From the NCBI GenBank assembly GCA_013178285.1, contig JABLXD010000013.1:1-48761 (forward strand): a stretch of DNA of 48,761 bases, read 5' to 3'. The notes beneath the pieces were generated by a model. That model was not told the DNA's origin and did no database searches. It saw nothing but the letters and a program-made list of their open reading frames with translations. Numbering within the stretch: position 1 is the stretch's first letter; the number at the start of each line of letters is the position of its first letter. Of this stretch, positions 1 through 48,761 are shown in pieces. Source of the DNA: Methanofastidiosum sp. (GTDB taxonomy: Archaea > Methanobacteriota_B > Thermococci > Methanofastidiosales > Methanofastidiosaceae). The position numbers and the translations under genes were made by a program.

Positions 1-1083
1 AATACTAATACACACGTCGCATTGGATATTATCATTCAAAATAAGTATATTAAGGACGATAACGGACTGCTGGACCTTTTTAATAAGACGGGATATGATA
101 GAAGTCTGCAAGGAATAAAACAAATGATTTATGAGCTCACTCGATGCGGTCTTATCACAAGAAATAATTTCAATGATCTAAGGCCAACTGAAAATGCATT
201 AACTATACCTAAAATCTCAGATAAAAAAAATCAGCCAGATGAATCTGCAATAGAGCAATGTTTAAAGTTAATAGATTACTTAGAGAATAATGAACTTTTT
301 ATTAAGAATACCATCATAGCCTTTTCTAAAAATCTAAAGAACAACAGAGAAATATTAGACTACTTACTAGCTTTAGATGTTAACTTTAAATCTGATGATC
401 ATTCCCACATCCCTGCAATGAAGAATTTTTTAGTATATCTTGGAATCTTAAATGAAACTGGAGATTTTACAAATCTGGGTTCTAAAATTCTTAACAATTT
501 GTTAGTTAGTTATTGGCAAATTGCACCTGGAGAAAATGCAAGACTTTGGCCTGGGATGAAAAGTGGAGAATATGTGGCAGTGGGCTGGAAAAATACCCCT
601 AATCTTTCTAATGTCAAATCCAAAGAAGAGTTATTTCAAATCCTAAAAAATTACAATTTTGGAGATAGTCTTCAGGAGACACAAACAAGTAAATTATGGC
701 AGTTTTTAAAAGAAATTAAAGTAGGTGACAAATTAGTCATCAATAAAGGGAAAAGCAAAATTATTGGAATTGGAGAAGTAATTGGAGATTACTATTTTGA
801 ACAAGCGGCAAGTGAATACAAACATAGAAAGAAAGTAAGATTTACCTGGACTGGAGAAGTTGATGTCCCTTTTCAAGGGAAATTCGGAACTACTTTAGTA
901 GAACTATCTAAAGAGGAATATGATAAACTAACTAGTTACACATTTGATAAGAATTTAGGAGTTACGGGAGTTGTCCAATTACTCCAGTCAAAGAAGCAAA
1001 TCATCCTGTATGGCCCGCCCGGTACTGGTAAGACCTACAAGGCTAGGGAGTATGCAATTGAATTTATATCAAAAAATACGTGA
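1..1083 (+). CDS. McrB-like N-terminal specificity module with P-loop, 5' end outside window
   Basis: The frame is open from the first base of the window, so the true start lies upstream; a TTG at 22 is the first possible internal start. Residues 1-160 are helical with winged-helix character. About 170-300 look like an EVE/PUA-type base-recognition domain (IAPGENARLWPG, then VAVGW, then a VGDKLVI strand) as found at the front of archaeal McrB proteins. The protein ends with KKQIILYGPPGTGKTY and only 14 more residues before TGA at 1081, so it carries Walker A but no Walker B, sensor or arginine finger. McrB proteins normally continue about 250 residues further. It is either a separate subunit supplying a P-loop to the C-terminal half encoded downstream, or a remnant. 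Its P-loop codons (CTG, GGC, CCG, AAG) differ from those of the next gene, which argues against a recent local duplication. Confidence 0.7.
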   Translation, partial: NTNTHVALDIIIQNKYIKDDNGLLDLFNKTGYDRSLQGIKQMIYELTRCGLITRNNFNDLRPTENALTIPKISDKKNQPDESAIEQCLKLIDYLENNELFIKNTIIAFSKNLKNNREILDYLLALDVNFKSDDHSHIPAMKNFLVYLGILNETGDFTNLGSKILNNLLVSYWQIAPGENARLWPGMKSGEYVAVGWKNTPNLSNVKSKEELFQILKNYNFGDSLQETQTSKLWQFLKEIKVGDKLVINKGKSKIIGIGEVIGDYYFEQAASEYKHRKKVRFTWTGEVDVPFQGKFGTTLVELSKEEYDKLTSYTFDKNLGVTGVVQLLQSKKQIILYGPPGTGKTYKAREYAIEFISKNT

Positions 1084-1124
1084 AATAATTTTATGTGTTA
1101 AATATGTTAAGAGTAGGGTATAAT

Positions 1125-1928
1125 ATGAACATTAATAATATTATTGAAAAAGCCAAGGATTTTGAAAAGAACCCCCCGCCTTTCTATAATCCTAATAAGG
1201 CTAAAAATGGAATTGAAGAGTTTACTGCTAAGTTTAATTATGAAAAAATAAAAAATCTTACCTTAGAAGAATATGTTCTCGGAAATAAAAATAAGGATAC
1301 ATTTTCATATTTACTTGAATTCAAAGAACTTCCTGGTGTCAGTATCAAAGGTAATATAGCTTCAAAATTTTATATCTATACTAATGACAAACTATTTCCA
1401 AAGCAAATGTATATGGTTGGCAAAAAATTAAATGTTGACTATAATCAGGCGAAATTAGAATTCAATAAAGTTAGGGATTCACTAGTAAAAATATTGGATT
1501 ACTCAAAACAAGACAATTTTATCGCTATCGATGAACTTGAAATCCTATCTTCAATAGTAAAATCTAAAATTATTTTTATGTACAACTCTGAAAAGATAAC
1601 TACCACAATGTCACCTAAAAGAGTTAAAAAAGCCTGTGAATTTTTTGATTTTGAATTTGATCCAAATCATCCAATAAATTCAAATCATAGATTAGTAAAT
1701 AAAATAAAAAGTATAGAATTTTTTAGTTCATGGAGTAGCTATAAGATAGGTTCATTTCTAAATCATCTGATTAATACAATAGGGCTTGAAGGCCCGACCA
1801 ATAATTTTTGGGAACTATTAGAAAAGAAAAAACAAATTATTTTATATGGTCCACCCGGTACAGGTAAAACTTATTTTGCAAGAGAATATGCACTTAATTT
1901 TATTGAAAGAGGTGATAACAGTGAGTGA
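1125..1928 (+). CDS. McrB-like second N-terminal module ending just after Walker A
   Basis: This is a 267-aa protein if it starts at ATG 1125, preceded by AGGGT at good distance; an in-frame GTG at 1095 lacks such a site. Residues 1-225 form a domain seen at the N-terminus of McrB-like type IV restriction proteins (NLTLEEYVLGNK region), presumably recognising modified or foreign DNA; it is unrelated to the EVE-like domain of the preceding gene. Residues 232-267 carry QIILYGPPGTGKTY and end 18 residues after the P-loop threonine. The next gene continues the McrB fold in the +1 frame with an 8-nt overlap. The protein therefore holds Walker A only. A single-base frameshift in a formerly continuous mcrB is the main alternative, but a good ribosome binding site and GTG start lie exactly at the junction. 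Confidence 0.75.
   Translation: MNINNIIEKAKDFEKNPPPFYNPNKAKNGIEEFTAKFNYEKIKNLTLEEYVLGNKNKDTFSYLLEFKELPGVSIKGNIASKFYIYTNDKLFPKQMYMVGKKLNVDYNQAKLEFNKVRDSLVKILDYSKQDNFIAIDELEILSSIVKSKIIFMYNSEKITTTMSPKRVKKACEFFDFEFDPNHPINSNHRLVNKIKSIEFFSSWSSYKIGSFLNHLINTIGLEGPTNNFWELLEKKKQIILYGPPGTGKTYFAREYALNFIERGDNSE
1911..1916 (+). promoter_or_regulatory. Shine-Dalgarno site deciding the start of the McrB C-terminal half
   Basis: GGTGAT, within the longer AGAGGTGAT, lies inside the last codons of the preceding gene, four bases before GTG at 1921. It matches the archaeal anti-SD core and is the same type of site used elsewhere in the window, for example at 5194, 33320 and 43335. It supports independent or coupled initiation rather than a simple frameshift error. 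Confidence 0.6.
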
Positions 1929-2877
1929 TAATGTAAATGGAAAATTTGATGAATATATGAAAAATGGGCAGATTGAATTTATTACATTTCATCCCTCATA
2001 CTCATATGAAGAGTTTATGGAGGGAATAACTGCCCATACAGAAAAAGAGGGCGTTCCAACAGAAAAAATACAATACAAACTGAAAGCAGGTATTTTCAAA
2101 GAAATGTGTAAAAGAGCTTTGGCTAGCGCCATAGGATATGATCTAAAAATAAATTCTACATGGAATGAAGTATTTGGCGATTATCAAACAAAAATTGAAT
2201 CTGGCAAAGAAATAGACTTTGAAAATGCGAAAAAATATCTTCTTATTATAGATGAAATAAATAGGGGAGACATATCCAAAATTTTTGGTGAATTAATAAC
2301 TCTTTTAGAAAGTGACAAAAGACTTGGATCAGATAATACCCTTGTTGTTAAACTGCCTTATTCAAATGATCTATTTGGAGTTCCACCAAATCTATACATA
2401 ATTGGAACGATGAATACTGCGGATAGAAGTATTGCTCTAATTGATGTTGCCCTTAGGAGAAGATTTGGATTTAAGGAATTAATGCCTGACTTTGAATTAG
2501 TTACAAAATATGTGGAAGAAAAAAAAGATGAATTTGAGGATGGAGTTTATGATTTAGTTACTGATTCTATAGCATGTGTAAAAATAATCAACAAAAGAAT
2601 ATGTGAAGAAAGAACTGTTGGCAGAGATAAACAAATAGGGCATTCTTATTTTTTCACAATTAAGGAAACAAATGATATAATTAGAGTATGGCAAAATGAA
2701 ATACTCCCACTTCTAGAAGAGTACTGCTATGGAAACTATGAGAAGATAAGCGATCTATTGCTCAGAGAAGAATCCAATAATTGGATCAATAAAGTCGATG
2801 GAATAAAAGAGTTTTCTTCTAGCGAAGATCTAAAGAGTTTCTTGAAGGAGATTATAGAATCTGGTAAAAATGAGTGA
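1921..2877 (+). CDS. McrB-like AAA+ GTPase/ATPase C-terminal half (Walker B, sensor, arginine finger)
   Basis: This is a 318-aa protein starting at GTG 1921. It begins inside the AAA+ core, immediately after where Walker A would be: FITFHPSYSYEEFMEGI (about 18-35) is the usual McrB segment downstream of the P-loop. Walker B is LLIIDEINRGD (about 107-117), followed by the McrB signature MNTADRS (about 163) and the arginine-finger region RRRFGF (about 178). No Walker A is present in the polypeptide, so it can hydrolyse nucleotide only with a partner such as the preceding gene product. The mcrC-like gene follows with an 8-nt overlap. In the McrBC family this motor powers translocation and activates the McrC nuclease. 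What is odd is the break between Walker A and the rest of one fold. Confidence 0.8.
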   Translation: MSDNVNGKFDEYMKNGQIEFITFHPSYSYEEFMEGITAHTEKEGVPTEKIQYKLKAGIFKEMCKRALASAIGYDLKINSTWNEVFGDYQTKIESGKEIDFENAKKYLLIIDEINRGDISKIFGELITLLESDKRLGSDNTLVVKLPYSNDLFGVPPNLYIIGTMNTADRSIALIDVALRRRFGFKELMPDFELVTKYVEEKKDEFEDGVYDLVTDSIACVKIINKRICEERTVGRDKQIGHSYFFTIKETNDIIRVWQNEILPLLEEYCYGNYEKISDLLLREESNNWINKVDGIKEFSSSEDLKSFLKEIIESGKNE

Positions 2878-4141
2878 CGAAATAGTTACAATTGAAGAGT
2901 ATAGGCAAAAAGAAATAGAAAACTTTGATGTGTCTAGAGACTGGGACTACTTAGAAAGCGATTTCTTCAAATATAAAAATAAATTGCCATATGATTTATT
3001 TTTTAATAAAGAAAAAAAAGTTTGCATTAAGAATACCTCTTATTCTGGCATAATCCAACTTCAAAACGTCAGACTCCACTTTTCTACAAAAGTAAAAACA
3101 AATCTTTTTTACATGCTGAGCTTCTTAAAATCTGAAGAAGAACTACTAATGGATCCTGAGATATCTATCGAAATAAAAGAAGGGGTAAATTTCTTTGATA
3201 TTATCGGAAGACTTTTTTTAAATGAATTAGAAGCGATAGTAGAAAAAGGCCTTCTAAAAAGTTATGTTGAAAAACACGAAAATCTAAACTATCTAAAAGG
3301 AAAACTTTCTATTAAGGGCCAGATGAAAAATCACATTGATAGTAGGCCCAATTTTTCATGTATTTATGATGATTTGACATTTAACAATTTAGAAAATCAG
3401 ATTGTTTTGAGAAGTCTAAATTTATTGACTCCGTTAATTAGGTTTAATCAGCCCTTAAAATCTGAACTTATACGATATGAATTTATTCTAAAGGATATAG
3501 TAGATTTAACTAACGTTTCTCCGTTAGACTGTGATAGTATCTGTTTTAATAGACTAAATGATTATTATTCTGCAATAATACAGTTTTCAAAATTGATTTT
3601 AGAAGAGAAGTTCATTAGATCTATACATAAGGGAGAGTCTAGAGGATTTAATTTCATTGTGAATATGAATAAAGTTTATGAAGATTTCATCACTGAGATT
3701 GTAAAAGATGTGGTAAAAAAGGAATTTTCTGATTATTCTATAACAAGCCAAGCAAGTTTTTCCAGCCTTGTCAAAGAAAGAAAAATATTGACAAGGCCAG
3801 ACTTAGTACTAAGAAAAGGCAGGGACAACTATCCATTGATCCTCGACACAAAGTACAAACGAGAGGATAAGAATGCTGACTATTACCAAATTATATCATA
3901 TTGTCTTGCAATCCCTAACGCTAAAGCAGCTTGTCTTATTTATCCGCAAACAGAAAGTGATATCGATAAGAAACTTATTTTGAGGAGAGATATTACTACT
4001 CCATATGGGAAAAATATAATCTTATACACAAGAACTGTAGATTTACATATTGAAAAAGATATGGAGTTTGGAGAATACATACAAAATATAAAAGCTCAGA
4101 TAAAAGAAATTATTTTAGATTGCCTAAAAGAACAAGAGTGA
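2870..4141 (+). CDS. mcrC: McrC-like PD-(D/E)xK nuclease subunit of type IV restriction system
   Basis: This is a 423-aa protein, normal for McrC. The ATG at 2870 overlaps the end of the McrB C-terminal gene by 8 nt, indicating translational coupling. The N-terminal half (about 1-200) is the McrC bridging region that contacts the McrB ring. The C-terminal half holds the nuclease: TRPDLVLRKG (about 307-316) with the metal-binding Asp, then LILDTKYKR (about 322-330), giving the D...DxK arrangement. The catalytic motif is intact, so the nuclease is expected to be active if the split McrB motor assembles. The cluster ends here; the next gene is convergent on the minus strand. Confidence 0.85.
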   Translation: MSDEIVTIEEYRQKEIENFDVSRDWDYLESDFFKYKNKLPYDLFFNKEKKVCIKNTSYSGIIQLQNVRLHFSTKVKTNLFYMLSFLKSEEELLMDPEISIEIKEGVNFFDIIGRLFLNELEAIVEKGLLKSYVEKHENLNYLKGKLSIKGQMKNHIDSRPNFSCIYDDLTFNNLENQIVLRSLNLLTPLIRFNQPLKSELIRYEFILKDIVDLTNVSPLDCDSICFNRLNDYYSAIIQFSKLILEEKFIRSIHKGESRGFNFIVNMNKVYEDFITEIVKDVVKKEFSDYSITSQASFSSLVKERKILTRPDLVLRKGRDNYPLILDTKYKREDKNADYYQIISYCLAIPNAKAACLIYPQTESDIDKKLILRRDITTPYGKNIILYTRTVDLHIEKDMEFGEYIQNIKAQIKEIILDCLKEQE

Positions 4142-4195
4142 AAGGGAATCAAGAAGCATTAATTTTAGGGCCAGATTTTATTGGAGCACTTACTT

Positions 4196-4588
4196 TCAAT
4201 CATACATTATAATGCCCTCATCAAGAGCAGGCTCAGATTCGGCAGCCCCGCATTTTGGGCACCTTGTGGGAGCGTTAAATTTATACTTTCCGCCGCATTC
4301 GCAGTTGCCCGCATACTTTTCAATTTCTCTGTGGTACTGCTCTTTATATATTACTTCCCCTGTATAGTTTTCTTGCACGAATTTGTCATGTTTAGCGGTA
4401 GCCATACAATAGGGTACTTTTAATCCCTTGAGGTATCCATTGTGAAGGTCGCCAAGTTCCATAAAGAATATATCTTTTTCCATCCCACATCGATCGCAGT
4501 GCAGCTTGTGAAAAGTAAATCCCCCTCCTGAAGATATCCTGTATTCTGCACCGCATTTTTTGCATATCACATTATAAGAACAGCCCAT
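4196..4588 (-). CDS. Small multi-zinc-ribbon protein, unknown function
   Basis: This is a 130-aa protein starting at ATG 4588 with AGGT four bases upstream. It carries three Cys pairs of zinc-ribbon type: CKKCG (about 9-13), CDRCG (about 31-35) and a C-terminal pair formed by NCECGGKY with CPKCGAAE (about 100-118). The conserved N-terminus MGCSYNV and the Gly run SSGGGF resemble small stand-alone zinc-ribbon proteins of archaea and bacteria that have no assigned role. It sits between the McrBC cluster and the type I system, convergent with mcrC and in the same direction as the DUF6508 gene. It may be an island passenger; I see no catalytic motif. Confidence 0.75.
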   Translation of the reverse strand: MGCSYNVICKKCGAEYRISSGGGFTFHKLHCDRCGMEKDIFFMELGDLHNGYLKGLKVPYCMATAKHDKFVQENYTGEVIYKEQYHREIEKYAGNCECGGKYKFNAPTRCPKCGAAESEPALDEGIIMYD

Positions 4589-4637
4589 ACTTACCTTCAG
4601 TGATTATACTATTTATTCTTAATTGAACAATAAAGTT

Positions 4638-5060
4638 CTAATCCATCTCATCTCTTATTTCCTTTAATCTCCTGAGGATCTTCAGCACCAAGCCGCTTTC
4701 TATAGTCTCTTCAAGCAGGCCCTCGCAGAATCTGTCCTGTCTTACTATTATTGTAAGGAGTCTTCGGATATCCTTTAGATCTGCCCTAGAGAGCTTCTCA
4801 TCACTAGCAGAATATTCCCCTGCTTCTGCAATCCAGTCCATCCACCTGAAATTAGTTACAAATCCTTCTTTGTAAAGATCCTCGTAGAATTTTAGCCCAA
4901 TGCCTGTTAAGAGGTAAAAAGGCAGCACAAGAACACCGGGTTTATCCTGTGGTGCCTCAATGAAGAATTTATTTCTATTGTCTTCAAAGAGCGGAAGGTA
5001 TTTTAGAATATTGTCTATGTTCTCTTTTGTAACTGGCACTGATTCTTCCACTCGTGTCAT
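4638..5060 (-). CDS. DUF6508-type protein
   Basis: This is a 140-aa protein from ATG 5060; AGGGATT lies a few bases upstream, and the 41-residue extension possible from 5183 is rich in Lys/Ile and looks non-coding. The sequence fits the DUF6508 pattern: an N-terminal helix (ENIDNILKYLPLFED), a hydrophobic middle with PFYLLTGIGLKFYEDL, then FRWMDWIAEAGEY, and the highly conserved tail RLLTIIVRQDRFCEGLLEET with ESGLVLKILRRLKEI. The family is widespread in bacteria and archaea, and I know of no established function. It is transcribed divergently from the type I restriction operon; their shared upstream region contains the first copy of the 38-bp repeat. Confidence 0.7.
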   Translation of the reverse strand: MTRVEESVPVTKENIDNILKYLPLFEDNRNKFFIEAPQDKPGVLVLPFYLLTGIGLKFYEDLYKEGFVTNFRWMDWIAEAGEYSASDEKLSRADLKDIRRLLTIIVRQDRFCEGLLEETIESGLVLKILRRLKEIRDEMD

Positions 5061-5116
5061 AGCAATCCCTTTACATTCATAGTGTGTGTTTTTAATACTA
5101 TCTGGAAAAGAATTAT

Positions 5117-5154
5117 TTTTCCCTATTTTCCCTATTTTTTTCCATATTCTTATA
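5117..5154 (+). repeat. Direct repeat, left copy, flanking the type I restriction module
   Basis: These 38 bases are identical to 12187-12224. The unit holds two tandem 9-mers TTTTCCCTA followed by a T tract and ends with CCATATTCTTATA. ACTATCT also precedes both copies (5097-5103 here; 12181-12187 at the right), but here 14 extra bases intervene, so the similarity extends left. The TTATAAG end (5150-5156) could serve as a TATA box for the gene at 5205, placing a transcript start near 5178. It may be a shared promoter/operator, a recombination site, or both. Confidence 0.8.
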
Positions 5155-5204
5155 AGTGTGAAATACGATTTGTATATATACAATTAATTTTCTAGGTGAG
5201 ACAA

Positions 5205-6143
5205 ATGGAAAAATTGACTTTTCTTGAACTTGCTAAGAAAGTACTATTTGAAGAAAATAAAGCGTTGACTGCTGAAGAGATATGGAAGATAGGAGATGAA
5301 AAAGGATACGCTTCTCTTGTTCTAACAAAAGGCAGGACTCCATGGAGAACTATGGGCGCTCAAATATATGTAAGTATGAAAAATGATGAAAATACCCCAT
5401 TTATTAAAATGGGCACAAGTCCTCAAACGTTTAATCTGAGAGCTAACCTTAGTCAAAAGGAAATAGAAGAATTAGATAATAAACCAATAGGATTTATCAA
5501 AGAAACTGAAAAAAAACTCGCTTTTACAGAAAGAGAATTGCACCCTTTTCTTACATATTTTGTCCATACTTATTATAGGATCTATACCAAAACTATCTAC
5601 CATGAGAAATCAACTAAACAAAAGTACGCACAATGGCTACACCCTGATATAGTTGGAGTCTATCTGCCTTTAGGAGAATGGAAGAAAGAAGTAGTGGACT
5701 TGTCAAAAGCCATAGGTACACCTTATGTGAGATTTTATTCTTTTGAGCTGAAAAGAGAATTAAATTTCTCTAATTTAAGAGAAGCATTTTTTCAAACAGT
5801 TTCCAATTCTTCTTGGGCAAACAATGGATATCTAGTTGCAGCTGAAATTGATGAAGACCCAGATTTTTTATCAGAACTTAAAAGATTATCAATGTCATTT
5901 GGTATCGGTGTGATTAAAATAGACATCGAATCACCTGACGATAGCGAAATACTTTTTCAACCAAGATTTAATACAGACTTGGATTGGGATGCAATCAATA
6001 AACTGGCAGAAGAAAATATTGATTTTAAGGATTTCTTGAACAGAGTTACAATTGATCTAGCCAAGAGTGATGTTTACAATGAAAAATATGATAAAGTCTA
6101 TATTTTAGATGCACTTATTAAACTAATAAAAAAGAAACATTAA
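5205..6143 (+). CDS. HARE-HTH domain protein leading the type I R-M operon, possible nuclease or regulator
   Basis: This is a 312-aa protein. ATG 5205 is chosen because AGGTGAG (5194-5200) ends four bases upstream; the GTG at 5196 lies inside that site. Residues 1-75 form a HARE-HTH winged-helix domain (FLELAKKVLFEENKALTAEE, then KGRTPWRTMGAQIY). The C-terminal part has alternating strands and helices resembling the COG2958-like proteins often found near restriction genes: KYAQWLHPDIVGVYLPLG (about 140), then VRFYSFELKREL (about 174-185). The D...ExK-like spacing of HPDIVG and FELKRE could be a PD-(D/E)xK-type site, but this is inference. It lies 35 nt before hsdM and may control, target or add a nuclease to the R-M system. 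Confidence 0.7.
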   Translation: MEKLTFLELAKKVLFEENKALTAEEIWKIGDEKGYASLVLTKGRTPWRTMGAQIYVSMKNDENTPFIKMGTSPQTFNLRANLSQKEIEELDNKPIGFIKETEKKLAFTERELHPFLTYFVHTYYRIYTKTIYHEKSTKQKYAQWLHPDIVGVYLPLGEWKKEVVDLSKAIGTPYVRFYSFELKRELNFSNLREAFFQTVSNSSWANNGYLVAAEIDEDPDFLSELKRLSMSFGIGVIKIDIESPDDSEILFQPRFNTDLDWDAINKLAEENIDFKDFLNRVTIDLAKSDVYNEKYDKVYILDALIKLIKKKH

Positions 6144-6178
6144 TAATCTACCTGATTTTGAGTTTATGGAGTGATACA

Positions 6179-7690
6179 TTGGCCTTAGACATAAAAACAC
6201 TTGAAAACTGGCTCTGGGAAGCAGCATGTAAGATCAGAGGAGAAATAGATGCTCCAAAATTCAAAGATTTCATTCTACCCATAATTTTTCTAAAGAGATT
6301 ATCTGATGTTTTTGATGATGAAGTTAATAAGCTCGTTGAAAGCTATGGCAATAAAGAACTGGCCCTAAAATTAATTGAAGAAGATCACGGGCTTGTTAGA
6401 TTTTATCTTCCAAAGGAAGCTAGATGGGATTATATTTCTAAGCTAACAACAGACGTCGGTGAAAATCTTACAACTGCAGTAAAGGCAATTGCAAGAGAGA
6501 ATCCAAAACTTCAAGGTGTTATAGACTCAAAGGATTTCAATGAAACTGCTGCAGGCCAGCGTGTCATAAGTGAAGACAAGCTTAAGTCACTAATAGATGT
6601 GCTAGGAAGGCATCGGCTTGGCCTAAAAGATGTTGAGCCAGATATCCTTGGAAGGGCATACGAATATCTCTTGAGAAAATTTGCAGAGGGCAGTGGTCAG
6701 AGTGCAGGAGAGTTCTATACGCCACGAGAAGTGGGGGTCCTTATGGCCCATATACTTGACCCAGAGCCAGATGTGAGGGTATATGACCCATGTTGCGGAT
6801 CAGGCGGACTTCTAATCAAATGCTATCTTAAATTTAAGGCCAAAAATGATGAATCAAAAACTTTAAGATTTTATGGGCAAGAGATACTTCCTTCTACATT
6901 TGCAATGGCAAAAATGAATGTCTTTATTCATGACATGGAAGCAGACATATCTCTTGGAGATACTATGCACAACCCTGCCTTTACAACTTCTGATGGGTCT
7001 CTTGATACCTTTGACATAGTAACAGCAAATCCAATGTGGAATCAGAAGTTTGATCAACCTACCTATGAAAACGATCCATTTGAAAGATTTAGCCTTGGAT
7101 TTCCTCCAACAAGTAGCGCAGACTGGGGATGGATACAGCACATGTATTCCTCATTAAACGAAAAAGGAAAAATGGCCGTTGTCCTTGATACAGGTGCAGT
7201 TTCTAGAGGTAGCGGAAATCAGGGAAGAAATAGAGAGCGAGACATAAGAAAAGAGTTTATTGATAGGGACTTAGTCGAAGCGGTATTCCTTCTCCCAGAC
7301 AATTTATTCTATAACACAAGCGCCCCAGGTATAATCCTTGTAATGAATAGAAAAAAGAAAAGACCAAATGAGATTTTACTAATTAATGCTTCAGATAAGT
7401 TCTCAAAAGGAAGACCAAAAAACTTTATTGATGAAACTACGTATGTTCCCTTTCTTTCAAATATATACCATAACTGGGTTGAAGAGGAAGGAGTTAGTAA
7501 GATCATAACTAAGGAAGAGGCAATAAAAAATGACTACAATCTAAGCCCTTCAAGATATGTTTCAAAATCAAACGGAAATGAGGCCTTATCCGTAGAAGAT
7601 GCTTATGTCCTCGTTAGTGAAGCAGAGGAAGAAAGGCAAGAGGCTGATAAAAAACTTAGAGAGGTATTGGATAAGCTGGGGCTTGAATAG
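6179..7690 (+). CDS. hsdM: Type I restriction-modification methyltransferase subunit M
   Basis: This is a 503-aa protein. TTG 6179 is chosen because GGAGTGAT (6168-6175) sits three bases upstream; an in-frame TTG at 6158 has no such site. The N-terminal helical domain (DFILPIIFLKRLSDVFDDE) is typical of HsdM. The SAM-binding motif is DPCCGSGGLL (about 202-211) and the adenine N6-methylation motif is NPMW (about 283), a variant of NPPF. It partners with HsdS to methylate adenine in a bipartite target and with HsdR to restrict unmethylated DNA. It is followed directly by hsdS with no spacer, so M and S are probably made in step. The gene looks intact. Confidence 0.95.
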   Translation: MALDIKTLENWLWEAACKIRGEIDAPKFKDFILPIIFLKRLSDVFDDEVNKLVESYGNKELALKLIEEDHGLVRFYLPKEARWDYISKLTTDVGENLTTAVKAIARENPKLQGVIDSKDFNETAAGQRVISEDKLKSLIDVLGRHRLGLKDVEPDILGRAYEYLLRKFAEGSGQSAGEFYTPREVGVLMAHILDPEPDVRVYDPCCGSGGLLIKCYLKFKAKNDESKTLRFYGQEILPSTFAMAKMNVFIHDMEADISLGDTMHNPAFTTSDGSLDTFDIVTANPMWNQKFDQPTYENDPFERFSLGFPPTSSADWGWIQHMYSSLNEKGKMAVVLDTGAVSRGSGNQGRNRERDIRKEFIDRDLVEAVFLLPDNLFYNTSAPGIILVMNRKKKRPNEILLINASDKFSKGRPKNFIDETTYVPFLSNIYHNWVEEEGVSKIITKEEAIKNDYNLSPSRYVSKSNGNEALSVEDAYVLVSEAEEERQEADKKLREVLDKLGLE

Positions 7691-8974
7691 ATGGAAAGAA
7701 TAATTTCTCAAGATTTCAAAGAAACTGAAATTGGACCTTTACCTAAAGAATGGGAAGTTGTGAGATTAGAAGAAATAGCATCTATAAGAAATGAAACGAT
7801 ACTCCCCAAATATTCATTAAATGGAATATATGTTGGATTAGAACATATTATTCCAAGTCAAATAAAAATGAATAATTGGGGAAACTCTTCTGAAGTTAAA
7901 AGCACTAAAAATATTTTTTATAAAGGAGATATTTTATATGGCAAATTAAGGCCATATTTAGACAAGTCAGTTATATGTGATAGGAAAGGCATCTGCTCAA
8001 CAGATATAGTTGTATTAAAGCCGAATACTAATATTATCGATAATATATTCTTAGCTTATTTTATCCATCATGATTTTTTTATTAGATATGCCATAAAGAC
8101 CATGACGGGAGTTAATCACCCACGGACTTCATGGTCTAAATTAAAACATCTTTCAATTCCACTTCCTCCACTCCCTGAACAAATAGCAATAGCCAATGTG
8201 CTTTCTACAGTTCAAGAAAGCATAGAGAAAAATGAAGCTGTAATCAATTCTACAAAAGAACTCAAGAAATCTCTGATGAATCATCTTTTTACTTATGGCC
8301 CAGTATCGGTAAGTGAAGCAGAAAATGTAAAAATAAAGGAAAGTGAGGTAGGGCTAATACCTGATGATTGGGAGATTGTTAGACTTGGGGATATATTTGA
8401 AATACAACAAGGCATTACACTTTGTCGCGAGTCAAGTCCAGGCAAATACTTAAGGCCTTTTTTAAGAACTTCAAATGTTTTCTGGGGCAAAATTGATTTG
8501 TCTATCTTGGATAGTATGTATTTTTCTGAAAAACAGCTACAATCTCTTATTTTAAAATCTAAAGATTTGCTCATTTGTGAAGGAGGGGACATTGGTAGAA
8601 CAGCAATGTGGAACGAACAAATATCTGAGTGTTGCCATCAAAATCATTTACACCGATTAAGGGTAAAAAATGGCCTGAAAATAAAATCAGAATTTTATAT
8701 GTATTGGATGCAATTTGGGATGTTAATGAGAGGATTATACTCTGAGGAGGGTAATAAAACTACAATACCAAATCTGTCACGTTCTAGATTAAGTAATTTC
8801 ATTATTCCACTTCCACCTCTTCCAATCCAGAAACAAATAGCTGATATCCTTTCAGAAATTGATCGTAAAATAAAAGCAGAAGAAAATAAGGCCAAAGCCT
8901 TAGAAAAGCTGTTCCAGTCTATGTTAAATGATCTGATGACTGGAAAGATTAGAGTAGGGGGGGAGGTAGCCTGA
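7691..8974 (+). CDS. hsdS: Type I restriction specificity subunit S
   Basis: This is a 427-aa protein beginning at the base after the hsdM stop. It has the two-fold HsdS layout. The first target-recognition domain (about 15-155) ends in PLPPLPEQIAIANVLS and a coiled-coil spacer (about 165-200). The second domain starts with GLIPDDWEIVRLGDIFEI (about 220) and ends in PLPPLPIQKQIADILS (about 372) with a second helix. Each domain reads one half of a split DNA target. The two recognition domains differ in sequence, so the target should be asymmetric. Both conserved linkers are intact, so the subunit should be functional. Confidence 0.95.
   Translation: MERIISQDFKETEIGPLPKEWEVVRLEEIASIRNETILPKYSLNGIYVGLEHIIPSQIKMNNWGNSSEVKSTKNIFYKGDILYGKLRPYLDKSVICDRKGICSTDIVVLKPNTNIIDNIFLAYFIHHDFFIRYAIKTMTGVNHPRTSWSKLKHLSIPLPPLPEQIAIANVLSTVQESIEKNEAVINSTKELKKSLMNHLFTYGPVSVSEAENVKIKESEVGLIPDDWEIVRLGDIFEIQQGITLCRESSPGKYLRPFLRTSNVFWGKIDLSILDSMYFSEKQLQSLILKSKDLLICEGGDIGRTAMWNEQISECCHQNHLHRLRVKNGLKIKSEFYMYWMQFGMLMRGLYSEEGNKTTIPNLSRSRLSNFIIPLPPLPIQKQIADILSEIDRKIKAEENKAKALEKLFQSMLNDLMTGKIRVGGEVA
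8962..8967 (+). promoter_or_regulatory. Consensus Shine-Dalgarno site supporting a CTG start for hsdR
   Basis: GGAGGT lies in the last codons of hsdS, three bases before CTG at 8971, which overlaps the hsdS stop as CTGA. No ATG, GTG or TTG occurs in the hsdR frame between the upstream stop at 8950 and ATG 9091, yet conserved HsdR sequence is encoded in that stretch. Confidence 0.65.
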
Positions 8975-11877
8975 CAACTGGGGCTGAAAGGCCATCTGTT
9001 CAGAGGCCATTCATAAAATATGCAGTAGAGTCTGGATGGGAATACTTAGCTCCAGAAGAAGCAGAAGCCCTTAGAAATGGTAAGTCTGGTATGATCTTAA
9101 GAGATATTTTTATTGATCAGCTTATCAAACTTAATCCCGATTCTATCACAAGAGAAAATGCTAGGGAGCTAATAAGAAAGCTAGAGCAGCTTCAGCCAAC
9201 AATTGAAGGAAATCTAAACGCCTGGGAACATTTGAAAGGACTAAAGACTGTATTTGTTCAGGAAGAAAAACGTGAGAAAAATATCAAGTTTATAGATACT
9301 AAAGATATCAATAACAATAAGTTTCACATCACAGAAGAGTATGAATATACAAATGGCAAGTATAGAATAAGGCCCGACATCATCCTTTTCATAAACGGCT
9401 TTCCAGTCGTGATTATCGAGGCAAAAGGCCCTTATGTTAAGGAAGGAATTACTAAAGCGTTTAAGCAGATTAAAAGATACCACAGAGAAGGGCCAGAACT
9501 TATGGCAATCCTCCAAATATATTCACTTACTCATCTTATCAGGTATTTTTACAGCCCTACATGGAATATCTCTGAAAAAGGTCTTCTTAACTGGAAAGAC
9601 GAAAAGAAAGGAAACTTTGAAGAGATTGTTAAGGCATTTATTGATAGGGCCCATATTTCCAAAGTAATTTCTGACTTCATTTTATTTTCAAGATCTGATG
9701 ACGAGCTAAAGAAAGTTGTCATGAGGCCACACCAGATGAGGGCAGTTTCAAAGCTAGTTGAAAGAGTCTCTGACCCAAATAAAAAGCGTGGTCTCATCTG
9801 GCACACTCAGGGATCAGGTAAAACATACACAATGATCCTAACTGCTAAAGCACTGTTAGAAAATCAAGGGCTTCAAAATCCAACTGTTTTAATGCTTGTA
9901 GATAGAAATGAGCTTGAATCACAACTTTTTGGAAATCTCTCATCTATAGGTATAGATTACTTGGAAGTTGCAGAAAGCAAGGATCATTTAAGGCGCTTAT
10001 TATCTGAAGACAGAAGAGGTCTAATAGTTTCGATGATCCACAAATTTGAGGGTATGCCAGAAAACATAAACAAACGAGGCAATATCTTTGTTTTGGTGGA
10101 TGAAGCACACAGGACTACAGGCGGAAAGCTTGGAAACTATCTGATGGGAGCCCTTCCCAATGCAACTTATCTTGGATTTACTGGAACTCCAATTGATAGA
10201 ACGTCTCACGGGTCAAGTACATTTATTACATTTGGAAAAGATGATCTACCAAAAGGTTACCTCGATAAATACGGCATAGCAGAATCAATAGATGATGGCA
10301 CGACTGTGCCATTAAACTATACTTTGGCCCCAAATAAACTCCTCGTAGATAGGGAAGTTCTTGAAAAAGAGTTTCTTGATCTAAAGGAGGCTGAAGGGTT
10401 AAGCGATATAGATCAGCTTAATAAGATCTTGGAGAGGGCCGTCACTCTAAAAACAATGATGAAATCTCCTCAAAGAATAGATGAAATTGCAAAGTATGTT
10501 GCCATGCACTACAAAGACTACATAGAGCCTATGGGGTACAAGGCATTTCTTGTTGGAGTTGATAGAGAAGCATGCGCCTTATACAAATCTGCCTTAGATA
10601 AATATCTCCCAAAAGAATATTCTAGCGTAGTTTATAGCCCTGCGCAAAACGATAGTGAAGAGCTATCAAGATACCACCTCAGCACAACAGAGGAAAAAGA
10701 GATAAGAAAGTCATTTAGATCATCTGAAAAGCTACCAAAGATATTGATTGTGACTGAAAAGCTTTTGACAGGTTTTGATGCACCTATCCTTTACTGCATG
10801 TACCTAGATAAACCGATGAGGGATCATGTTTTGCTGCAGGCTATAGCGAGAGTCAATAGGCCTTATGAGGACAAAAATGGAAAGAAAAAAAGGTCCGGAT
10901 TTGTTTTGGATTTCGTTGGGATCTTCTCAAATCTAAAGAAAGCTCTAGCATTTGATGAGACGGACATTACTGGAGCAGTTCATGACATAAAAACGATAAA
11001 AGACCACTTTATTAAATTGCACAAAGAGCTCAGTGAAAAATATCTATTAATTGGGAAAGGTTTGTCAGGGGATAAAAAGACTGAAGCAATAATAGATCAT
11101 TTTCTTGATAAGAATGCAAGAGAATCCTTCTACAAAGAGTATAAGGAGCTTGAAACATCATATGAAATACTATCCCCAGACTCATTTTTAAGGCCATTTA
11201 TCCAGGACATGATAGAGCTCACACGAATTTATGAGATTGTTAGAGAGATGTACGAGCCTCATGTGCCAATTGATAAAGAGATTTCTAGGAAAACGATGGA
11301 GCTTGTCCAAGCCAACACTTCTTCTAGCGATGTAAGGGGCGGATTTGATATATATGAAATCAATAGTGATACTATTGAAAAGATAAAAAAGGAAAAGAGA
11401 CCAGATAAGATTAAGATTTTTAACACTTACAAATCTCTTGATTTATTCATTGGAAAAAATGTTCAAGGCTCTCCATACCTTCTTTCTATTGGGCAGAAGG
11501 CAGAGGAGATAGTCTCCCACTATCTTGAAAGACAAACGGAAACAAAAGAGACTCTTGATGGGTTATTGAGACTTACAGAAGAGATAGAAAAGGCAGAAGA
11601 AGAGAAGGAAAAACTAAAGATGCCACTTGAAATATTCTCTGTTTACTGGATACTTAGGGATAAAAAAATAAATAATGCTGAAAAGCTCTCTTGGGAGTTA
11701 AAAGATACATTTGAAAAATACCCTTCATGGAAGGAAAGCGAACAACATGAGAGGGAGATAAGAAAAGCGATATATCAGATGCTAATCCATGGAGGCATAG
11801 AAGATCCAAAGGAGCTAAATAGCCTTGCAAAGGAAACTATGAACCTTCTAAAAGGTGTACCAAATGATAACACGTGA
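8971..11877 (+). CDS. hsdR: Type I restriction endonuclease subunit R, probable CTG start
   Basis: This is a 968-aa protein if it starts at CTG 8971. The 40 codons before ATG 9091 encode a typical HsdR N-terminus (ERPSVQRPFIKYAVESGW, then a helix ending NGKSG), so the ATG start would truncate it. The nuclease domain carries RPDIILFINGFPVVIIEAKG (about 134-153), the PD...ExK site. The translocase has Walker A QGSGKTYT (about 280), VDEAHR (about 376), GFTGTP (about 400) and a helicase C-lobe with TGFDAP and QAIARVNRP. The C-terminal helical region is complete. It cleaves unmodified DNA after ATP-driven translocation, with HsdM and HsdS. The CTGA overlap with hsdS indicates coupling and perhaps low expression of R. 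Confidence 0.93.
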   Translation: MTTGAERPSVQRPFIKYAVESGWEYLAPEEAEALRNGKSGMILRDIFIDQLIKLNPDSITRENARELIRKLEQLQPTIEGNLNAWEHLKGLKTVFVQEEKREKNIKFIDTKDINNNKFHITEEYEYTNGKYRIRPDIILFINGFPVVIIEAKGPYVKEGITKAFKQIKRYHREGPELMAILQIYSLTHLIRYFYSPTWNISEKGLLNWKDEKKGNFEEIVKAFIDRAHISKVISDFILFSRSDDELKKVVMRPHQMRAVSKLVERVSDPNKKRGLIWHTQGSGKTYTMILTAKALLENQGLQNPTVLMLVDRNELESQLFGNLSSIGIDYLEVAESKDHLRRLLSEDRRGLIVSMIHKFEGMPENINKRGNIFVLVDEAHRTTGGKLGNYLMGALPNATYLGFTGTPIDRTSHGSSTFITFGKDDLPKGYLDKYGIAESIDDGTTVPLNYTLAPNKLLVDREVLEKEFLDLKEAEGLSDIDQLNKILERAVTLKTMMKSPQRIDEIAKYVAMHYKDYIEPMGYKAFLVGVDREACALYKSALDKYLPKEYSSVVYSPAQNDSEELSRYHLSTTEEKEIRKSFRSSEKLPKILIVTEKLLTGFDAPILYCMYLDKPMRDHVLLQAIARVNRPYEDKNGKKKRSGFVLDFVGIFSNLKKALAFDETDITGAVHDIKTIKDHFIKLHKELSEKYLLIGKGLSGDKKTEAIIDHFLDKNARESFYKEYKELETSYEILSPDSFLRPFIQDMIELTRIYEIVREMYEPHVPIDKEISRKTMELVQANTSSSDVRGGFDIYEINSDTIEKIKKEKRPDKIKIFNTYKSLDLFIGKNVQGSPYLLSIGQKAEEIVSHYLERQTETKETLDGLLRLTEEIEKAEEEKEKLKMPLEIFSVYWILRDKKINNAEKLSWELKDTFEKYPSWKESEQHEREIRKAIYQMLIHGGIEDPKELNSLAKETMNLLKGVPNDNT

Positions 11878-12130
11878 GGATTTCAAGATAGAGGTAGGAG
11901 AGATTGCAAAAGAACTTGAAGTCACGCCTAAGTCCATTCAGTTTAGGACTATGACAAGAAAACTTGCAAGTTGCTCGATTAATGGAAGGCTCACTTTTGA
12001 TTTATCACTTTTATCAAAGCCTAAAGATATTAGGAGAGAAATTATTATCCATGAATTATTGCATCTTAGATATCCAACACATGGCAGGATGTTTAAGACA
12101 ACATTAAAGGCCTATAAGAAGAAAGAGTAG
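11864..12130 (+). CDS. YgjP/WLM-like zinc metallopeptidase domain protein
   Basis: This is an 88-aa protein from ATG 11864, overlapping the end of hsdR by 14 nt; AGGTG lies about 8 bases upstream, which favours this start over GTG 11855. The core motif HELLHLRYPTHGRMFKTTLK (about 64-83) has HExxH followed by a second His in the pattern of the YgjP family (DUF45). Family members are often the last gene of type I R-M operons. It is short, with only the catalytic helix and a front part (about 1-60) containing TRKLASCSINGRLTFD. A role in processing HsdR or another operon product is possible but not shown by the sequence. Confidence 0.8.
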   Translation: MITREDFKIEVGEIAKELEVTPKSIQFRTMTRKLASCSINGRLTFDLSLLSKPKDIRREIIIHELLHLRYPTHGRMFKTTLKAYKKKE

Positions 12131-12185
12131 CAATAAATACTTTATATCGTACCTTTACACTTATTATTTTCCATGTTTACACTAT

Positions 12186-12236
12186 CTTTTCCCTATTTTC
12201 CCTATTTTTTTCCATATTCTTATATATAGGGAAAAG
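12186..12236. promoter_or_regulatory. Inverted repeat spanning the TATA box, possible operator
   Basis: CTTTTCCCTAT at 12186-12196 is the exact reverse complement of ATAGGGAAAAG at 12226-12236, an 11-bp dyad around the TATA box at 12219-12228. The left copy of the direct repeat lacks the right arm, so this palindrome is specific to the promoter of the small membrane protein gene. Confidence 0.5.
12187..12224 (+). repeat. Direct repeat, right copy, flanking the type I restriction module
   Basis: These 38 bases are identical to 5117-5154, 7,070 bp away in the same orientation. Together the two copies frame the HARE-HTH, hsdM, hsdS, hsdR and metallopeptidase genes. The end of the repeat plus following bases form CTTATATATA (12219-12228), a good TATA box about 25 nt before ATG 12251, which would make the next mRNA leaderless. 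Confidence 0.8.
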
Positions 12237-12250
12237 GGCATAATAATATA

Positions 12251-12457
12251 ATGCCATTAAGAATTAATTGGACACCGAATAGTATATTAGGATTAATAAT
12301 AGGGGTAGGATTTCTATTAGTTATTCTATCTGGAGCCGCCATTGGATTGGGCCAATATGGAGTAGCAGATTTTTTTAGACCATATTCTTATCTTTGTTTA
12401 GGAATAGGTATACCTGTGTGGCTATTCTATAATTTTAGAAGATATTTAGGCCTATAA
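12251..12457 (+). CDS. Small two-helix membrane protein, unknown
   Basis: This is a 68-aa protein with two predicted membrane segments: about 13-35 (ILGLIIGVGFLLVILSGAA) and about 45-61 (YSYLCLGIGIPVWLFYN), with a positively charged end FRRYLGL. I do not recognise the family. It has its own TATA box 25 nt upstream (12219-12228) inside the 38-bp repeat, no Shine-Dalgarno site, and is probably translated from a leaderless mRNA. It stands between the type I module and a large membrane protein on the same strand, so it could belong with either. Small membrane proteins in defence islands are sometimes toxins or effectors, but nothing in this sequence proves that. Confidence 0.6.
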   Translation: MPLRINWTPNSILGLIIGVGFLLVILSGAAIGLGQYGVADFFRPYSYLCLGIGIPVWLFYNFRRYLGL

Positions 12458-12547
12458 CAGATTATTACAAACTATTATCATAATCTCAGAAATTAATTGC
12501 CTTATTTATAAGAGAAAAATGATAAATTAAGTTTATGCCCATAAAAA

Positions 12548-12557
12548 TTATATAATA
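12548..12557 (+). promoter_or_regulatory. TATA box for the large membrane protein gene
   Basis: TTATATAATA lies about 24 nt before ATG 12576, the distance expected for an archaeal leaderless transcript, and no ribosome binding site precedes the ATG. Confidence 0.5.
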
Positions 12558-12575
12558 AGATTTTTTAAGATATTT

Positions 12576-14168
12576 ATGTCTACTTCAAATAATACTAATA
12601 ATAAAGAAGATATTTCTTTTTTTAAGAGATTTATTGATTACTTATTTAGAGATAAGTTAGAGTATGGAATATTGTTTATAGGTTCAATTTTAATAATGAT
12701 TTTACCAGTTTTTTTTCTAAATCTACTTTTAAATATTAATACTAACAAAGAAATTCTAAATACAATAGTCCAGATATTAGCAACTATTTTTGCAATTTCA
12801 ATATCCTTGACTATCCTTCTAGTGCAAAACATCTCGAAATATATAACCCCACTAATAATAAAATCATACATTAGACGAAGTTACATTGTTGGTCTTTTAT
12901 TAACATATTGTATTTCTATCTTAGGAATAACGATTTTTTCAATGACCGACCTATCAAATAGTAAATTTACTTATTATATATCCTTCCTAGCACTACTGTG
13001 GTCTTTAGTTTATGTAGTTTCATATTTATTTTTTATGACAAATAACTTTAGAATTACAGATGTGGTAAACTGGGTTTCTAATAAAATTCCTACAAAATAT
13101 ACCAACGAGATAATTAAAAACGATATATTCAATGAACTTGAAGAAATCATACTTAAAGCTGTAGATAATAATGATTTAAAAGCATTTGAAAAATCAATAG
13201 AATGTCTATATGCTAAATATAGAGATATAATAGAATCCATAGACAAAATTGAGATATGTGATGATTCAGATAGTATCGATAGATTTCAAAAAATGAATGA
13301 CTTTGATACTTATTTTATCAAAATTGATCGTTTAATTTGGGCAGAAGTAAAGAAAAATAATAATGACCATATGATTATGGTTTACCTAGGAGAAATAAAC
13401 TCGTGTTTTCAACAAATCTTGAAAATAAAACTAACGGAAAAATATACCACTCTAATTTTTTCATTTACCGATAATTTCAAAGATGCAGGTTTTAAAATAA
13501 TAAAAGAAGGATTATATCTTATTAATCGATACGATGTTTTTCTAAGAAAATATATGATTAATTTATTAAAAAATATTGATAAAATGCCCCAAAGTGAAGC
13601 TCTTTTTAGACAAAAAGAAATTTATGATATATTTATAGATTTATTGAAACATTATGAAAACTTGTCCATTAGATCCTCAGATGATAACAAAATGGAAATA
13701 ATTATAATGGCTAAATCTAATTTAACAGAATTACTTCGCAGTGTTATTACGAATAAAAAAGGCGATTTGAGAATAGATTTAGTAGAAAAAATAATAGATA
13801 GTTTAAGGATTATCCATATAGAATGTTTAAAAAATAACATGAACTTAGGATTTTTTTATTTCTATAAAGCACCTCACGGTCCTTCATACTTGTTTAGAGG
13901 AATAAAAGTAGATATTAACGACATATTACCAATTATAATCAAAAAATATTGTGATTCTCTTATTATGTCGGTAGAAAAGGGACATGAAATATACATTGAT
14001 GAACTAAAAATGATTGCTAAAGAGCATTTGGGCAATAATCCTGAGATAAAAATAATACTGACTGATTGTTGTGTGAAATTAATGAATTTATCCAAAAATA
14101 AAAAAGAAATCAAAGAGGTCTTAGACTCCATAACTCATTATTCTAGGCGTACACAAGATTTTGAATGA
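12576..14168 (+). CDS. Four-helix membrane protein with large cytoplasmic domain, unknown
   Basis: This is a 530-aa protein. There are four predicted membrane helices: about 29-52 (YGILFIGSILIMILPVFFLN), 63-87 (QILATIFAISISLTILLVQN), 103-124 and 130-153. The second helix with FAISISLTILLVQ recalls DUF2254-type membrane proteins, but similarity elsewhere is not evident. Residues about 160-530 form a Lys/Ile/Asn-rich, mostly helical cytoplasmic part with no catalytic motif I can name. The gene is very AT-rich and lies in the accessory island between the type I system and a Prim-Pol helicase, which suggests horizontal transfer. A membrane effector of a defence system is one possibility, but this is unproven. 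Confidence 0.65.
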   Translation: MSTSNNTNNKEDISFFKRFIDYLFRDKLEYGILFIGSILIMILPVFFLNLLLNINTNKEILNTIVQILATIFAISISLTILLVQNISKYITPLIIKSYIRRSYIVGLLLTYCISILGITIFSMTDLSNSKFTYYISFLALLWSLVYVVSYLFFMTNNFRITDVVNWVSNKIPTKYTNEIIKNDIFNELEEIILKAVDNNDLKAFEKSIECLYAKYRDIIESIDKIEICDDSDSIDRFQKMNDFDTYFIKIDRLIWAEVKKNNNDHMIMVYLGEINSCFQQILKIKLTEKYTTLIFSFTDNFKDAGFKIIKEGLYLINRYDVFLRKYMINLLKNIDKMPQSEALFRQKEIYDIFIDLLKHYENLSIRSSDDNKMEIIIMAKSNLTELLRSVITNKKGDLRIDLVEKIIDSLRIIHIECLKNNMNLGFFYFYKAPHGPSYLFRGIKVDINDILPIIIKKYCDSLIMSVEKGHEIYIDELKMIAKEHLGNNPEIKIILTDCCVKLMNLSKNKKEIKEVLDSITHYSRRTQDFE

Positions 14169-14291
14169 TTTTTTCAGTATATTTTAAATATCTCAATATA
14201 TTTAGTTTATTCTATATCTTAATATATTTGAAAATAATGATTTTTAATACAATAGGAAAATCAATATCAAAAATACGTTCATCATATTCCG

Positions 14292-14393
14292 TGTCAAACG
14301 TGTCATCCAAATATTAAAAACAATAAAAGCCCCTATAATAGGGCGAATAATAAAAGTTTCCTGAAAATAGTGTCATTGATGTCACATATGTCA
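14292..14393 (+). repeat. Iteron-like TGTCA repeats with 9-bp spacing
   Basis: TGTCA occurs at 14292, 14301, 14371, 14380 and 14389: two copies exactly 9 bp apart, then three copies exactly 9 bp apart, in the same orientation. They lie in a non-coding AT-rich gap of 235 bp directly after the stop of the Prim-Pol helicase gene. Short direct repeats next to a replication protein gene are typical of plasmid or viral origins; the function here is inferred. Confidence 0.5.
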
Positions 14394-14403
14394 CTTTATT
14401 TGA

Positions 14404-17310
14404 TTAATATAAATTTGGCCTAAAGCTATCCCTCATCCTTTCAAGTTTATCATTATCAATTTCAATTCCATCATAGTATCTGCCGTTGTGATCTCTTGAT
14501 CTTTTGATTCCTATCTGGGCAAGTCTTCTTCCAAATACTCTGTTTGGAATTGGATTTATTTTTACAAAGCCGCAATACTCTTCATAGATCTGGTAAAGCT
14601 CTCCAGTCTTTGTTTTTCCTAGAGTTTCTGTTGTGCAAATATCTTCCAAAAACTCCTTTATTGGATCCATCTCTTCCTCATATTCTTTTGTTGCAAGTTC
14701 TACTGACTTTGGAGTTTTTAGTCCTTCAGATTGCCATCTTCTGCATCCTTCAAGTGCCCAGTTCAAAATGCCTGGGAGCTCCGCCTTTAGTTTTTTACCA
14801 AGTTCCTTGTCCTTCTTTTCTTCAGGAATTTTAACATTAAACGGTATGAGTCTAATCCTCCTCCATATCGCATAGTCACCACCCTTGATTATCGGCTTAT
14901 TATTGGCAACTAGCCAGACCTTGAAGTTTGGCAGAAACTCAAAATCTTCGGAATACAAGAATCTGGCCTTAATCGTATCCTCACCAGTTACCTGTTTAAC
15001 AAGGCTTTCTGCAAGCTGCTTTCCCTCCTCAATTTCTATCGTGCTCACAAGCCTAGATCCTTTGAGCCTTGCAAGGTCATTTCTAGGACCAGAATCGTTC
15101 TTTCTAACTGTAAAAGTTGAAAAGTCAGTCTGCTTTGCATAATCATCAAGTAAGCCTTTTAGAACATTCATAAAGGTAGATTTCCCGTTTTGGCCCCCAC
15201 CATAAAGAAAGATAAGTATTTGCTCACTTGTATCTCCTGTGAGGCTGTATCCAACTAGCTCCTGGATGTAAGAAATTAGTTCCATATCTCCTTCAAAAAT
15301 TTCATGAAGGAAATTCTCCCACAAAGGACATTTTGCCTCAGAATCATAGACTACATCGACAATTTTTGTGATATAGCTATCTTTAGAATGTGTTTCATCA
15401 AACTCCATTGTCTTTAGATTGATTGTTCCATTTCGAACATTTAGAAGAAACAGATCTTTATCAAGATCATCTGGAGTTATAGGCACCATAGCCATTGTAG
15501 CGTTTACCATTGCATTTAATCTTGGCTCCATCTGAGATGTCAACGCCCAGTTGGATAACTTTCTCTGATTTTCTAGGTACGGCTCCATAGAAGCCTCAGA
15601 AAAAATAAATCTTGCAACTTCCATAGCTATGAGCTTAATCTTTTTTATGGAGTCTTCTTCCCATCTCTCCCCGTTCCATATGTACCATCGTCCAAGAGGG
15701 CTGCAATACCTTATAGTTTCGCCATAATATTTCACCATGCGCTCTGCATTTCCCATATCACTCAAAGTGAAAAAACTCTTTTGAAAATCTGTAGTTATTT
15801 TCGATACCTCTTTTTCTGGCAAAGGCTCTTGCATTCTAACTTGGTTTATTGCTAGGAGTGTAGCTCTGACATGCTCTGGATCAAGGCCGATGTTTCTTAA
15901 ACTTCCAGATATTGATGTTAAAGCCTTGTTTCTCTCACCCTGCTTTATCTTGCCTTCGAATATATTTGGCTTACTTCTAAGCTTCTCCTTGAAGGCTTCA
16001 ACTAGCTCATTAGGCATCTCAGCTATTTCTGTTTCAAGTATGTGATTAATCCACCTATACTCTTTTCCGCTAGGGTGTATGCTTGGGGGTGCTACTATAA
16101 GGCCCCCTTCGCCTCTTATGTCGATATCAGGATATATCCCAATATGACTGCCCCATCTGTCTGTGTTTTTAAAATAGTAGTGTTTTCCTCTTGTTGACTT
16201 TGTTACTGCTGTTAATGGCATTTCCTTGTTGTACAGTATTTCTAATGATCTTTTACCCTGCTCTCCGTCCACATCGACTACTACTAAATCATTTATTTCT
16301 CCAGTTATAATCCCAATATTTGCTTCAGGTTGTTTTGTCCACCAAGAAATGACATCCTCCCTTCTTGCCCTCTCTTTCTCATACCTTTCCCATTTGATAA
16401 TTGGGAATTTATCACGGGGCACTAGAGGCAAAATGTTTAATCCTGCATCATAATAGGTCAAAGCCCAATCCATTAGTGTCTTTGGACCGGAAACTGCATC
16501 TTTTACGACTGCATTTTCGATAAGAATCTCGTAGGTTCTTTTTGGTATCTTTCCAATATCTCCTTGTTTATAAGGTCCATAAACTTTTAGATCATCTCCA
16601 TAAAAGCTAGGTGCATCCTTCAAGAATACAACTTCCTTAAGATATATTTTTTGGGCCAGTTCATCAATTAGAGGATAGTTTAACCTAAGTGATAGGGTCA
16701 GGATAGTTTTTGGTACTTTCTGATTTCTATAAATTATTGGAGAATTCCTGAACAAAAAATCAACGGCCTTATCTTTTGAAATTGTCCTATGGACATGATG
16801 CCACCCATCTCCATCTTTGTGTACAATCTTTAGTACCGGCGTGAATATTTTTTCGTAGATTAGTTCTAAGAGGATAATACTTACTCTTGCAAGCTGATTT
16901 ATCTCCCAATCTAAAGTGACTAGTTCGATAGAAGTTGGCTGCTGCCCGTTTGAAGCTATATCAAAACTTTCTAGCATGGCCAAGTGAAATCCCTTAAGAA
17001 AGAATAATCTTTCCATCGGTGTTTTTGGCCCTAAATTTAGGGCATCTAGATTCTCATATACAAGTACGGCATTGTTTAGGTCAAGATATTGAAAACGCTT
17101 ATCCTTTGCACACGCCCTAAGATCTTCAAGAAATTTTTTTTCTCTATCTTCATTAGTTATCATGGGATAGTCTAAACAAGTATGAGAAACTGGATAATTA
17201 CTTGTGTACTCTAGATATTCTTGGATGTCTGTGTCATCATAGTAGATATCATGAATTATATCTTCATGCTTAACAGTTCCACTCTTCTCCCAATAAGAGA
17301 ACAGTAACAT
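14404..17310 (-). CDS. Prim-Pol and D5-type replication primase/helicase of an integrated element
   Basis: This is a 968-aa protein starting at ATG 17310 with AGGTGG six bases upstream. Residues 1-275 form a helical region I do not recognise. About 280-430 is a bifunctional primase/polymerase (Prim-Pol) domain: YYDAGLNILPLVPRDKFPI, the metal-binding VVDVDG (about 344-349) and TRGKHYYF (about 373-380). Then follows a primase C-terminal linker, a D5 N-terminal domain (PLGRWYIWNGERW) and an SF3-type helicase with Walker A GGGQNGKSTFM (about 700), TIEIEEG and ANNKPIIKGGDYAIWRR. The C-terminus holds a winged-helix part. Such proteins initiate replication of plasmids and viruses of archaea and bacteria. 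No integrase, capsid or other element gene is near, so this is probably a relic or a minimal integrated plasmid next to tRNA-Leu. Confidence 0.88.
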   Translation of the reverse strand: MLLFSYWEKSGTVKHEDIIHDIYYDDTDIQEYLEYTSNYPVSHTCLDYPMITNEDREKKFLEDLRACAKDKRFQYLDLNNAVLVYENLDALNLGPKTPMERLFFLKGFHLAMLESFDIASNGQQPTSIELVTLDWEINQLARVSIILLELIYEKIFTPVLKIVHKDGDGWHHVHRTISKDKAVDFLFRNSPIIYRNQKVPKTILTLSLRLNYPLIDELAQKIYLKEVVFLKDAPSFYGDDLKVYGPYKQGDIGKIPKRTYEILIENAVVKDAVSGPKTLMDWALTYYDAGLNILPLVPRDKFPIIKWERYEKERARREDVISWWTKQPEANIGIITGEINDLVVVDVDGEQGKRSLEILYNKEMPLTAVTKSTRGKHYYFKNTDRWGSHIGIYPDIDIRGEGGLIVAPPSIHPSGKEYRWINHILETEIAEMPNELVEAFKEKLRSKPNIFEGKIKQGERNKALTSISGSLRNIGLDPEHVRATLLAINQVRMQEPLPEKEVSKITTDFQKSFFTLSDMGNAERMVKYYGETIRYCSPLGRWYIWNGERWEEDSIKKIKLIAMEVARFIFSEASMEPYLENQRKLSNWALTSQMEPRLNAMVNATMAMVPITPDDLDKDLFLLNVRNGTINLKTMEFDETHSKDSYITKIVDVVYDSEAKCPLWENFLHEIFEGDMELISYIQELVGYSLTGDTSEQILIFLYGGGQNGKSTFMNVLKGLLDDYAKQTDFSTFTVRKNDSGPRNDLARLKGSRLVSTIEIEEGKQLAESLVKQVTGEDTIKARFLYSEDFEFLPNFKVWLVANNKPIIKGGDYAIWRRIRLIPFNVKIPEEKKDKELGKKLKAELPGILNWALEGCRRWQSEGLKTPKSVELATKEYEEEMDPIKEFLEDICTTETLGKTKTGELYQIYEEYCGFVKINPIPNRVFGRRLAQIGIKRSRDHNGRYYDGIEIDNDKLERMRDSFRPNLY

Positions 17311-17352
17311 ATCAGGCCACCTTACCCGAGGCCTTAGTGATTATTAGGAGTT

Positions 17353-17570
17353 TGGCCCTAAAATTAGTATCCGTTGAAAACATGGCTAAAATATTTTTGA
17401 GCCTTTGATTATCCTTATCTCGGCATAGTTGTATTTCAAATAATAATTATATTAAAAATATCCTTATTATGGAATTTGGCCCTAATTTTAAGGCCAAATA
17501 GATTATAATTAGACTTTATTTTAGAAAATCTATCCTATTAATTAAAATATGGTAAAAATGGCCTAATATC
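17353..17570. repeat. GGCC-centred repeat cluster upstream of the Prim-Pol gene
   Basis: The 285-bp gap between the Prim-Pol start and tRNA-Leu has no gene. It holds TGGCCCTAAAATTA at 17353, TGGCCCTAATTTTA at 17477, an inverted copy ending in AAGGCCAAAT at 17490-17499 that makes an 8-bp dyad ATTTGGCC/GGCCAAAT (17474-17481 and 17492-17499), and ATGGCCTAAT near 17560. An exact inverted copy of the first 14-mer lies at 4160-4173 after mcrC. The cluster could bind the replication protein or a repressor. Confidence 0.4.
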
Positions 17571-17595
17571 AATACGCATTTGTTTTATAAAGAAG

Positions 17596-17680
17596 TGCGG
17601 GAGCTGGGATTTGAACCCAGGAAGACCTACATCACAGGGTCCTAAGCCCTGCACCTTTGACCAGGCTCGGCAACCCCCGC
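17596..17680 (-). tRNA. tRNA-Leu, anticodon UAG
   Basis: The minus strand folds into an 85-nt class II tRNA. The acceptor stem is GCGGGGG with CTCCCGC (one G-U pair) and A73 at 17596. The anticodon arm is CAGGG-CTTAGGA-CCCTG, anticodon UAG, reading CUN leucine codons. A long variable arm and the T arm GGGTTCAAATCCC follow. No CCA is encoded. A TATA-like TTTATAAG lies on the minus strand about 40 nt upstream. Its 3' end faces the accessory island, the usual geometry for tRNA-targeted integration. Confidence 0.95.
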
Positions 17681-17802
17681 TTATTTATTAAATCCAAGCC
17701 ATATATTTTGAAATCCCTTATAAATGTAACGATAATCCATACGTCAATCAAATACAGTGAAACTTTTATACTAATTTAATAATTATTTTTAAGGTGTAAC
17801 AA

Positions 17803-18303
17803 ATGGAACATTTAATGGCCGATAGGGCAAAAGATATTCTTGGAGTAATGAAAGTATTCTCTATCGATCCACTTGAAGCAAAGAATTGTAGTTTTCCAGG
17901 ACACAAGGGCAGTGATATTGGTGATAGTAGTATTGGTTTTTTAGAATATACTGGTGAAAAAAATATATATACAATCCATTCAGTTCACTATTGTAGGCAA
18001 CATAGGAATATATCAATATCCGAAATAGAAAAAAGATTAAAAGAAAAAATCAAAGGCATAACAGAGGACAAAGGTTCAATATTGATAACAAAAATTAAAA
18101 TTGATCCCGATAGTTTTCCTGAAAAAGATATTCTTGGTAAAAAGATTAGTATCGATAAAATAACTCCAATTCTTATTAATAAAGGAAATTTAGGATTTTT
18201 AATGAATATTTCTGACGAATCAAAGGATATGACACTGAAGTCAGTTATTGATAAAATAATGAATCTAGAAATCGAATTCGACATTGCTTGGGAGGAATTC
18301 TGA
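17803..18303 (+). CDS. Uncharacterised protein coupled to pyruvate kinase
   Basis: This is a 166-aa protein from ATG 17803, with AAGGTG (17792-17797) five bases upstream and a TATA-like TTTATACTA about 36 nt upstream. I do not recognise the family. The first 65 residues contain CSFPGHKGSD (Cys and His, about 27-36) and HSVHYCRQHR (about 57-66), a Cys/His spacing that could bind zinc. The rest is an alternating alpha/beta region without catalytic motifs. It ends at 18303, just before the TTG start of pyruvate kinase, whose ribosome binding site lies inside this gene. The two are therefore probably one operon, and a metabolic or regulatory link to glycolysis is possible. Confidence 0.7.
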   Translation: MEHLMADRAKDILGVMKVFSIDPLEAKNCSFPGHKGSDIGDSSIGFLEYTGEKNIYTIHSVHYCRQHRNISISEIEKRLKEKIKGITEDKGSILITKIKIDPDSFPEKDILGKKISIDKITPILINKGNLGFLMNISDESKDMTLKSVIDKIMNLEIEFDIAWEEF

Positions 18304-18305
18304 AT

Positions 18306-19706
18306 TTGAAGAAAACGAAGATTGTATGCACAATAGGCCCCAGCGTTTCAAACTATGAGATGATAAACAATCTTATTGCTTCAGGAATGGATGTAGCAAG
18401 ATTAAACTTCTCTCACGGTACCCACTCTGAACATCTAAAAGTAATCAAGACATTAAAAGAGGTATCTGAAGATACTAACAAAAAAATTGGGATCTTATTA
18501 GATACCAAAGGTCCAGATATAAGGGTGGGGGAATTTAATAACACAATTCACATCAACACTGGACAAGAATATATCTTTTCTATTAATCATGGAAAGGACA
18601 TAATTCCATTACAGAACGATATATCTAAATTCTTAAAACCTAACGATAAAGTTCTAGTTGATGATGGTACTTTGATTTTTTCAGTTGTTGGGATTGAAGA
18701 AAAAGATATTCATCTTAAAGCTTTAAATGAAGGCAATCTAAGACAAAAAGTAAGTATAAATATTCCAGGAGATGAATATTGCCCTTCTGCTGTTACTCAA
18801 AATGAATTAGTTGACATCAAATTTGGGGTTAAAAATGAAGTTGATTTCATAGCGTTATCATTTGCATCGACTAAAGAGGACATAATCAAGGCAAGAGAGA
18901 TAATAAAAGAAAATGATGGTGAACAGTGGATAATCTCTAAAATAGAGTCTAGCTTTGGAATCAAGAATATAGATGAGTTAATTGAATATTCAGAAGGCAT
19001 AATGGTTGCAAGAGGGGATTTAGGGGTTGAAATTGATCTTTCTAAAATTCCAAGCGTACAAAGATCTATAATCGAGAAATGCAATATAAAAGGCAGACCG
19101 GTGATTGTTGCAACCCAGATGCTAAACTCAATGATAGAAAATCCAAGGCCGACGAGAGCTGAAGTAGAGGACATAGCAAGTGCAATTTATAGTGGAGCGG
19201 ACGCAGTTATGTTATCAGGTGAAACTGCTATTGGGAAATATCCTATAGAAAGTGTAGAAATGATGGTTAAGGTAGCAATTGAAACTGAAAAGGAACTTAA
19301 ACCGAGATCAGAATATGGCCCTTCTAAAAGGGTTGCAGATGTAATATCTTCCCTTGTCGCTAAAGCCGTATTATTATCAGATGTCAAGGCAATCGTTACT
19401 TCAACAAGATCTGGCTATACTGCATGTATGGTGTCTCGACATAAACTATCAGTTCCAACTTACGGTATGACAAACAATGCAGCTACTGCTAGAAAGCTTT
19501 CAGTAGTATGGGGGATAAATGAAGTTTACATAGACAGGGAAAAGGGTGGAATTTCAGAAGCCGTTTTTCATGCTGCCAAATATTTGAAAAATGAAGGATT
19601 AAAAGATAATGACCTTTTTATTTTTACTGCTGGTGTTAGTAATACAAAAAAACAAAGGACTAACTTATTAGAAATAAGGGAAATAGGAGAAGTCCTATCT
19701 TCTTGA
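18306..19706 (+). CDS. pyk: Pyruvate kinase
   Basis: This is a 466-aa protein starting at TTG 18306; GGGAGGAATT (18290-18299) precedes it at suitable distance, favouring this start over TTG 18288. It converts phosphoenolpyruvate and ADP to pyruvate and ATP. Family motifs appear in order: KTKIVCTIGPSV at the N-terminus, ARLNFSHG, LLDTKGPDIR, the active-site lysine segment ISKIESSFG, MVARGDLGVEI, and the signature GRPVIVATQMLNSMIENPRP with GADAVMLSGETAIGKYP. The B domain and the C-terminal regulatory domain are present, so the length is normal. The 3' end overlaps the convergent secreted-protein gene by 12 bp. Confidence 0.96.
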   Translation: MKKTKIVCTIGPSVSNYEMINNLIASGMDVARLNFSHGTHSEHLKVIKTLKEVSEDTNKKIGILLDTKGPDIRVGEFNNTIHINTGQEYIFSINHGKDIIPLQNDISKFLKPNDKVLVDDGTLIFSVVGIEEKDIHLKALNEGNLRQKVSINIPGDEYCPSAVTQNELVDIKFGVKNEVDFIALSFASTKEDIIKAREIIKENDGEQWIISKIESSFGIKNIDELIEYSEGIMVARGDLGVEIDLSKIPSVQRSIIEKCNIKGRPVIVATQMLNSMIENPRPTRAEVEDIASAIYSGADAVMLSGETAIGKYPIESVEMMVKVAIETEKELKPRSEYGPSKRVADVISSLVAKAVLLSDVKAIVTSTRSGYTACMVSRHKLSVPTYGMTNNAATARKLSVVWGINEVYIDREKGGISEAVFHAAKYLKNEGLKDNDLFIFTAGVSNTKKQRTNLLEIREIGEVLSS

Positions 19707-20636
19707 TAATAACATCAAGGAAAAAGTTGCTATCAAACCAAATAAAGCCAAGACTAATACAGTTTCCTGCACCATCATATAAAAAGACTTTTGGGATTTT
19801 TGAGTTGAAGTTGTTTGTTCAGTCATAACTTCCGTAGTATTAGTTTCAGTTATTATTTCATTTGGAGTATTATCCAATTCGACAACTTCTACATTCTTCA
19901 CTGCTAATTTTATTGGAAACTTAAGATATGCTGATTTATTATTTATATCTTTTATTTCTAAATTTAGATAGATTGAATAATCTCCTGGAACTTCTGGTAT
20001 TTTAGTTACTATAACGTCTTTTTTTGTTAAGGATGTAATTGCCCCAACATCCTCAGTATACTCAAAACTAAATTTTGATTTATCATATTCTAATATCATA
20101 GAGGAACTCTTCACCGCTGCCCCCCTATTAACAATGAAGATTGGTAAAGTATAAGGCGTTTCCTTTATCTCAAAACTTCTTACTTTTAAATCAATAATTG
20201 GAGTCCTTACTCCATCAACTTTAAATGGAACTTCTTGTAAGAATCCTTCAGAGGTATAGTCACACTGTAATCCAGAACAGAAAACTTGATAGGAGTATTG
20301 TGTTGTTACTTTTAAGGGGTATGTTCCAGGGTCTATTGCTCTTACAGTATACTGAATTTTTTCAACTTTCTTTTCGCCTGGTTGTATTTCACAATAAATA
20401 AATTTATTTTTAACAAATTCAAAATATTCATCTTTTACATAAATATTTACGTTTTTTAGAATGCTGTTACTTGTGTTGTCAAAAACTAGAGTAAATTCCC
20501 CACTATCTCCTGCATAAAATGAAGGTTCTTTCTCAAAATAGATTTTCATTTTCTCATTTGGCGCAGTTATGCCATTGAGTGAAAAAACGCCAAATGTTAA
20601 AAAACTTATAAATACTATGGCATAGAGTTTTCTCAT
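19695..20636 (-). CDS. Secreted membrane-anchored COG1361-like surface protein
   Basis: This is a 313-aa protein with an N-terminal signal sequence (MRKLYAIVFISFLTFGVFSL), an all-beta extracellular region and one C-terminal membrane helix (about 285-308, ETVLVLALFGLIATFSLML) followed by SRR. The pattern of repeated beta domains (FYAGDSGEFTLVFDNTSNS, then the PGTYPLKVTTQYSY strand) matches archaeal S-layer/CARDB-like proteins of COG1361. A Thr/Gln/Ser-rich linker (about 258-280) precedes the membrane helix, as in cell-surface proteins. Such proteins sit outside the cytoplasmic membrane; some accompany ABC transporters, but none is nearby. It is transcribed on its own, convergent with pyk and divergent from the archease gene. 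Confidence 0.75.
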   Translation of the reverse strand: MRKLYAIVFISFLTFGVFSLNGITAPNEKMKIYFEKEPSFYAGDSGEFTLVFDNTSNSILKNVNIYVKDEYFEFVKNKFIYCEIQPGEKKVEKIQYTVRAIDPGTYPLKVTTQYSYQVFCSGLQCDYTSEGFLQEVPFKVDGVRTPIIDLKVRSFEIKETPYTLPIFIVNRGAAVKSSSMILEYDKSKFSFEYTEDVGAITSLTKKDVIVTKIPEVPGDYSIYLNLEIKDINNKSAYLKFPIKLAVKNVEVVELDNTPNEIITETNTTEVMTEQTTSTQKSQKSFYMMVQETVLVLALFGLIATFSLMLLSRR

Positions 20637-20686
20637 ATAATAAATAGTTAATAGGATATTTTAAAAGCTTTATTCTTATAAGTTAT

Positions 20687-21109
20687 ATGATGAATGGCTA
20701 TAAATTTGATTTCTTTGAAGTTACGGCAGATATTGGCGTTAGAGTTTGGGGTAAAGACATTGATGAATTATTTGAAAATGCCGCCATTGCAGTTACGAGC
20801 TTAATGATAAATCCTAATTTAATGAAAAAAATAATAGAAAAAAAACTCATTGTCACAGGGAACGATCTACCATCCTTATTAATTAATTGGCTTACTGAGC
20901 TACTAATAATAAGAGATAGTGAGGGAATTCTTTTTTCATCTTTTGAAGTTGAAATTTCCAAGGAAGGGAAATCACTTAATGCAAGGGTCTTTGGGGACCA
21001 TTTCATTGGGAAAAATTTAGAAATGGACGTAAAAGCTATCACATATTCTTTGTTTAAGTTAGAAAAAATAAATGGAGATTTCTATTCACAATTTGTTCTT
21101 GATATATGA
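20687..21109 (+). CDS. Archease, activator of tRNA ligase RtcB
   Basis: This is a 140-aa protein, normal for archease. The family signature is FFEVTADIGVRVWGKDIDEL (about 9-28; Asp in TADIG corresponds to the metal/activation site) and the C-terminal VKAITYSLFKLEK (about 118-130) with a terminal Asp-Ile. Archease helps RtcB complete the guanylation step in tRNA splicing and RNA repair; rtcB itself is not in the window. ATG 20687 is followed at once by a second ATG at 20690. TATA-like CTTATAAG about 15 nt upstream and the lack of an SD site suggest a short-leader or leaderless mRNA. Confidence 0.88.
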   Translation: MMNGYKFDFFEVTADIGVRVWGKDIDELFENAAIAVTSLMINPNLMKKIIEKKLIVTGNDLPSLLINWLTELLIIRDSEGILFSSFEVEISKEGKSLNARVFGDHFIGKNLEMDVKAITYSLFKLEKINGDFYSQFVLDI

Positions 21110-21226
21110 CAATAATATCATACATAATTTAATAATTTGTATATTGATTTTGGAAAAGATTATTAGAAATTTTAAAATAATCGAAATATTTATATAGAAG
21201 AAAAACAATAAATAAATGGCGATATT

Positions 21227-21739
21227 ATGTCTGAAATAAATAAAATATTAGTTCCCGTAGATGGGTCTAAAGCTGCGGAAAAAGCTTTAGAGTATGCAAG
21301 TTGGATAGCAAACAAGTTTGGAGCACAGGTCACACTACTCTATGTAGTAGACGTAGAACAATTAGGCCTAACATATGAAGCTATGGATCATTACTTACCC
21401 GAATGGGAAGACAAAATAAAAGGTACAGAAGATATAAAAAGATACTCTCCATTCTTTGAAGAACAGCTTGCCTGTAGGATGGATGAACCACTGTGTAAGA
21501 GGGGAAGCAACGTACTGAAAGAGATGGCAAAATACGCTGAAGGCAAAGGAATTAAACCAAAGACAGTTATGAAAATGGGGAAAGTTGTAGATACTATAGT
21601 CCAAGAAGCTGAAGATGATAAAGCAGATGTCATAGTTGTCGGTAAAACCGGGCTGACAGGATTAAGGAGATTACTTATTGGGCATGTTGCAGAAGATGTG
21701 GCAAGATACGCCCATTGCAGAGTTACTGTTGTTCCTTAG
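21227..21739 (+). CDS. Universal stress protein (UspA family)
   Basis: This is a 170-aa protein. It has the Usp fold: an N-terminal strand NKILVPVDGSKAAEKALEYA (about 5-24) with the nucleotide-binding Asp, and the C-terminal ATP-binding pattern VIVVGKTGLTGLRRLLIGHV (about 136-155) followed by a strand ending RVTVVP, close to the G-2x-G-9x-G(S/T) motif. A 45-residue middle insertion contains Cys residues (LACRMDEPLCKRG), longer than in minimal Usp proteins. It probably binds ATP and acts in a stress response. TATA-like ATATTTATATAG lies 40 nt upstream (21186-21197). Confidence 0.9.
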   Translation: MSEINKILVPVDGSKAAEKALEYASWIANKFGAQVTLLYVVDVEQLGLTYEAMDHYLPEWEDKIKGTEDIKRYSPFFEEQLACRMDEPLCKRGSNVLKEMAKYAEGKGIKPKTVMKMGKVVDTIVQEAEDDKADVIVVGKTGLTGLRRLLIGHVAEDVARYAHCRVTVVP

Positions 21740-21744
21740 AATAA

Positions 21745-21774
21745 GTTTATTTTTTATAAATATCTTTTTTATTT
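21745..21774 (+). terminator. T-rich terminator-like tract after uspA
   Basis: Two T tracts (TTTATTTTTTAT and CTTTTTTATTT) follow the UspA stop within 35 nt, as expected for archaeal intrinsic termination. No stem-loop is needed or seen. Confidence 0.35.
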
Positions 21775-21830
21775 AAAAATATATATAAATTATTTCAGTT
21801 AAAATTATATATTTGAAAGTCTAATTAATT

Positions 21831-22592
21831 ATGATGATTAATCCAATATTATTAGCTCCAGTAGCTGCTATATTGCTATATATTTTAGCAGGTATACGCG
21901 TGATAAAACAGTACGAAAGGGCTGTGAAATTTAGATTAGGGAAATTTGTTGGAATCCTTCAACCTGGGTTAAAATGGATAATTCCAATAGTAGATAGAAT
22001 AGAGAAAGTGGATCTAAGGGTAGTTACAGTTGATATCCCCGCTCAAGAAGTAATATCTAAGGACAATGTTCCAATGAAGGTAAATGGAGTAGTATTCTTT
22101 AAAGTAACAAATGCCGACAAAGCCATACTAGAAGTCGAACAGTACAAATTTGCCATTTCTCAGCTTTCACAATCTGCCCTAAGAGATATGGCAGGAAAAT
22201 CAGATTTAGATACAATCCTTGCCAAGAGAGAAGAAATTGGTGAAAAAATAAGAACAATTGTTGATATTGAAACAGATCCCTGGGGAATAAAGGTAACTGA
22301 TGTAAAAATAAAAGATATAGAACTTCCAGACAATATGAAAAGGGCGATGGCACACCAAGCAGAAGCTGAAAGAGATAGAAGGGCAAGAATAATTCTCGCA
22401 GAAGCGGAAGAACAGGCTGCACAAAGATTGGCAAATGCGGGAGACATAATAGACAAATCACCAGCCGCATTAAAGTTAAGATTGTATCAAACTTTAGCGG
22501 AAATAGCTTCTGAGAAAAACTCTACAATAGTCTTTCCGTTCCCTGAAGAAATGATGGAATTCCTACAAAATAAAAAAGAACAGAAAAAATAA
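21831..22592 (+). CDS. Stomatin/prohibitin-like SPFH membrane protein (slipin)
   Basis: This is a 253-aa protein, typical of archaeal slipins. One N-terminal membrane helix (about 4-22, PILLAPVAAILLYILAGIR) is followed by the SPFH domain: VIKQYERAVKFRLGKF, then PGLKWIIPIVDRIEKVDLR and the VTVDIPAQEVISKDNVPMKV strand. A Glu/Ala-rich coiled coil (about 180-205) and the C-terminal oligomerisation segment complete the protein. Slipins form ring-like membrane scaffolds and usually pair with an NfeD protein. No NfeD gene is adjacent; instead an unknown 90-aa gene follows after four bases. Confidence 0.9.
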   Translation: MMINPILLAPVAAILLYILAGIRVIKQYERAVKFRLGKFVGILQPGLKWIIPIVDRIEKVDLRVVTVDIPAQEVISKDNVPMKVNGVVFFKVTNADKAILEVEQYKFAISQLSQSALRDMAGKSDLDTILAKREEIGEKIRTIVDIETDPWGIKVTDVKIKDIELPDNMKRAMAHQAEAERDRRARIILAEAEEQAAQRLANAGDIIDKSPAALKLRLYQTLAEIASEKNSTIVFPFPEEMMEFLQNKKEQKK

Positions 22593-22596
22593 TCTA

Positions 22597-22869
22597 ATGT
22601 CGATTTCAATGGAATTTGAAGTTGGAATGAAATACCTTATTATCAAAGAAGGCAGTTCAATATCCTGGACAGAAACTAATTGCGTGTCAGAATTTAAGAC
22701 AATCACTAAAGAATTGAAGTTAGGGGAAGTTGTAGAATATAAAGGGAAGAAGGATTTCCCAGGATGCGACGTTTCATACGATATATTTGGAATAGGCCAG
22801 AATGAAGGTGTATTTTGGCCAAACCAATTTGGTGGAGCAAAGACGGAATTCTTTAAAAAAATTATTTAA
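22597..22869 (+). CDS. Uncharacterised 90-aa protein behind the slipin gene
   Basis: The start is ATG 22597, four bases after the slipin stop, so the two are probably cotranscribed. I do not recognise a family. The sequence has beta-type segments (FEVGMKYLIIKEGSSISWTE, then GEVVEYKGKKDFPGCDVSYD) and a terminal GVFWPNQFGGAKTEFFKK. There is no signal peptide or membrane segment. Two Cys residues are not in a metal-site arrangement. It occupies the place where nfeD often stands next to slipin genes, but it does not look like NfeD, which is longer and has membrane helices. Confidence 0.6.
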   Translation: MSISMEFEVGMKYLIIKEGSSISWTETNCVSEFKTITKELKLGEVVEYKGKKDFPGCDVSYDIFGIGQNEGVFWPNQFGGAKTEFFKKII

Positions 22870-22886
22870 TTTATTTTTTATTTTTT
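22869..22886 (+). terminator. T-rich terminator-like tract
   Basis: TTTATTTTTTATTTTTT directly follows the stop of the slipin operon and is a typical archaeal termination signal. Confidence 0.4.
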
Positions 22887-22960
22887 GGGTTAGCAAAAGA
22901 TTCATTTTTTGAGACACTAATATTTAAAAATAAGAAATGATAAAGAATCATTGAGAGGCA

Positions 22961-23542
22961 ATGAAATATTATAACAAAAATCAATTCCTAAAAAAAATCA
23001 TATACAAGTTTGCAAGAAAAAGAGCAGAAATACTATACCTTTCTCTTGAAGAATTTCTTAAGAAAGAAGAAATAATTTTAGATGTTGGTTGTGGTAGTTG
23101 TAATGTATTAGAGATTCTTGAAGAAAGGGATTTCAATGTTGTGGCCCTAGATATTAAAAATACTAGTATTGTAGAAGGGATTACGCCTGTGGTATATGAT
23201 GGTAAAAAAATGCCTTTTGCTGACAATACCTTTGAGCTTAGTATGATATTAACAGTCTTGCATCATACTAATCATCAAAAAGAATTAATTAAGGAAGTAA
23301 TGAGGGTAACTAAGAATAGAATAATAATTTTAGAAGATATATATACTAATAGAATTGATAAATTAATAACTAAATTTGTAGATGGTTTAATCAATCTTGA
23401 ATTAAATGGAATCAATTCGAACAGAAAAGATTCAGAATGGAGAATTTTATTTAATAATCTTGGATTAAAAATTTTAAATGTTAGATTTCTAAATAAATAT
23501 TTAGTATTTAAACCAGTAATATATGAATTGGAAATAAAATAG
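22961..23542 (+). CDS. Class I SAM-dependent methyltransferase, substrate unknown
   Basis: This is a 193-aa protein from ATG 22961, preceded by GAGAGGCA. The Rossmann-fold methyltransferase motifs are ILDVGCGSCNVLEIL (motif I, about 44-58), VVALDIKN (acidic end of strand 2, about 66-73), MPFADNTFELSMILTVLHH (about 86-104) and a later LEDIYTN. It resembles the UbiE/Methyltransf_11 group, which act on small molecules or lipids; the substrate cannot be told. It converges with the K+ channel gene after four bases and stands alone after a T-rich terminator. Confidence 0.85.
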   Translation: MKYYNKNQFLKKIIYKFARKRAEILYLSLEEFLKKEEIILDVGCGSCNVLEILEERDFNVVALDIKNTSIVEGITPVVYDGKKMPFADNTFELSMILTVLHHTNHQKELIKEVMRVTKNRIIILEDIYTNRIDKLITKFVDGLINLELNGINSNRKDSEWRILFNNLGLKILNVRFLNKYLVFKPVIYELEIK

Positions 23543-23546
23543 ATTT

Positions 23547-24545
23547 TTAGATCTTAGTTCCAAGATATTCAAATATTTCTTTTTCATAATCTTTGGATAT
23601 ACGCATAGTTAAAACATCCCCTTCTTCAATCTTTGTATCTGCCCTAGGTGAGTTTAGATATTTATCTCCCCTTTTTACATATAGTATAAATGCTCCGAAA
23701 GTTTCACCCAGTTTTGTTTCCTTTATAGTAAGATCTTTAACTTTTGAATCTTTCTCTATTTTAACGCTGATAAACTCCGTACTAATGTCCCCTTCTTCGG
23801 TCATTGAATCCATAAAGTCAATTATAAACGGTCTTGTTAGAGATTCTGCCATTATACGTGCACCGATGTCATCTGGCATTATTACTCTATTTGCCCCAAT
23901 TCGATATAGTTTTTCTCGTACTTTATCTGAAGATCCCCTGGCAACAATATGTAAATTAGGATTCAAAGATCTTGCAGTTATAACAATATATACATTTTCA
24001 GCATCATCTAAAACAGTCGTTACAAGCCCTTTAGCATTAGTAATTCCCGCTCCAATTAGCACCTTTTCGTCTGTTGCATCACCGCCGATATAAGGTATGT
24101 TGGCAATTTTTATTTTATCACAAGTTTCCTTATTTTTTTCGATGACTACTATGTCAAATTTTTTAGATTCTTTTAATCTTTTAGCAATTCTTTCGCCGAC
24201 ATTTCCATATCCGCAAATAATATAATGATTTTTCATTTTTTTCAATGATGATCCCATTTTTCGCCCCCCATAAATATTTTTTAATTCTCCTTCTACGATA
24301 AAATTTACAATGAAAGTTAATGTGTACAATACTATTCCTATTCCACCAAACATGATAAAGAGACTGAATATCTTGCCTAAACTAGACTGAGGATGAATAT
24401 CACCATAACCAACTGTTGTAATTGTAGAACCTGTTAAATAAAGGGAATCTACAAAAGACAGACCTTCAAAATAATGAAAACCTATCGTCCCTAAGACAAT
24501 TAAAAATATTGGTCCAATTAAAACAAAAATAAACTTTTTATTCAT
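23547..24545 (-). CDS. Potassium channel with RCK (TrkA-N, TrkA-C) regulatory domains
   Basis: This is a 332-aa protein similar in layout to MthK-type channels. Two membrane helices (about 5-24 and 65-88) flank a pore loop with the selectivity filter TTVGYGD (about 43-49). The cytoplasmic part starts with a Rossmann RCK domain (HYIICGYGNVGERIAKRL, about 107-124; VVIEKN; GDATDEKVL), and a TrkA-C domain follows (about 250-332, GAFILYVKRGDKYL). The channel would gate K+ flux in response to Ca2+ or nucleotide. It is monocistronic, with the ATG at 24545. Confidence 0.93.
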   Translation of the reverse strand: MNKKFIFVLIGPIFLIVLGTIGFHYFEGLSFVDSLYLTGSTITTVGYGDIHPQSSLGKIFSLFIMFGGIGIVLYTLTFIVNFIVEGELKNIYGGRKMGSSLKKMKNHYIICGYGNVGERIAKRLKESKKFDIVVIEKNKETCDKIKIANIPYIGGDATDEKVLIGAGITNAKGLVTTVLDDAENVYIVITARSLNPNLHIVARGSSDKVREKLYRIGANRVIMPDDIGARIMAESLTRPFIIDFMDSMTEEGDISTEFISVKIEKDSKVKDLTIKETKLGETFGAFILYVKRGDKYLNSPRADTKIEEGDVLTMRISKDYEKEIFEYLGTKI

Positions 24546-24626
24546 GATATTATGTTTATATTCATATATTTAAATTTATTATGAATAAGGGATAAGTTTT
24601 TTAATTGAAAAAAATATTTACATACT

Positions 24627-25076
24627 ATGCCAAGAGCGAGAAAAAAAAGATGCATTTATGTGGACACAAATGCACGTTATTTTAAGCCAAGGGGTGTACC
24701 CCTTGAACAACTTGACATTATTCGACTTACATTTGAAGAGCTTGAGGCTATTAGACTCAAAGATTTAATTGGAATAGAGCAGACGGAAGCTTCTGAAAAA
24801 ATGGGCGTATCTCAACCAACATTTCATAGAATTCTTAAAGAAGCAAGGAATAAAGTTTCTGACGCTTTAGTTAATTCTAAAGCGATAGAGATTTTTGGTG
24901 GAGACTATGAAATGGGAAAAGATGAATATAAATGTCTAAATTGTAATCATTTATGGGAAATTAATATTAATTCTGAAGAAAATACAGTGAGATGCCCAAA
25001 ATGTAATGGAACTAATGTCAAAAATATTAATAGTAAAATCCACATCTGCAAAAGAAATAATATGAATGAGCTTTAG
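24627..25076 (+). CDS. DUF134 family DNA-binding protein with C-terminal zinc ribbon
   Basis: This is a 149-aa protein. The N-terminal 95 residues are the DUF134 pattern (MPRARKKRCIYVDTNARYFK, PRGVPLEQLDIIRLTFEELE, AIRLKDLIGIEQTEASEKMG) with a sigma-like helix-turn-helix SQPTFHRILKEARNKV (about 72-87). The C-terminal part is a zinc ribbon: CLNCNHLW (about 112-119) and CPKCNGTN (about 132-139). DUF134 proteins are putative regulators often encoded next to NifX/NifB-type iron-sulphur genes, as here: the next gene begins 39 nt downstream. They may form an operon. Confidence 0.9.
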   Translation: MPRARKKRCIYVDTNARYFKPRGVPLEQLDIIRLTFEELEAIRLKDLIGIEQTEASEKMGVSQPTFHRILKEARNKVSDALVNSKAIEIFGGDYEMGKDEYKCLNCNHLWEININSEENTVRCPKCNGTNVKNINSKIHICKRNNMNEL

Positions 25077-25115
25077 AATTAATTAAGGATAATTTTGGCT
25101 TAAAAGGTAAAGTAT

Positions 25116-25481
25116 ATGAAAATTGCAATACCGACTGATTCGAAAGGTGGTCTTTCAGATATAGTGTTTAATCATTTTGGTATGGCCCCAACTTACACGG
25201 TTATTGAGATAATCGAAAACAGAATTGGAAATGTAAAAATAATTGATAATACTAGCGATCATTTTGGAGGATCTGAAAGCCCTGTAGACTTACTTCTTAA
25301 AGAAAATGTTGGAATTGTAATTTGTTCCAATCTTGGACCTCGAGCAATGGAAGTTCTTAAATGTCAAGGATTTGACATGTTTTTTACAAAAAGAGAAAAA
25401 GTTCAGGATGTTGTTGACAATTTTATTAAAGGTCAATTAGAAAGATTTTCTAGTGAAAGCACATCCTGTAGTAAATCATAA
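25116..25481 (+). CDS. NifX/NifB-C-like dinitrogenase iron-molybdenum cofactor family protein
   Basis: This is a 121-aa protein with the RNase H-like fold of the FeMo-cofactor biosynthesis family: MKIAIPTDSKGGLSDIVFNH with FGMAPTYTVIEI (about 1-33), NTSDHFGGSESPVDLLL (about 48-64) and GIVICSNLGPRAMEVLKCQG (about 70-89). Stand-alone members in methanogens are thought to carry or scaffold iron-sulphur clusters rather than to serve nitrogen fixation. The C-terminus has a Ser/Cys tail (ESTSCSKS). It follows the DUF134 regulator on the same strand and converges with a DUF1847 gene. Confidence 0.9.
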   Translation: MKIAIPTDSKGGLSDIVFNHFGMAPTYTVIEIIENRIGNVKIIDNTSDHFGGSESPVDLLLKENVGIVICSNLGPRAMEVLKCQGFDMFFTKREKVQDVVDNFIKGQLERFSSESTSCSKS

Positions 25482-25485
25482 ATAA

Positions 25486-26082
25486 TTATTCCAGTTTGTA
25501 GTTCTTTATCTTTTTAATCCAATAGTTTGAATAAATTGCGCCCACAGGATTATGTGCTAAGACCCTATCCTTTACAATAAGAACTGTGGTTGGTGCTTTT
25601 GAATATTTGATAAACAATGAATCGTGACCTACGCAAAGCCCCATGACTATATTAAATTCAGTCTCTTCTTTTTCCAATAATTTAGCTTGGCCCACAGGAT
25701 TGCAAGAAGATTCACTTAGCTCTCCAGATAAAGTTTTAGTAACTCCAAATTCGCCCTTGCCAATACCACATGTTTTACATATAGCAAGAGAAACTTCAAA
25801 TCCTTTTTCTTCGAGTAAATCCGTAAGAACCTGAGATTCATTTTTTAATCCTACGCATGAAGCTATGCCAAGTTTTTTGTAGTTCATTCTTTTAGAAAAT
25901 TCAATTAATTCCAGTACTCGAGGTAATTTCATATATGCATCGACTTCAAGTTCAGTTGAAGTTATGTAAAAATTGAGATTTTCTTCTTTTCTTATTTCTT
26001 TTTCGGCATAGTCTCTTATTTCTTTATCATAGCAGTTGATGCCATCCATACAAAATGAGTCTTCACAATCGTTACATCTCAT
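25486..26082 (-). CDS. DUF1847 zinc/metal-binding protein
   Basis: This is a 198-aa protein. It has the Cys-rich DUF1847 pattern: an N-terminal RCNDCEDSFCMDGINCYD (about 2-19), LGIASCVGLKNESQVL (about 71-86), ICKTCGIGKGEFGV (about 101-114), SSCNPVGQAKLL (about 124-135), MGLCVGHDSLFIKYSKAPTT and VKDRVLAHNPVGAIY near the end. The family is found in anaerobes and its Cys residues are predicted to bind metal; no reaction is established. The gene converges with the NifX-like gene (4-nt gap) and lies just downstream of the marker 2 gene on the same strand, so it may be cotranscribed with it. Confidence 0.85.
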   Translation of the reverse strand: MRCNDCEDSFCMDGINCYDKEIRDYAEKEIRKEENLNFYITSTELEVDAYMKLPRVLELIEFSKRMNYKKLGIASCVGLKNESQVLTDLLEEKGFEVSLAICKTCGIGKGEFGVTKTLSGELSESSCNPVGQAKLLEKEETEFNIVMGLCVGHDSLFIKYSKAPTTVLIVKDRVLAHNPVGAIYSNYWIKKIKNYKLE

Positions 26083-26117
26083 GAAAAGAGATAAAAAAAC
26101 TAATTTAAAAAAGTTAC

Positions 26118-27089
26118 TTATTTTATGCCCGTAATTATATCTGTTTTAAAATCGAATAAAGTCTTTTTTTGATTTTTATCAACTAAGCTCATTATATTGT
26201 CATTTGTAACTTTTCCTATAACTCTGGCTTCAATTTTTTGCTGTTTAAAAAGATTTAAAATTTTGTCTGTATTTTCAGGGGCTGAAGTCAAAGTGAATCC
26301 ATATCCGGGGTAAATCTTTAACCAGTCTATAAATTCCATATTTTCAGGTCTTTGTATCTCATCAACATTGATAATTGCGCCTTTTCTGGAAGTTTCAAGA
26401 AGCATTCCGATTGTTCCCAATATTCCTGGATTAGAGATGTCTTTAGCTGCAAATGAAAGTTCTTTTTCAGCAATTTCATTCATTATGCTAAGCTTTGATA
26501 GACATTCTTCAGAAGATTTTTTTAGAGTTGTGTCCCAGTTAAGAAAATTATTGTAACGTCGACCGTCCATATCCATTGCTAGTATTATATCTTCTCCTTC
26601 TTTTGCAGAGAAACTTGAAAGTATCTTTGATGCATTGCCCATTATTGAAACAGATACTGTTGTTGTTTCAGTATCCGGATGGAGGTGTCCCCCTACCATT
26701 GGGACTTTAAATTTGTCACACCCGGTCTTAATTCCTTCAAGTAAATCCTTACAGTTATCAGTCTTTTTTAAAGACATAATATTGACCATAGCGATGGGTT
26801 TACCCCCCATTGCATAGATATCATTTACGTTTACAAGTACAGCACAGTACCCTGCCCAAAAAAGATCATTTAAGAGATTTGCCCAAATTCCATCGGCAGC
26901 AAAAAGTAAATAATTACAATCCCCTTTTAAAACAGCAGCATCATCGCCAAAATCAATAACAGTATTACCATAATTAGAAAAGGGTTTGAATTGATTTATA
27001 AGGTGTTTAATTGGATTTTTTCTTTTAACACCCTCATAATTCCTGATTTCTTGAACAATTCTATTTAGGTCTGCCATGTTTTTCAACAT
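26118..27089 (-). CDS. Methanogenesis marker 2, AIR synthase/selenophosphate synthase-like protein
   Basis: This is a 323-aa protein from ATG 27089; a second ATG at 27077 is equally possible. It has the PurM-like ATP-binding fold: an N-terminal strand with VIDFGDDAAVLKG (about 44-56), a middle NVNDIYAMGGKPIAMVNIMS (about 87-106), VGGHLHPDTETTTVSVSIMG, and a C-terminal FIDWLKIYPGYGFTLTSAPE. The sequence fits the methanogen-specific marker 2 family, whose biochemical role is unknown; the fold suggests phosphorylation or activation of a carbonyl. Together with mtxX at 40.5 kb it marks the host as a methanogen. Confidence 0.85.
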   Translation of the reverse strand: MLKNMADLNRIVQEIRNYEGVKRKNPIKHLINQFKPFSNYGNTVIDFGDDAAVLKGDCNYLLFAADGIWANLLNDLFWAGYCAVLVNVNDIYAMGGKPIAMVNIMSLKKTDNCKDLLEGIKTGCDKFKVPMVGGHLHPDTETTTVSVSIMGNASKILSSFSAKEGEDIILAMDMDGRRYNNFLNWDTTLKKSSEECLSKLSIMNEIAEKELSFAAKDISNPGILGTIGMLLETSRKGAIINVDEIQRPENMEFIDWLKIYPGYGFTLTSAPENTDKILNLFKQQKIEARVIGKVTNDNIMSLVDKNQKKTLFDFKTDIITGIK

Positions 27090-27121
27090 GCGGTTAAAGG
27101 ATAAGGTATTTATAAAAGTTT

Positions 27122-27634
27122 TTATTTCAAAATACTTTCCATAAACTTCCTAATCTCGGTAGGGGTTGAAGACTCAAGTCCGTATATTTCTGAAAATTTG
27201 GGTGTTGTTTTAAGTATCTTTGTTTTACCACAAGGCTCGGCATCTAATAAACCTGCTTCAACTAAGATCTTAACATGTTCGTAACACTGACTCCCCCTAT
27301 ATTTGACTAAATCTGATTTTTTTAGAGGTTGTTTGTATGCTATAATAGCTAAAGTTTTCAGCACTGCCCCCCTTATTTCAGACTTGGGAGCAAAATCAGC
27401 AGTTAATAAGGAATACTCATTTTTTACTTGCATGGTATATCTATCTTCTACGGCCCTAACAACCTCTATTGAACTACCTCTTTCTCGATAGTCTTTAGAA
27501 AGGTTTTCAATTAAGCTTTCTACATACTCCCTATCTTTCATGCCAAGTTTTTTTTGTAATTTAGAAATTGGAACAGGTTCACCTGAAATGAAAAGAATTG
27601 CTTCTACAGAAGCCTTGTCCTTTAATATGTCCAT
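27122..27634 (-). CDS. scpB: Segregation and condensation protein ScpB
   Basis: This is a 170-aa protein, typical for ScpB. It has two winged-helix domains: ASVEAILFISGEPVPISKLQ (about 8-27) and the second with LKTLAIIAYKQPLKKSDLVK (about 92-111) and a RGSQCYEHVKILVEAGLLDA region. It is expected to act as a kite subunit of an SMC complex in chromosome condensation. scpA and smc are not adjacent. The marker 2 gene lies 32 nt downstream on the same strand, so the two may be cotranscribed. Confidence 0.9.
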   Translation of the reverse strand: MDILKDKASVEAILFISGEPVPISKLQKKLGMKDREYVESLIENLSKDYRERGSSIEVVRAVEDRYTMQVKNEYSLLTADFAPKSEIRGAVLKTLAIIAYKQPLKKSDLVKYRGSQCYEHVKILVEAGLLDAEPCGKTKILKTTPKFSEIYGLESSTPTEIRKFMESILK

Positions 27635-27749
27635 AAGTTAATATTAATGATTATATTTAAATGGTTTACAGGTTTATTAATAAGAAAAATAAATAAATAT
27701 TATAAGAAACTTTTTTAATGAACTAAACTTTGATTAATTAGGTGTAAAG

Positions 27750-29024
27750 ATGAATTTAGAAGAAATTGCCCATAAAACAATGGGATTTATTAATTCTGAT
27801 GGGGAAGTTTTTGCTCAGAAAATTAAAGTAATTTCTTACGATATAGAAAAAAATAATGTGGAGATTGGTGAAGAAAAAGAAACAATAGGTGTTGGAGCAA
27901 GGGTTGTTGAAGGTAAGAAACAAGGATTTTCCTTTACAAACAATTTAAATAATTTAGAAGACTGCATTAAGACTGCATATAAAGTTCTCAAAGTATCAAG
28001 GCCGAGAGAAGACTTTGTAAGTCTACCCGCCCCAAAGGAAATAAGAAGTAAAGATCTCGTGAACAAATCATTGTATAATATAACTTCTGAGGATTTAATG
28101 AGATTCTCAATAGACATGATCAAGGGATGTGAAGATAATCATGGAATTCCCTCTTCTGGGAGCGTAAATATTACATTCTACGAAGAAGCAATTTCAACTT
28201 CAACTGGCATTTCTCTTTACCAAAAATATGCAACTCTTTTTGGATACATATCGGCATTATATAAAACTGAAGATGTGTCCAACGGCTTTGATTATACTAT
28301 TATGAGAAATAAGTTTGATTTTAATAAGATTGGAGAAAATGCTGCAATTAAAGCAAAAGAAACGAGTAATGCAAAAAAAATACAATCAATGTATTGTGAT
28401 GTTATATTAGAACCTGAAGCTGTTTCTTCTTTACTTTCTAATACATTTATATCCCATCTTTTTGCCGAAAGTGTTGATAAAAATCGAAGTTTTCTAAAGG
28501 GAAAGATAGGTGAAAAAATAACAAATCTCACAATTATAGACGATGGAACTCTTGATTATGGGGTGGCTTCTGGAAATTTCGATGGTGATGGTAATCCCAC
28601 AAAAAGAACCGTAGTTTTAGAAAAAGGAATATTAAAAGGTTATCTTTTCGATGATTTTTACGCAAAAAAGTTTGATGTCGAATCTACCGGCAATTCTGAA
28701 AGGGATTATAAATCTCTGCCTTCTATTGGAATTTCCAATTTCATTATAGAAGGGGAAAATATAGAGAATATCCAAAATGGATTTATTATCAATGAATTGA
28801 GAGGTGCACACACAGCAAATCCCATTTCGGGGGATTTCTCAGTTGAAATATCTAGTGGTTTTTACGTTGAAAATGGAGAAAAAAAATATCCAATCAAACA
28901 TGGTATGATAGCGGGTAATGTTTTCGAATTTCTAAACAAAGTTAAAGGTGTTTGTGGGCAGGCTAAAAATACCGGAGGAATTATAACTCCATCAATTATA
29001 TCGGAAGCAAAGGTGGTTGGTTGA
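27750..29024 (+). CDS. TldD/PmbA-family protein, TldE-like (no HExxxH)
   Basis: This is a 424-aa protein from ATG 27750 with AGGTGTAA upstream. The family layout is visible: an N-terminal domain with ETIGVGARVVEGKKQGFSFT (about 43-62) and the conserved C-terminus NELRGAHTANPISGDFSVEI (about 349-368), GFYVENGEKKYPIKHGMIAG. I find no HExxxH zinc site, so this is the TldE/PmbA partner, not the catalytic TldD subunit. TldD-TldE is a protease of unfolded peptides in many archaea. A tldD gene is not present in the window. The gene overlaps the UPF0200 gene by 4 nt (TTGA). Confidence 0.88.
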   Translation: MNLEEIAHKTMGFINSDGEVFAQKIKVISYDIEKNNVEIGEEKETIGVGARVVEGKKQGFSFTNNLNNLEDCIKTAYKVLKVSRPREDFVSLPAPKEIRSKDLVNKSLYNITSEDLMRFSIDMIKGCEDNHGIPSSGSVNITFYEEAISTSTGISLYQKYATLFGYISALYKTEDVSNGFDYTIMRNKFDFNKIGENAAIKAKETSNAKKIQSMYCDVILEPEAVSSLLSNTFISHLFAESVDKNRSFLKGKIGEKITNLTIIDDGTLDYGVASGNFDGDGNPTKRTVVLEKGILKGYLFDDFYAKKFDVESTGNSERDYKSLPSIGISNFIIEGENIENIQNGFIINELRGAHTANPISGDFSVEISSGFYVENGEKKYPIKHGMIAGNVFEFLNKVKGVCGQAKNTGGIITPSIISEAKVVG

Positions 29025-29548
29025 TAGCAGTAGTTGGGATGCCAGGTTCGGGAAAAAGTGAATTTGTTAACATTGCTTTGAATTTTGGATACAGATTCAT
29101 ATCTATGGGCGATATAGTAAGGGAAGAAACTGTAAAAAGAGGGTACCCACTCGAAGAAAGTGGAAAAGTTGCACAGATGCTTAGAGATAAAGAAGGTCTT
29201 GATGCAATTGCAATTCTGACTTTGGACAAAATAAGAGAAACTCATGATGATAAATTTTTGATTGAAGGCATAAGAGGAATAATGGAAATTGAAAGATTTA
29301 GGGATGAAATTGACTTTTTCTTGGTGGGCATACATACATCGCCTAGATTAAGATTCGAACGATTGAAAAATAGAGAAAGGGAAGATGATCCTGAAACTTT
29401 TGAAGAATTTCATAAAAGAGATTTAAGAGAGCTTTCATGGGGGTTAGGCGAAGCTCTAGCGTTATCAGATATTATTATTGATAACAATGGCAGCATAGAA
29501 GAATTCAGGATAAATATTGACAAGGTGATTAAAAAATATGGGCTTTAA
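29021..29548 (+). CDS. UPF0200 P-loop kinase-like protein, dephospho-CoA kinase related
   Basis: This is a 175-aa protein starting at TTG 29021, which overlaps the stop of the TldE-like gene as TTGA; GGTGG lies six bases upstream. Walker A is VVGMPGSGKSEF (about 4-15), followed by ISMGDIVREE and the LID/NMP-like region ending VGIHTSPRLRFERLKNRERE. The UPF0200 family is archaeal and related to adenylate and dephospho-CoA kinases; its substrate is unproven. It overlaps the UPF0201 gene by 11 nt, a conserved archaeal pair. Confidence 0.88.
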   Translation: MIAVVGMPGSGKSEFVNIALNFGYRFISMGDIVREETVKRGYPLEESGKVAQMLRDKEGLDAIAILTLDKIRETHDDKFLIEGIRGIMEIERFRDEIDFFLVGIHTSPRLRFERLKNREREDDPETFEEFHKRDLRELSWGLGEALALSDIIIDNNGSIEEFRINIDKVIKKYGL

Positions 29549-29915
29549 ATTGAAAGTATTTGCTGAAGTAAAACCAACAGAAGATGTCGAAAAGGTAAAA
29601 ATGTCAATATTAAATATATTCCCGGATATCACTCTAGAAGAAAAAGATAATGAAATTATTGGTTATTCTGAAGAAGAAAATGTTATTTCAAGATTCATCG
29701 AATTAGTATACTCTGAAGCTATTAGAGATAGTGTCAATATGGTCTTAAGGGAAGGTACTCGTGGGACTAAGATTTCTTTTTCTATGAATAAACAAGCTGC
29801 ATTTGCAGGTAGGGTTAATCTATCAAAAGTTTCGCCTCTGGGAGCACTTAAAGTTAAAATCTACGCAGAAGACCCTTACGAATTTATCGATAAGATAGTG
29901 CCTAAAACAATTTGA
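29538..29915 (+). CDS. UPF0201 RNA-binding-like protein
   Basis: This is a 125-aa protein from ATG 29538, overlapping the upstream UPF0200 gene by 11 nt. It matches the archaeal UPF0201 pattern: KLKVFAEVKPTEDVEKVKMS (about 4-23), a middle IRDSVNMVLREGTRGTKISF (about 71-90), MNKQAAFAGRVNLSKVSPLG (about 92-111). The family has an RNA-binding-like alpha/beta fold related to ribosomal protein L5 and has been proposed as an exosome-associated factor. The function remains inferred. The three-gene chain TldE, UPF0200, UPF0201 is tightly packed and should be one operon. Confidence 0.88.
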   Translation: MGFKLKVFAEVKPTEDVEKVKMSILNIFPDITLEEKDNEIIGYSEEENVISRFIELVYSEAIRDSVNMVLREGTRGTKISFSMNKQAAFAGRVNLSKVSPLGALKVKIYAEDPYEFIDKIVPKTI

Positions 29916-29940
29916 GATAATATAATAAAGACATTAGTAA

Positions 29941-30669
29941 CTATCTTTTTTGATTCCACTCGTCTGATTGATATTTATCTAAGGACAATTTTCTCGCAAT
30001 GCTTAATTCCTCTTTAGAAATATTGTCTTCTTTAGCTTTCCCAAAAGTTTCTTCAAATCCTTCTTTTAAACATTTAAGTAATTCTTTTTTATTCAAACTG
30101 TACCCTTCAATGGAAAGATTTGTAACTCTTTTCTTTATTTCAATTTTCTTATCAGATATCCTAAGAACTCTTTCCATTAACTCTAGATCTGTATTGTACA
30201 TTAGGGTTCCATGTTGTAAAATAACTCCCAATCTTCTCGTTTGAGCAGAGCCAGAAAGTTTTTTTGAATTCAATGTAAGATCATTTAGAGGTTTGAATTC
30301 TACATTTATTCCGAGAGTATTTAATCCTTTGATGACTCCCCCGTATATATAATGAAATGAATCTAAAATATTTTCTGGAGCATTTTTCTCTGACATAACA
30401 ACTGAGTAGGTTATCTCGCCTTCTGAATCGTGGAAAACATTTCCTCCACCCGTTATTCTTCTGACATAGTCAATATTATTTTTATTGCAGTAATCAAGAT
30501 CAATTGAAGATTCTAATCTTTGGAAGTAACCTATTGACACACACGAAGGAAAGAAGGAATAGAATCTGAATGTATCGATTATTTTATCTTTTGCCCTTAG
30601 TGATAATAGAGCCTCATCCAATCCCATTGAAAGAAATCCATCTTCTTCCCTATATTTTAAATATCTCAC
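29941..30669 (-). CDS. Lipoate-protein ligase A-like / octanoyltransferase-fold protein
   Basis: This is a 242-aa protein with the BPL/LplA catalytic domain: MGLDEALLSL (about 15-24), FPSCVSIGYFQRLESSIDLD (about 40-59), the lipoate-binding loop RRITGGGNVFHD (about 70-81), and LNSKKLSGSAQTRRLGVILQ (about 132-151) with the conserved Lys. It ligates or transfers a lipoyl group to a carrier protein such as GcvH or a dehydrogenase E2 subunit. The accessory C-terminal domain of bacterial LplA is reduced to about 50 residues. In archaea such domains often act with a separate LplB; I see none nearby. It is divergent from the hef operon. Confidence 0.88.
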   Translation of the reverse strand: MRYLKYREEDGFLSMGLDEALLSLRAKDKIIDTFRFYSFFPSCVSIGYFQRLESSIDLDYCNKNNIDYVRRITGGGNVFHDSEGEITYSVVMSEKNAPENILDSFHYIYGGVIKGLNTLGINVEFKPLNDLTLNSKKLSGSAQTRRLGVILQHGTLMYNTDLELMERVLRISDKKIEIKKRVTNLSIEGYSLNKKELLKCLKEGFEETFGKAKEDNISKEELSIARKLSLDKYQSDEWNQKR

Positions 30670-30692
30670 AAAGAAGTTACTATAGAAAAGTA

Positions 30693-30700
30693 TTTATATG
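30693..30700 (+). promoter_or_regulatory. TATA box for the hef-operon leader
   Basis: TTTATATG at 30693-30700 lies about 25 nt before the first base of the 12-bp stem at 30721, placing the transcript start at or next to the hairpin. Confidence 0.5.
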
Positions 30701-30720
30701 TTTACGCAATCTTGTTGATT

Positions 30721-30792
30721 GGGAAGGGAAATGGAGGAAAAATTTAGAATCCTCTCATATTTTTTCACCTCTAGTGCTAGATTTCCCTTCCC
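30721..30792 (+). ncRNA. Structured leader RNA or small RNA before the hef operon
   Basis: GGGAAGGGAAAT (30721-30732) and ATTTCCCTTCCC (30781-30792) are perfect 12-bp complements. They enclose 48 nt that hold a smaller stem GAGGA/TCCTC (30734-30738 with 30750-30754). A TATA box sits about 25 nt upstream and the ribosome binding site of the next gene (30807) comes 15 nt after the stem, with no T tract between. This suggests a folded 5' leader, or a small RNA processed from it. I do not recognise a known RNA family. Confidence 0.5.
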
Positions 30793-30818
30793 TCGTTAAG
30801 GGCTTTAGGAGGCATCTT

Positions 30819-31040
30819 ATGTATCAAAAAATTTTAAAACTGCTTGAGAATGAAGAATCTCCTCTTTCTGCTGAGGCCATAAGTGAAAAAACTAAGGAAA
30901 GTTTAATGAAAACAAAATCTCTTTTGTTGAGATTACAGGAAGAAGGAAAAGTTGAAAGTACAAAAAAAGACGATATGATAGTCTGGCAAATAAAGAAAAA
31001 GGATGATACTGAAAAGAAGTATGAAAAGATGGTAAGATAA
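30819..31040 (+). CDS. Small winged-helix protein coupled to hef
   Basis: This is a 73-aa protein from ATG 30819 with a near-perfect AGGAGG at 30808-30813. The sequence MYQKILKLLENEESPLSAEA followed by a K/L-rich helix and LLLRLQEEGKVESTKKDD gives the helix-helix-wing pattern of a small winged-helix domain. The C-terminus is charged (IKKKDDTEKKYEKM). Its stop overlaps the Hef start (TAATG), so the two are translated together. It may be a DNA-binding partner or regulator of Hef; no catalytic motif is present. Confidence 0.75.
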   Translation: MYQKILKLLENEESPLSAEAISEKTKESLMKTKSLLLRLQEEGKVESTKKDDMIVWQIKKKDDTEKKYEKMVR

Positions 31041-33247
31041 TGCCTTTGTCTCACCCCTTACTCAAAGGGGAGATTTCACCTAGAGCCTATCAAGAAACTA
31101 TTTTTGTAAAAAGTAAAGATAAAAACACTTTAGTTATTTTGCCAACTGGGCTTGGAAAAACATACATAGCAATTCTACTTACGGCGTATACCCTTCAATC
31201 TAAAGAAAAAAAAGTTTTAGTCCTTGCACCTACTAAACCACTAGCGGAACAACATTTAAAATCATTTTCAGAGATATTAAATATTGAAAAAGAAAGTTTT
31301 TCTCTTCTAACTGGAACTGTATCCCCTATAAAAAGGGAGGATCTTTATACAGAATCATTAGTTATTATAGCGACTCCACAGGTGATAGAAAACGACATTC
31401 TAACTGGAAAAATAGACCTAGATGAATTTGGACTTATAATTTTTGATGAGGCGCACCGTGCAACGGGGGATTATGCTTATACATACATAGCGGAAAAGGC
31501 AATCTCAAAAGATATAAGAATATTAGGATTAACTGCATCCCCTGCATCTGACAAAGAAAAGATGCAGGATATAATCAAAAATCTTGGAATAGAAAATATT
31601 GAAATTAGAAATGAAAATTCGCCTGATGTAAAATCATATGTTCAAGAATTAGATATTTCATGGATTTCTGTAAAACTTCCAGAAGAATTTCTAGAAATTA
31701 AAAAGTTACTCGAAATTTTACTAAAAAAGGAAATTAAAGATCTAAAAGATCTAGGATTTTTTTCATCGTTAGAAGTGACAAAGAAAGAAATACTTGCTAC
31801 AGTACCAAAAATAAACAATAAAATTAAAGAAGTGCCATTAAAAGAAAAATCAGTTTATTATGGGGCTCTCAAATCTCAAGCAAAGGCCCTAAAGATACAT
31901 CACGCTCTGGAGCTACTAGAAACTCAAGGGATATCTCCCTTGATATCCTATTTTAAAAGAATGAGAGAAGGCAAAAGTCGTTCTTCTATTGAATTACTTT
32001 CTGAAAAAAATATAATGAAGATATTGACAATGGCCGATAATCTTAGTCAACGAGGTATTGAACATCCAAAGCTTTCAAAATTATATGAAATTGTAGTCAA
32101 TGAAGTAAAAAAAGGCAAGAACATAATAATTTTTTCACATTATAGAGATACTACTATGAGAATCGTGAAAGAGTTAAGTAAATTTGAAGGCGTGAATGTT
32201 GAAAGATTTGTTGGTCAAGCTTCAAAAAAAGGGGATGAAGGCCTATCTCAGAAAAAGCAAAAAGAGATAATTGAAAGATTTAGATTAGGAGAATTTAATG
32301 TCCTTGTTGCCACCTCCGTTGCAGAAGAGGGGCTTGATATACCAGAGGTAGACATGGTGATATTATTTGAACCTGTTCCTTCAGAGATAAGATCAATTCA
32401 AAGAAGAGGTAGAACTGCTAGAAGAAGAAGTGGAGAAGTCGTAATTCTTATGGCGGAAAAAACAAGAGACGAAGGATATTATTGGGCAAGTAAAAAGAAA
32501 GAAAGACAGATGAAACATACTGTAATGGAACTAAAACGAGATTTTACTAAAAATGAAGGGGTGTCTATGGCTGAGAAGGGTCAGAGTAAATTAAAGGATT
32601 TTTTGGTGATGCCAGAAATAATAGTGGACGACAGAGAAGACAAAAGAGTGGTAAAAATACTATCAGAGATTGCAAGGATTAAGGTAAATCGTTTAGACGT
32701 AGGCGACTATATCTTATCTAATAGAATAGGGGTTGAAAGAAAATCTTCTCATGATTTTATAGAATCTCTTATCAAAGGAACTCTTTTCCCACAAATTTTA
32801 TCTCTATCAAACGCTTATGAAGTTCCCTTATTAATAGTTGAAGGAGAAGATGTCTATTCAGTAAGAAATATGGATAAAAAATCCATACGTGGGGCAATTA
32901 TATCCGCCATGGTTGATCTCAGAGTTAGAGTTATTTTTACTAATACCCCGGAAGAAACAGCAAATTATCTTGTAGAGATATCATTAAGGGAGCAGAAAGA
33001 AAAAGATAGACTGCCCGCAATTAGGGGTGAAAAAAAAGTAATGAGTTTAAAAGAAAAACAGCTATTTATAGTAGAAGGCCTTCCAGAGGTATCTTCAGTT
33101 CTTTCAAGGAGGCTTTTGAGAAGGTTTGGCAGCGTTCTTGGAGTTTTCAACGCTGATGAAATAGAACTCAAGGACGTTGAAGGCGTTGGAGAAATTAAGG
33201 CTAAGAAGATAAGAGATGTTATAGATTCTCAGTATGAAGAAATTTAA
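31040..33247 (+). CDS. hef: Hef, archaeal XPF/FANCM-like fork helicase-nuclease
   Basis: This is a 735-aa protein. It has an N-terminal SF2 helicase: VILPTGLGKTYIAILL (Walker A, about 32-47), LIIFDEAHRATGDYAY (about 132-147), LTASPAS and a C-lobe with VATSVAEEGLDIPEVD and QRRGRTARRR (about 450-460). A Hef-specific helical insertion lies between the lobes (about 205-340). The ERCC4 nuclease follows with IIVDDREDKR (about 528-537) and GDYILSNRIGVERKSSHDF (about 555-573), the full GDXnERKX3D site. Tandem helix-hairpin-helix motifs end the protein (FGSVLGVFNADEIELKDVEG). It processes stalled replication forks and branched DNA. All catalytic motifs are intact. Confidence 0.95.
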   Translation: MPLSHPLLKGEISPRAYQETIFVKSKDKNTLVILPTGLGKTYIAILLTAYTLQSKEKKVLVLAPTKPLAEQHLKSFSEILNIEKESFSLLTGTVSPIKREDLYTESLVIIATPQVIENDILTGKIDLDEFGLIIFDEAHRATGDYAYTYIAEKAISKDIRILGLTASPASDKEKMQDIIKNLGIENIEIRNENSPDVKSYVQELDISWISVKLPEEFLEIKKLLEILLKKEIKDLKDLGFFSSLEVTKKEILATVPKINNKIKEVPLKEKSVYYGALKSQAKALKIHHALELLETQGISPLISYFKRMREGKSRSSIELLSEKNIMKILTMADNLSQRGIEHPKLSKLYEIVVNEVKKGKNIIIFSHYRDTTMRIVKELSKFEGVNVERFVGQASKKGDEGLSQKKQKEIIERFRLGEFNVLVATSVAEEGLDIPEVDMVILFEPVPSEIRSIQRRGRTARRRSGEVVILMAEKTRDEGYYWASKKKERQMKHTVMELKRDFTKNEGVSMAEKGQSKLKDFLVMPEIIVDDREDKRVVKILSEIARIKVNRLDVGDYILSNRIGVERKSSHDFIESLIKGTLFPQILSLSNAYEVPLLIVEGEDVYSVRNMDKKSIRGAIISAMVDLRVRVIFTNTPEETANYLVEISLREQKEKDRLPAIRGEKKVMSLKEKQLFIVEGLPEVSSVLSRRLLRRFGSVLGVFNADEIELKDVEGVGEIKAKKIRDVIDSQYEEI

Positions 33248-33332
33248 TTTCTTTATTGCTAATCAATAATTAACCAAAAGATTTAAATATTAAAAAGCAA
33301 TAATTTATATTAGCAGTAATAGGTGATTAGTT

Positions 33333-33494
33333 ATGAGAGGAAAAAACGATGATGAAGCAAGAAAATTCTTTAAACAGGCAAAAAGAATGAAAGATAGGGC
33401 TGAAGTAAATATAAAAAAGAGAAATTTCTTTCTAGCATCTATTGAAATAGATGTCGCAAACAGACTTCTTGAAGAAGGAAGTAAGTTTCTCTAA
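33333..33494 (+). CDS. Small helical protein, 53 aa
   Basis: The start is ATG 33333, with AGGTGAT (33321-33327) five bases upstream and TATA-like TTTAAATAT about 50 nt upstream. The sequence is rich in Lys/Arg/Glu with a helical repeat (EARKFFKQAKRMKDRAEVNI, then FFLASIEIDVANRLLEEG), resembling a short TPR or HEPN-like helical hairpin. I know no family for it. It has its own promoter and ribosome site and is followed by a T-rich tract, so it looks like a real single-gene unit. There are no membrane or metal-binding motifs. Confidence 0.65.
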   Translation: MRGKNDDEARKFFKQAKRMKDRAEVNIKKRNFFLASIEIDVANRLLEEGSKFL

Positions 33495-33520
33495 ATTTTA
33501 TTTTTAATTTTGTATACTTT
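33495..33520 (+). terminator. T-rich terminator-like tract
   Basis: The stop of the 53-aa gene runs into TTTTATTTTTAATTTTG, a plausible archaeal termination signal before the promoter of the next operon. Confidence 0.3.
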
Positions 33521-33611
33521 TCTAATCAATCTATTAGTTAATTAAAATTCGAAAATCAGCGTAATCGTATTATACAATAGCCTTATATATAAAATCTATA
33601 AAATCTAAACA

Positions 33612-34292
33612 ATGTTATCCGGCGATATACTAGGCCTAATAATAGTCTATGGCTATGTGGCTGTTTTACTCTTTATCTCTGAAAAAATTTTATATAAATA
33701 TAAAGTACTCAGTCGTAAATTTCTCCATATAATGGTTGGGAATATAATGTTTATATTGCCCATCTTTGAAACTAGATTTGCAATTACTTTTCTAGCAGCG
33801 GCACCTTTTATACCTCTGACTTTTTTAATGAGCCCCTACTCACCGCTAAATATCAAGGATAGAATTTCTTCATCTGGACATGGGCTTGGCTTAGTGTACT
33901 ACGCTATTTCTTGGACAATTCTTGCATTTTTATTCTTCGATAAACCTTGGATTATTGCTGTAGGTATAGCTGCGATGTCATATGGGGATGGAATGGCATC
34001 CTTAATTGGAACTAGATTTGGCAAAAGGAAATATCATTTCTTTGGTGAAACAAAAAGTATCGAAGGATCAATTGCAATGTTTGTTACACTAGTTTCTGTT
34101 TTGTGGATTGCATTAAAATTCTACAATTACTTGTTTTCAAGTGTAACAATAGTCCCAATGAATTATGTTATTTTAATTTTTGTTCCTTTTGTTGCAACTT
34201 TCTTTGAAGCTGTTACACCTAAAGGCCTCGATAATTTGACGGCTTGTTTTTCTGCAACTATTCTTTATTACTTACTGGCGATGGTGGTATAA
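33612..34292 (+). CDS. CTP-dependent polyprenol/phytol kinase-like membrane protein
   Basis: This is a 226-aa integral membrane protein with about seven helices. The family pattern of dolichol, phytol and diacylglycerol kinases using CTP is present: LSRKFLHIMVGN (about 33-44), GLGLVYYAISWTILAFLFFD (about 96-115), AAMSYGDGMASLIGTRFGKR (about 124-143, the nucleotide-binding region with Asp), ETKSIEGSIAMFV (about 149-161) and a final EAVTPKGLDNLTA. In archaea it could phosphorylate isoprenoid alcohols for membrane lipids or glycosyl carriers. TATA-like CTTATATATA at 33582-33591 precedes ATG 33612. The next gene starts within its stop codon. Confidence 0.88.
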   Translation: MLSGDILGLIIVYGYVAVLLFISEKILYKYKVLSRKFLHIMVGNIMFILPIFETRFAITFLAAAPFIPLTFLMSPYSPLNIKDRISSSGHGLGLVYYAISWTILAFLFFDKPWIIAVGIAAMSYGDGMASLIGTRFGKRKYHFFGETKSIEGSIAMFVTLVSVLWIALKFYNYLFSSVTIVPMNYVILIFVPFVATFFEAVTPKGLDNLTACFSATILYYLLAMVV

Positions 34293-34906
34293 TGAGATTT
34301 ATTATAATTGACGGATTAGATGGGGCAGGAAAAGATACCCATGCTAATTTAATTCGTAATAGGTATTTGAACAAAGGAGATAAAGTAATACTACGTTCTC
34401 ATCCAGAAGACGACAATAATTTTGGAATAAAAGCTAAGAGTTCACTTTTAGGTAAAGGTAAATTAAATTATATTAAAGCTTCCATCTACTATGCTTTTGA
34501 CGTTATTAGATCAGTCAGGAAATATTATGGAAAAGGTGATGACACTTTGATTGTTGTACGTTACCTTATGGGCGTAGCTTATTTGCCTTTACCTTTGGCC
34601 AAATTATTATACAAATTTTTTGCTACAATTCTCCCCACTTCAAATTATATGTTCTTTTTGGATGTTGAACCGCAGGAATCTCTAAAAAGACTTGCCAAAA
34701 GAAATGAAAAAGAGATGTTTGAGAATCTTGACGATCTTGTTAAAGTAAGAGAAAAGGCATTAAATTTAGCAAGTAATTGGAATATAATAAATACTTGCTA
34801 TTCTATAGAAGAAGTCCAGAAACAAATAGAAGTTATTCTAGATACTTTAGACAATGGGAAAGATAAATCCAATTTTTTAGATACTTCAAAACAAATGCAA
34901 AATTAA
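34292..34906 (+). CDS. Thymidylate kinase-like P-loop kinase
   Basis: This is a 204-aa protein from ATG 34292, one base overlapping the stop of the polyprenol kinase gene (TAATG) with GGTGGT upstream. Walker A is DGLDGAGKDTHANLI (about 6-20), like thymidylate kinases, where GKST is usual. The LID region (ESLKRLAKRNEKEMFENLDD, about 130-149) is present, but the TMP kinase DRY motif is replaced by VRYLMGVAYLP, so the substrate may not be dTMP. Coupling to a lipid or polyprenol kinase-like gene hints at a shared pathway, perhaps successive phosphorylations; this is inference. Confidence 0.8.
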   Translation: MRFIIIDGLDGAGKDTHANLIRNRYLNKGDKVILRSHPEDDNNFGIKAKSSLLGKGKLNYIKASIYYAFDVIRSVRKYYGKGDDTLIVVRYLMGVAYLPLPLAKLLYKFFATILPTSNYMFFLDVEPQESLKRLAKRNEKEMFENLDDLVKVREKALNLASNWNIINTCYSIEEVQKQIEVILDTLDNGKDKSNFLDTSKQMQN

Positions 34907-34929
34907 TAAAAATAAATTAGATTATTTTT

Positions 34930-36045
34930 TTAATCTAATTTTTCAAATCTCTTTTCTAATTCTCTAAGAACTTTTGGAAGAGTTGTATATTCCATATCTT
35001 CACAGGGCAATCTGTGTGGTTCAAATGGACCGTGGCGCCTCATATAATCGGCAACTCTTTGTGCTTTTCTTCTAGCAAGGTCGTATGCTGGGTCATCAAA
35101 TAAGTCTACAGGCCCGATTAACCTTCCATTAGCAATCTGGAATCCCAGTGCAATTACTCTTGGAGGCCCGTCGAATCTAGTACAAACCGCATTTTTTTGG
35201 CTTACAGGCATCAATGGCCCATTGTGGGATCCTCTCATCCAGCCAGCAACAAGGTGTGGAAATGCGAAAGGTTCTAACACTTCACCTACTGCAGGAAGAC
35301 CAGACTGAGCTCTGACTAAAGCTACAGGGTCGTCTTTTCCTACATATTCCCCCGCTATTTGATAAAGTTTTTCAGTGCTTACAGTTGCTACAGCTTCATC
35401 TGAAGATAATTTTCCACCCTTCTTGGGATATACTCTTTTTATTACATACCTAGATTTAGCACCGACTAATGCAAGCATTTTGTAAAGTTCTTCAGGGCAG
35501 TCCATGAATACTCTTTTGCTTTCTAAGATATCCCATATCTCAAATCTAAATCCTGAAGTTGCATTCGGATCTATGACCAATCCTATTGTGTTAAATGGAT
35601 CAGCAAATATTTTATACATTGGTAAATTAAAAGCTCCGGGGTCAGTTTTATCCATCATAAACGCAATTAATGGCTCTGCCTTTCTTTCTTCAAATTCTAA
35701 CTCTGCAATTCCTGGTCCCATCCCTCTCACATTTCCGCTAAATGCTTCAGCTAAGAGATCTTGACCTGCGCCGTAAAGTTTCAATTCTTTAGCAACTTTT
35801 GTTGCTTTTTCAAAGGTATCCCATGCAAGATGATGGACTTCTTCGCAATCTACACCTTTTCTGTGCGTCATTATTAATTCTAAGTCGTCACCACAGTTTG
35901 TTACGTGGAAATCAATTAGAAGCTTACCTTTTTCTTTTTCTAATTCTTTTTTAGCTGTTTGAATTAAATCTGGATGGACCAAAGCATGGCCTGGCCATCC
36001 ACCAACATCTGCTTTAATAAGAGAAACTGTTGTTTTTTCTCCCAT
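34930..36045 (-). CDS. fbp: Fructose-1,6-bisphosphate aldolase/phosphatase
   Basis: This is a 371-aa protein of the archaeal bifunctional FBPA/P family. It starts with KTTVSLIKADVGGWPGHALV (about 4-23) and contains FHVTNCGDDLELIMTHRKGV (metal-binding Asp pair), FMMDKTDPGAFNLPMYKIF, SHNGPLMPV, and the conserved C-terminus DMEYTTLPKVLRELEKRF. It makes fructose 6-phosphate from triose phosphates in gluconeogenesis, with aldolase and phosphatase at one site. The ATG at 36045 directly follows the uS2 stop with no gap, so the gene belongs to the ribosomal operon. Confidence 0.96.
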   Translation of the reverse strand: MGEKTTVSLIKADVGGWPGHALVHPDLIQTAKKELEKEKGKLLIDFHVTNCGDDLELIMTHRKGVDCEEVHHLAWDTFEKATKVAKELKLYGAGQDLLAEAFSGNVRGMGPGIAELEFEERKAEPLIAFMMDKTDPGAFNLPMYKIFADPFNTIGLVIDPNATSGFRFEIWDILESKRVFMDCPEELYKMLALVGAKSRYVIKRVYPKKGGKLSSDEAVATVSTEKLYQIAGEYVGKDDPVALVRAQSGLPAVGEVLEPFAFPHLVAGWMRGSHNGPLMPVSQKNAVCTRFDGPPRVIALGFQIANGRLIGPVDLFDDPAYDLARRKAQRVADYMRRHGPFEPHRLPCEDMEYTTLPKVLRELEKRFEKLD

Positions 36046-36654
36046 TTAATCCTCCTCATCCTTTGATTTAAAATCATCAATTGAGAATGGAGGCTCCTCA
36101 CCATCTTTTATTTGCCCTTTAGCTTTCATCATTTCCCTAGCAATAAGATAGTAAACAAGTGCTAAGGCTTTTTTACCTTTGTTGTTTGTTGGCACAACTA
36201 AATCAACGTTTGAAAGATAGTTTTCTGAGTCGCATAAGGCGACTACGGGTATTTTTGCAAGTCCAGCTTCCCTTAATATTTGATAGTCTGCTCTTGGATC
36301 TGTCAATATGACTACCTCAGGCTCAATGAAATCCTCACAGTTTGGATTTGTTAAAGATCCTGGAATGAATCTTTTTGTGATTGTTTTTGCGCCTGTTTTC
36401 TGACCAAACGCTAATACTGGCTTGAATCCATAAATTCTTGATGATACAACAAGAATTTTTTCAGGTTCAAATTTGGCAAGAAACTTTCCAACTTTTTCAA
36501 TCTTTTTATTTGTTTCATTTATATCAAGGATATAAAGACCATCTTGTCTTATCCTAAATATGTACCTTTCCATGTCCCTTGTTTTTTGGGTCGTTCCAAT
36601 GTGTATTCCAGATGCAAGGTACAAATCAAGGGGTACTAACATTTCATCACTCAT
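36046..36654 (-). CDS. rps2: Small ribosomal subunit protein uS2
   Basis: This is a 202-aa archaeal uS2: LDLYLASGIHIGTTQKTRDM near the start, then FIFRIRQDGLYILDINETNK-type core, ILVVSSRIYGFKPVLAFGQK, PGSLTNP and VVALCDSENYLSNVDLVVPT with NNKGKKALALVYYLIAREM. The start at 36654 overlaps the stop of the enolase-like gene by one base (TAATG). The short acidic tail (SIDDFKSKDEED) is normal. It binds the 30S head and is needed for translation initiation. Confidence 0.97.
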   Translation of the reverse strand: MSDEMLVPLDLYLASGIHIGTTQKTRDMERYIFRIRQDGLYILDINETNKKIEKVGKFLAKFEPEKILVVSSRIYGFKPVLAFGQKTGAKTITKRFIPGSLTNPNCEDFIEPEVVILTDPRADYQILREAGLAKIPVVALCDSENYLSNVDLVVPTNNKGKKALALVYYLIAREMMKAKGQIKDGEEPPFSIDDFKSKDEED

Positions 36655-37253
36655 TAAATCTCCTCTCCTAAATATTCTTTAATTCTTATTAGTTCATTTA
36701 TTATCTGGATATTATCTTCCATTGCTTCCAAATACCTAAGATTAAATGCCAAAGCTATGTGGCATACGCCTTCATCAACTGCATGGATAATACAGTTCTT
36801 ATCCTCATTTGATGCCGCATATATCTGAGATATTGTATCTAACTCTATTCTTTTGGGTTTTTGATTGGCCTTTATTTCTTTTAGATCCATATCGAATATT
36901 TTTCCCCCAATATTCAATAAAGGCATTTTTCCTTCGTATATACCTCCAAGGTATCTAAAAAGAGGCAACGAATAAAAAGAAGATGCTGCTTTGGCAGATG
37001 CCAAAGACAAAGCAAATCTTATTTTAGTATATGGCGTTATTTCACAAAGTAATTCATCTAGTGATTTCTGTTCAATCGCATCCAAACCTGCAAGCTCAGG
37101 CAATACAACTTCTTCAATTTCAGAAATATCTTCCTCAAAAGGTACAGAAGCCCTTCCAAAACTTGAAGATGTATAGATATCTATCTCTACAATATTTTTC
37201 TCTCTATTACTGTTGTAAACCGTCCTTGCTCTTATATCCTCTATTACGGTCAA
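36654..37253 (-). CDS. Half-length degenerate enolase-like protein in the ribosomal operon
   Basis: This is a 199-aa protein. In archaea a full enolase (about 420 aa) often stands between rpoN/rpoK and rps2; this gene is at that place. The start TVIEDIRARTVYNSNREKNI (about 2-21) is clearly the enolase N-terminal domain, and the helix PYTKIRFALSLASAKAASSF (about 73-92) and LPLFRYLGGIYEGKMPLLNI (about 96-115) match the domain junction. After that it collapses: the barrel residues that bind Mg2+ and substrate (SGE, DD/NP, KVNQIG, SHRSGE segments) are missing. It ends with a helix and EYLGEEI, not a frameshifted tail. It is therefore unlikely to be catalytic; a retained structural or regulatory role, or slow decay, are possible. 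Confidence 0.8.
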   Translation of the reverse strand: MTVIEDIRARTVYNSNREKNIVEIDIYTSSSFGRASVPFEEDISEIEEVVLPELAGLDAIEQKSLDELLCEITPYTKIRFALSLASAKAASSFYSLPLFRYLGGIYEGKMPLLNIGGKIFDMDLKEIKANQKPKRIELDTISQIYAASNEDKNCIIHAVDEGVCHIALAFNLRYLEAMEDNIQIINELIRIKEYLGEEI

Positions 37254-37282
37254 TCTTTCCTCTCCTTTTCCATTTCCAATGG

Positions 37283-37357
37283 TGGGACCGTCGGGATTTG
37301 AACCCGAGTTTCCACCACCCCAAGGTGAGAGGCTAGTCCAAGCTACCCCACGGTCCC
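37283..37357 (-). tRNA. tRNA-Pro, anticodon GGG
   Basis: The minus strand folds as a 75-nt tRNA: acceptor GGGACCG with CGGTCCC and A73 at 37283, anticodon arm TCACC-TTGGGGT-GGTGG, anticodon GGG, and T arm TCGGG-TTCAAAT-CCCGA. It reads CCC/CCU proline codons. It lies within the ribosomal operon between rpoN and the enolase-like gene, in the same orientation, 29 nt before the latter. No intron and no encoded CCA are seen. Confidence 0.95.
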
Positions 37358-37392
37358 ATGTGAAATCGACTATAAACTATTAAAATATAAAA

Positions 37393-37587
37393 TTATATTT
37401 TATAGTCGAGCAGTTCGTCTATTAGATCAACATGAGTTAGAAGCATTCTTCTGCAACAATATCTTGTTAGCCCCATGTCATCTAATATTTTTTCTGTTTC
37501 TTCCCCTTTGCTTAGCCTTTCTAAATAAGGCTCATAAAGATGTCCAATAACTTTACCACAAGTAAAACATCTTACAGGGATTATCAA
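37393..37587 (-). CDS. rpoN: RNA polymerase subunit RpoN (Rpb10)
   Basis: This is a 64-aa archaeal RNA polymerase subunit N. The zinc-binding signature is [20 protein letters not shown] (CxxC) at the start and [20 protein letters not shown] (CC) near residues 40-60. It is the full expected length. It lies four bases after the uS9 stop, in the usual archaeal order eL18-uL13-uS9-RpoN. RpoK, which often follows, is absent here; a tRNA-Pro gene occupies that place. Confidence 0.97.
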
Positions 37588-37591
37588 AAGA

Positions 37592-37996
37592 TCACCTGTA
37601 GGATTTCTGTCTTCTTGCTCTTGGTCCTTTAGAAGACTTACTTGGCTTGTGCTCTTCTGTTCTCCTTGAATCTCCTCTCAATAGGATTCTGTCATATCCT
37701 AAATAAGCTTCTTTCAAAGAGTTGTCCTGGGTAAATTCGACAATGCCTCTGGCTATTGCAATTCTGCATGCATCGGCTTGTCCCATAATACCTCCACCAC
37801 GGACATCAATATCAATATCAACTGTATTGGCTGTGTCTCCAGCAAGAAGAATTGGTTCAAACATTTTTAATCTTACCAATTCTGGTTCAACTATTGGAAG
37901 TGGTTTGCTGTTAATTCTTACTCTCCCCTTACCTTCCTTAACAGTCGCTCTTGCAACTGCTTTTTTTCTTTTACCAACTGACTGAATAACTTTCAT
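37592..37996 (-). CDS. rps9: Small ribosomal subunit protein uS9
   Basis: This is a 134-aa archaeal uS9: [20 protein letters not shown] (about 5-24), [20 protein letters not shown] (about 59-78; the conserved GGG and QA), and the C-terminal basic tail [20 protein letters not shown] ending KSYR, which reaches the P-site tRNA. The start ATG 37996 overlaps the uL13 stop by four bases (ATGA). Confidence 0.98.
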
Positions 37997-38418
37997 ACGC
38001 GTCCCCCAAGGAAGCTTGATATTTCTTTTACCTTAAAGTATTTTTTTGTTCTAAGTTTTGAAACATCTGCTTCATTAAATCTAACAAATTCTTTACCTGT
38101 TAAGTCTTCAGGTATGCCAACATAGACCTTTAATTTCTTATATGCTTGTCTTCCTTTGTCTTTCTTCCAAGGTAACATTCCCCTCACAGCTCTTCTGACT
38201 ATTCTGTCAGATCTTTTTGGGAAAAATGAACCTCTCAAAGGATTTGCTATGTCTTTAAACTGTGCTCTTTTCTTGTAAAGGTCAAAGAAATATTCTCTAT
38301 TTCCTGTAATTATAACTTCTTCAGCATTAACTATAAAAACTTCTTCCCCTTCTAAAAGTTTTTTAGCAGCAACTGATGCCATTCTGCCTAGAATCTGATC
38401 TTTTCCATCGATTATCAT
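37993..38418 (-). CDS. rpl13: Large ribosomal subunit protein uL13
   Basis: This is a 141-aa archaeal uL13: [20 protein letters not shown] (about 2-21), [40 protein letters not shown] and [20 protein letters not shown] (about 79-98) are diagnostic. It begins five bases after the eL18 stop and overlaps uS9 by four bases, so the operon is translated in a coupled way. It binds 23S rRNA early in 50S assembly. Confidence 0.98.
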
Positions 38419-38422
38419 GAGA

Positions 38423-38782
38423 TCACTCCATTATTTTTACACCGCTACCTCTTGGATTTTCTTTGTAAAGTTCATAAAGAGTTATTGCCCTTCCATTTTT
38501 GTTTATCTTCTCCATGGCGGATTTAGAAAACTTAAATGCAGAAACGGTAACTTTATGATCTAGCTCTCCGCTGCCTAATACTTTTCCAGGAATAATTACG
38601 GTATCCCCATCTTGTGAATATCTATTGATTTTCGATAAGTTCACTTGGGGTAAATGCCTTGTAGGTCTTTTAAATCTCTTCGAAAGATCAATCCACAAGG
38701 GTGTTTTTTCTGAATAGCCTTTGTCTATAAAAAAATCTATAAGACTCAATATATTTGGATTTGTTTTATTTAGTTTTTTCAT
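38423..38782 (-). CDS. rpl18e: Large ribosomal subunit protein eL18
   Basis: This is a 119-aa protein from ATG 38782; GAGGTG (38796-38791) is six bases upstream and doubles as an alternative GTG at 38791. The eL18 pattern is PLWIDLSKRFKRPTRHLPQV, NLSKINRYSQDGDTVIIPGK, VLGSGELDHKVTVSAFKFSK. It is the first gene of the ribosomal operon; the TATA-like TTTAAATAG on the minus strand near 38850 is its likely promoter. It is a 50S protein shared by archaea and eukaryotes. Confidence 0.96.
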   Translation of the reverse strand: MKKLNKTNPNILSLIDFFIDKGYSEKTPLWIDLSKRFKRPTRHLPQVNLSKINRYSQDGDTVIIPGKVLGSGELDHKVTVSAFKFSKSAMEKINKNGRAITLYELYKENPRGSGVKIME

Positions 38783-38913
38783 TAGTTTCACCTCTCAAAC
38801 TCTTACGCTTACGCTCGCCTGAGATTAACATTGATATTTTAATACCCTATTTAAACGTTTCGATGATTTTTAGAATAAAGATATAATTTTAAAAATATTA
38901 AAAAATTATTAAT

Positions 38914-40044
38914 TTATATTTTCGACATTGGAGCTAGAATAGATGGAAGTTCTGTTTTATATCCAAGTTCTTTTAGAGCCATCTGTAAACATGCCATGGT
39001 CAATATTATTTCTTTTTCAGAAACGCTTCCCATGTGGCCAATCCTGATTATTTTTCCTTTAAGATGGTCCTGTCCTCCCGCTATGACTATCCCATGTTTT
39101 TCTCTCATTACTTTGACTAACTCTTGGCCGTCTATACCTTCTGGAGCCATTATTGAGGTAACGGTATTTGAGCATGTCTTTTCATCTTTTGGGAAAAGTG
39201 TAAGGCCTATTGATTTTGCAGCATCTCTTGTTGCCTTTGCCAATTTTTCATGTTTCTTAATCCAGTTCTCAAATCCGTATTCATCGATAATGTCTAAAGC
39301 TTCTTTTAAACCGTAAGTCATTGATACAGGTTGGGTATATGGTGCTTTGTATTTGTTATTCTTATACTTCTTTAAATTAAGATAATAACATGTTCCATCT
39401 GTTTTTTCAATTACATCCCATGCTTTCTGACTAACTGAAATAAAACACATCCCGGGAGGTAATCCAATACATTTTTGGCTACCTGATGCACATATATCAA
39501 CTCCCCAGTTGTCAACTTCAATATTGTCCCCTCCAAGAGAAGAAATAGTGTCAACAACTAAAAGAGCTTTAGTATTCTTAACTATTTTACCAATTTCTGC
39601 TACTGGATTTCTAACTCCTGTAGATGTTTCATTGTGCACCATTGTTACTGCTTTGATAGAAGGATCTTTTTCTAAGGCTTCTTTGACGTCATTTGTATTT
39701 ATTGGCATTCCCCATTCGTACTTTAATTCTATTACCGCACCTTTGTAAGCCTTTACTATATCTCTAAACCTCTCTCCAAACTTGCCAGATGTAATGCATA
39801 ATACCTTATCCCCTGGTTGAACGACATTGGCTATTGCAGCGTCCATTGCAGCTGTTCCAGAACCAGCTATTATGAAAACATCGTTTTTAGTTTTAAAGAT
39901 CTTTTTCATTCTCTCTGATTGTTCCATGAAGAGTTTGTTAAATTCTTCGCCCCTATGGGGCATGATTTTCATTGACATAGCCCTGAATACCCTAGGATGT
40001 ACTGGTATTGGGCCAGGTATCATGAGTAAAAAGTCTTCATTCAT
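38914..40044 (-). CDS. Class V aminotransferase (serine/alanine-glyoxylate type)
   Basis: This is a 376-aa PLP enzyme. Motifs: LLMIPGPIPVHPRVFRAMSM (about 6-25), IIAGSGTAAMDAAIANVV (cofactor phosphate loop, about 58-75), VVDTISSLGG (PLP ring Asp, about 163-172), SGSQKCIGLPPGMCFISVSQ (Schiff-base Lys, about 188) and GKIIRIGHMGSVSEKEI near the end. It fits the serine-pyruvate/alanine-glyoxylate aminotransferase group, which in methanogens can supply serine, glycine or phosphonate-type pathways; the exact substrate is not visible. It stands alone, with the operon start at ATG 40044. Confidence 0.92.
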   Translation of the reverse strand: MNEDFLLMIPGPIPVHPRVFRAMSMKIMPHRGEEFNKLFMEQSERMKKIFKTKNDVFIIAGSGTAAMDAAIANVVQPGDKVLCITSGKFGERFRDIVKAYKGAVIELKYEWGMPINTNDVKEALEKDPSIKAVTMVHNETSTGVRNPVAEIGKIVKNTKALLVVDTISSLGGDNIEVDNWGVDICASGSQKCIGLPPGMCFISVSQKAWDVIEKTDGTCYYLNLKKYKNNKYKAPYTQPVSMTYGLKEALDIIDEYGFENWIKKHEKLAKATRDAAKSIGLTLFPKDEKTCSNTVTSIMAPEGIDGQELVKVMREKHGIVIAGGQDHLKGKIIRIGHMGSVSEKEIILTMACLQMALKELGYKTELPSILAPMSKI

Positions 40045-40153
40045 ATAATCACGACACTATTTTAACCAAAATAAACATATATAAGATTATCTTATCTAAC
40101 CGTAAATTAAAAAGTGTTAGAATAGAATAAATCTCAAGAATATTAAAACAAAA

Positions 40154-40351
40154 TTACATTATTTCTTTGTGAGTCATTAGTCTTGTTGTGTAGCCAGCTA
40201 TCCTGTTCAAAAGTTTATGTGTAGGTACATCGATTAAGTCTTTAATAATTAACTTGTTCTCTTCAAAATCTTTTGTAAGCTCGTTTCTGTGCTTTTCGAC
40301 TAACTGTCTTGAAATTCTTTTAATGAATGATGGTCTGATTCTTCCCAACAT
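40154..40351 (-). CDS. rps17e: Small ribosomal subunit protein eS17
   Basis: This is a 65-aa protein with the eS17 signature GRIRPSFIKRISRQLVEKHR (about 3-22), KDFEENKLIIKDLIDVPTHK (about 27-46) and LLNRIAGYTTRLM (about 47-59). GGAGGTGTA precedes ATG 40351. Full archaeal length. It stands apart from other ribosomal genes and is divergent from mtxX. Confidence 0.95.
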   Translation of the reverse strand: MLGRIRPSFIKRISRQLVEKHRNELTKDFEENKLIIKDLIDVPTHKLLNRIAGYTTRLMTHKEIM

Positions 40352-40457
40352 TACACCTCCATTTTAAATGAAATGGCATAGTATGCTTTTTAAAATTATC
40401 GTCAAGATACTAGTTTTTCCAGTAGGTATGGCCCATTTATCTAAGGAATTACAGAAA

Positions 40458-40467
40458 ATATTTAAGT
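40458..40467 (+). promoter_or_regulatory. TATA box for mtxX
   Basis: ATATTTAAGT about 25 nt before ATG 40488 and the absence of a ribosome binding site indicate a leaderless mRNA. Confidence 0.45.
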
Positions 40468-40487
40468 AATAGAAATATTAAACGTTC

Positions 40488-41225
40488 ATGCTCAACACTA
40501 TAAATAACCTAATTAATCCAAATCTTACAATTGGTATTGGGGCCTATGAAAATCCAGATAAAATTGAAGATGCAGTAAAAAGTGTTGATTTTTGTAATGT
40601 TGAAGTATTCGATGATTCTTCAAAAATTATTTCATCTCTTAAAAAAGGTGAAATAGACGCCATAGTTAGGGGAACTCTTCAAAGTTCTGAGTTTTTAAAA
40701 GAAGTGAAGGGTAATTTTGGGATAGATAAAATATATAGAATCGGCCTATTGGGAACCTATGACAAAAAATATTTCTTTTTTGCACCTCTTGGTATTGATG
40801 AAGGAGAGGATCTAAAAGAAAAAGAAATGTTTGTTGAATATGCTAAAGATTTGTTAAAAAGATTTAAAGTTGAACCAAAAATATCCGCCCTATCTGGAGG
40901 GCGAACTAAGGATTTAGGAAGGTCTGAAAGGGTTGACAAAAGCATTCTAGAAGCTGAGGCTTTGGCAGAAAAATACGGTATAGATCACGCTCAAATCTTA
41001 ATTGAAAATGCAATAACATCGTCTAATTTTATACTAGCTCCAGACGGGATTTCAGGTAATTTAGTTTATAGGACATTAATACACCTCGGGGGAGGAAGTT
41101 CTCACGGAGCGTTATACTATCCTTTAGCTGTTGATGACATAATAATTGTCGATACATCAAGAGCTGCACCAAAAGAAGAGTATATTTCTTCAATAGCTCT
41201 TGCAAACGCTATTAAGAATTACTGA
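40488..41225 (+). CDS. mtxX: MtxX, methanogenesis marker 4, phosphotransacetylase-like
   Basis: This is a 245-aa protein of the MtxX family, named from methanogen methyltransferase genes. It resembles phosphate acetyl/butyryltransferases: EIDAIVRGTLQSSEFLKEVK (about 51-70), FFFAPLGIDEGEDL (about 98-111), PKISALSGGRTKDLGRSERV (about 128-147), and the C-terminal APDGISGNLVYRTLIHLGGG (about 185-204) with SSHGALYYPLAVDDIIIVDT. The exact reaction is unknown. The family is a hallmark of methanogens. Its end overlaps the convergent surE gene by seven bases. Confidence 0.88.
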   Translation: MLNTINNLINPNLTIGIGAYENPDKIEDAVKSVDFCNVEVFDDSSKIISSLKKGEIDAIVRGTLQSSEFLKEVKGNFGIDKIYRIGLLGTYDKKYFFFAPLGIDEGEDLKEKEMFVEYAKDLLKRFKVEPKISALSGGRTKDLGRSERVDKSILEAEALAEKYGIDHAQILIENAITSSNFILAPDGISGNLVYRTLIHLGGGSSHGALYYPLAVDDIIIVDTSRAAPKEEYISSIALANAIKNY

Positions 41226-42004
41226 TTAAATGAATTAATTATCTTATCTATGTTTACCACATTATTCCAAGATCTCATTTCATTGTGATTAGTTGCATCA
41301 AGATGTATTGGGGTTAATGATACTTTGTTTTGTTTTATTGTTGAATAATCTGTGCCTTCTTCAACAAAGCCTCCAGGGGGTTTACCAAATACTTTAAAAT
41401 ACATTTTGCCTTCTTCTTTGTCTGTTTCAAAAGGTTCGTCATAGTAAACCCTTCTTCCTAGCCTTGTTACCTCAACGCCTTTTAATTCATTGAAAGGAAC
41501 AGAAGGAACGTTTATGTTTAGAAGAGTATCAGTTGGCAATTTATTAAAATTCCAAGAGTCAAATAGTATTTCTAAAAATTTTGTCGCCGTATCGAACATC
41601 GGATTAAAATAATCAGATGATGAGATTGCTATTGAGGGGATCCCATTTATAATTCCTTCTCTTGCTGCAGATACAGTTCCGGAATAGTAGATATCATAAG
41701 AGATGTTCTCCCCATGGTTTATTCCCGAAAGGATTAGGTCAATTTTTTCCCTCATGAAATGTCTTATTGCAAGAGCTACACAGTCTACAGGCGTTCCAGA
41801 AACTATGTAATCCGTTCTTTTTTTGTCTTCTAAATACAACCCTTCGACTTCAATTTTTTTAAATATAGAATAACTGTGTCCGATCCCGCTGCAATTTTCT
41901 TTTGGTGCTATGACAACTACTTCACCCAGAGATTCTGCGACTTCTGTCAGTTTTTTTAATCCTTCTCTTCCGTAGCCATCATCATTAGTTACAAGTATTT
42001 TCAT
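41219..42004 (-). CDS. surE: 5'/3'-nucleotidase SurE
   Basis: This is a 261-aa protein. SurE signature: MKILVTNDDGYGREGLKKLT (metal-binding DD, about 8-9), VVIAPKENCSGIGHSYSIF (about 33-51), VSGTPVDCVALAIRHFM, DLILSGINHGENISYDIYYS (metal-binding Asn) and GTVSAAREGIINGIPSIAIS. It removes phosphate from nucleoside monophosphates. The length is normal and all metal ligands are present. It lies 34 nt downstream of orc1/cdc6 on the same strand and may be cotranscribed. Confidence 0.95.
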   Translation of the reverse strand: MKILVTNDDGYGREGLKKLTEVAESLGEVVVIAPKENCSGIGHSYSIFKKIEVEGLYLEDKKRTDYIVSGTPVDCVALAIRHFMREKIDLILSGINHGENISYDIYYSGTVSAAREGIINGIPSIAISSSDYFNPMFDTATKFLEILFDSWNFNKLPTDTLLNINVPSVPFNELKGVEVTRLGRRVYYDEPFETDKEEGKMYFKVFGKPPGGFVEEGTDYSTIKQNKVSLTPIHLDATNHNEMRSWNNVVNIDKIINSFNQ

Positions 42005-42038
42005 TTGAACTAAAGAGGCTATAAGTTACTTTTAAAGG

Positions 42039-43166
42039 TTATTCCTTAATAATATCCAGTATTGCCTCTTTAGGCACTCTTAAGTGGATCAGATTTTGCT
42101 TTCCTCGGCCTCTTGATTGTGCCCTTTGAATATCAACGATTTTAAGATTCTCAAGTTTTGTTGTTGCTTTTCTAAAGAGTTCGTATGACATTTCATCCGC
42201 CAAGATATTGAAGAAATCGTTAGCTTTTGTAAACTTGCCCGAATTTTCTGCTATAACTTTCAGGACTTTTTTATCAGTTTTAGACAAGCCGTCGAAAACA
42301 TTTTCAACATGTAGAGAAGAGCTAATACGTTCTATTGCTTTTTCAATGTCCTCAGTATTAATTTTTCTTCTTGCTTGGATTTCTGCCAACATTCCTGCTT
42401 CTTTTATTCCCCTTATACCTAGTCTTAAGTCACCTTTATCAAAAGTTATTTCGGAGATTTTATCTAGAACTTCATCTTCCATTACTCCAGGATATAATCC
42501 AATATCACAACGATACCTAAGGATATCTTTTATTGTAGACTGAGAATAAGGTTTAAAGTGGACTTCATTTGGCATGAATACTGTCCTAATCTTTTCTGAA
42601 ACTTTAAATGAAAAAGCATTGTCTGTAACAATTCCAATAATCCCGGTCTTGACACCTGGAAAGATCTCATGGGCCCTTAGAATTTTATAAAGAATATTTT
42701 CTGCAATATTTACATGAAACAAGAAATCAACATCATCCAATGCAACAAGTAATCTTTTACCTTTTTTTTGTAATTCCCCCATAGTATACTCATAAAGAGT
42801 CGTTAAAGGTTTACCCGTTTCTACAGGAGGATAGCCAAAAATACCTCTAAAAATTTGTGACATTATAGAGAATTCCCGATAGTGGAACTGGCAGTTGATA
42901 TACACCGGTATGACATCATTTGAGACTTCGGTAATCTCCTTAAATAGCAGTTTAACTGACGTTGTCTTCCCAGTACCTGTTGGTCCAAGTATGATTGTAT
43001 TTGTTGGAAGGTCTCCTTTGATTAGAGGTTTTACATTGTGCGAAATTGCCTCAATTTCATTATCCCTGAACTTAAAAACATCGGGGATATAACTAAGGTC
43101 AAAAACTTCTGGGGCTCTGAATAAGGATTCGTCCCACATCAAGATATCTTTTATTTTGCTTGACAT
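42039..43166 (-). CDS. orc1/cdc6: Orc1/Cdc6 replication initiator
   Basis: This is a 375-aa protein with an AAA+ core and winged helix. Walker A is ILGPTGTGKTTSVKLLF (about 58-74), Walker B is LLVALDDVDFLFHV (about 138-151), sensor-1 region GIIGIVTDNAFSF, sensor 2 GDLRLGIRGIKEAGMLAEI (about 246-264, the arginines that contact ATP). The C-terminal winged helix follows (about 290-375, LSKTDKKVLKVIAENSGKFT). It recognises replication origins and loads MCM. The non-coding gap upstream (43330-43530) is the natural place to look for an origin. Confidence 0.95.
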   Translation of the reverse strand: MSSKIKDILMWDESLFRAPEVFDLSYIPDVFKFRDNEIEAISHNVKPLIKGDLPTNTIILGPTGTGKTTSVKLLFKEITEVSNDVIPVYINCQFHYREFSIMSQIFRGIFGYPPVETGKPLTTLYEYTMGELQKKGKRLLVALDDVDFLFHVNIAENILYKILRAHEIFPGVKTGIIGIVTDNAFSFKVSEKIRTVFMPNEVHFKPYSQSTIKDILRYRCDIGLYPGVMEDEVLDKISEITFDKGDLRLGIRGIKEAGMLAEIQARRKINTEDIEKAIERISSSLHVENVFDGLSKTDKKVLKVIAENSGKFTKANDFFNILADEMSYELFRKATTKLENLKIVDIQRAQSRGRGKQNLIHLRVPKEAILDIIKE

Positions 43167-43194
43167 AACTAAATAAAAAAATTATTTTAGGTTT

Positions 43195-43329
43195 TTATAC
43201 TTTAGCTACTTCCATGAAAATATTTGATAAGACAAAATTCTTATCGCTTTTTTCAGCATTTGCATGTTCTATTGCCTTTTCAATTAATAATGGAAAAGGA
43301 ACTTTTTTTGAAGTTTTGTATTCCTGCAT
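43195..43329 (-). CDS. Small protein, 44 aa, upstream of orc1/cdc6
   Basis: The start is ATG 43329 with a perfect GGTGAT (43338-43333) three bases upstream. It encodes MQEYKTSKKVPFPLLIEKAI, then EHANAEKSDKNFVLSNIFME and VAKV, a soluble helical peptide of unknown family. It is read in the same direction as orc1/cdc6 and ends 28 nt before its start, so it is probably the first gene of that operon. The ribosome site, plausible codon use and position support a real gene. Confidence 0.6.
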   Translation of the reverse strand: MQEYKTSKKVPFPLLIEKAIEHANAEKSDKNFVLSNIFMEVAKV

Positions 43330-43434
43330 ATAATCACCAATTAATTTATGTATGGCCCCAATATAAAGTAAGCCTTAGTGAGATATTTTATTTTTTATTA
43401 ATTTATAGTCTGCAAATAGCTCAAAATTACATAA

Positions 43435-43487
43435 AATTAGATAATAAAGGGTTTTATCTAATTCTAAGAAATAATTAATTTTAGAAT
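43435..43487. repeat. Two adjacent dyads near orc1/cdc6
   Basis: AATTAGATAA (43435-43444) and TTATCTAATT (43454-43463) are perfect 10-bp inverted repeats with a 9-nt loop. ATTCTAA (43461-43467) and TTAGAAT (43481-43487) form a second 7-bp dyad sharing three bases with the first. The 43330-43530 gap between the 44-aa and 34-aa genes is AT-rich and otherwise empty. Origin structure or initiator-binding sites are possible; no consensus ORB element is recognisable. Confidence 0.4.
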
Positions 43488-43530
43488 AGTTAATAGAAAG
43501 CTATTTAATCCCAAATATACTAATCAATTC

Positions 43531-43635
43531 ATGAAATCTGACGAAAGAAAGAAACTGATGATTATAGTTATGACCATTATAGTTTGTGGAATGTTACTTC
43601 TATCATCTCTCCAGATATTTTTCTTTTTTAGATAG
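43531..43635 (+). CDS. Very small single-helix membrane protein, 34 aa
   Basis: The start is ATG 43531 with an AT-rich promoter-like CTATTTAATC about 30 nt upstream. It encodes MKSDERKKLMIIVMTIIVCG and MLLLSSLQIFFFFR: a charged N-terminus followed by one membrane helix (about 9-33). No Shine-Dalgarno site, so it is probably leaderless. I do not recognise it; membrane micropeptides of this size are commonly missed. Confidence is limited because of the length. Confidence 0.45.
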   Translation: MKSDERKKLMIIVMTIIVCGMLLLSSLQIFFFFR

Positions 43636-43674
43636 TATTTAGAATATAAAAATAAAATATTATTTGAGATATAA

Positions 43675-43776
43675 TTAACCAAAATTTTCAAAATAATAGC
43701 AGAAAAATACTGCGGCTATGCTAAGAACAAATATAGTATACCCAAATATTAAATCTACGATTTCCTCTCCTTTCAA
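43675..43776 (-). CDS. Possible very small membrane protein, 33 aa, TTG start
   Basis: TTG 43776 is preceded by AAGGGGATTA within a few bases. It encodes LKGEEIVDLIFGYTIFVLSI and AAVFFCYYFENFG, one hydrophobic helix (about 9-28). It is convergent with the 34-aa membrane protein and downstream of PAN on the same strand (after a 120-nt gap). The ribosome site and hydrophobic pattern support it, but the start codon and length leave doubt. Confidence 0.35.
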   Translation of the reverse strand: MKGEEIVDLIFGYTIFVLSIAAVFFCYYFENFG

Positions 43777-43896
43777 ATAATCCCCTTAATATAATAGAAT
43801 CCAAGGTAAATAAAGTTTACTATAAGAAATAAGTAAAAAATAAAAAATATGTCAGACCGCCCATCTCTCATCATCAGTCAGACGCTGTCGGTTTCC

Positions 43897-45105
43897 TCAT
43901 CCATACATTCCAATTAGGGAATTATTCTGATACTCTGATGATGTAATTCTTGATACTGAGCATTTAAAGTCTTCGGAAGTTACATAGTCCCTTTCTTCTC
44001 TGATGGCTGCCATTCCCGCTTCAGTACATAGAGATCTAATCTCTGCCCCAGATAAACCATCTATTAGCCCAATAATTTCTGAATAATCAAGATTTTTGAT
44101 ATTCATGTTTCTAGAGTGAATCTTAAAGATATCAAGACACTCTTCCCTTGTGGGGGGCGGTATTTCAATTAATCTGTCAAATCTGCCAGGCCTTAAAAGT
44201 GCAGGGTCTAGCATATCTACTCTGTTTGTAGCTCCAATAATCTTTACCTGCCCTCTTGGATCAAAGCCATCAAGCTCTGCTAAAAGCTGCATCATAGTTC
44301 TAGCAACTTCCCTATCGCCGCTTATGCCTGTATCGACACGCCTTGCCCCAATAGCATCAATCTCATCAATAAATAGAATTGAAGGGGCTTTTTCTCTGGC
44401 AAGATTAAAAACTTCCCTTACCATTCTAGCTCCCTCTCCAATATATTTTCTAACGAATTCTGATCCAACAACTCTAATGAAAGTAGAATCTGTTTCATTT
44501 GCAACTGCTTTAACAATTAGGGTTTTCCCATTTCCTGGTGGTCCGTGTAACAAGACCCCATGCGGAGGCTCTATCCCTACTTTATCAAAGAGTTCAGGCC
44601 TTTTTAGGGGTAGTTCAACTGTTTCTTTAATTTTATTTATCTGATCCCTAAGACCTCCAATTTCAAAGTAAGTTACCCCTGTTTTAGACATTACTTCCAT
44701 CCCACAAACTTCAGGATCTTTTGAGGAGGGTAAAACTTCCATTATTGAAAGATTTCTTTGATTACACGCTACTAAGGCTCCAGGTATAAGATCTTTTAAA
44801 TCAACATTAGAACATGCACTAACGACAAATTTTGGTCCACTAGAACTTTTTATTATAACCTTAGAAGAATCTATAGCCTCAACTACAACTCCTGTTATTA
44901 AGGGGGGTGCATTTAATCTTTCCAATTCTTTTTTGAGGCCTTCATTTTCTTTTTCCAATCGGATTTTTTCCGTTATGAAACTTCTATTTTGTATCTCAAG
45001 AAGTTTCAATCGTTCTATTATCTTATCATTATATTGAACATCATTTTCATAAACATCTTCTTCGTCAAGTCTTTTTGTCCGATACTTAATACTACTGTCC
45101 ACCAT
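43897..45105 (-). CDS. pan: Proteasome-activating nucleotidase PAN
   Basis: This is a 402-aa protein from ATG 45105; GGGGTG sits three bases upstream, favouring it over TTG 45120. An N-terminal coiled coil (about 25-65) precedes an OB domain (ITGVVVEAIDSSKVIIKSSS), then the AAA+ ATPase: HGPPGNGKTLIVKAVANETD (Walker A), SILFIDEIDAIGARR (Walker B), ATNRVDMLDPALLRPGRFDR (sensor 1 and arginine fingers). The last three residues M-Y-G fit the HbYX motif that docks into the 20S proteasome and opens its gate. It unfolds substrates for proteasomal degradation. Confidence 0.96.
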   Translation of the reverse strand: MVDSSIKYRTKRLDEEDVYENDVQYNDKIIERLKLLEIQNRSFITEKIRLEKENEGLKKELERLNAPPLITGVVVEAIDSSKVIIKSSSGPKFVVSACSNVDLKDLIPGALVACNQRNLSIMEVLPSSKDPEVCGMEVMSKTGVTYFEIGGLRDQINKIKETVELPLKRPELFDKVGIEPPHGVLLHGPPGNGKTLIVKAVANETDSTFIRVVGSEFVRKYIGEGARMVREVFNLAREKAPSILFIDEIDAIGARRVDTGISGDREVARTMMQLLAELDGFDPRGQVKIIGATNRVDMLDPALLRPGRFDRLIEIPPPTREECLDIFKIHSRNMNIKNLDYSEIIGLIDGLSGAEIRSLCTEAGMAAIREERDYVTSEDFKCSVSRITSSEYQNNSLIGMYG

Positions 45106-45278
45106 TAGCACCCCAAACAAGATGTATTAGATTTCACATCTTTATAAATGTTTCTACATTGAGTGTCATTAATGTAAGAATTGTTTTAAAAAAATCTTAC
45201 AATAGTGATTATCATTTTTAATAGTAATCAAAAACTCAAAACCCTTATAAATATTGAATTTGAAAAACTTTTGATAAG

Positions 45279-45770
45279 ATGATATGTGAAATATGTGGCA
45301 AGACTATACAAGGGAAAGTTTTCAATATAAGAGTTGAAGGTGCCAGTGTAAAGGTTTGTGATAAATGTTCTAGATTTGGAACAGACCGCCAGAGTTGGTC
45401 AAAGTTTGGGAAAGGGGCCATGGGTTCAGATGGCGTAGTGTTGCCTTCAAGGTCAAGGACAGGAATAGCTCCAAAATCTAAGGAAGATTATACATTAGTA
45501 GAAGACTACCATCTTGTTATAAAGGATGCTAGAGAAACAAAAGGTTGGTCACAAAAAGACCTTGCTAGAAAAATGAATGAAAAAGAGTCAATAATCCACC
45601 ATATTGAAACAGAAGGTTTTGCCCTATCAAATGAACTTATAATGAAGCTAGAAAAAGTCCTAAATATAAAACTCAAAGAAAAAGCAGACGAAGGAATTGA
45701 CATATCTAAATCAAAACAAAGTTTAAAGGAAACAACAATCGGCGACATAATCAAGATAAAGAAGAAGTAA
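45279..45770 (+). CDS. Multiprotein bridging factor MBF1-like transcription factor
   Basis: This is a 163-aa archaeal MBF1. An N-terminal zinc ribbon is formed by ICEICGKTIQG (about 2-12) and VKVCDKCSRFG (about 25-35), followed by a flexible linker and a Cro/C1-type HTH: LVIKDARETKGWSQKDLARK, MNEKESIIHHIETEGFALSN (about 79-118). It is thought to bridge or modulate TBP-dependent transcription or to bind ribosomes. TATA-like CTTATAAATA lies about 35 nt upstream (45244-45253). Its 3' end overlaps truD by 20 bp. Confidence 0.93.
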   Translation: MICEICGKTIQGKVFNIRVEGASVKVCDKCSRFGTDRQSWSKFGKGAMGSDGVVLPSRSRTGIAPKSKEDYTLVEDYHLVIKDARETKGWSQKDLARKMNEKESIIHHIETEGFALSNELIMKLEKVLNIKLKEKADEGIDISKSKQSLKETTIGDIIKIKKK

Positions 45771-46899
45771 GGTATCTTAAGAAAACTGTTGCATATTCTC
45801 CTTTGTAAAGGAAGAATTTGAATCTTGCTCCATCTTTTTCAATACTAAAAGAAAGATCTCTGTAGTCGCCCAATATGTTTCTATAAGCACCGTTAGATCC
45901 CAAAAATGGTGCTTCGTTGACACGAAAACTCTCTTTTATTATTCCGTCTTTTTCTAAAAGTTCCATCGATATTTTTCCTAAAAGGGATTTAGGGATTAAG
46001 GATCCATAACCAATTAACGGAGCTATAACTTTAATATTTCCTTTTTTTATGCCCTCTTTAACTCGAGTGAGATTAGAATTATTTACTTGTGTCCTATAGT
46101 AATGGCCTTCCCTTTCCATGGACACTAGGTCCCCAATTTCTGCCTCATTTAATGGTATTTCTTTTATTCTTTCCAAAACGGCCTCATTGAATATCTTTGC
46201 CTGGTAAGCGTGAACAAAAAGAGAAGAGGTAGAAGGAGGTAGAACAACAAAAGCATTCGAATAGTCTGGAGATTTTGATAAATACTCTAAAATTTGCCTT
46301 TCATTTCTCAATCTTGGATATGATTCATTTGCTTCCCCATATTTTCCATCTTTAATCAAATCAACTAATTCTTTACTAAGATTTTCTTTTAGCAACAGTT
46401 TTTCAATAGCTTCCTTGAAGTCCCCTTTTAGAATATGCAAACCAACCTCTTCATTTCCTCCGAATCTCTGCTCGCCAAAAAGATTTGGAAATCCCGAGTC
46501 GCTCTCTATCTGTTGGATGTTATGCTTTATAACTTCCTCAAAATTTTCAGGAATGTCTCTAACTAAAATGTTAAATTTGTTTCCAATTAAGTCACCAATA
46601 TCGATCTTTTGACCTTCTGAGAAATCGAATAGTTCAACATCTTTTAGCTCTAAGGACTTTATCGCATCGTTGTAGATTCTATCAACAGAAAAACTCTGTA
46701 TCGTAATAGCATGCCGATCCTTAAGTCCTGCATAACCAAATTTTCCAAAAGGTATACCTGTCTTTCTTGCAAGTTCATGGATGACATCAATAGTGTCCCT
46801 GTTTATTTTTTTTACTTTGAAAATAAGGTATTTGCCATTTTTAGTATTTATGACTTCCTCTACTTGAAAATCTTCTGGATACTTTTTTATTTCCATCAA
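45751..46899 (-). CDS. truD: tRNA pseudouridine(13) synthase TruD
   Basis: This is a 382-aa archaeal-type TruD. Catalytic motif FGYAGLKDRHAITIQSFSV (about 53-71) contains the nucleophile Asp. PNLFGEQRFGGNEEVGLHIL (about 137-156), LFVHAYQAKIFNEAVLERIK (about 224-243) and FLGSNGAYRNILGDYRDLSF near the end complete the family pattern, with the TruD insertion domain between about 150 and 310. It modifies U13 in tRNA. Two adjacent ATG codons (46899, 46896) can start it. It is the last gene of a leftward operon with two membrane-anchored proteins. Confidence 0.95.
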   Translation of the reverse strand: MMEIKKYPEDFQVEEVINTKNGKYLIFKVKKINRDTIDVIHELARKTGIPFGKFGYAGLKDRHAITIQSFSVDRIYNDAIKSLELKDVELFDFSEGQKIDIGDLIGNKFNILVRDIPENFEEVIKHNIQQIESDSGFPNLFGEQRFGGNEEVGLHILKGDFKEAIEKLLLKENLSKELVDLIKDGKYGEANESYPRLRNERQILEYLSKSPDYSNAFVVLPPSTSSLFVHAYQAKIFNEAVLERIKEIPLNEAEIGDLVSMEREGHYYRTQVNNSNLTRVKEGIKKGNIKVIAPLIGYGSLIPKSLLGKISMELLEKDGIIKESFRVNEAPFLGSNGAYRNILGDYRDLSFSIEKDGARFKFFLYKGEYATVFLRYLTSSLS

Positions 46900-46908
46900 A
46901 ACAGCCCA

Positions 46909-47562
46909 CTAGCTAACACGAGTGCTTATTTCTGTCAAATTAAAGAAATCCCCTACTCCAGTCCATCTAATTCTCAAAGGTCCGCTGTAAAGGCCAGGCG
47001 ATTGAGTCCTTAATATGACATCAAAGCTGATAGATTGTCTGGGGGAGAGAGAATCCACTGTAATCTCATTGCTTATCAGTCTAGCCCTTGGATCAGATAC
47101 CCTTACTAATTGGAATCCCCTCATATAGGATTCAGGAACGGATATCCTAATATTTTCGGCAGTTTCATTACTTGTATTTGTAAGAGTGAAGGATAGCCTT
47201 ACATTGTCACTTGGATGAAAAGTGGAAGATGTCCATTGGACTTCAGATGTAACCCATATTACAGGGATATCCCAAGATTCTAATTGAAGCTGTAAAACTT
47301 CATTTTTCTTTAATAAATCTTGAATTTGTAAGGTATAGTTTCTAACAACTGAATCATATTGAGCTTTTTCAGTTTCTAATACAACTAGCCTGTTTTCAAG
47401 AATTGTCTGCTGCCCCTGAAGCTTTGTTATTTCTTGATTTAGAGAATTTATAGTTTGAGTTAACTCTGCATTCTGATTGTTCAAAAGGCCAATATTATAA
47501 ACAGCTATTGCAAGACCTACTGCCAAAACAAATGTCGCTACAACAAATACTTCTTTTTTCAT
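46909..47562 (-). CDS. Membrane-anchored coiled-coil protein with CARDB-like beta domain
   Basis: This is a 217-aa protein. An N-terminal membrane helix (about 5-25, VFVVATFVLAVGLAIAVYNI) is followed by a long coiled coil (about 28-95, heptads such as LNQEITKLQGQQTILENRLV) and an extracellular beta-sandwich (about 105-215: FHPSDNVRLSFTLTNTSNET, PRQSISFDVILRTQSPGLYS). This looks like a cell-surface protein projected by a stalk. The start ATG 47562 has an AGGAGG-type site (GGAGGTTTT) just upstream. It is in one operon with the LCP-like gene and truD. Confidence 0.8.
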   Translation of the reverse strand: MKKEVFVVATFVLAVGLAIAVYNIGLLNNQNAELTQTINSLNQEITKLQGQQTILENRLVVLETEKAQYDSVVRNYTLQIQDLLKKNEVLQLQLESWDIPVIWVTSEVQWTSSTFHPSDNVRLSFTLTNTSNETAENIRISVPESYMRGFQLVRVSDPRARLISNEITVDSLSPRQSISFDVILRTQSPGLYSGPLRIRWTGVGDFFNLTEISTRVS

Positions 47563-47570
47563 AAAACCTC

Positions 47571-48413
47571 CTAACTTATTATATCAACGGCAAAATCTAT
47601 AATCATCCTCCCAAATCCTTCTGGTAAGATATCAATCAGGATGAGCGTAATATTTTTATTATATACCTTTATTTTATCTTCCCTATATAATTCTAGTATC
47701 TTATAAGATATATCTCTTCTTGTTTGTTTATCATATTCCGCCAAATCAAGCATATTTAGAGATATTTCACCGATTATTTTGCTCTTGACTCTCCAAAGAC
47801 TTGTTTCTGGCACATCTTTAATGGTATTTGGATCAACTATGGGAAAAGCTTTCCCCTGGAGAATCTGTTTAGCCATTAGTCCATTGACATTACCTTTTGC
47901 TACAATATCTCTCTCTTGACCTAGTATCTCAATCTGTTGTTTAAAATCAATAGGCACGTATCCAACAACATCTACTAATTCTTTTAAAGTGTCAGAATCT
48001 ATAACAACTACTCTTGTAATGTCAATTTCAGACTGACCTTTAGAAATTTGCTTTGTGTAGTCCACCCCAGTTCGTATATCAGATGCCTTTATCAAAGAAT
48101 TGTTTATATTTATTCCAAGAGAATTAAGGGCGGAATTTGTTGATAATGGATCTATATCTACACTACTTCCCTTTGGCCTCAAATTAGAGAAAATAATGAT
48201 GGAAGAAACTTCTACCGTTCCGGGATTACCTTTCTCTTCATCTACGAAAAGAAATAGAGTATTATCATTTCCCAATCTATAAACGTCATAAAATACACCT
48301 GCAAATAGAAGCACCACTAATAGGACGATAATTATAGGCCATTTCCATCCTACTGATTTTTTCTTTGAATCTTTTTTTTGATTTTTGGCTTTTGTATCGT
48401 TATTTTTTGCCAT
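47571..48413 (-). CDS. Membrane-anchored LCP/DUF4012-like protein
   Basis: This is a 280-aa protein with a Lys-rich cytoplasmic start, one membrane helix (about 25-44, WPIIIVLLVVLLFAGVFYDV), then an extracytoplasmic alpha/beta domain. Segments such as EVSSIIIFSNLRPKGSSVDI (about 68-87) and DITRVVVIDSDTLKELVDVV (about 129-148) resemble the LytR-CpsA-Psr/DUF4012 fold, where an Asp/Arg-rich pocket binds polyprenyl phosphate. I cannot confirm catalytic residues. A role in attaching polymers or glycans to the cell surface is possible. It is the first gene of the truD operon. Confidence 0.6.
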   Translation of the reverse strand: MAKNNDTKAKNQKKDSKKKSVGWKWPIIIVLLVVLLFAGVFYDVYRLGNDNTLFLFVDEEKGNPGTVEVSSIIIFSNLRPKGSSVDIDPLSTNSALNSLGININNSLIKASDIRTGVDYTKQISKGQSEIDITRVVVIDSDTLKELVDVVGYVPIDFKQQIEILGQERDIVAKGNVNGLMAKQILQGKAFPIVDPNTIKDVPETSLWRVKSKIIGEISLNMLDLAEYDKQTRRDISYKILELYREDKIKVYNKNITLILIDILPEGFGRMIIDFAVDIIS

Positions 48414-48486
48414 ATTTTCTCACCAATAAGTTCCTATCTACTATTTATTCCTAAAAATATTTAAAATTACCTATTAAATTAATACT

Positions 48487-48761
48487 ATGAAGATACTTTG
48501 CCCCAACTGTAGGGCCACAATACTCTTCAAAGGTGATGAAAAATATTTACTTTGCTCAAACTGTAGAATTAAAATAAAGATGCCTACAAAGAAGGATTTT
48601 CCACATATAACACCAAATCTTATTGAAAAATGTTCAATATGTGAAAAGGTAATAAAATCTTCCAAAAACAAAAGAAGGTGCCCTGTTTGTGGACAAAAAG
48701 CATGCTCTTCATGTTGGAATTATTCAAGGCTTGTTTGTAAGAGGTGTCTTGAAGAAGGTAT
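48487..48761 (+). CDS. Zinc-ribbon protein, 3' end outside window
   Basis: The reading frame starts at ATG 48487 and stays open to the window end (91 codons). Three Cys clusters are visible: LCPNCRATI with LCSNCRIKI (residues 4-29), KCSICEKVIKSSKNKRRCPV with CGQKACSSCW (about 48-77), and LVCKRCLEE at the end. It looks like a multi-zinc-ribbon or FYVE/treble-clef-type protein. It is divergent from the LCP-like gene with a short AT-rich spacer containing TATTTAAAAT near 48457. Function unknown. Confidence 0.65.
   Translation, partial: MKILCPNCRATILFKGDEKYLLCSNCRIKIKMPTKKDFPHITPNLIEKCSICEKVIKSSKNKRRCPVCGQKACSSCWNYSRLVCKRCLEEG

What the first reader, a model, noticed from the sequence alone, without database searches (positions are those of the whole stretch)
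1..2877. Split-P-loop McrB: two different specificity modules each stop just after Walker A and may share one C-terminal motor half
Seen: two consecutive genes with unrelated N-terminal domains both end at nearly the same point after GPPGTGKTY (14 and 17 residues later). One downstream gene starts exactly there and supplies Walker B, MNTADRS and the arginine finger but no P-loop. Known: McrB AAA+ motors normally have all these motifs in one chain, with EVE-like or other recognition domains in front. Inference: the island may encode a modular type IV system in which alternative sensor subunits each bring their own Walker A and complete the ATPase by association. Two independent stops at the same structural point are hard to explain as random decay, and P-loop codon usage differs between the two modules.
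Basis: partly seen in the sequence, partly recalled or inferred. Interest (0 to 1): 0.85.

Follow-up and report, generated by a model that had tools for sequence, protein, structure and literature searches.

The report
McrB motor split after its P-loop
In this archaeon, and in a few unrelated archaea and bacteria, the motor of an anti-virus enzyme (McrBC) is made in two pieces, with several different sensor proteins each carrying the small nucleotide-gripping piece that one shared motor protein lacks; this suggests a plug-in way of aiming one cutting machine with interchangeable detectors.

Summary
Two genes with unrelated sensor domains (EVE; a PD-T4-1-like domain) both stop 15-18 residues after Walker A. 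The next gene supplies the rest of the McrB AAA+ GTPase without a P-loop, and an intact McrC gene follows. It is not decay or a sequencing error: the same layout recurs in five other assemblies (Methanoperedens, Methanomethyliaceae, a second Methanofastidiosia, Syntrophobacterales, KSB1). P-loop-terminated ORFs occurred in none of about 70 unsplit McrB loci. One operon encodes a 62-66-residue protein that is essentially only the P-loop piece; another places the piece in front of its EVE domain. The two pieces of an operon match each other (permutation 1/720) despite near-saturated synonymous change. The break lies where other archaeal McrBs carry a domain insert in one chain. A model of gene 2 joined to gene 3 gives a complete McrB AAA+ core; without the piece, strand beta5 is lost. 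Best explanation: a natural split AAA+ GTPase whose interchangeable sensors bring Walker A on a ~36-residue tag. The layout is shown; assembly and activity are inferred. No description of a split McrB was found in the open-access library searched; GTPase-domain insertions are known (Bell 2024).

The parts
1..1083 (+). Sensor gene 1 (5' end cut by contig edge): EVE-domain protein ending in the P-loop tag
   Evidence: ORF; PF01878 EVE E=5.4e-5, just above gathering cut-off
967..1074 (+). Tag 1 (alpha0-beta1-Walker A-alpha1); P-loop GPPGTGKT at 1012-1035
   Evidence: genome-wide tag search best hit E=2.5e-22
1125..1928 (+). Sensor gene 2: PD-T4-1-like N-terminal domain plus P-loop tag (alternative GTG start 1095)
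   Evidence: PADLOC PD-T4-1 E=3.9e-22 over residues 32-225 of the 1095-start translation; 71% identical sensor in a same-genus genome
1803..1910 (+). Tag 2; P-loop at 1848-1871
1908..1916 (+). Shine-Dalgarno-like AGAGGTGAT in front of the motor gene, inside the end of gene 2
   Evidence: comparable purine-rich sites before the motor start in L009, L012, L014
1921..2877 (+). Motor half: McrB AAA+ from the helix before beta2 to the C terminus (Walker B 2245-2262, MNTADRS 2410-2430, RRRF 2455-2466, GHSY 2638-2649); no Walker A
   Evidence: AAA_5 profile positions 65-139 only; motif map; McrB NCBIfam E=1.8e-34
2870..4141 (+). McrC with intact PD-(D/E)xK motifs (RPD 3794-3802, LDTK 3842-3853)
   Evidence: PF10117 E=7.8e-49, motif map

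Best explanation
A McrBC-type (type IV) restriction system whose AAA+ GTPase is naturally split. SHOWN: each sensor gene ends with a ~36-residue tag made of alpha0, beta1, Walker A and alpha1; one downstream gene encodes the remainder of the AAA+ domain without Walker A; McrC follows; the arrangement is conserved in distant species. INFERRED: the tag docks into the motor half as the missing central strand and helix, so that a nucleotide site forms only when a sensor is bound. By homology with TgMcrB the sensor chain would supply the P-loop and the aromatic residue stacked on guanine, the motor chain Walker B, NxxD and the histidine on the other face of the base, and the neighbouring motor chain the arginine finger. 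Different sensors could thus occupy one hexamer, and binding of marked DNA by any (or all) of them would drive one translocating McrB-McrC nuclease.
For: (1) Same layout in L009, L011, L012, L014, L016, independent assemblies, archaea and bacteria. (2) No P-loop-terminated ORF at about 70 unsplit McrB loci. (3) No other tagged gene and no unsplit close relative of the motor elsewhere in the split genomes. (4) Tags under purifying selection: pS 0.68-0.96 vs pN 0.04-0.27 between the two tags of a split operon. (5) The two tags of an operon resemble each other: 1 of 720 pairings as good, dipeptide after GKT[YF]x identical within all seven operons. (6) L012 encodes a 62-66 aa protein that is nearly only the tag; L016 has the tag before its EVE domain. 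(7) The break is at the site where twelve archaeal McrBs in the set carry an EVE-like insert in one chain, a place the fold tolerates. (8) AlphaFold2 of gene 2 read into gene 3: AAA+ core blocks mostly pLDDT 94-98, junction in a loop between alpha1 and the next helix, best PDB matches TgMcrB. Motor half alone: strand beta5 lost, residues 161-190 fall to pLDDT 51-67. (9) Strong ribosome sites before several motor starts. (10) Guanine contacts of TgMcrB lie next to and upstream of Walker A (PMC7680126).
Against: No biochemical evidence. A two-chain model could not be run here; the fused model covalently forces proximity. Unsplit members exist within the same clade, and the split members are not one clade in the tree (AU p=0.043). 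The tag similarity within L016 is partly near-identical DNA, so recombination may contribute there. Nearly all the loci are MAGs. The tag is a central strand of the sheet, so docking requires an open or part-folded motor half. The comparisons rest on seven operons.
Confidence: 0.74

Rival explanations
1. Recombination by-product: new sensor-plus-P-loop cassettes are inserted by recombination in the conserved P-loop region, leaving older sensor genes truncated after Walker A. The tags are scars or donor cassettes, not functional docking parts.
For: L015 has a truncated sensor directly upstream of a complete McrB, while L013 carries a related sensor fused to its motor. Sensors move between systems: sensor 2 is 71% identical between window and L016, whose motors are ~51% and McrCs ~33% identical. 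Alpha1-coding DNA of the two L016 tags is nearly identical.
Against: Does not explain why in six loci even the last sensor is separate and no complete close motor exists, the retained tags with saturated synonymous change, or a nearly sensor-less tag gene (L012).
Confidence: 0.12
2. Recoding: ribosomes shift frame or read through at the gene 2/gene 3 junction and make a fused McrB, at least part of the time.
For: Gene 2 and gene 3 overlap by 8 bases in different frames; one shift yields a complete McrB.
Against: Junctions differ between operons: 8-base overlap (window, L016), gaps of 2, 9, 28 and 68 bases (L009, L012, L011, L014; coordinates). No common slippery site seen; ribosome-binding sites precede several motor starts. 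It cannot serve the upstream sensor gene.
Confidence: 0.06
3. Decay or assembly error: broken mcrB remnants without function.
For: Contig edge at base 1; a draft genome; intact continuous relatives exist.
Against: Five independent assemblies show the same split with intact long ORFs and all motor motifs; tags conserved under selection.
Confidence: 0.04
4. The sensors' P-loop pieces inhibit or regulate rather than complete the motor, e.g. as competitors within a full McrB ring.
For: L015 has a tagged sensor beside a complete McrB, where completion is not needed.
Against: In the fully split genomes no complete close relative of the motor exists to be regulated.
Confidence: 0.04

Closest known systems
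McrBC of Thermococcus gammatolerans (6UT3-6UT8) and E. coli K-12
   Same: Motor half and fused model match TgMcrB best in sequence (phmmer 1.8e-67) and fold (Foldseek 5.3e-25); McrC partner; NxxD motif MNTADRS; modification-reading N-terminal domains
   Different: Known McrB carries sensor, Walker A and the rest in one chain with one sensor; here Walker A is on separate sensor chains and there are two or more sensors per motor
Archaeal McrBs with a domain inserted in the GTPase domain (insertions noted by Bell et al. 2024, PMC11090510)
   Same: EVE-like insert at the site where the window genes are broken
   Different: One continuous chain; no separate tag proteins
Multi-gene McrBC relatives such as BsuM (ydiR-ydiS-ydjA) and LlaJI (from own knowledge)
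   Same: Extra genes beside a McrB-like and a McrC-like gene
   Different: The McrB-like subunit is taken to keep its own P-loop; not compared here
Rad50/SMC ATPase heads (from own knowledge, as a mechanistic analogy)
   Same: Walker A and Walker B come from N- and C-terminal lobes that assemble into one head
   Different: ABC-type fold, same chain, joined by a coiled coil; no exchangeable sensors

Membership tests
McrBC type IV restriction | McrC partner with PF10117 and PD-(D/E)xK | tested here: met
McrBC type IV restriction | McrB-type AAA+ with MNxxDRS motif | tested here: met
   MNTADRS at 2410-2430; McrB NCBIfam E=1.8e-34, below the equivalog cut-off
McrBC type IV restriction | Complete AAA+ GTPase domain in one chain | tested here: not met
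   Walker A lies on ORF1 and ORF2, the rest on ORF3; complete only when joined
McrBC type IV restriction | GTP-dependent cleavage of modified DNA | not testable with these tools
   EVE domain suggests modified-base reading
CoCoNuT branch of McrBC | NxD instead of NxxD motif | tested here: not met
   Motif is NTAD (NxxD); definition from PMC11090510
EVE domain proteins | PF01878 match in sensor 1 | tested here: met
   23.7 bits vs cut-off 23, marginal; EVE in the L016 tag protein 48.8 bits
PD-T4-1 defence protein | Full-length match including its C-terminal part | tested here: not met
   Only profile positions 25-213 of 383 match; the remainder is replaced by the tag

The most novel reading that the evidence does not exclude
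A new assembly principle for AAA+ machines: Walker A is carried on a ~36-residue portable tag that plugs into a motor lacking it, so that each ring subunit exists only when a sensor is bound, and two different sensors in one hexamer act as a coincidence detector for nuclease firing.
Probability: 0.3. Interest if true: 0.92.

Novelty: new variant of a known kind. Interest (0 to 1): 0.82.

Why it matters
If true, this is a natural split AAA+ motor in which the Walker A strand and helix are delivered in trans by interchangeable adaptors. It would show how one nuclease motor can serve several detectors, would make sensor occupancy a precondition for nucleotide binding, and would offer a compact tag for building switchable ring motors. 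It also gives a directly testable case of how a P-loop NTPase domain can be cut through its central sheet and still work. The McrBC literature found here treats McrB as one chain.

Tried and rejected
Sequencing error or decay: rejected by recurrence in five other assemblies. Programmed frameshift as the general mechanism: rejected because junction spacing differs between operons. Recent duplication of the P-loop segment in the window: no direct DNA repeat found there and synonymous sites near saturation. A rescuing continuous McrB elsewhere in the genomes: none closely related. Wider hunt for more split operons by motor profile: none in samples of 394, 34, 297, 300 and 82 genomes around the known ones; viral contigs gave only distant relatives, and plasmids only matches below 60% identity that were not checked for a split. 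More homologues of sensor 2: only one same-genus genome, no viral contig or phage, one plasmid hit at 30%, so its fold stayed poorly modelled. Literature searches for a split McrB or a Walker A supplied in trans: nothing found; the library is open-access only. Strict single origin of the split: weakly rejected (AU p=0.043).

Full report
OBSERVATION. The three genes are as described. The window is contig C13 of a 2.1 Mb assembly and starts at the contig's first base, so ORF1 lacks its start. ORF1 (1-1083) and ORF2 (1125-1928) end 15 and 18 residues after GKT; ORF3 (GTG 1921-2877) has Walker B, MNTADRS and RRRF but no P-loop; ORF4 is McrC. The N-terminal parts are unrelated: ORF1 has an EVE domain, just above Pfam's cut-off, ORF2 the N-terminal domain of the PD-T4-1 defence protein without that protein's C-terminal part. 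A same-genus genome is titled Candidatus Methanofastidiosia, so the window is probably from that group.

RECURRENCE. A scan of genome contigs with the motor half gave 80 loci. In L009 (Methanoperedens), L011 (Syntrophobacterales), L012 (KSB1), L014 (Methanomethyliaceae) and L016 (Methanofastidiosia) the motor gene likewise lacks a P-loop and is preceded by two genes carrying one. L015 (Methanosalsum natronophilum AME2, not titled as a MAG) has one truncated sensor followed by a complete McrB. L010 and L013 are continuous. Across about 1.05 Mb of fetched locus DNA, ORFs of at least 50 residues ending within 40 residues of a P-loop occurred only in the split operons (the L015 sensor has 14 residues after GKT but escaped that script's pattern because its beta1 reads IIYYG). 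The split genomes hold no unsplit close relative of the motor and no further tag gene (the two tags of each split operon score E<1e-18; apart from the continuous members of the clade, the next hits are at about 1e-10 or weaker).

ANATOMY OF THE TAG. The 13 tags align over 36 residues, consensus LLxxKKQIILYGPPGTGKT[YF]x[AT][RKQ]xxAxxF: the helix before beta1, beta1, Walker A and alpha1. Twelve sit at the C terminus of their protein. In L016 one sits at the N terminus, before an EVE domain (Pfam 9.8e-13), and in L012 one makes up most of a 62-66 residue protein. The sensors are diverse: EVE by Pfam in the window, L015 and L016 and, by the PADLOC PDC-S02 profiles that also hit the window's EVE region, EVE-like in L009, L011 and L014; DUF2461 in L014; PD-T4-1-like in window and L016. 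Of the complete split operons, L009, L011, L014 and L016 pair one such EVE-type sensor with another kind; L012 does not show it.

SELECTION AND MATCHING. Between the two tags of a split operon pS is 0.68-0.96 and pN 0.04-0.27, so both have long been kept under purifying selection. The 13 residues after GKT are more alike within operons than between: 1 of 720 pairings as good for the six split operons, 1 of 120 without L016, and the dipeptide at positions 3-4 is shared within each of the seven operons. In L016 part of this is near-identical DNA, so recombination may help. Sensor 2 of the window and of L016 are 71% identical over the sensor, yet their alpha1 residues differ, each matching its own operon partner. 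This fits adaptation of tags to a shared motor, or local exchange between tags.

WHY THE SITE. Among the fetched McrBs the distance from P-loop to the FHPSYSYEEF segment is 22-58 residues, one 98, but 176-192 in twelve archaeal ones, where an EVE-like domain lies between (EVE by Pfam in L023). Insertions of specificity domains into the GTPase domain are known (PMC11090510). The split falls at the same place, so the fold tolerates interruption there.

STRUCTURE. Reading ORF2 into ORF3 with a single four-base step gives a 583-residue protein whose AAA+ part matches TgMcrB. The predicted core has blocks of mostly 94-98 pLDDT; the break lies in residues 262-266, a loop between alpha1 and the following helix. 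The motor half alone loses strand beta5, and its residues 161-190, which hold MNTADRS and RRRF, drop to 51-67, as expected if beta1 of the tag is the neighbour of beta5 (AAA+ sheet order 5-1-4-3-2, general knowledge). The sensor 2 domain itself was modelled poorly.

MECHANISM (inferred). In TgMcrB, Lys221, Thr222 and the base-stacking Trp223, plus guanine-reading residues upstream, lie on the N-terminal side of this break, and Walker B, NxxD, His501 and the arginine finger on the other (PMC7680126). In the split system a nucleotide site would therefore need a sensor chain, a motor chain and a neighbouring motor chain. The tags keep an aromatic residue at the Trp223 position, and the motor keeps GHSY at what the alignment places as the His501 region.

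EVOLUTION. All split motors plus L010, L013 and L015 form one strongly supported clade (100/100), within which split and continuous forms are mixed; three changes are needed, either one split and two re-fusions or repeated splits. McrC of L016 is only 33% identical to the window's, so parts have been exchanged or have diverged at different rates. The layout is rare: no further case in the sampled genomes.

LIMITS. No two-chain prediction and no experiment was possible. Nearly all loci come from MAGs. Literature coverage is open-access only.

Noticed in passing
window 5196-11877: A HARE-HTH protein followed by a complete type I restriction-modification set (HsdM 6158, HsdS 7691, HsdR 9091) directly downstream of the split McrBC.
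   Followed up: partly
window 14404-17310 (-): 968-aa primase-polymerase/D5-type helicase with a GINS-like segment, as often found in integrated archaeal elements.
   Followed up: no
window 12576-14168 (+): 530-aa ORF with no Pfam match at 1e-5 beside the restriction genes.
   Followed up: no
L012 1466-1666: A 62-66 aa protein that is almost only a Walker A strand and helix, in an otherwise intact McrBC operon of a KSB1 bacterium.
   Followed up: partly
L014 3448-4905: DUF2461 domain (E=3e-19) fused to a P-loop tag, an unexpected sensor candidate.
   Followed up: no
L017, L018, L019, L021, L023, L024, L026, L027, L034, L035, L036, L039: EVE-like domain inserted in one chain between the Walker A helix and the rest of the McrB GTPase.
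   Followed up: partly
L025 3-1349: Motor half fused to an EVE-like N-terminal part at a contig start; its P-loop is off the contig or on another chain.
   Followed up: no
plasmid-collection record NZ_CP084075.1, 571489-572160: McrB motor match at 44% with no annotated gene in Fusobacterium vincentii; not checked for a split.
   Followed up: no
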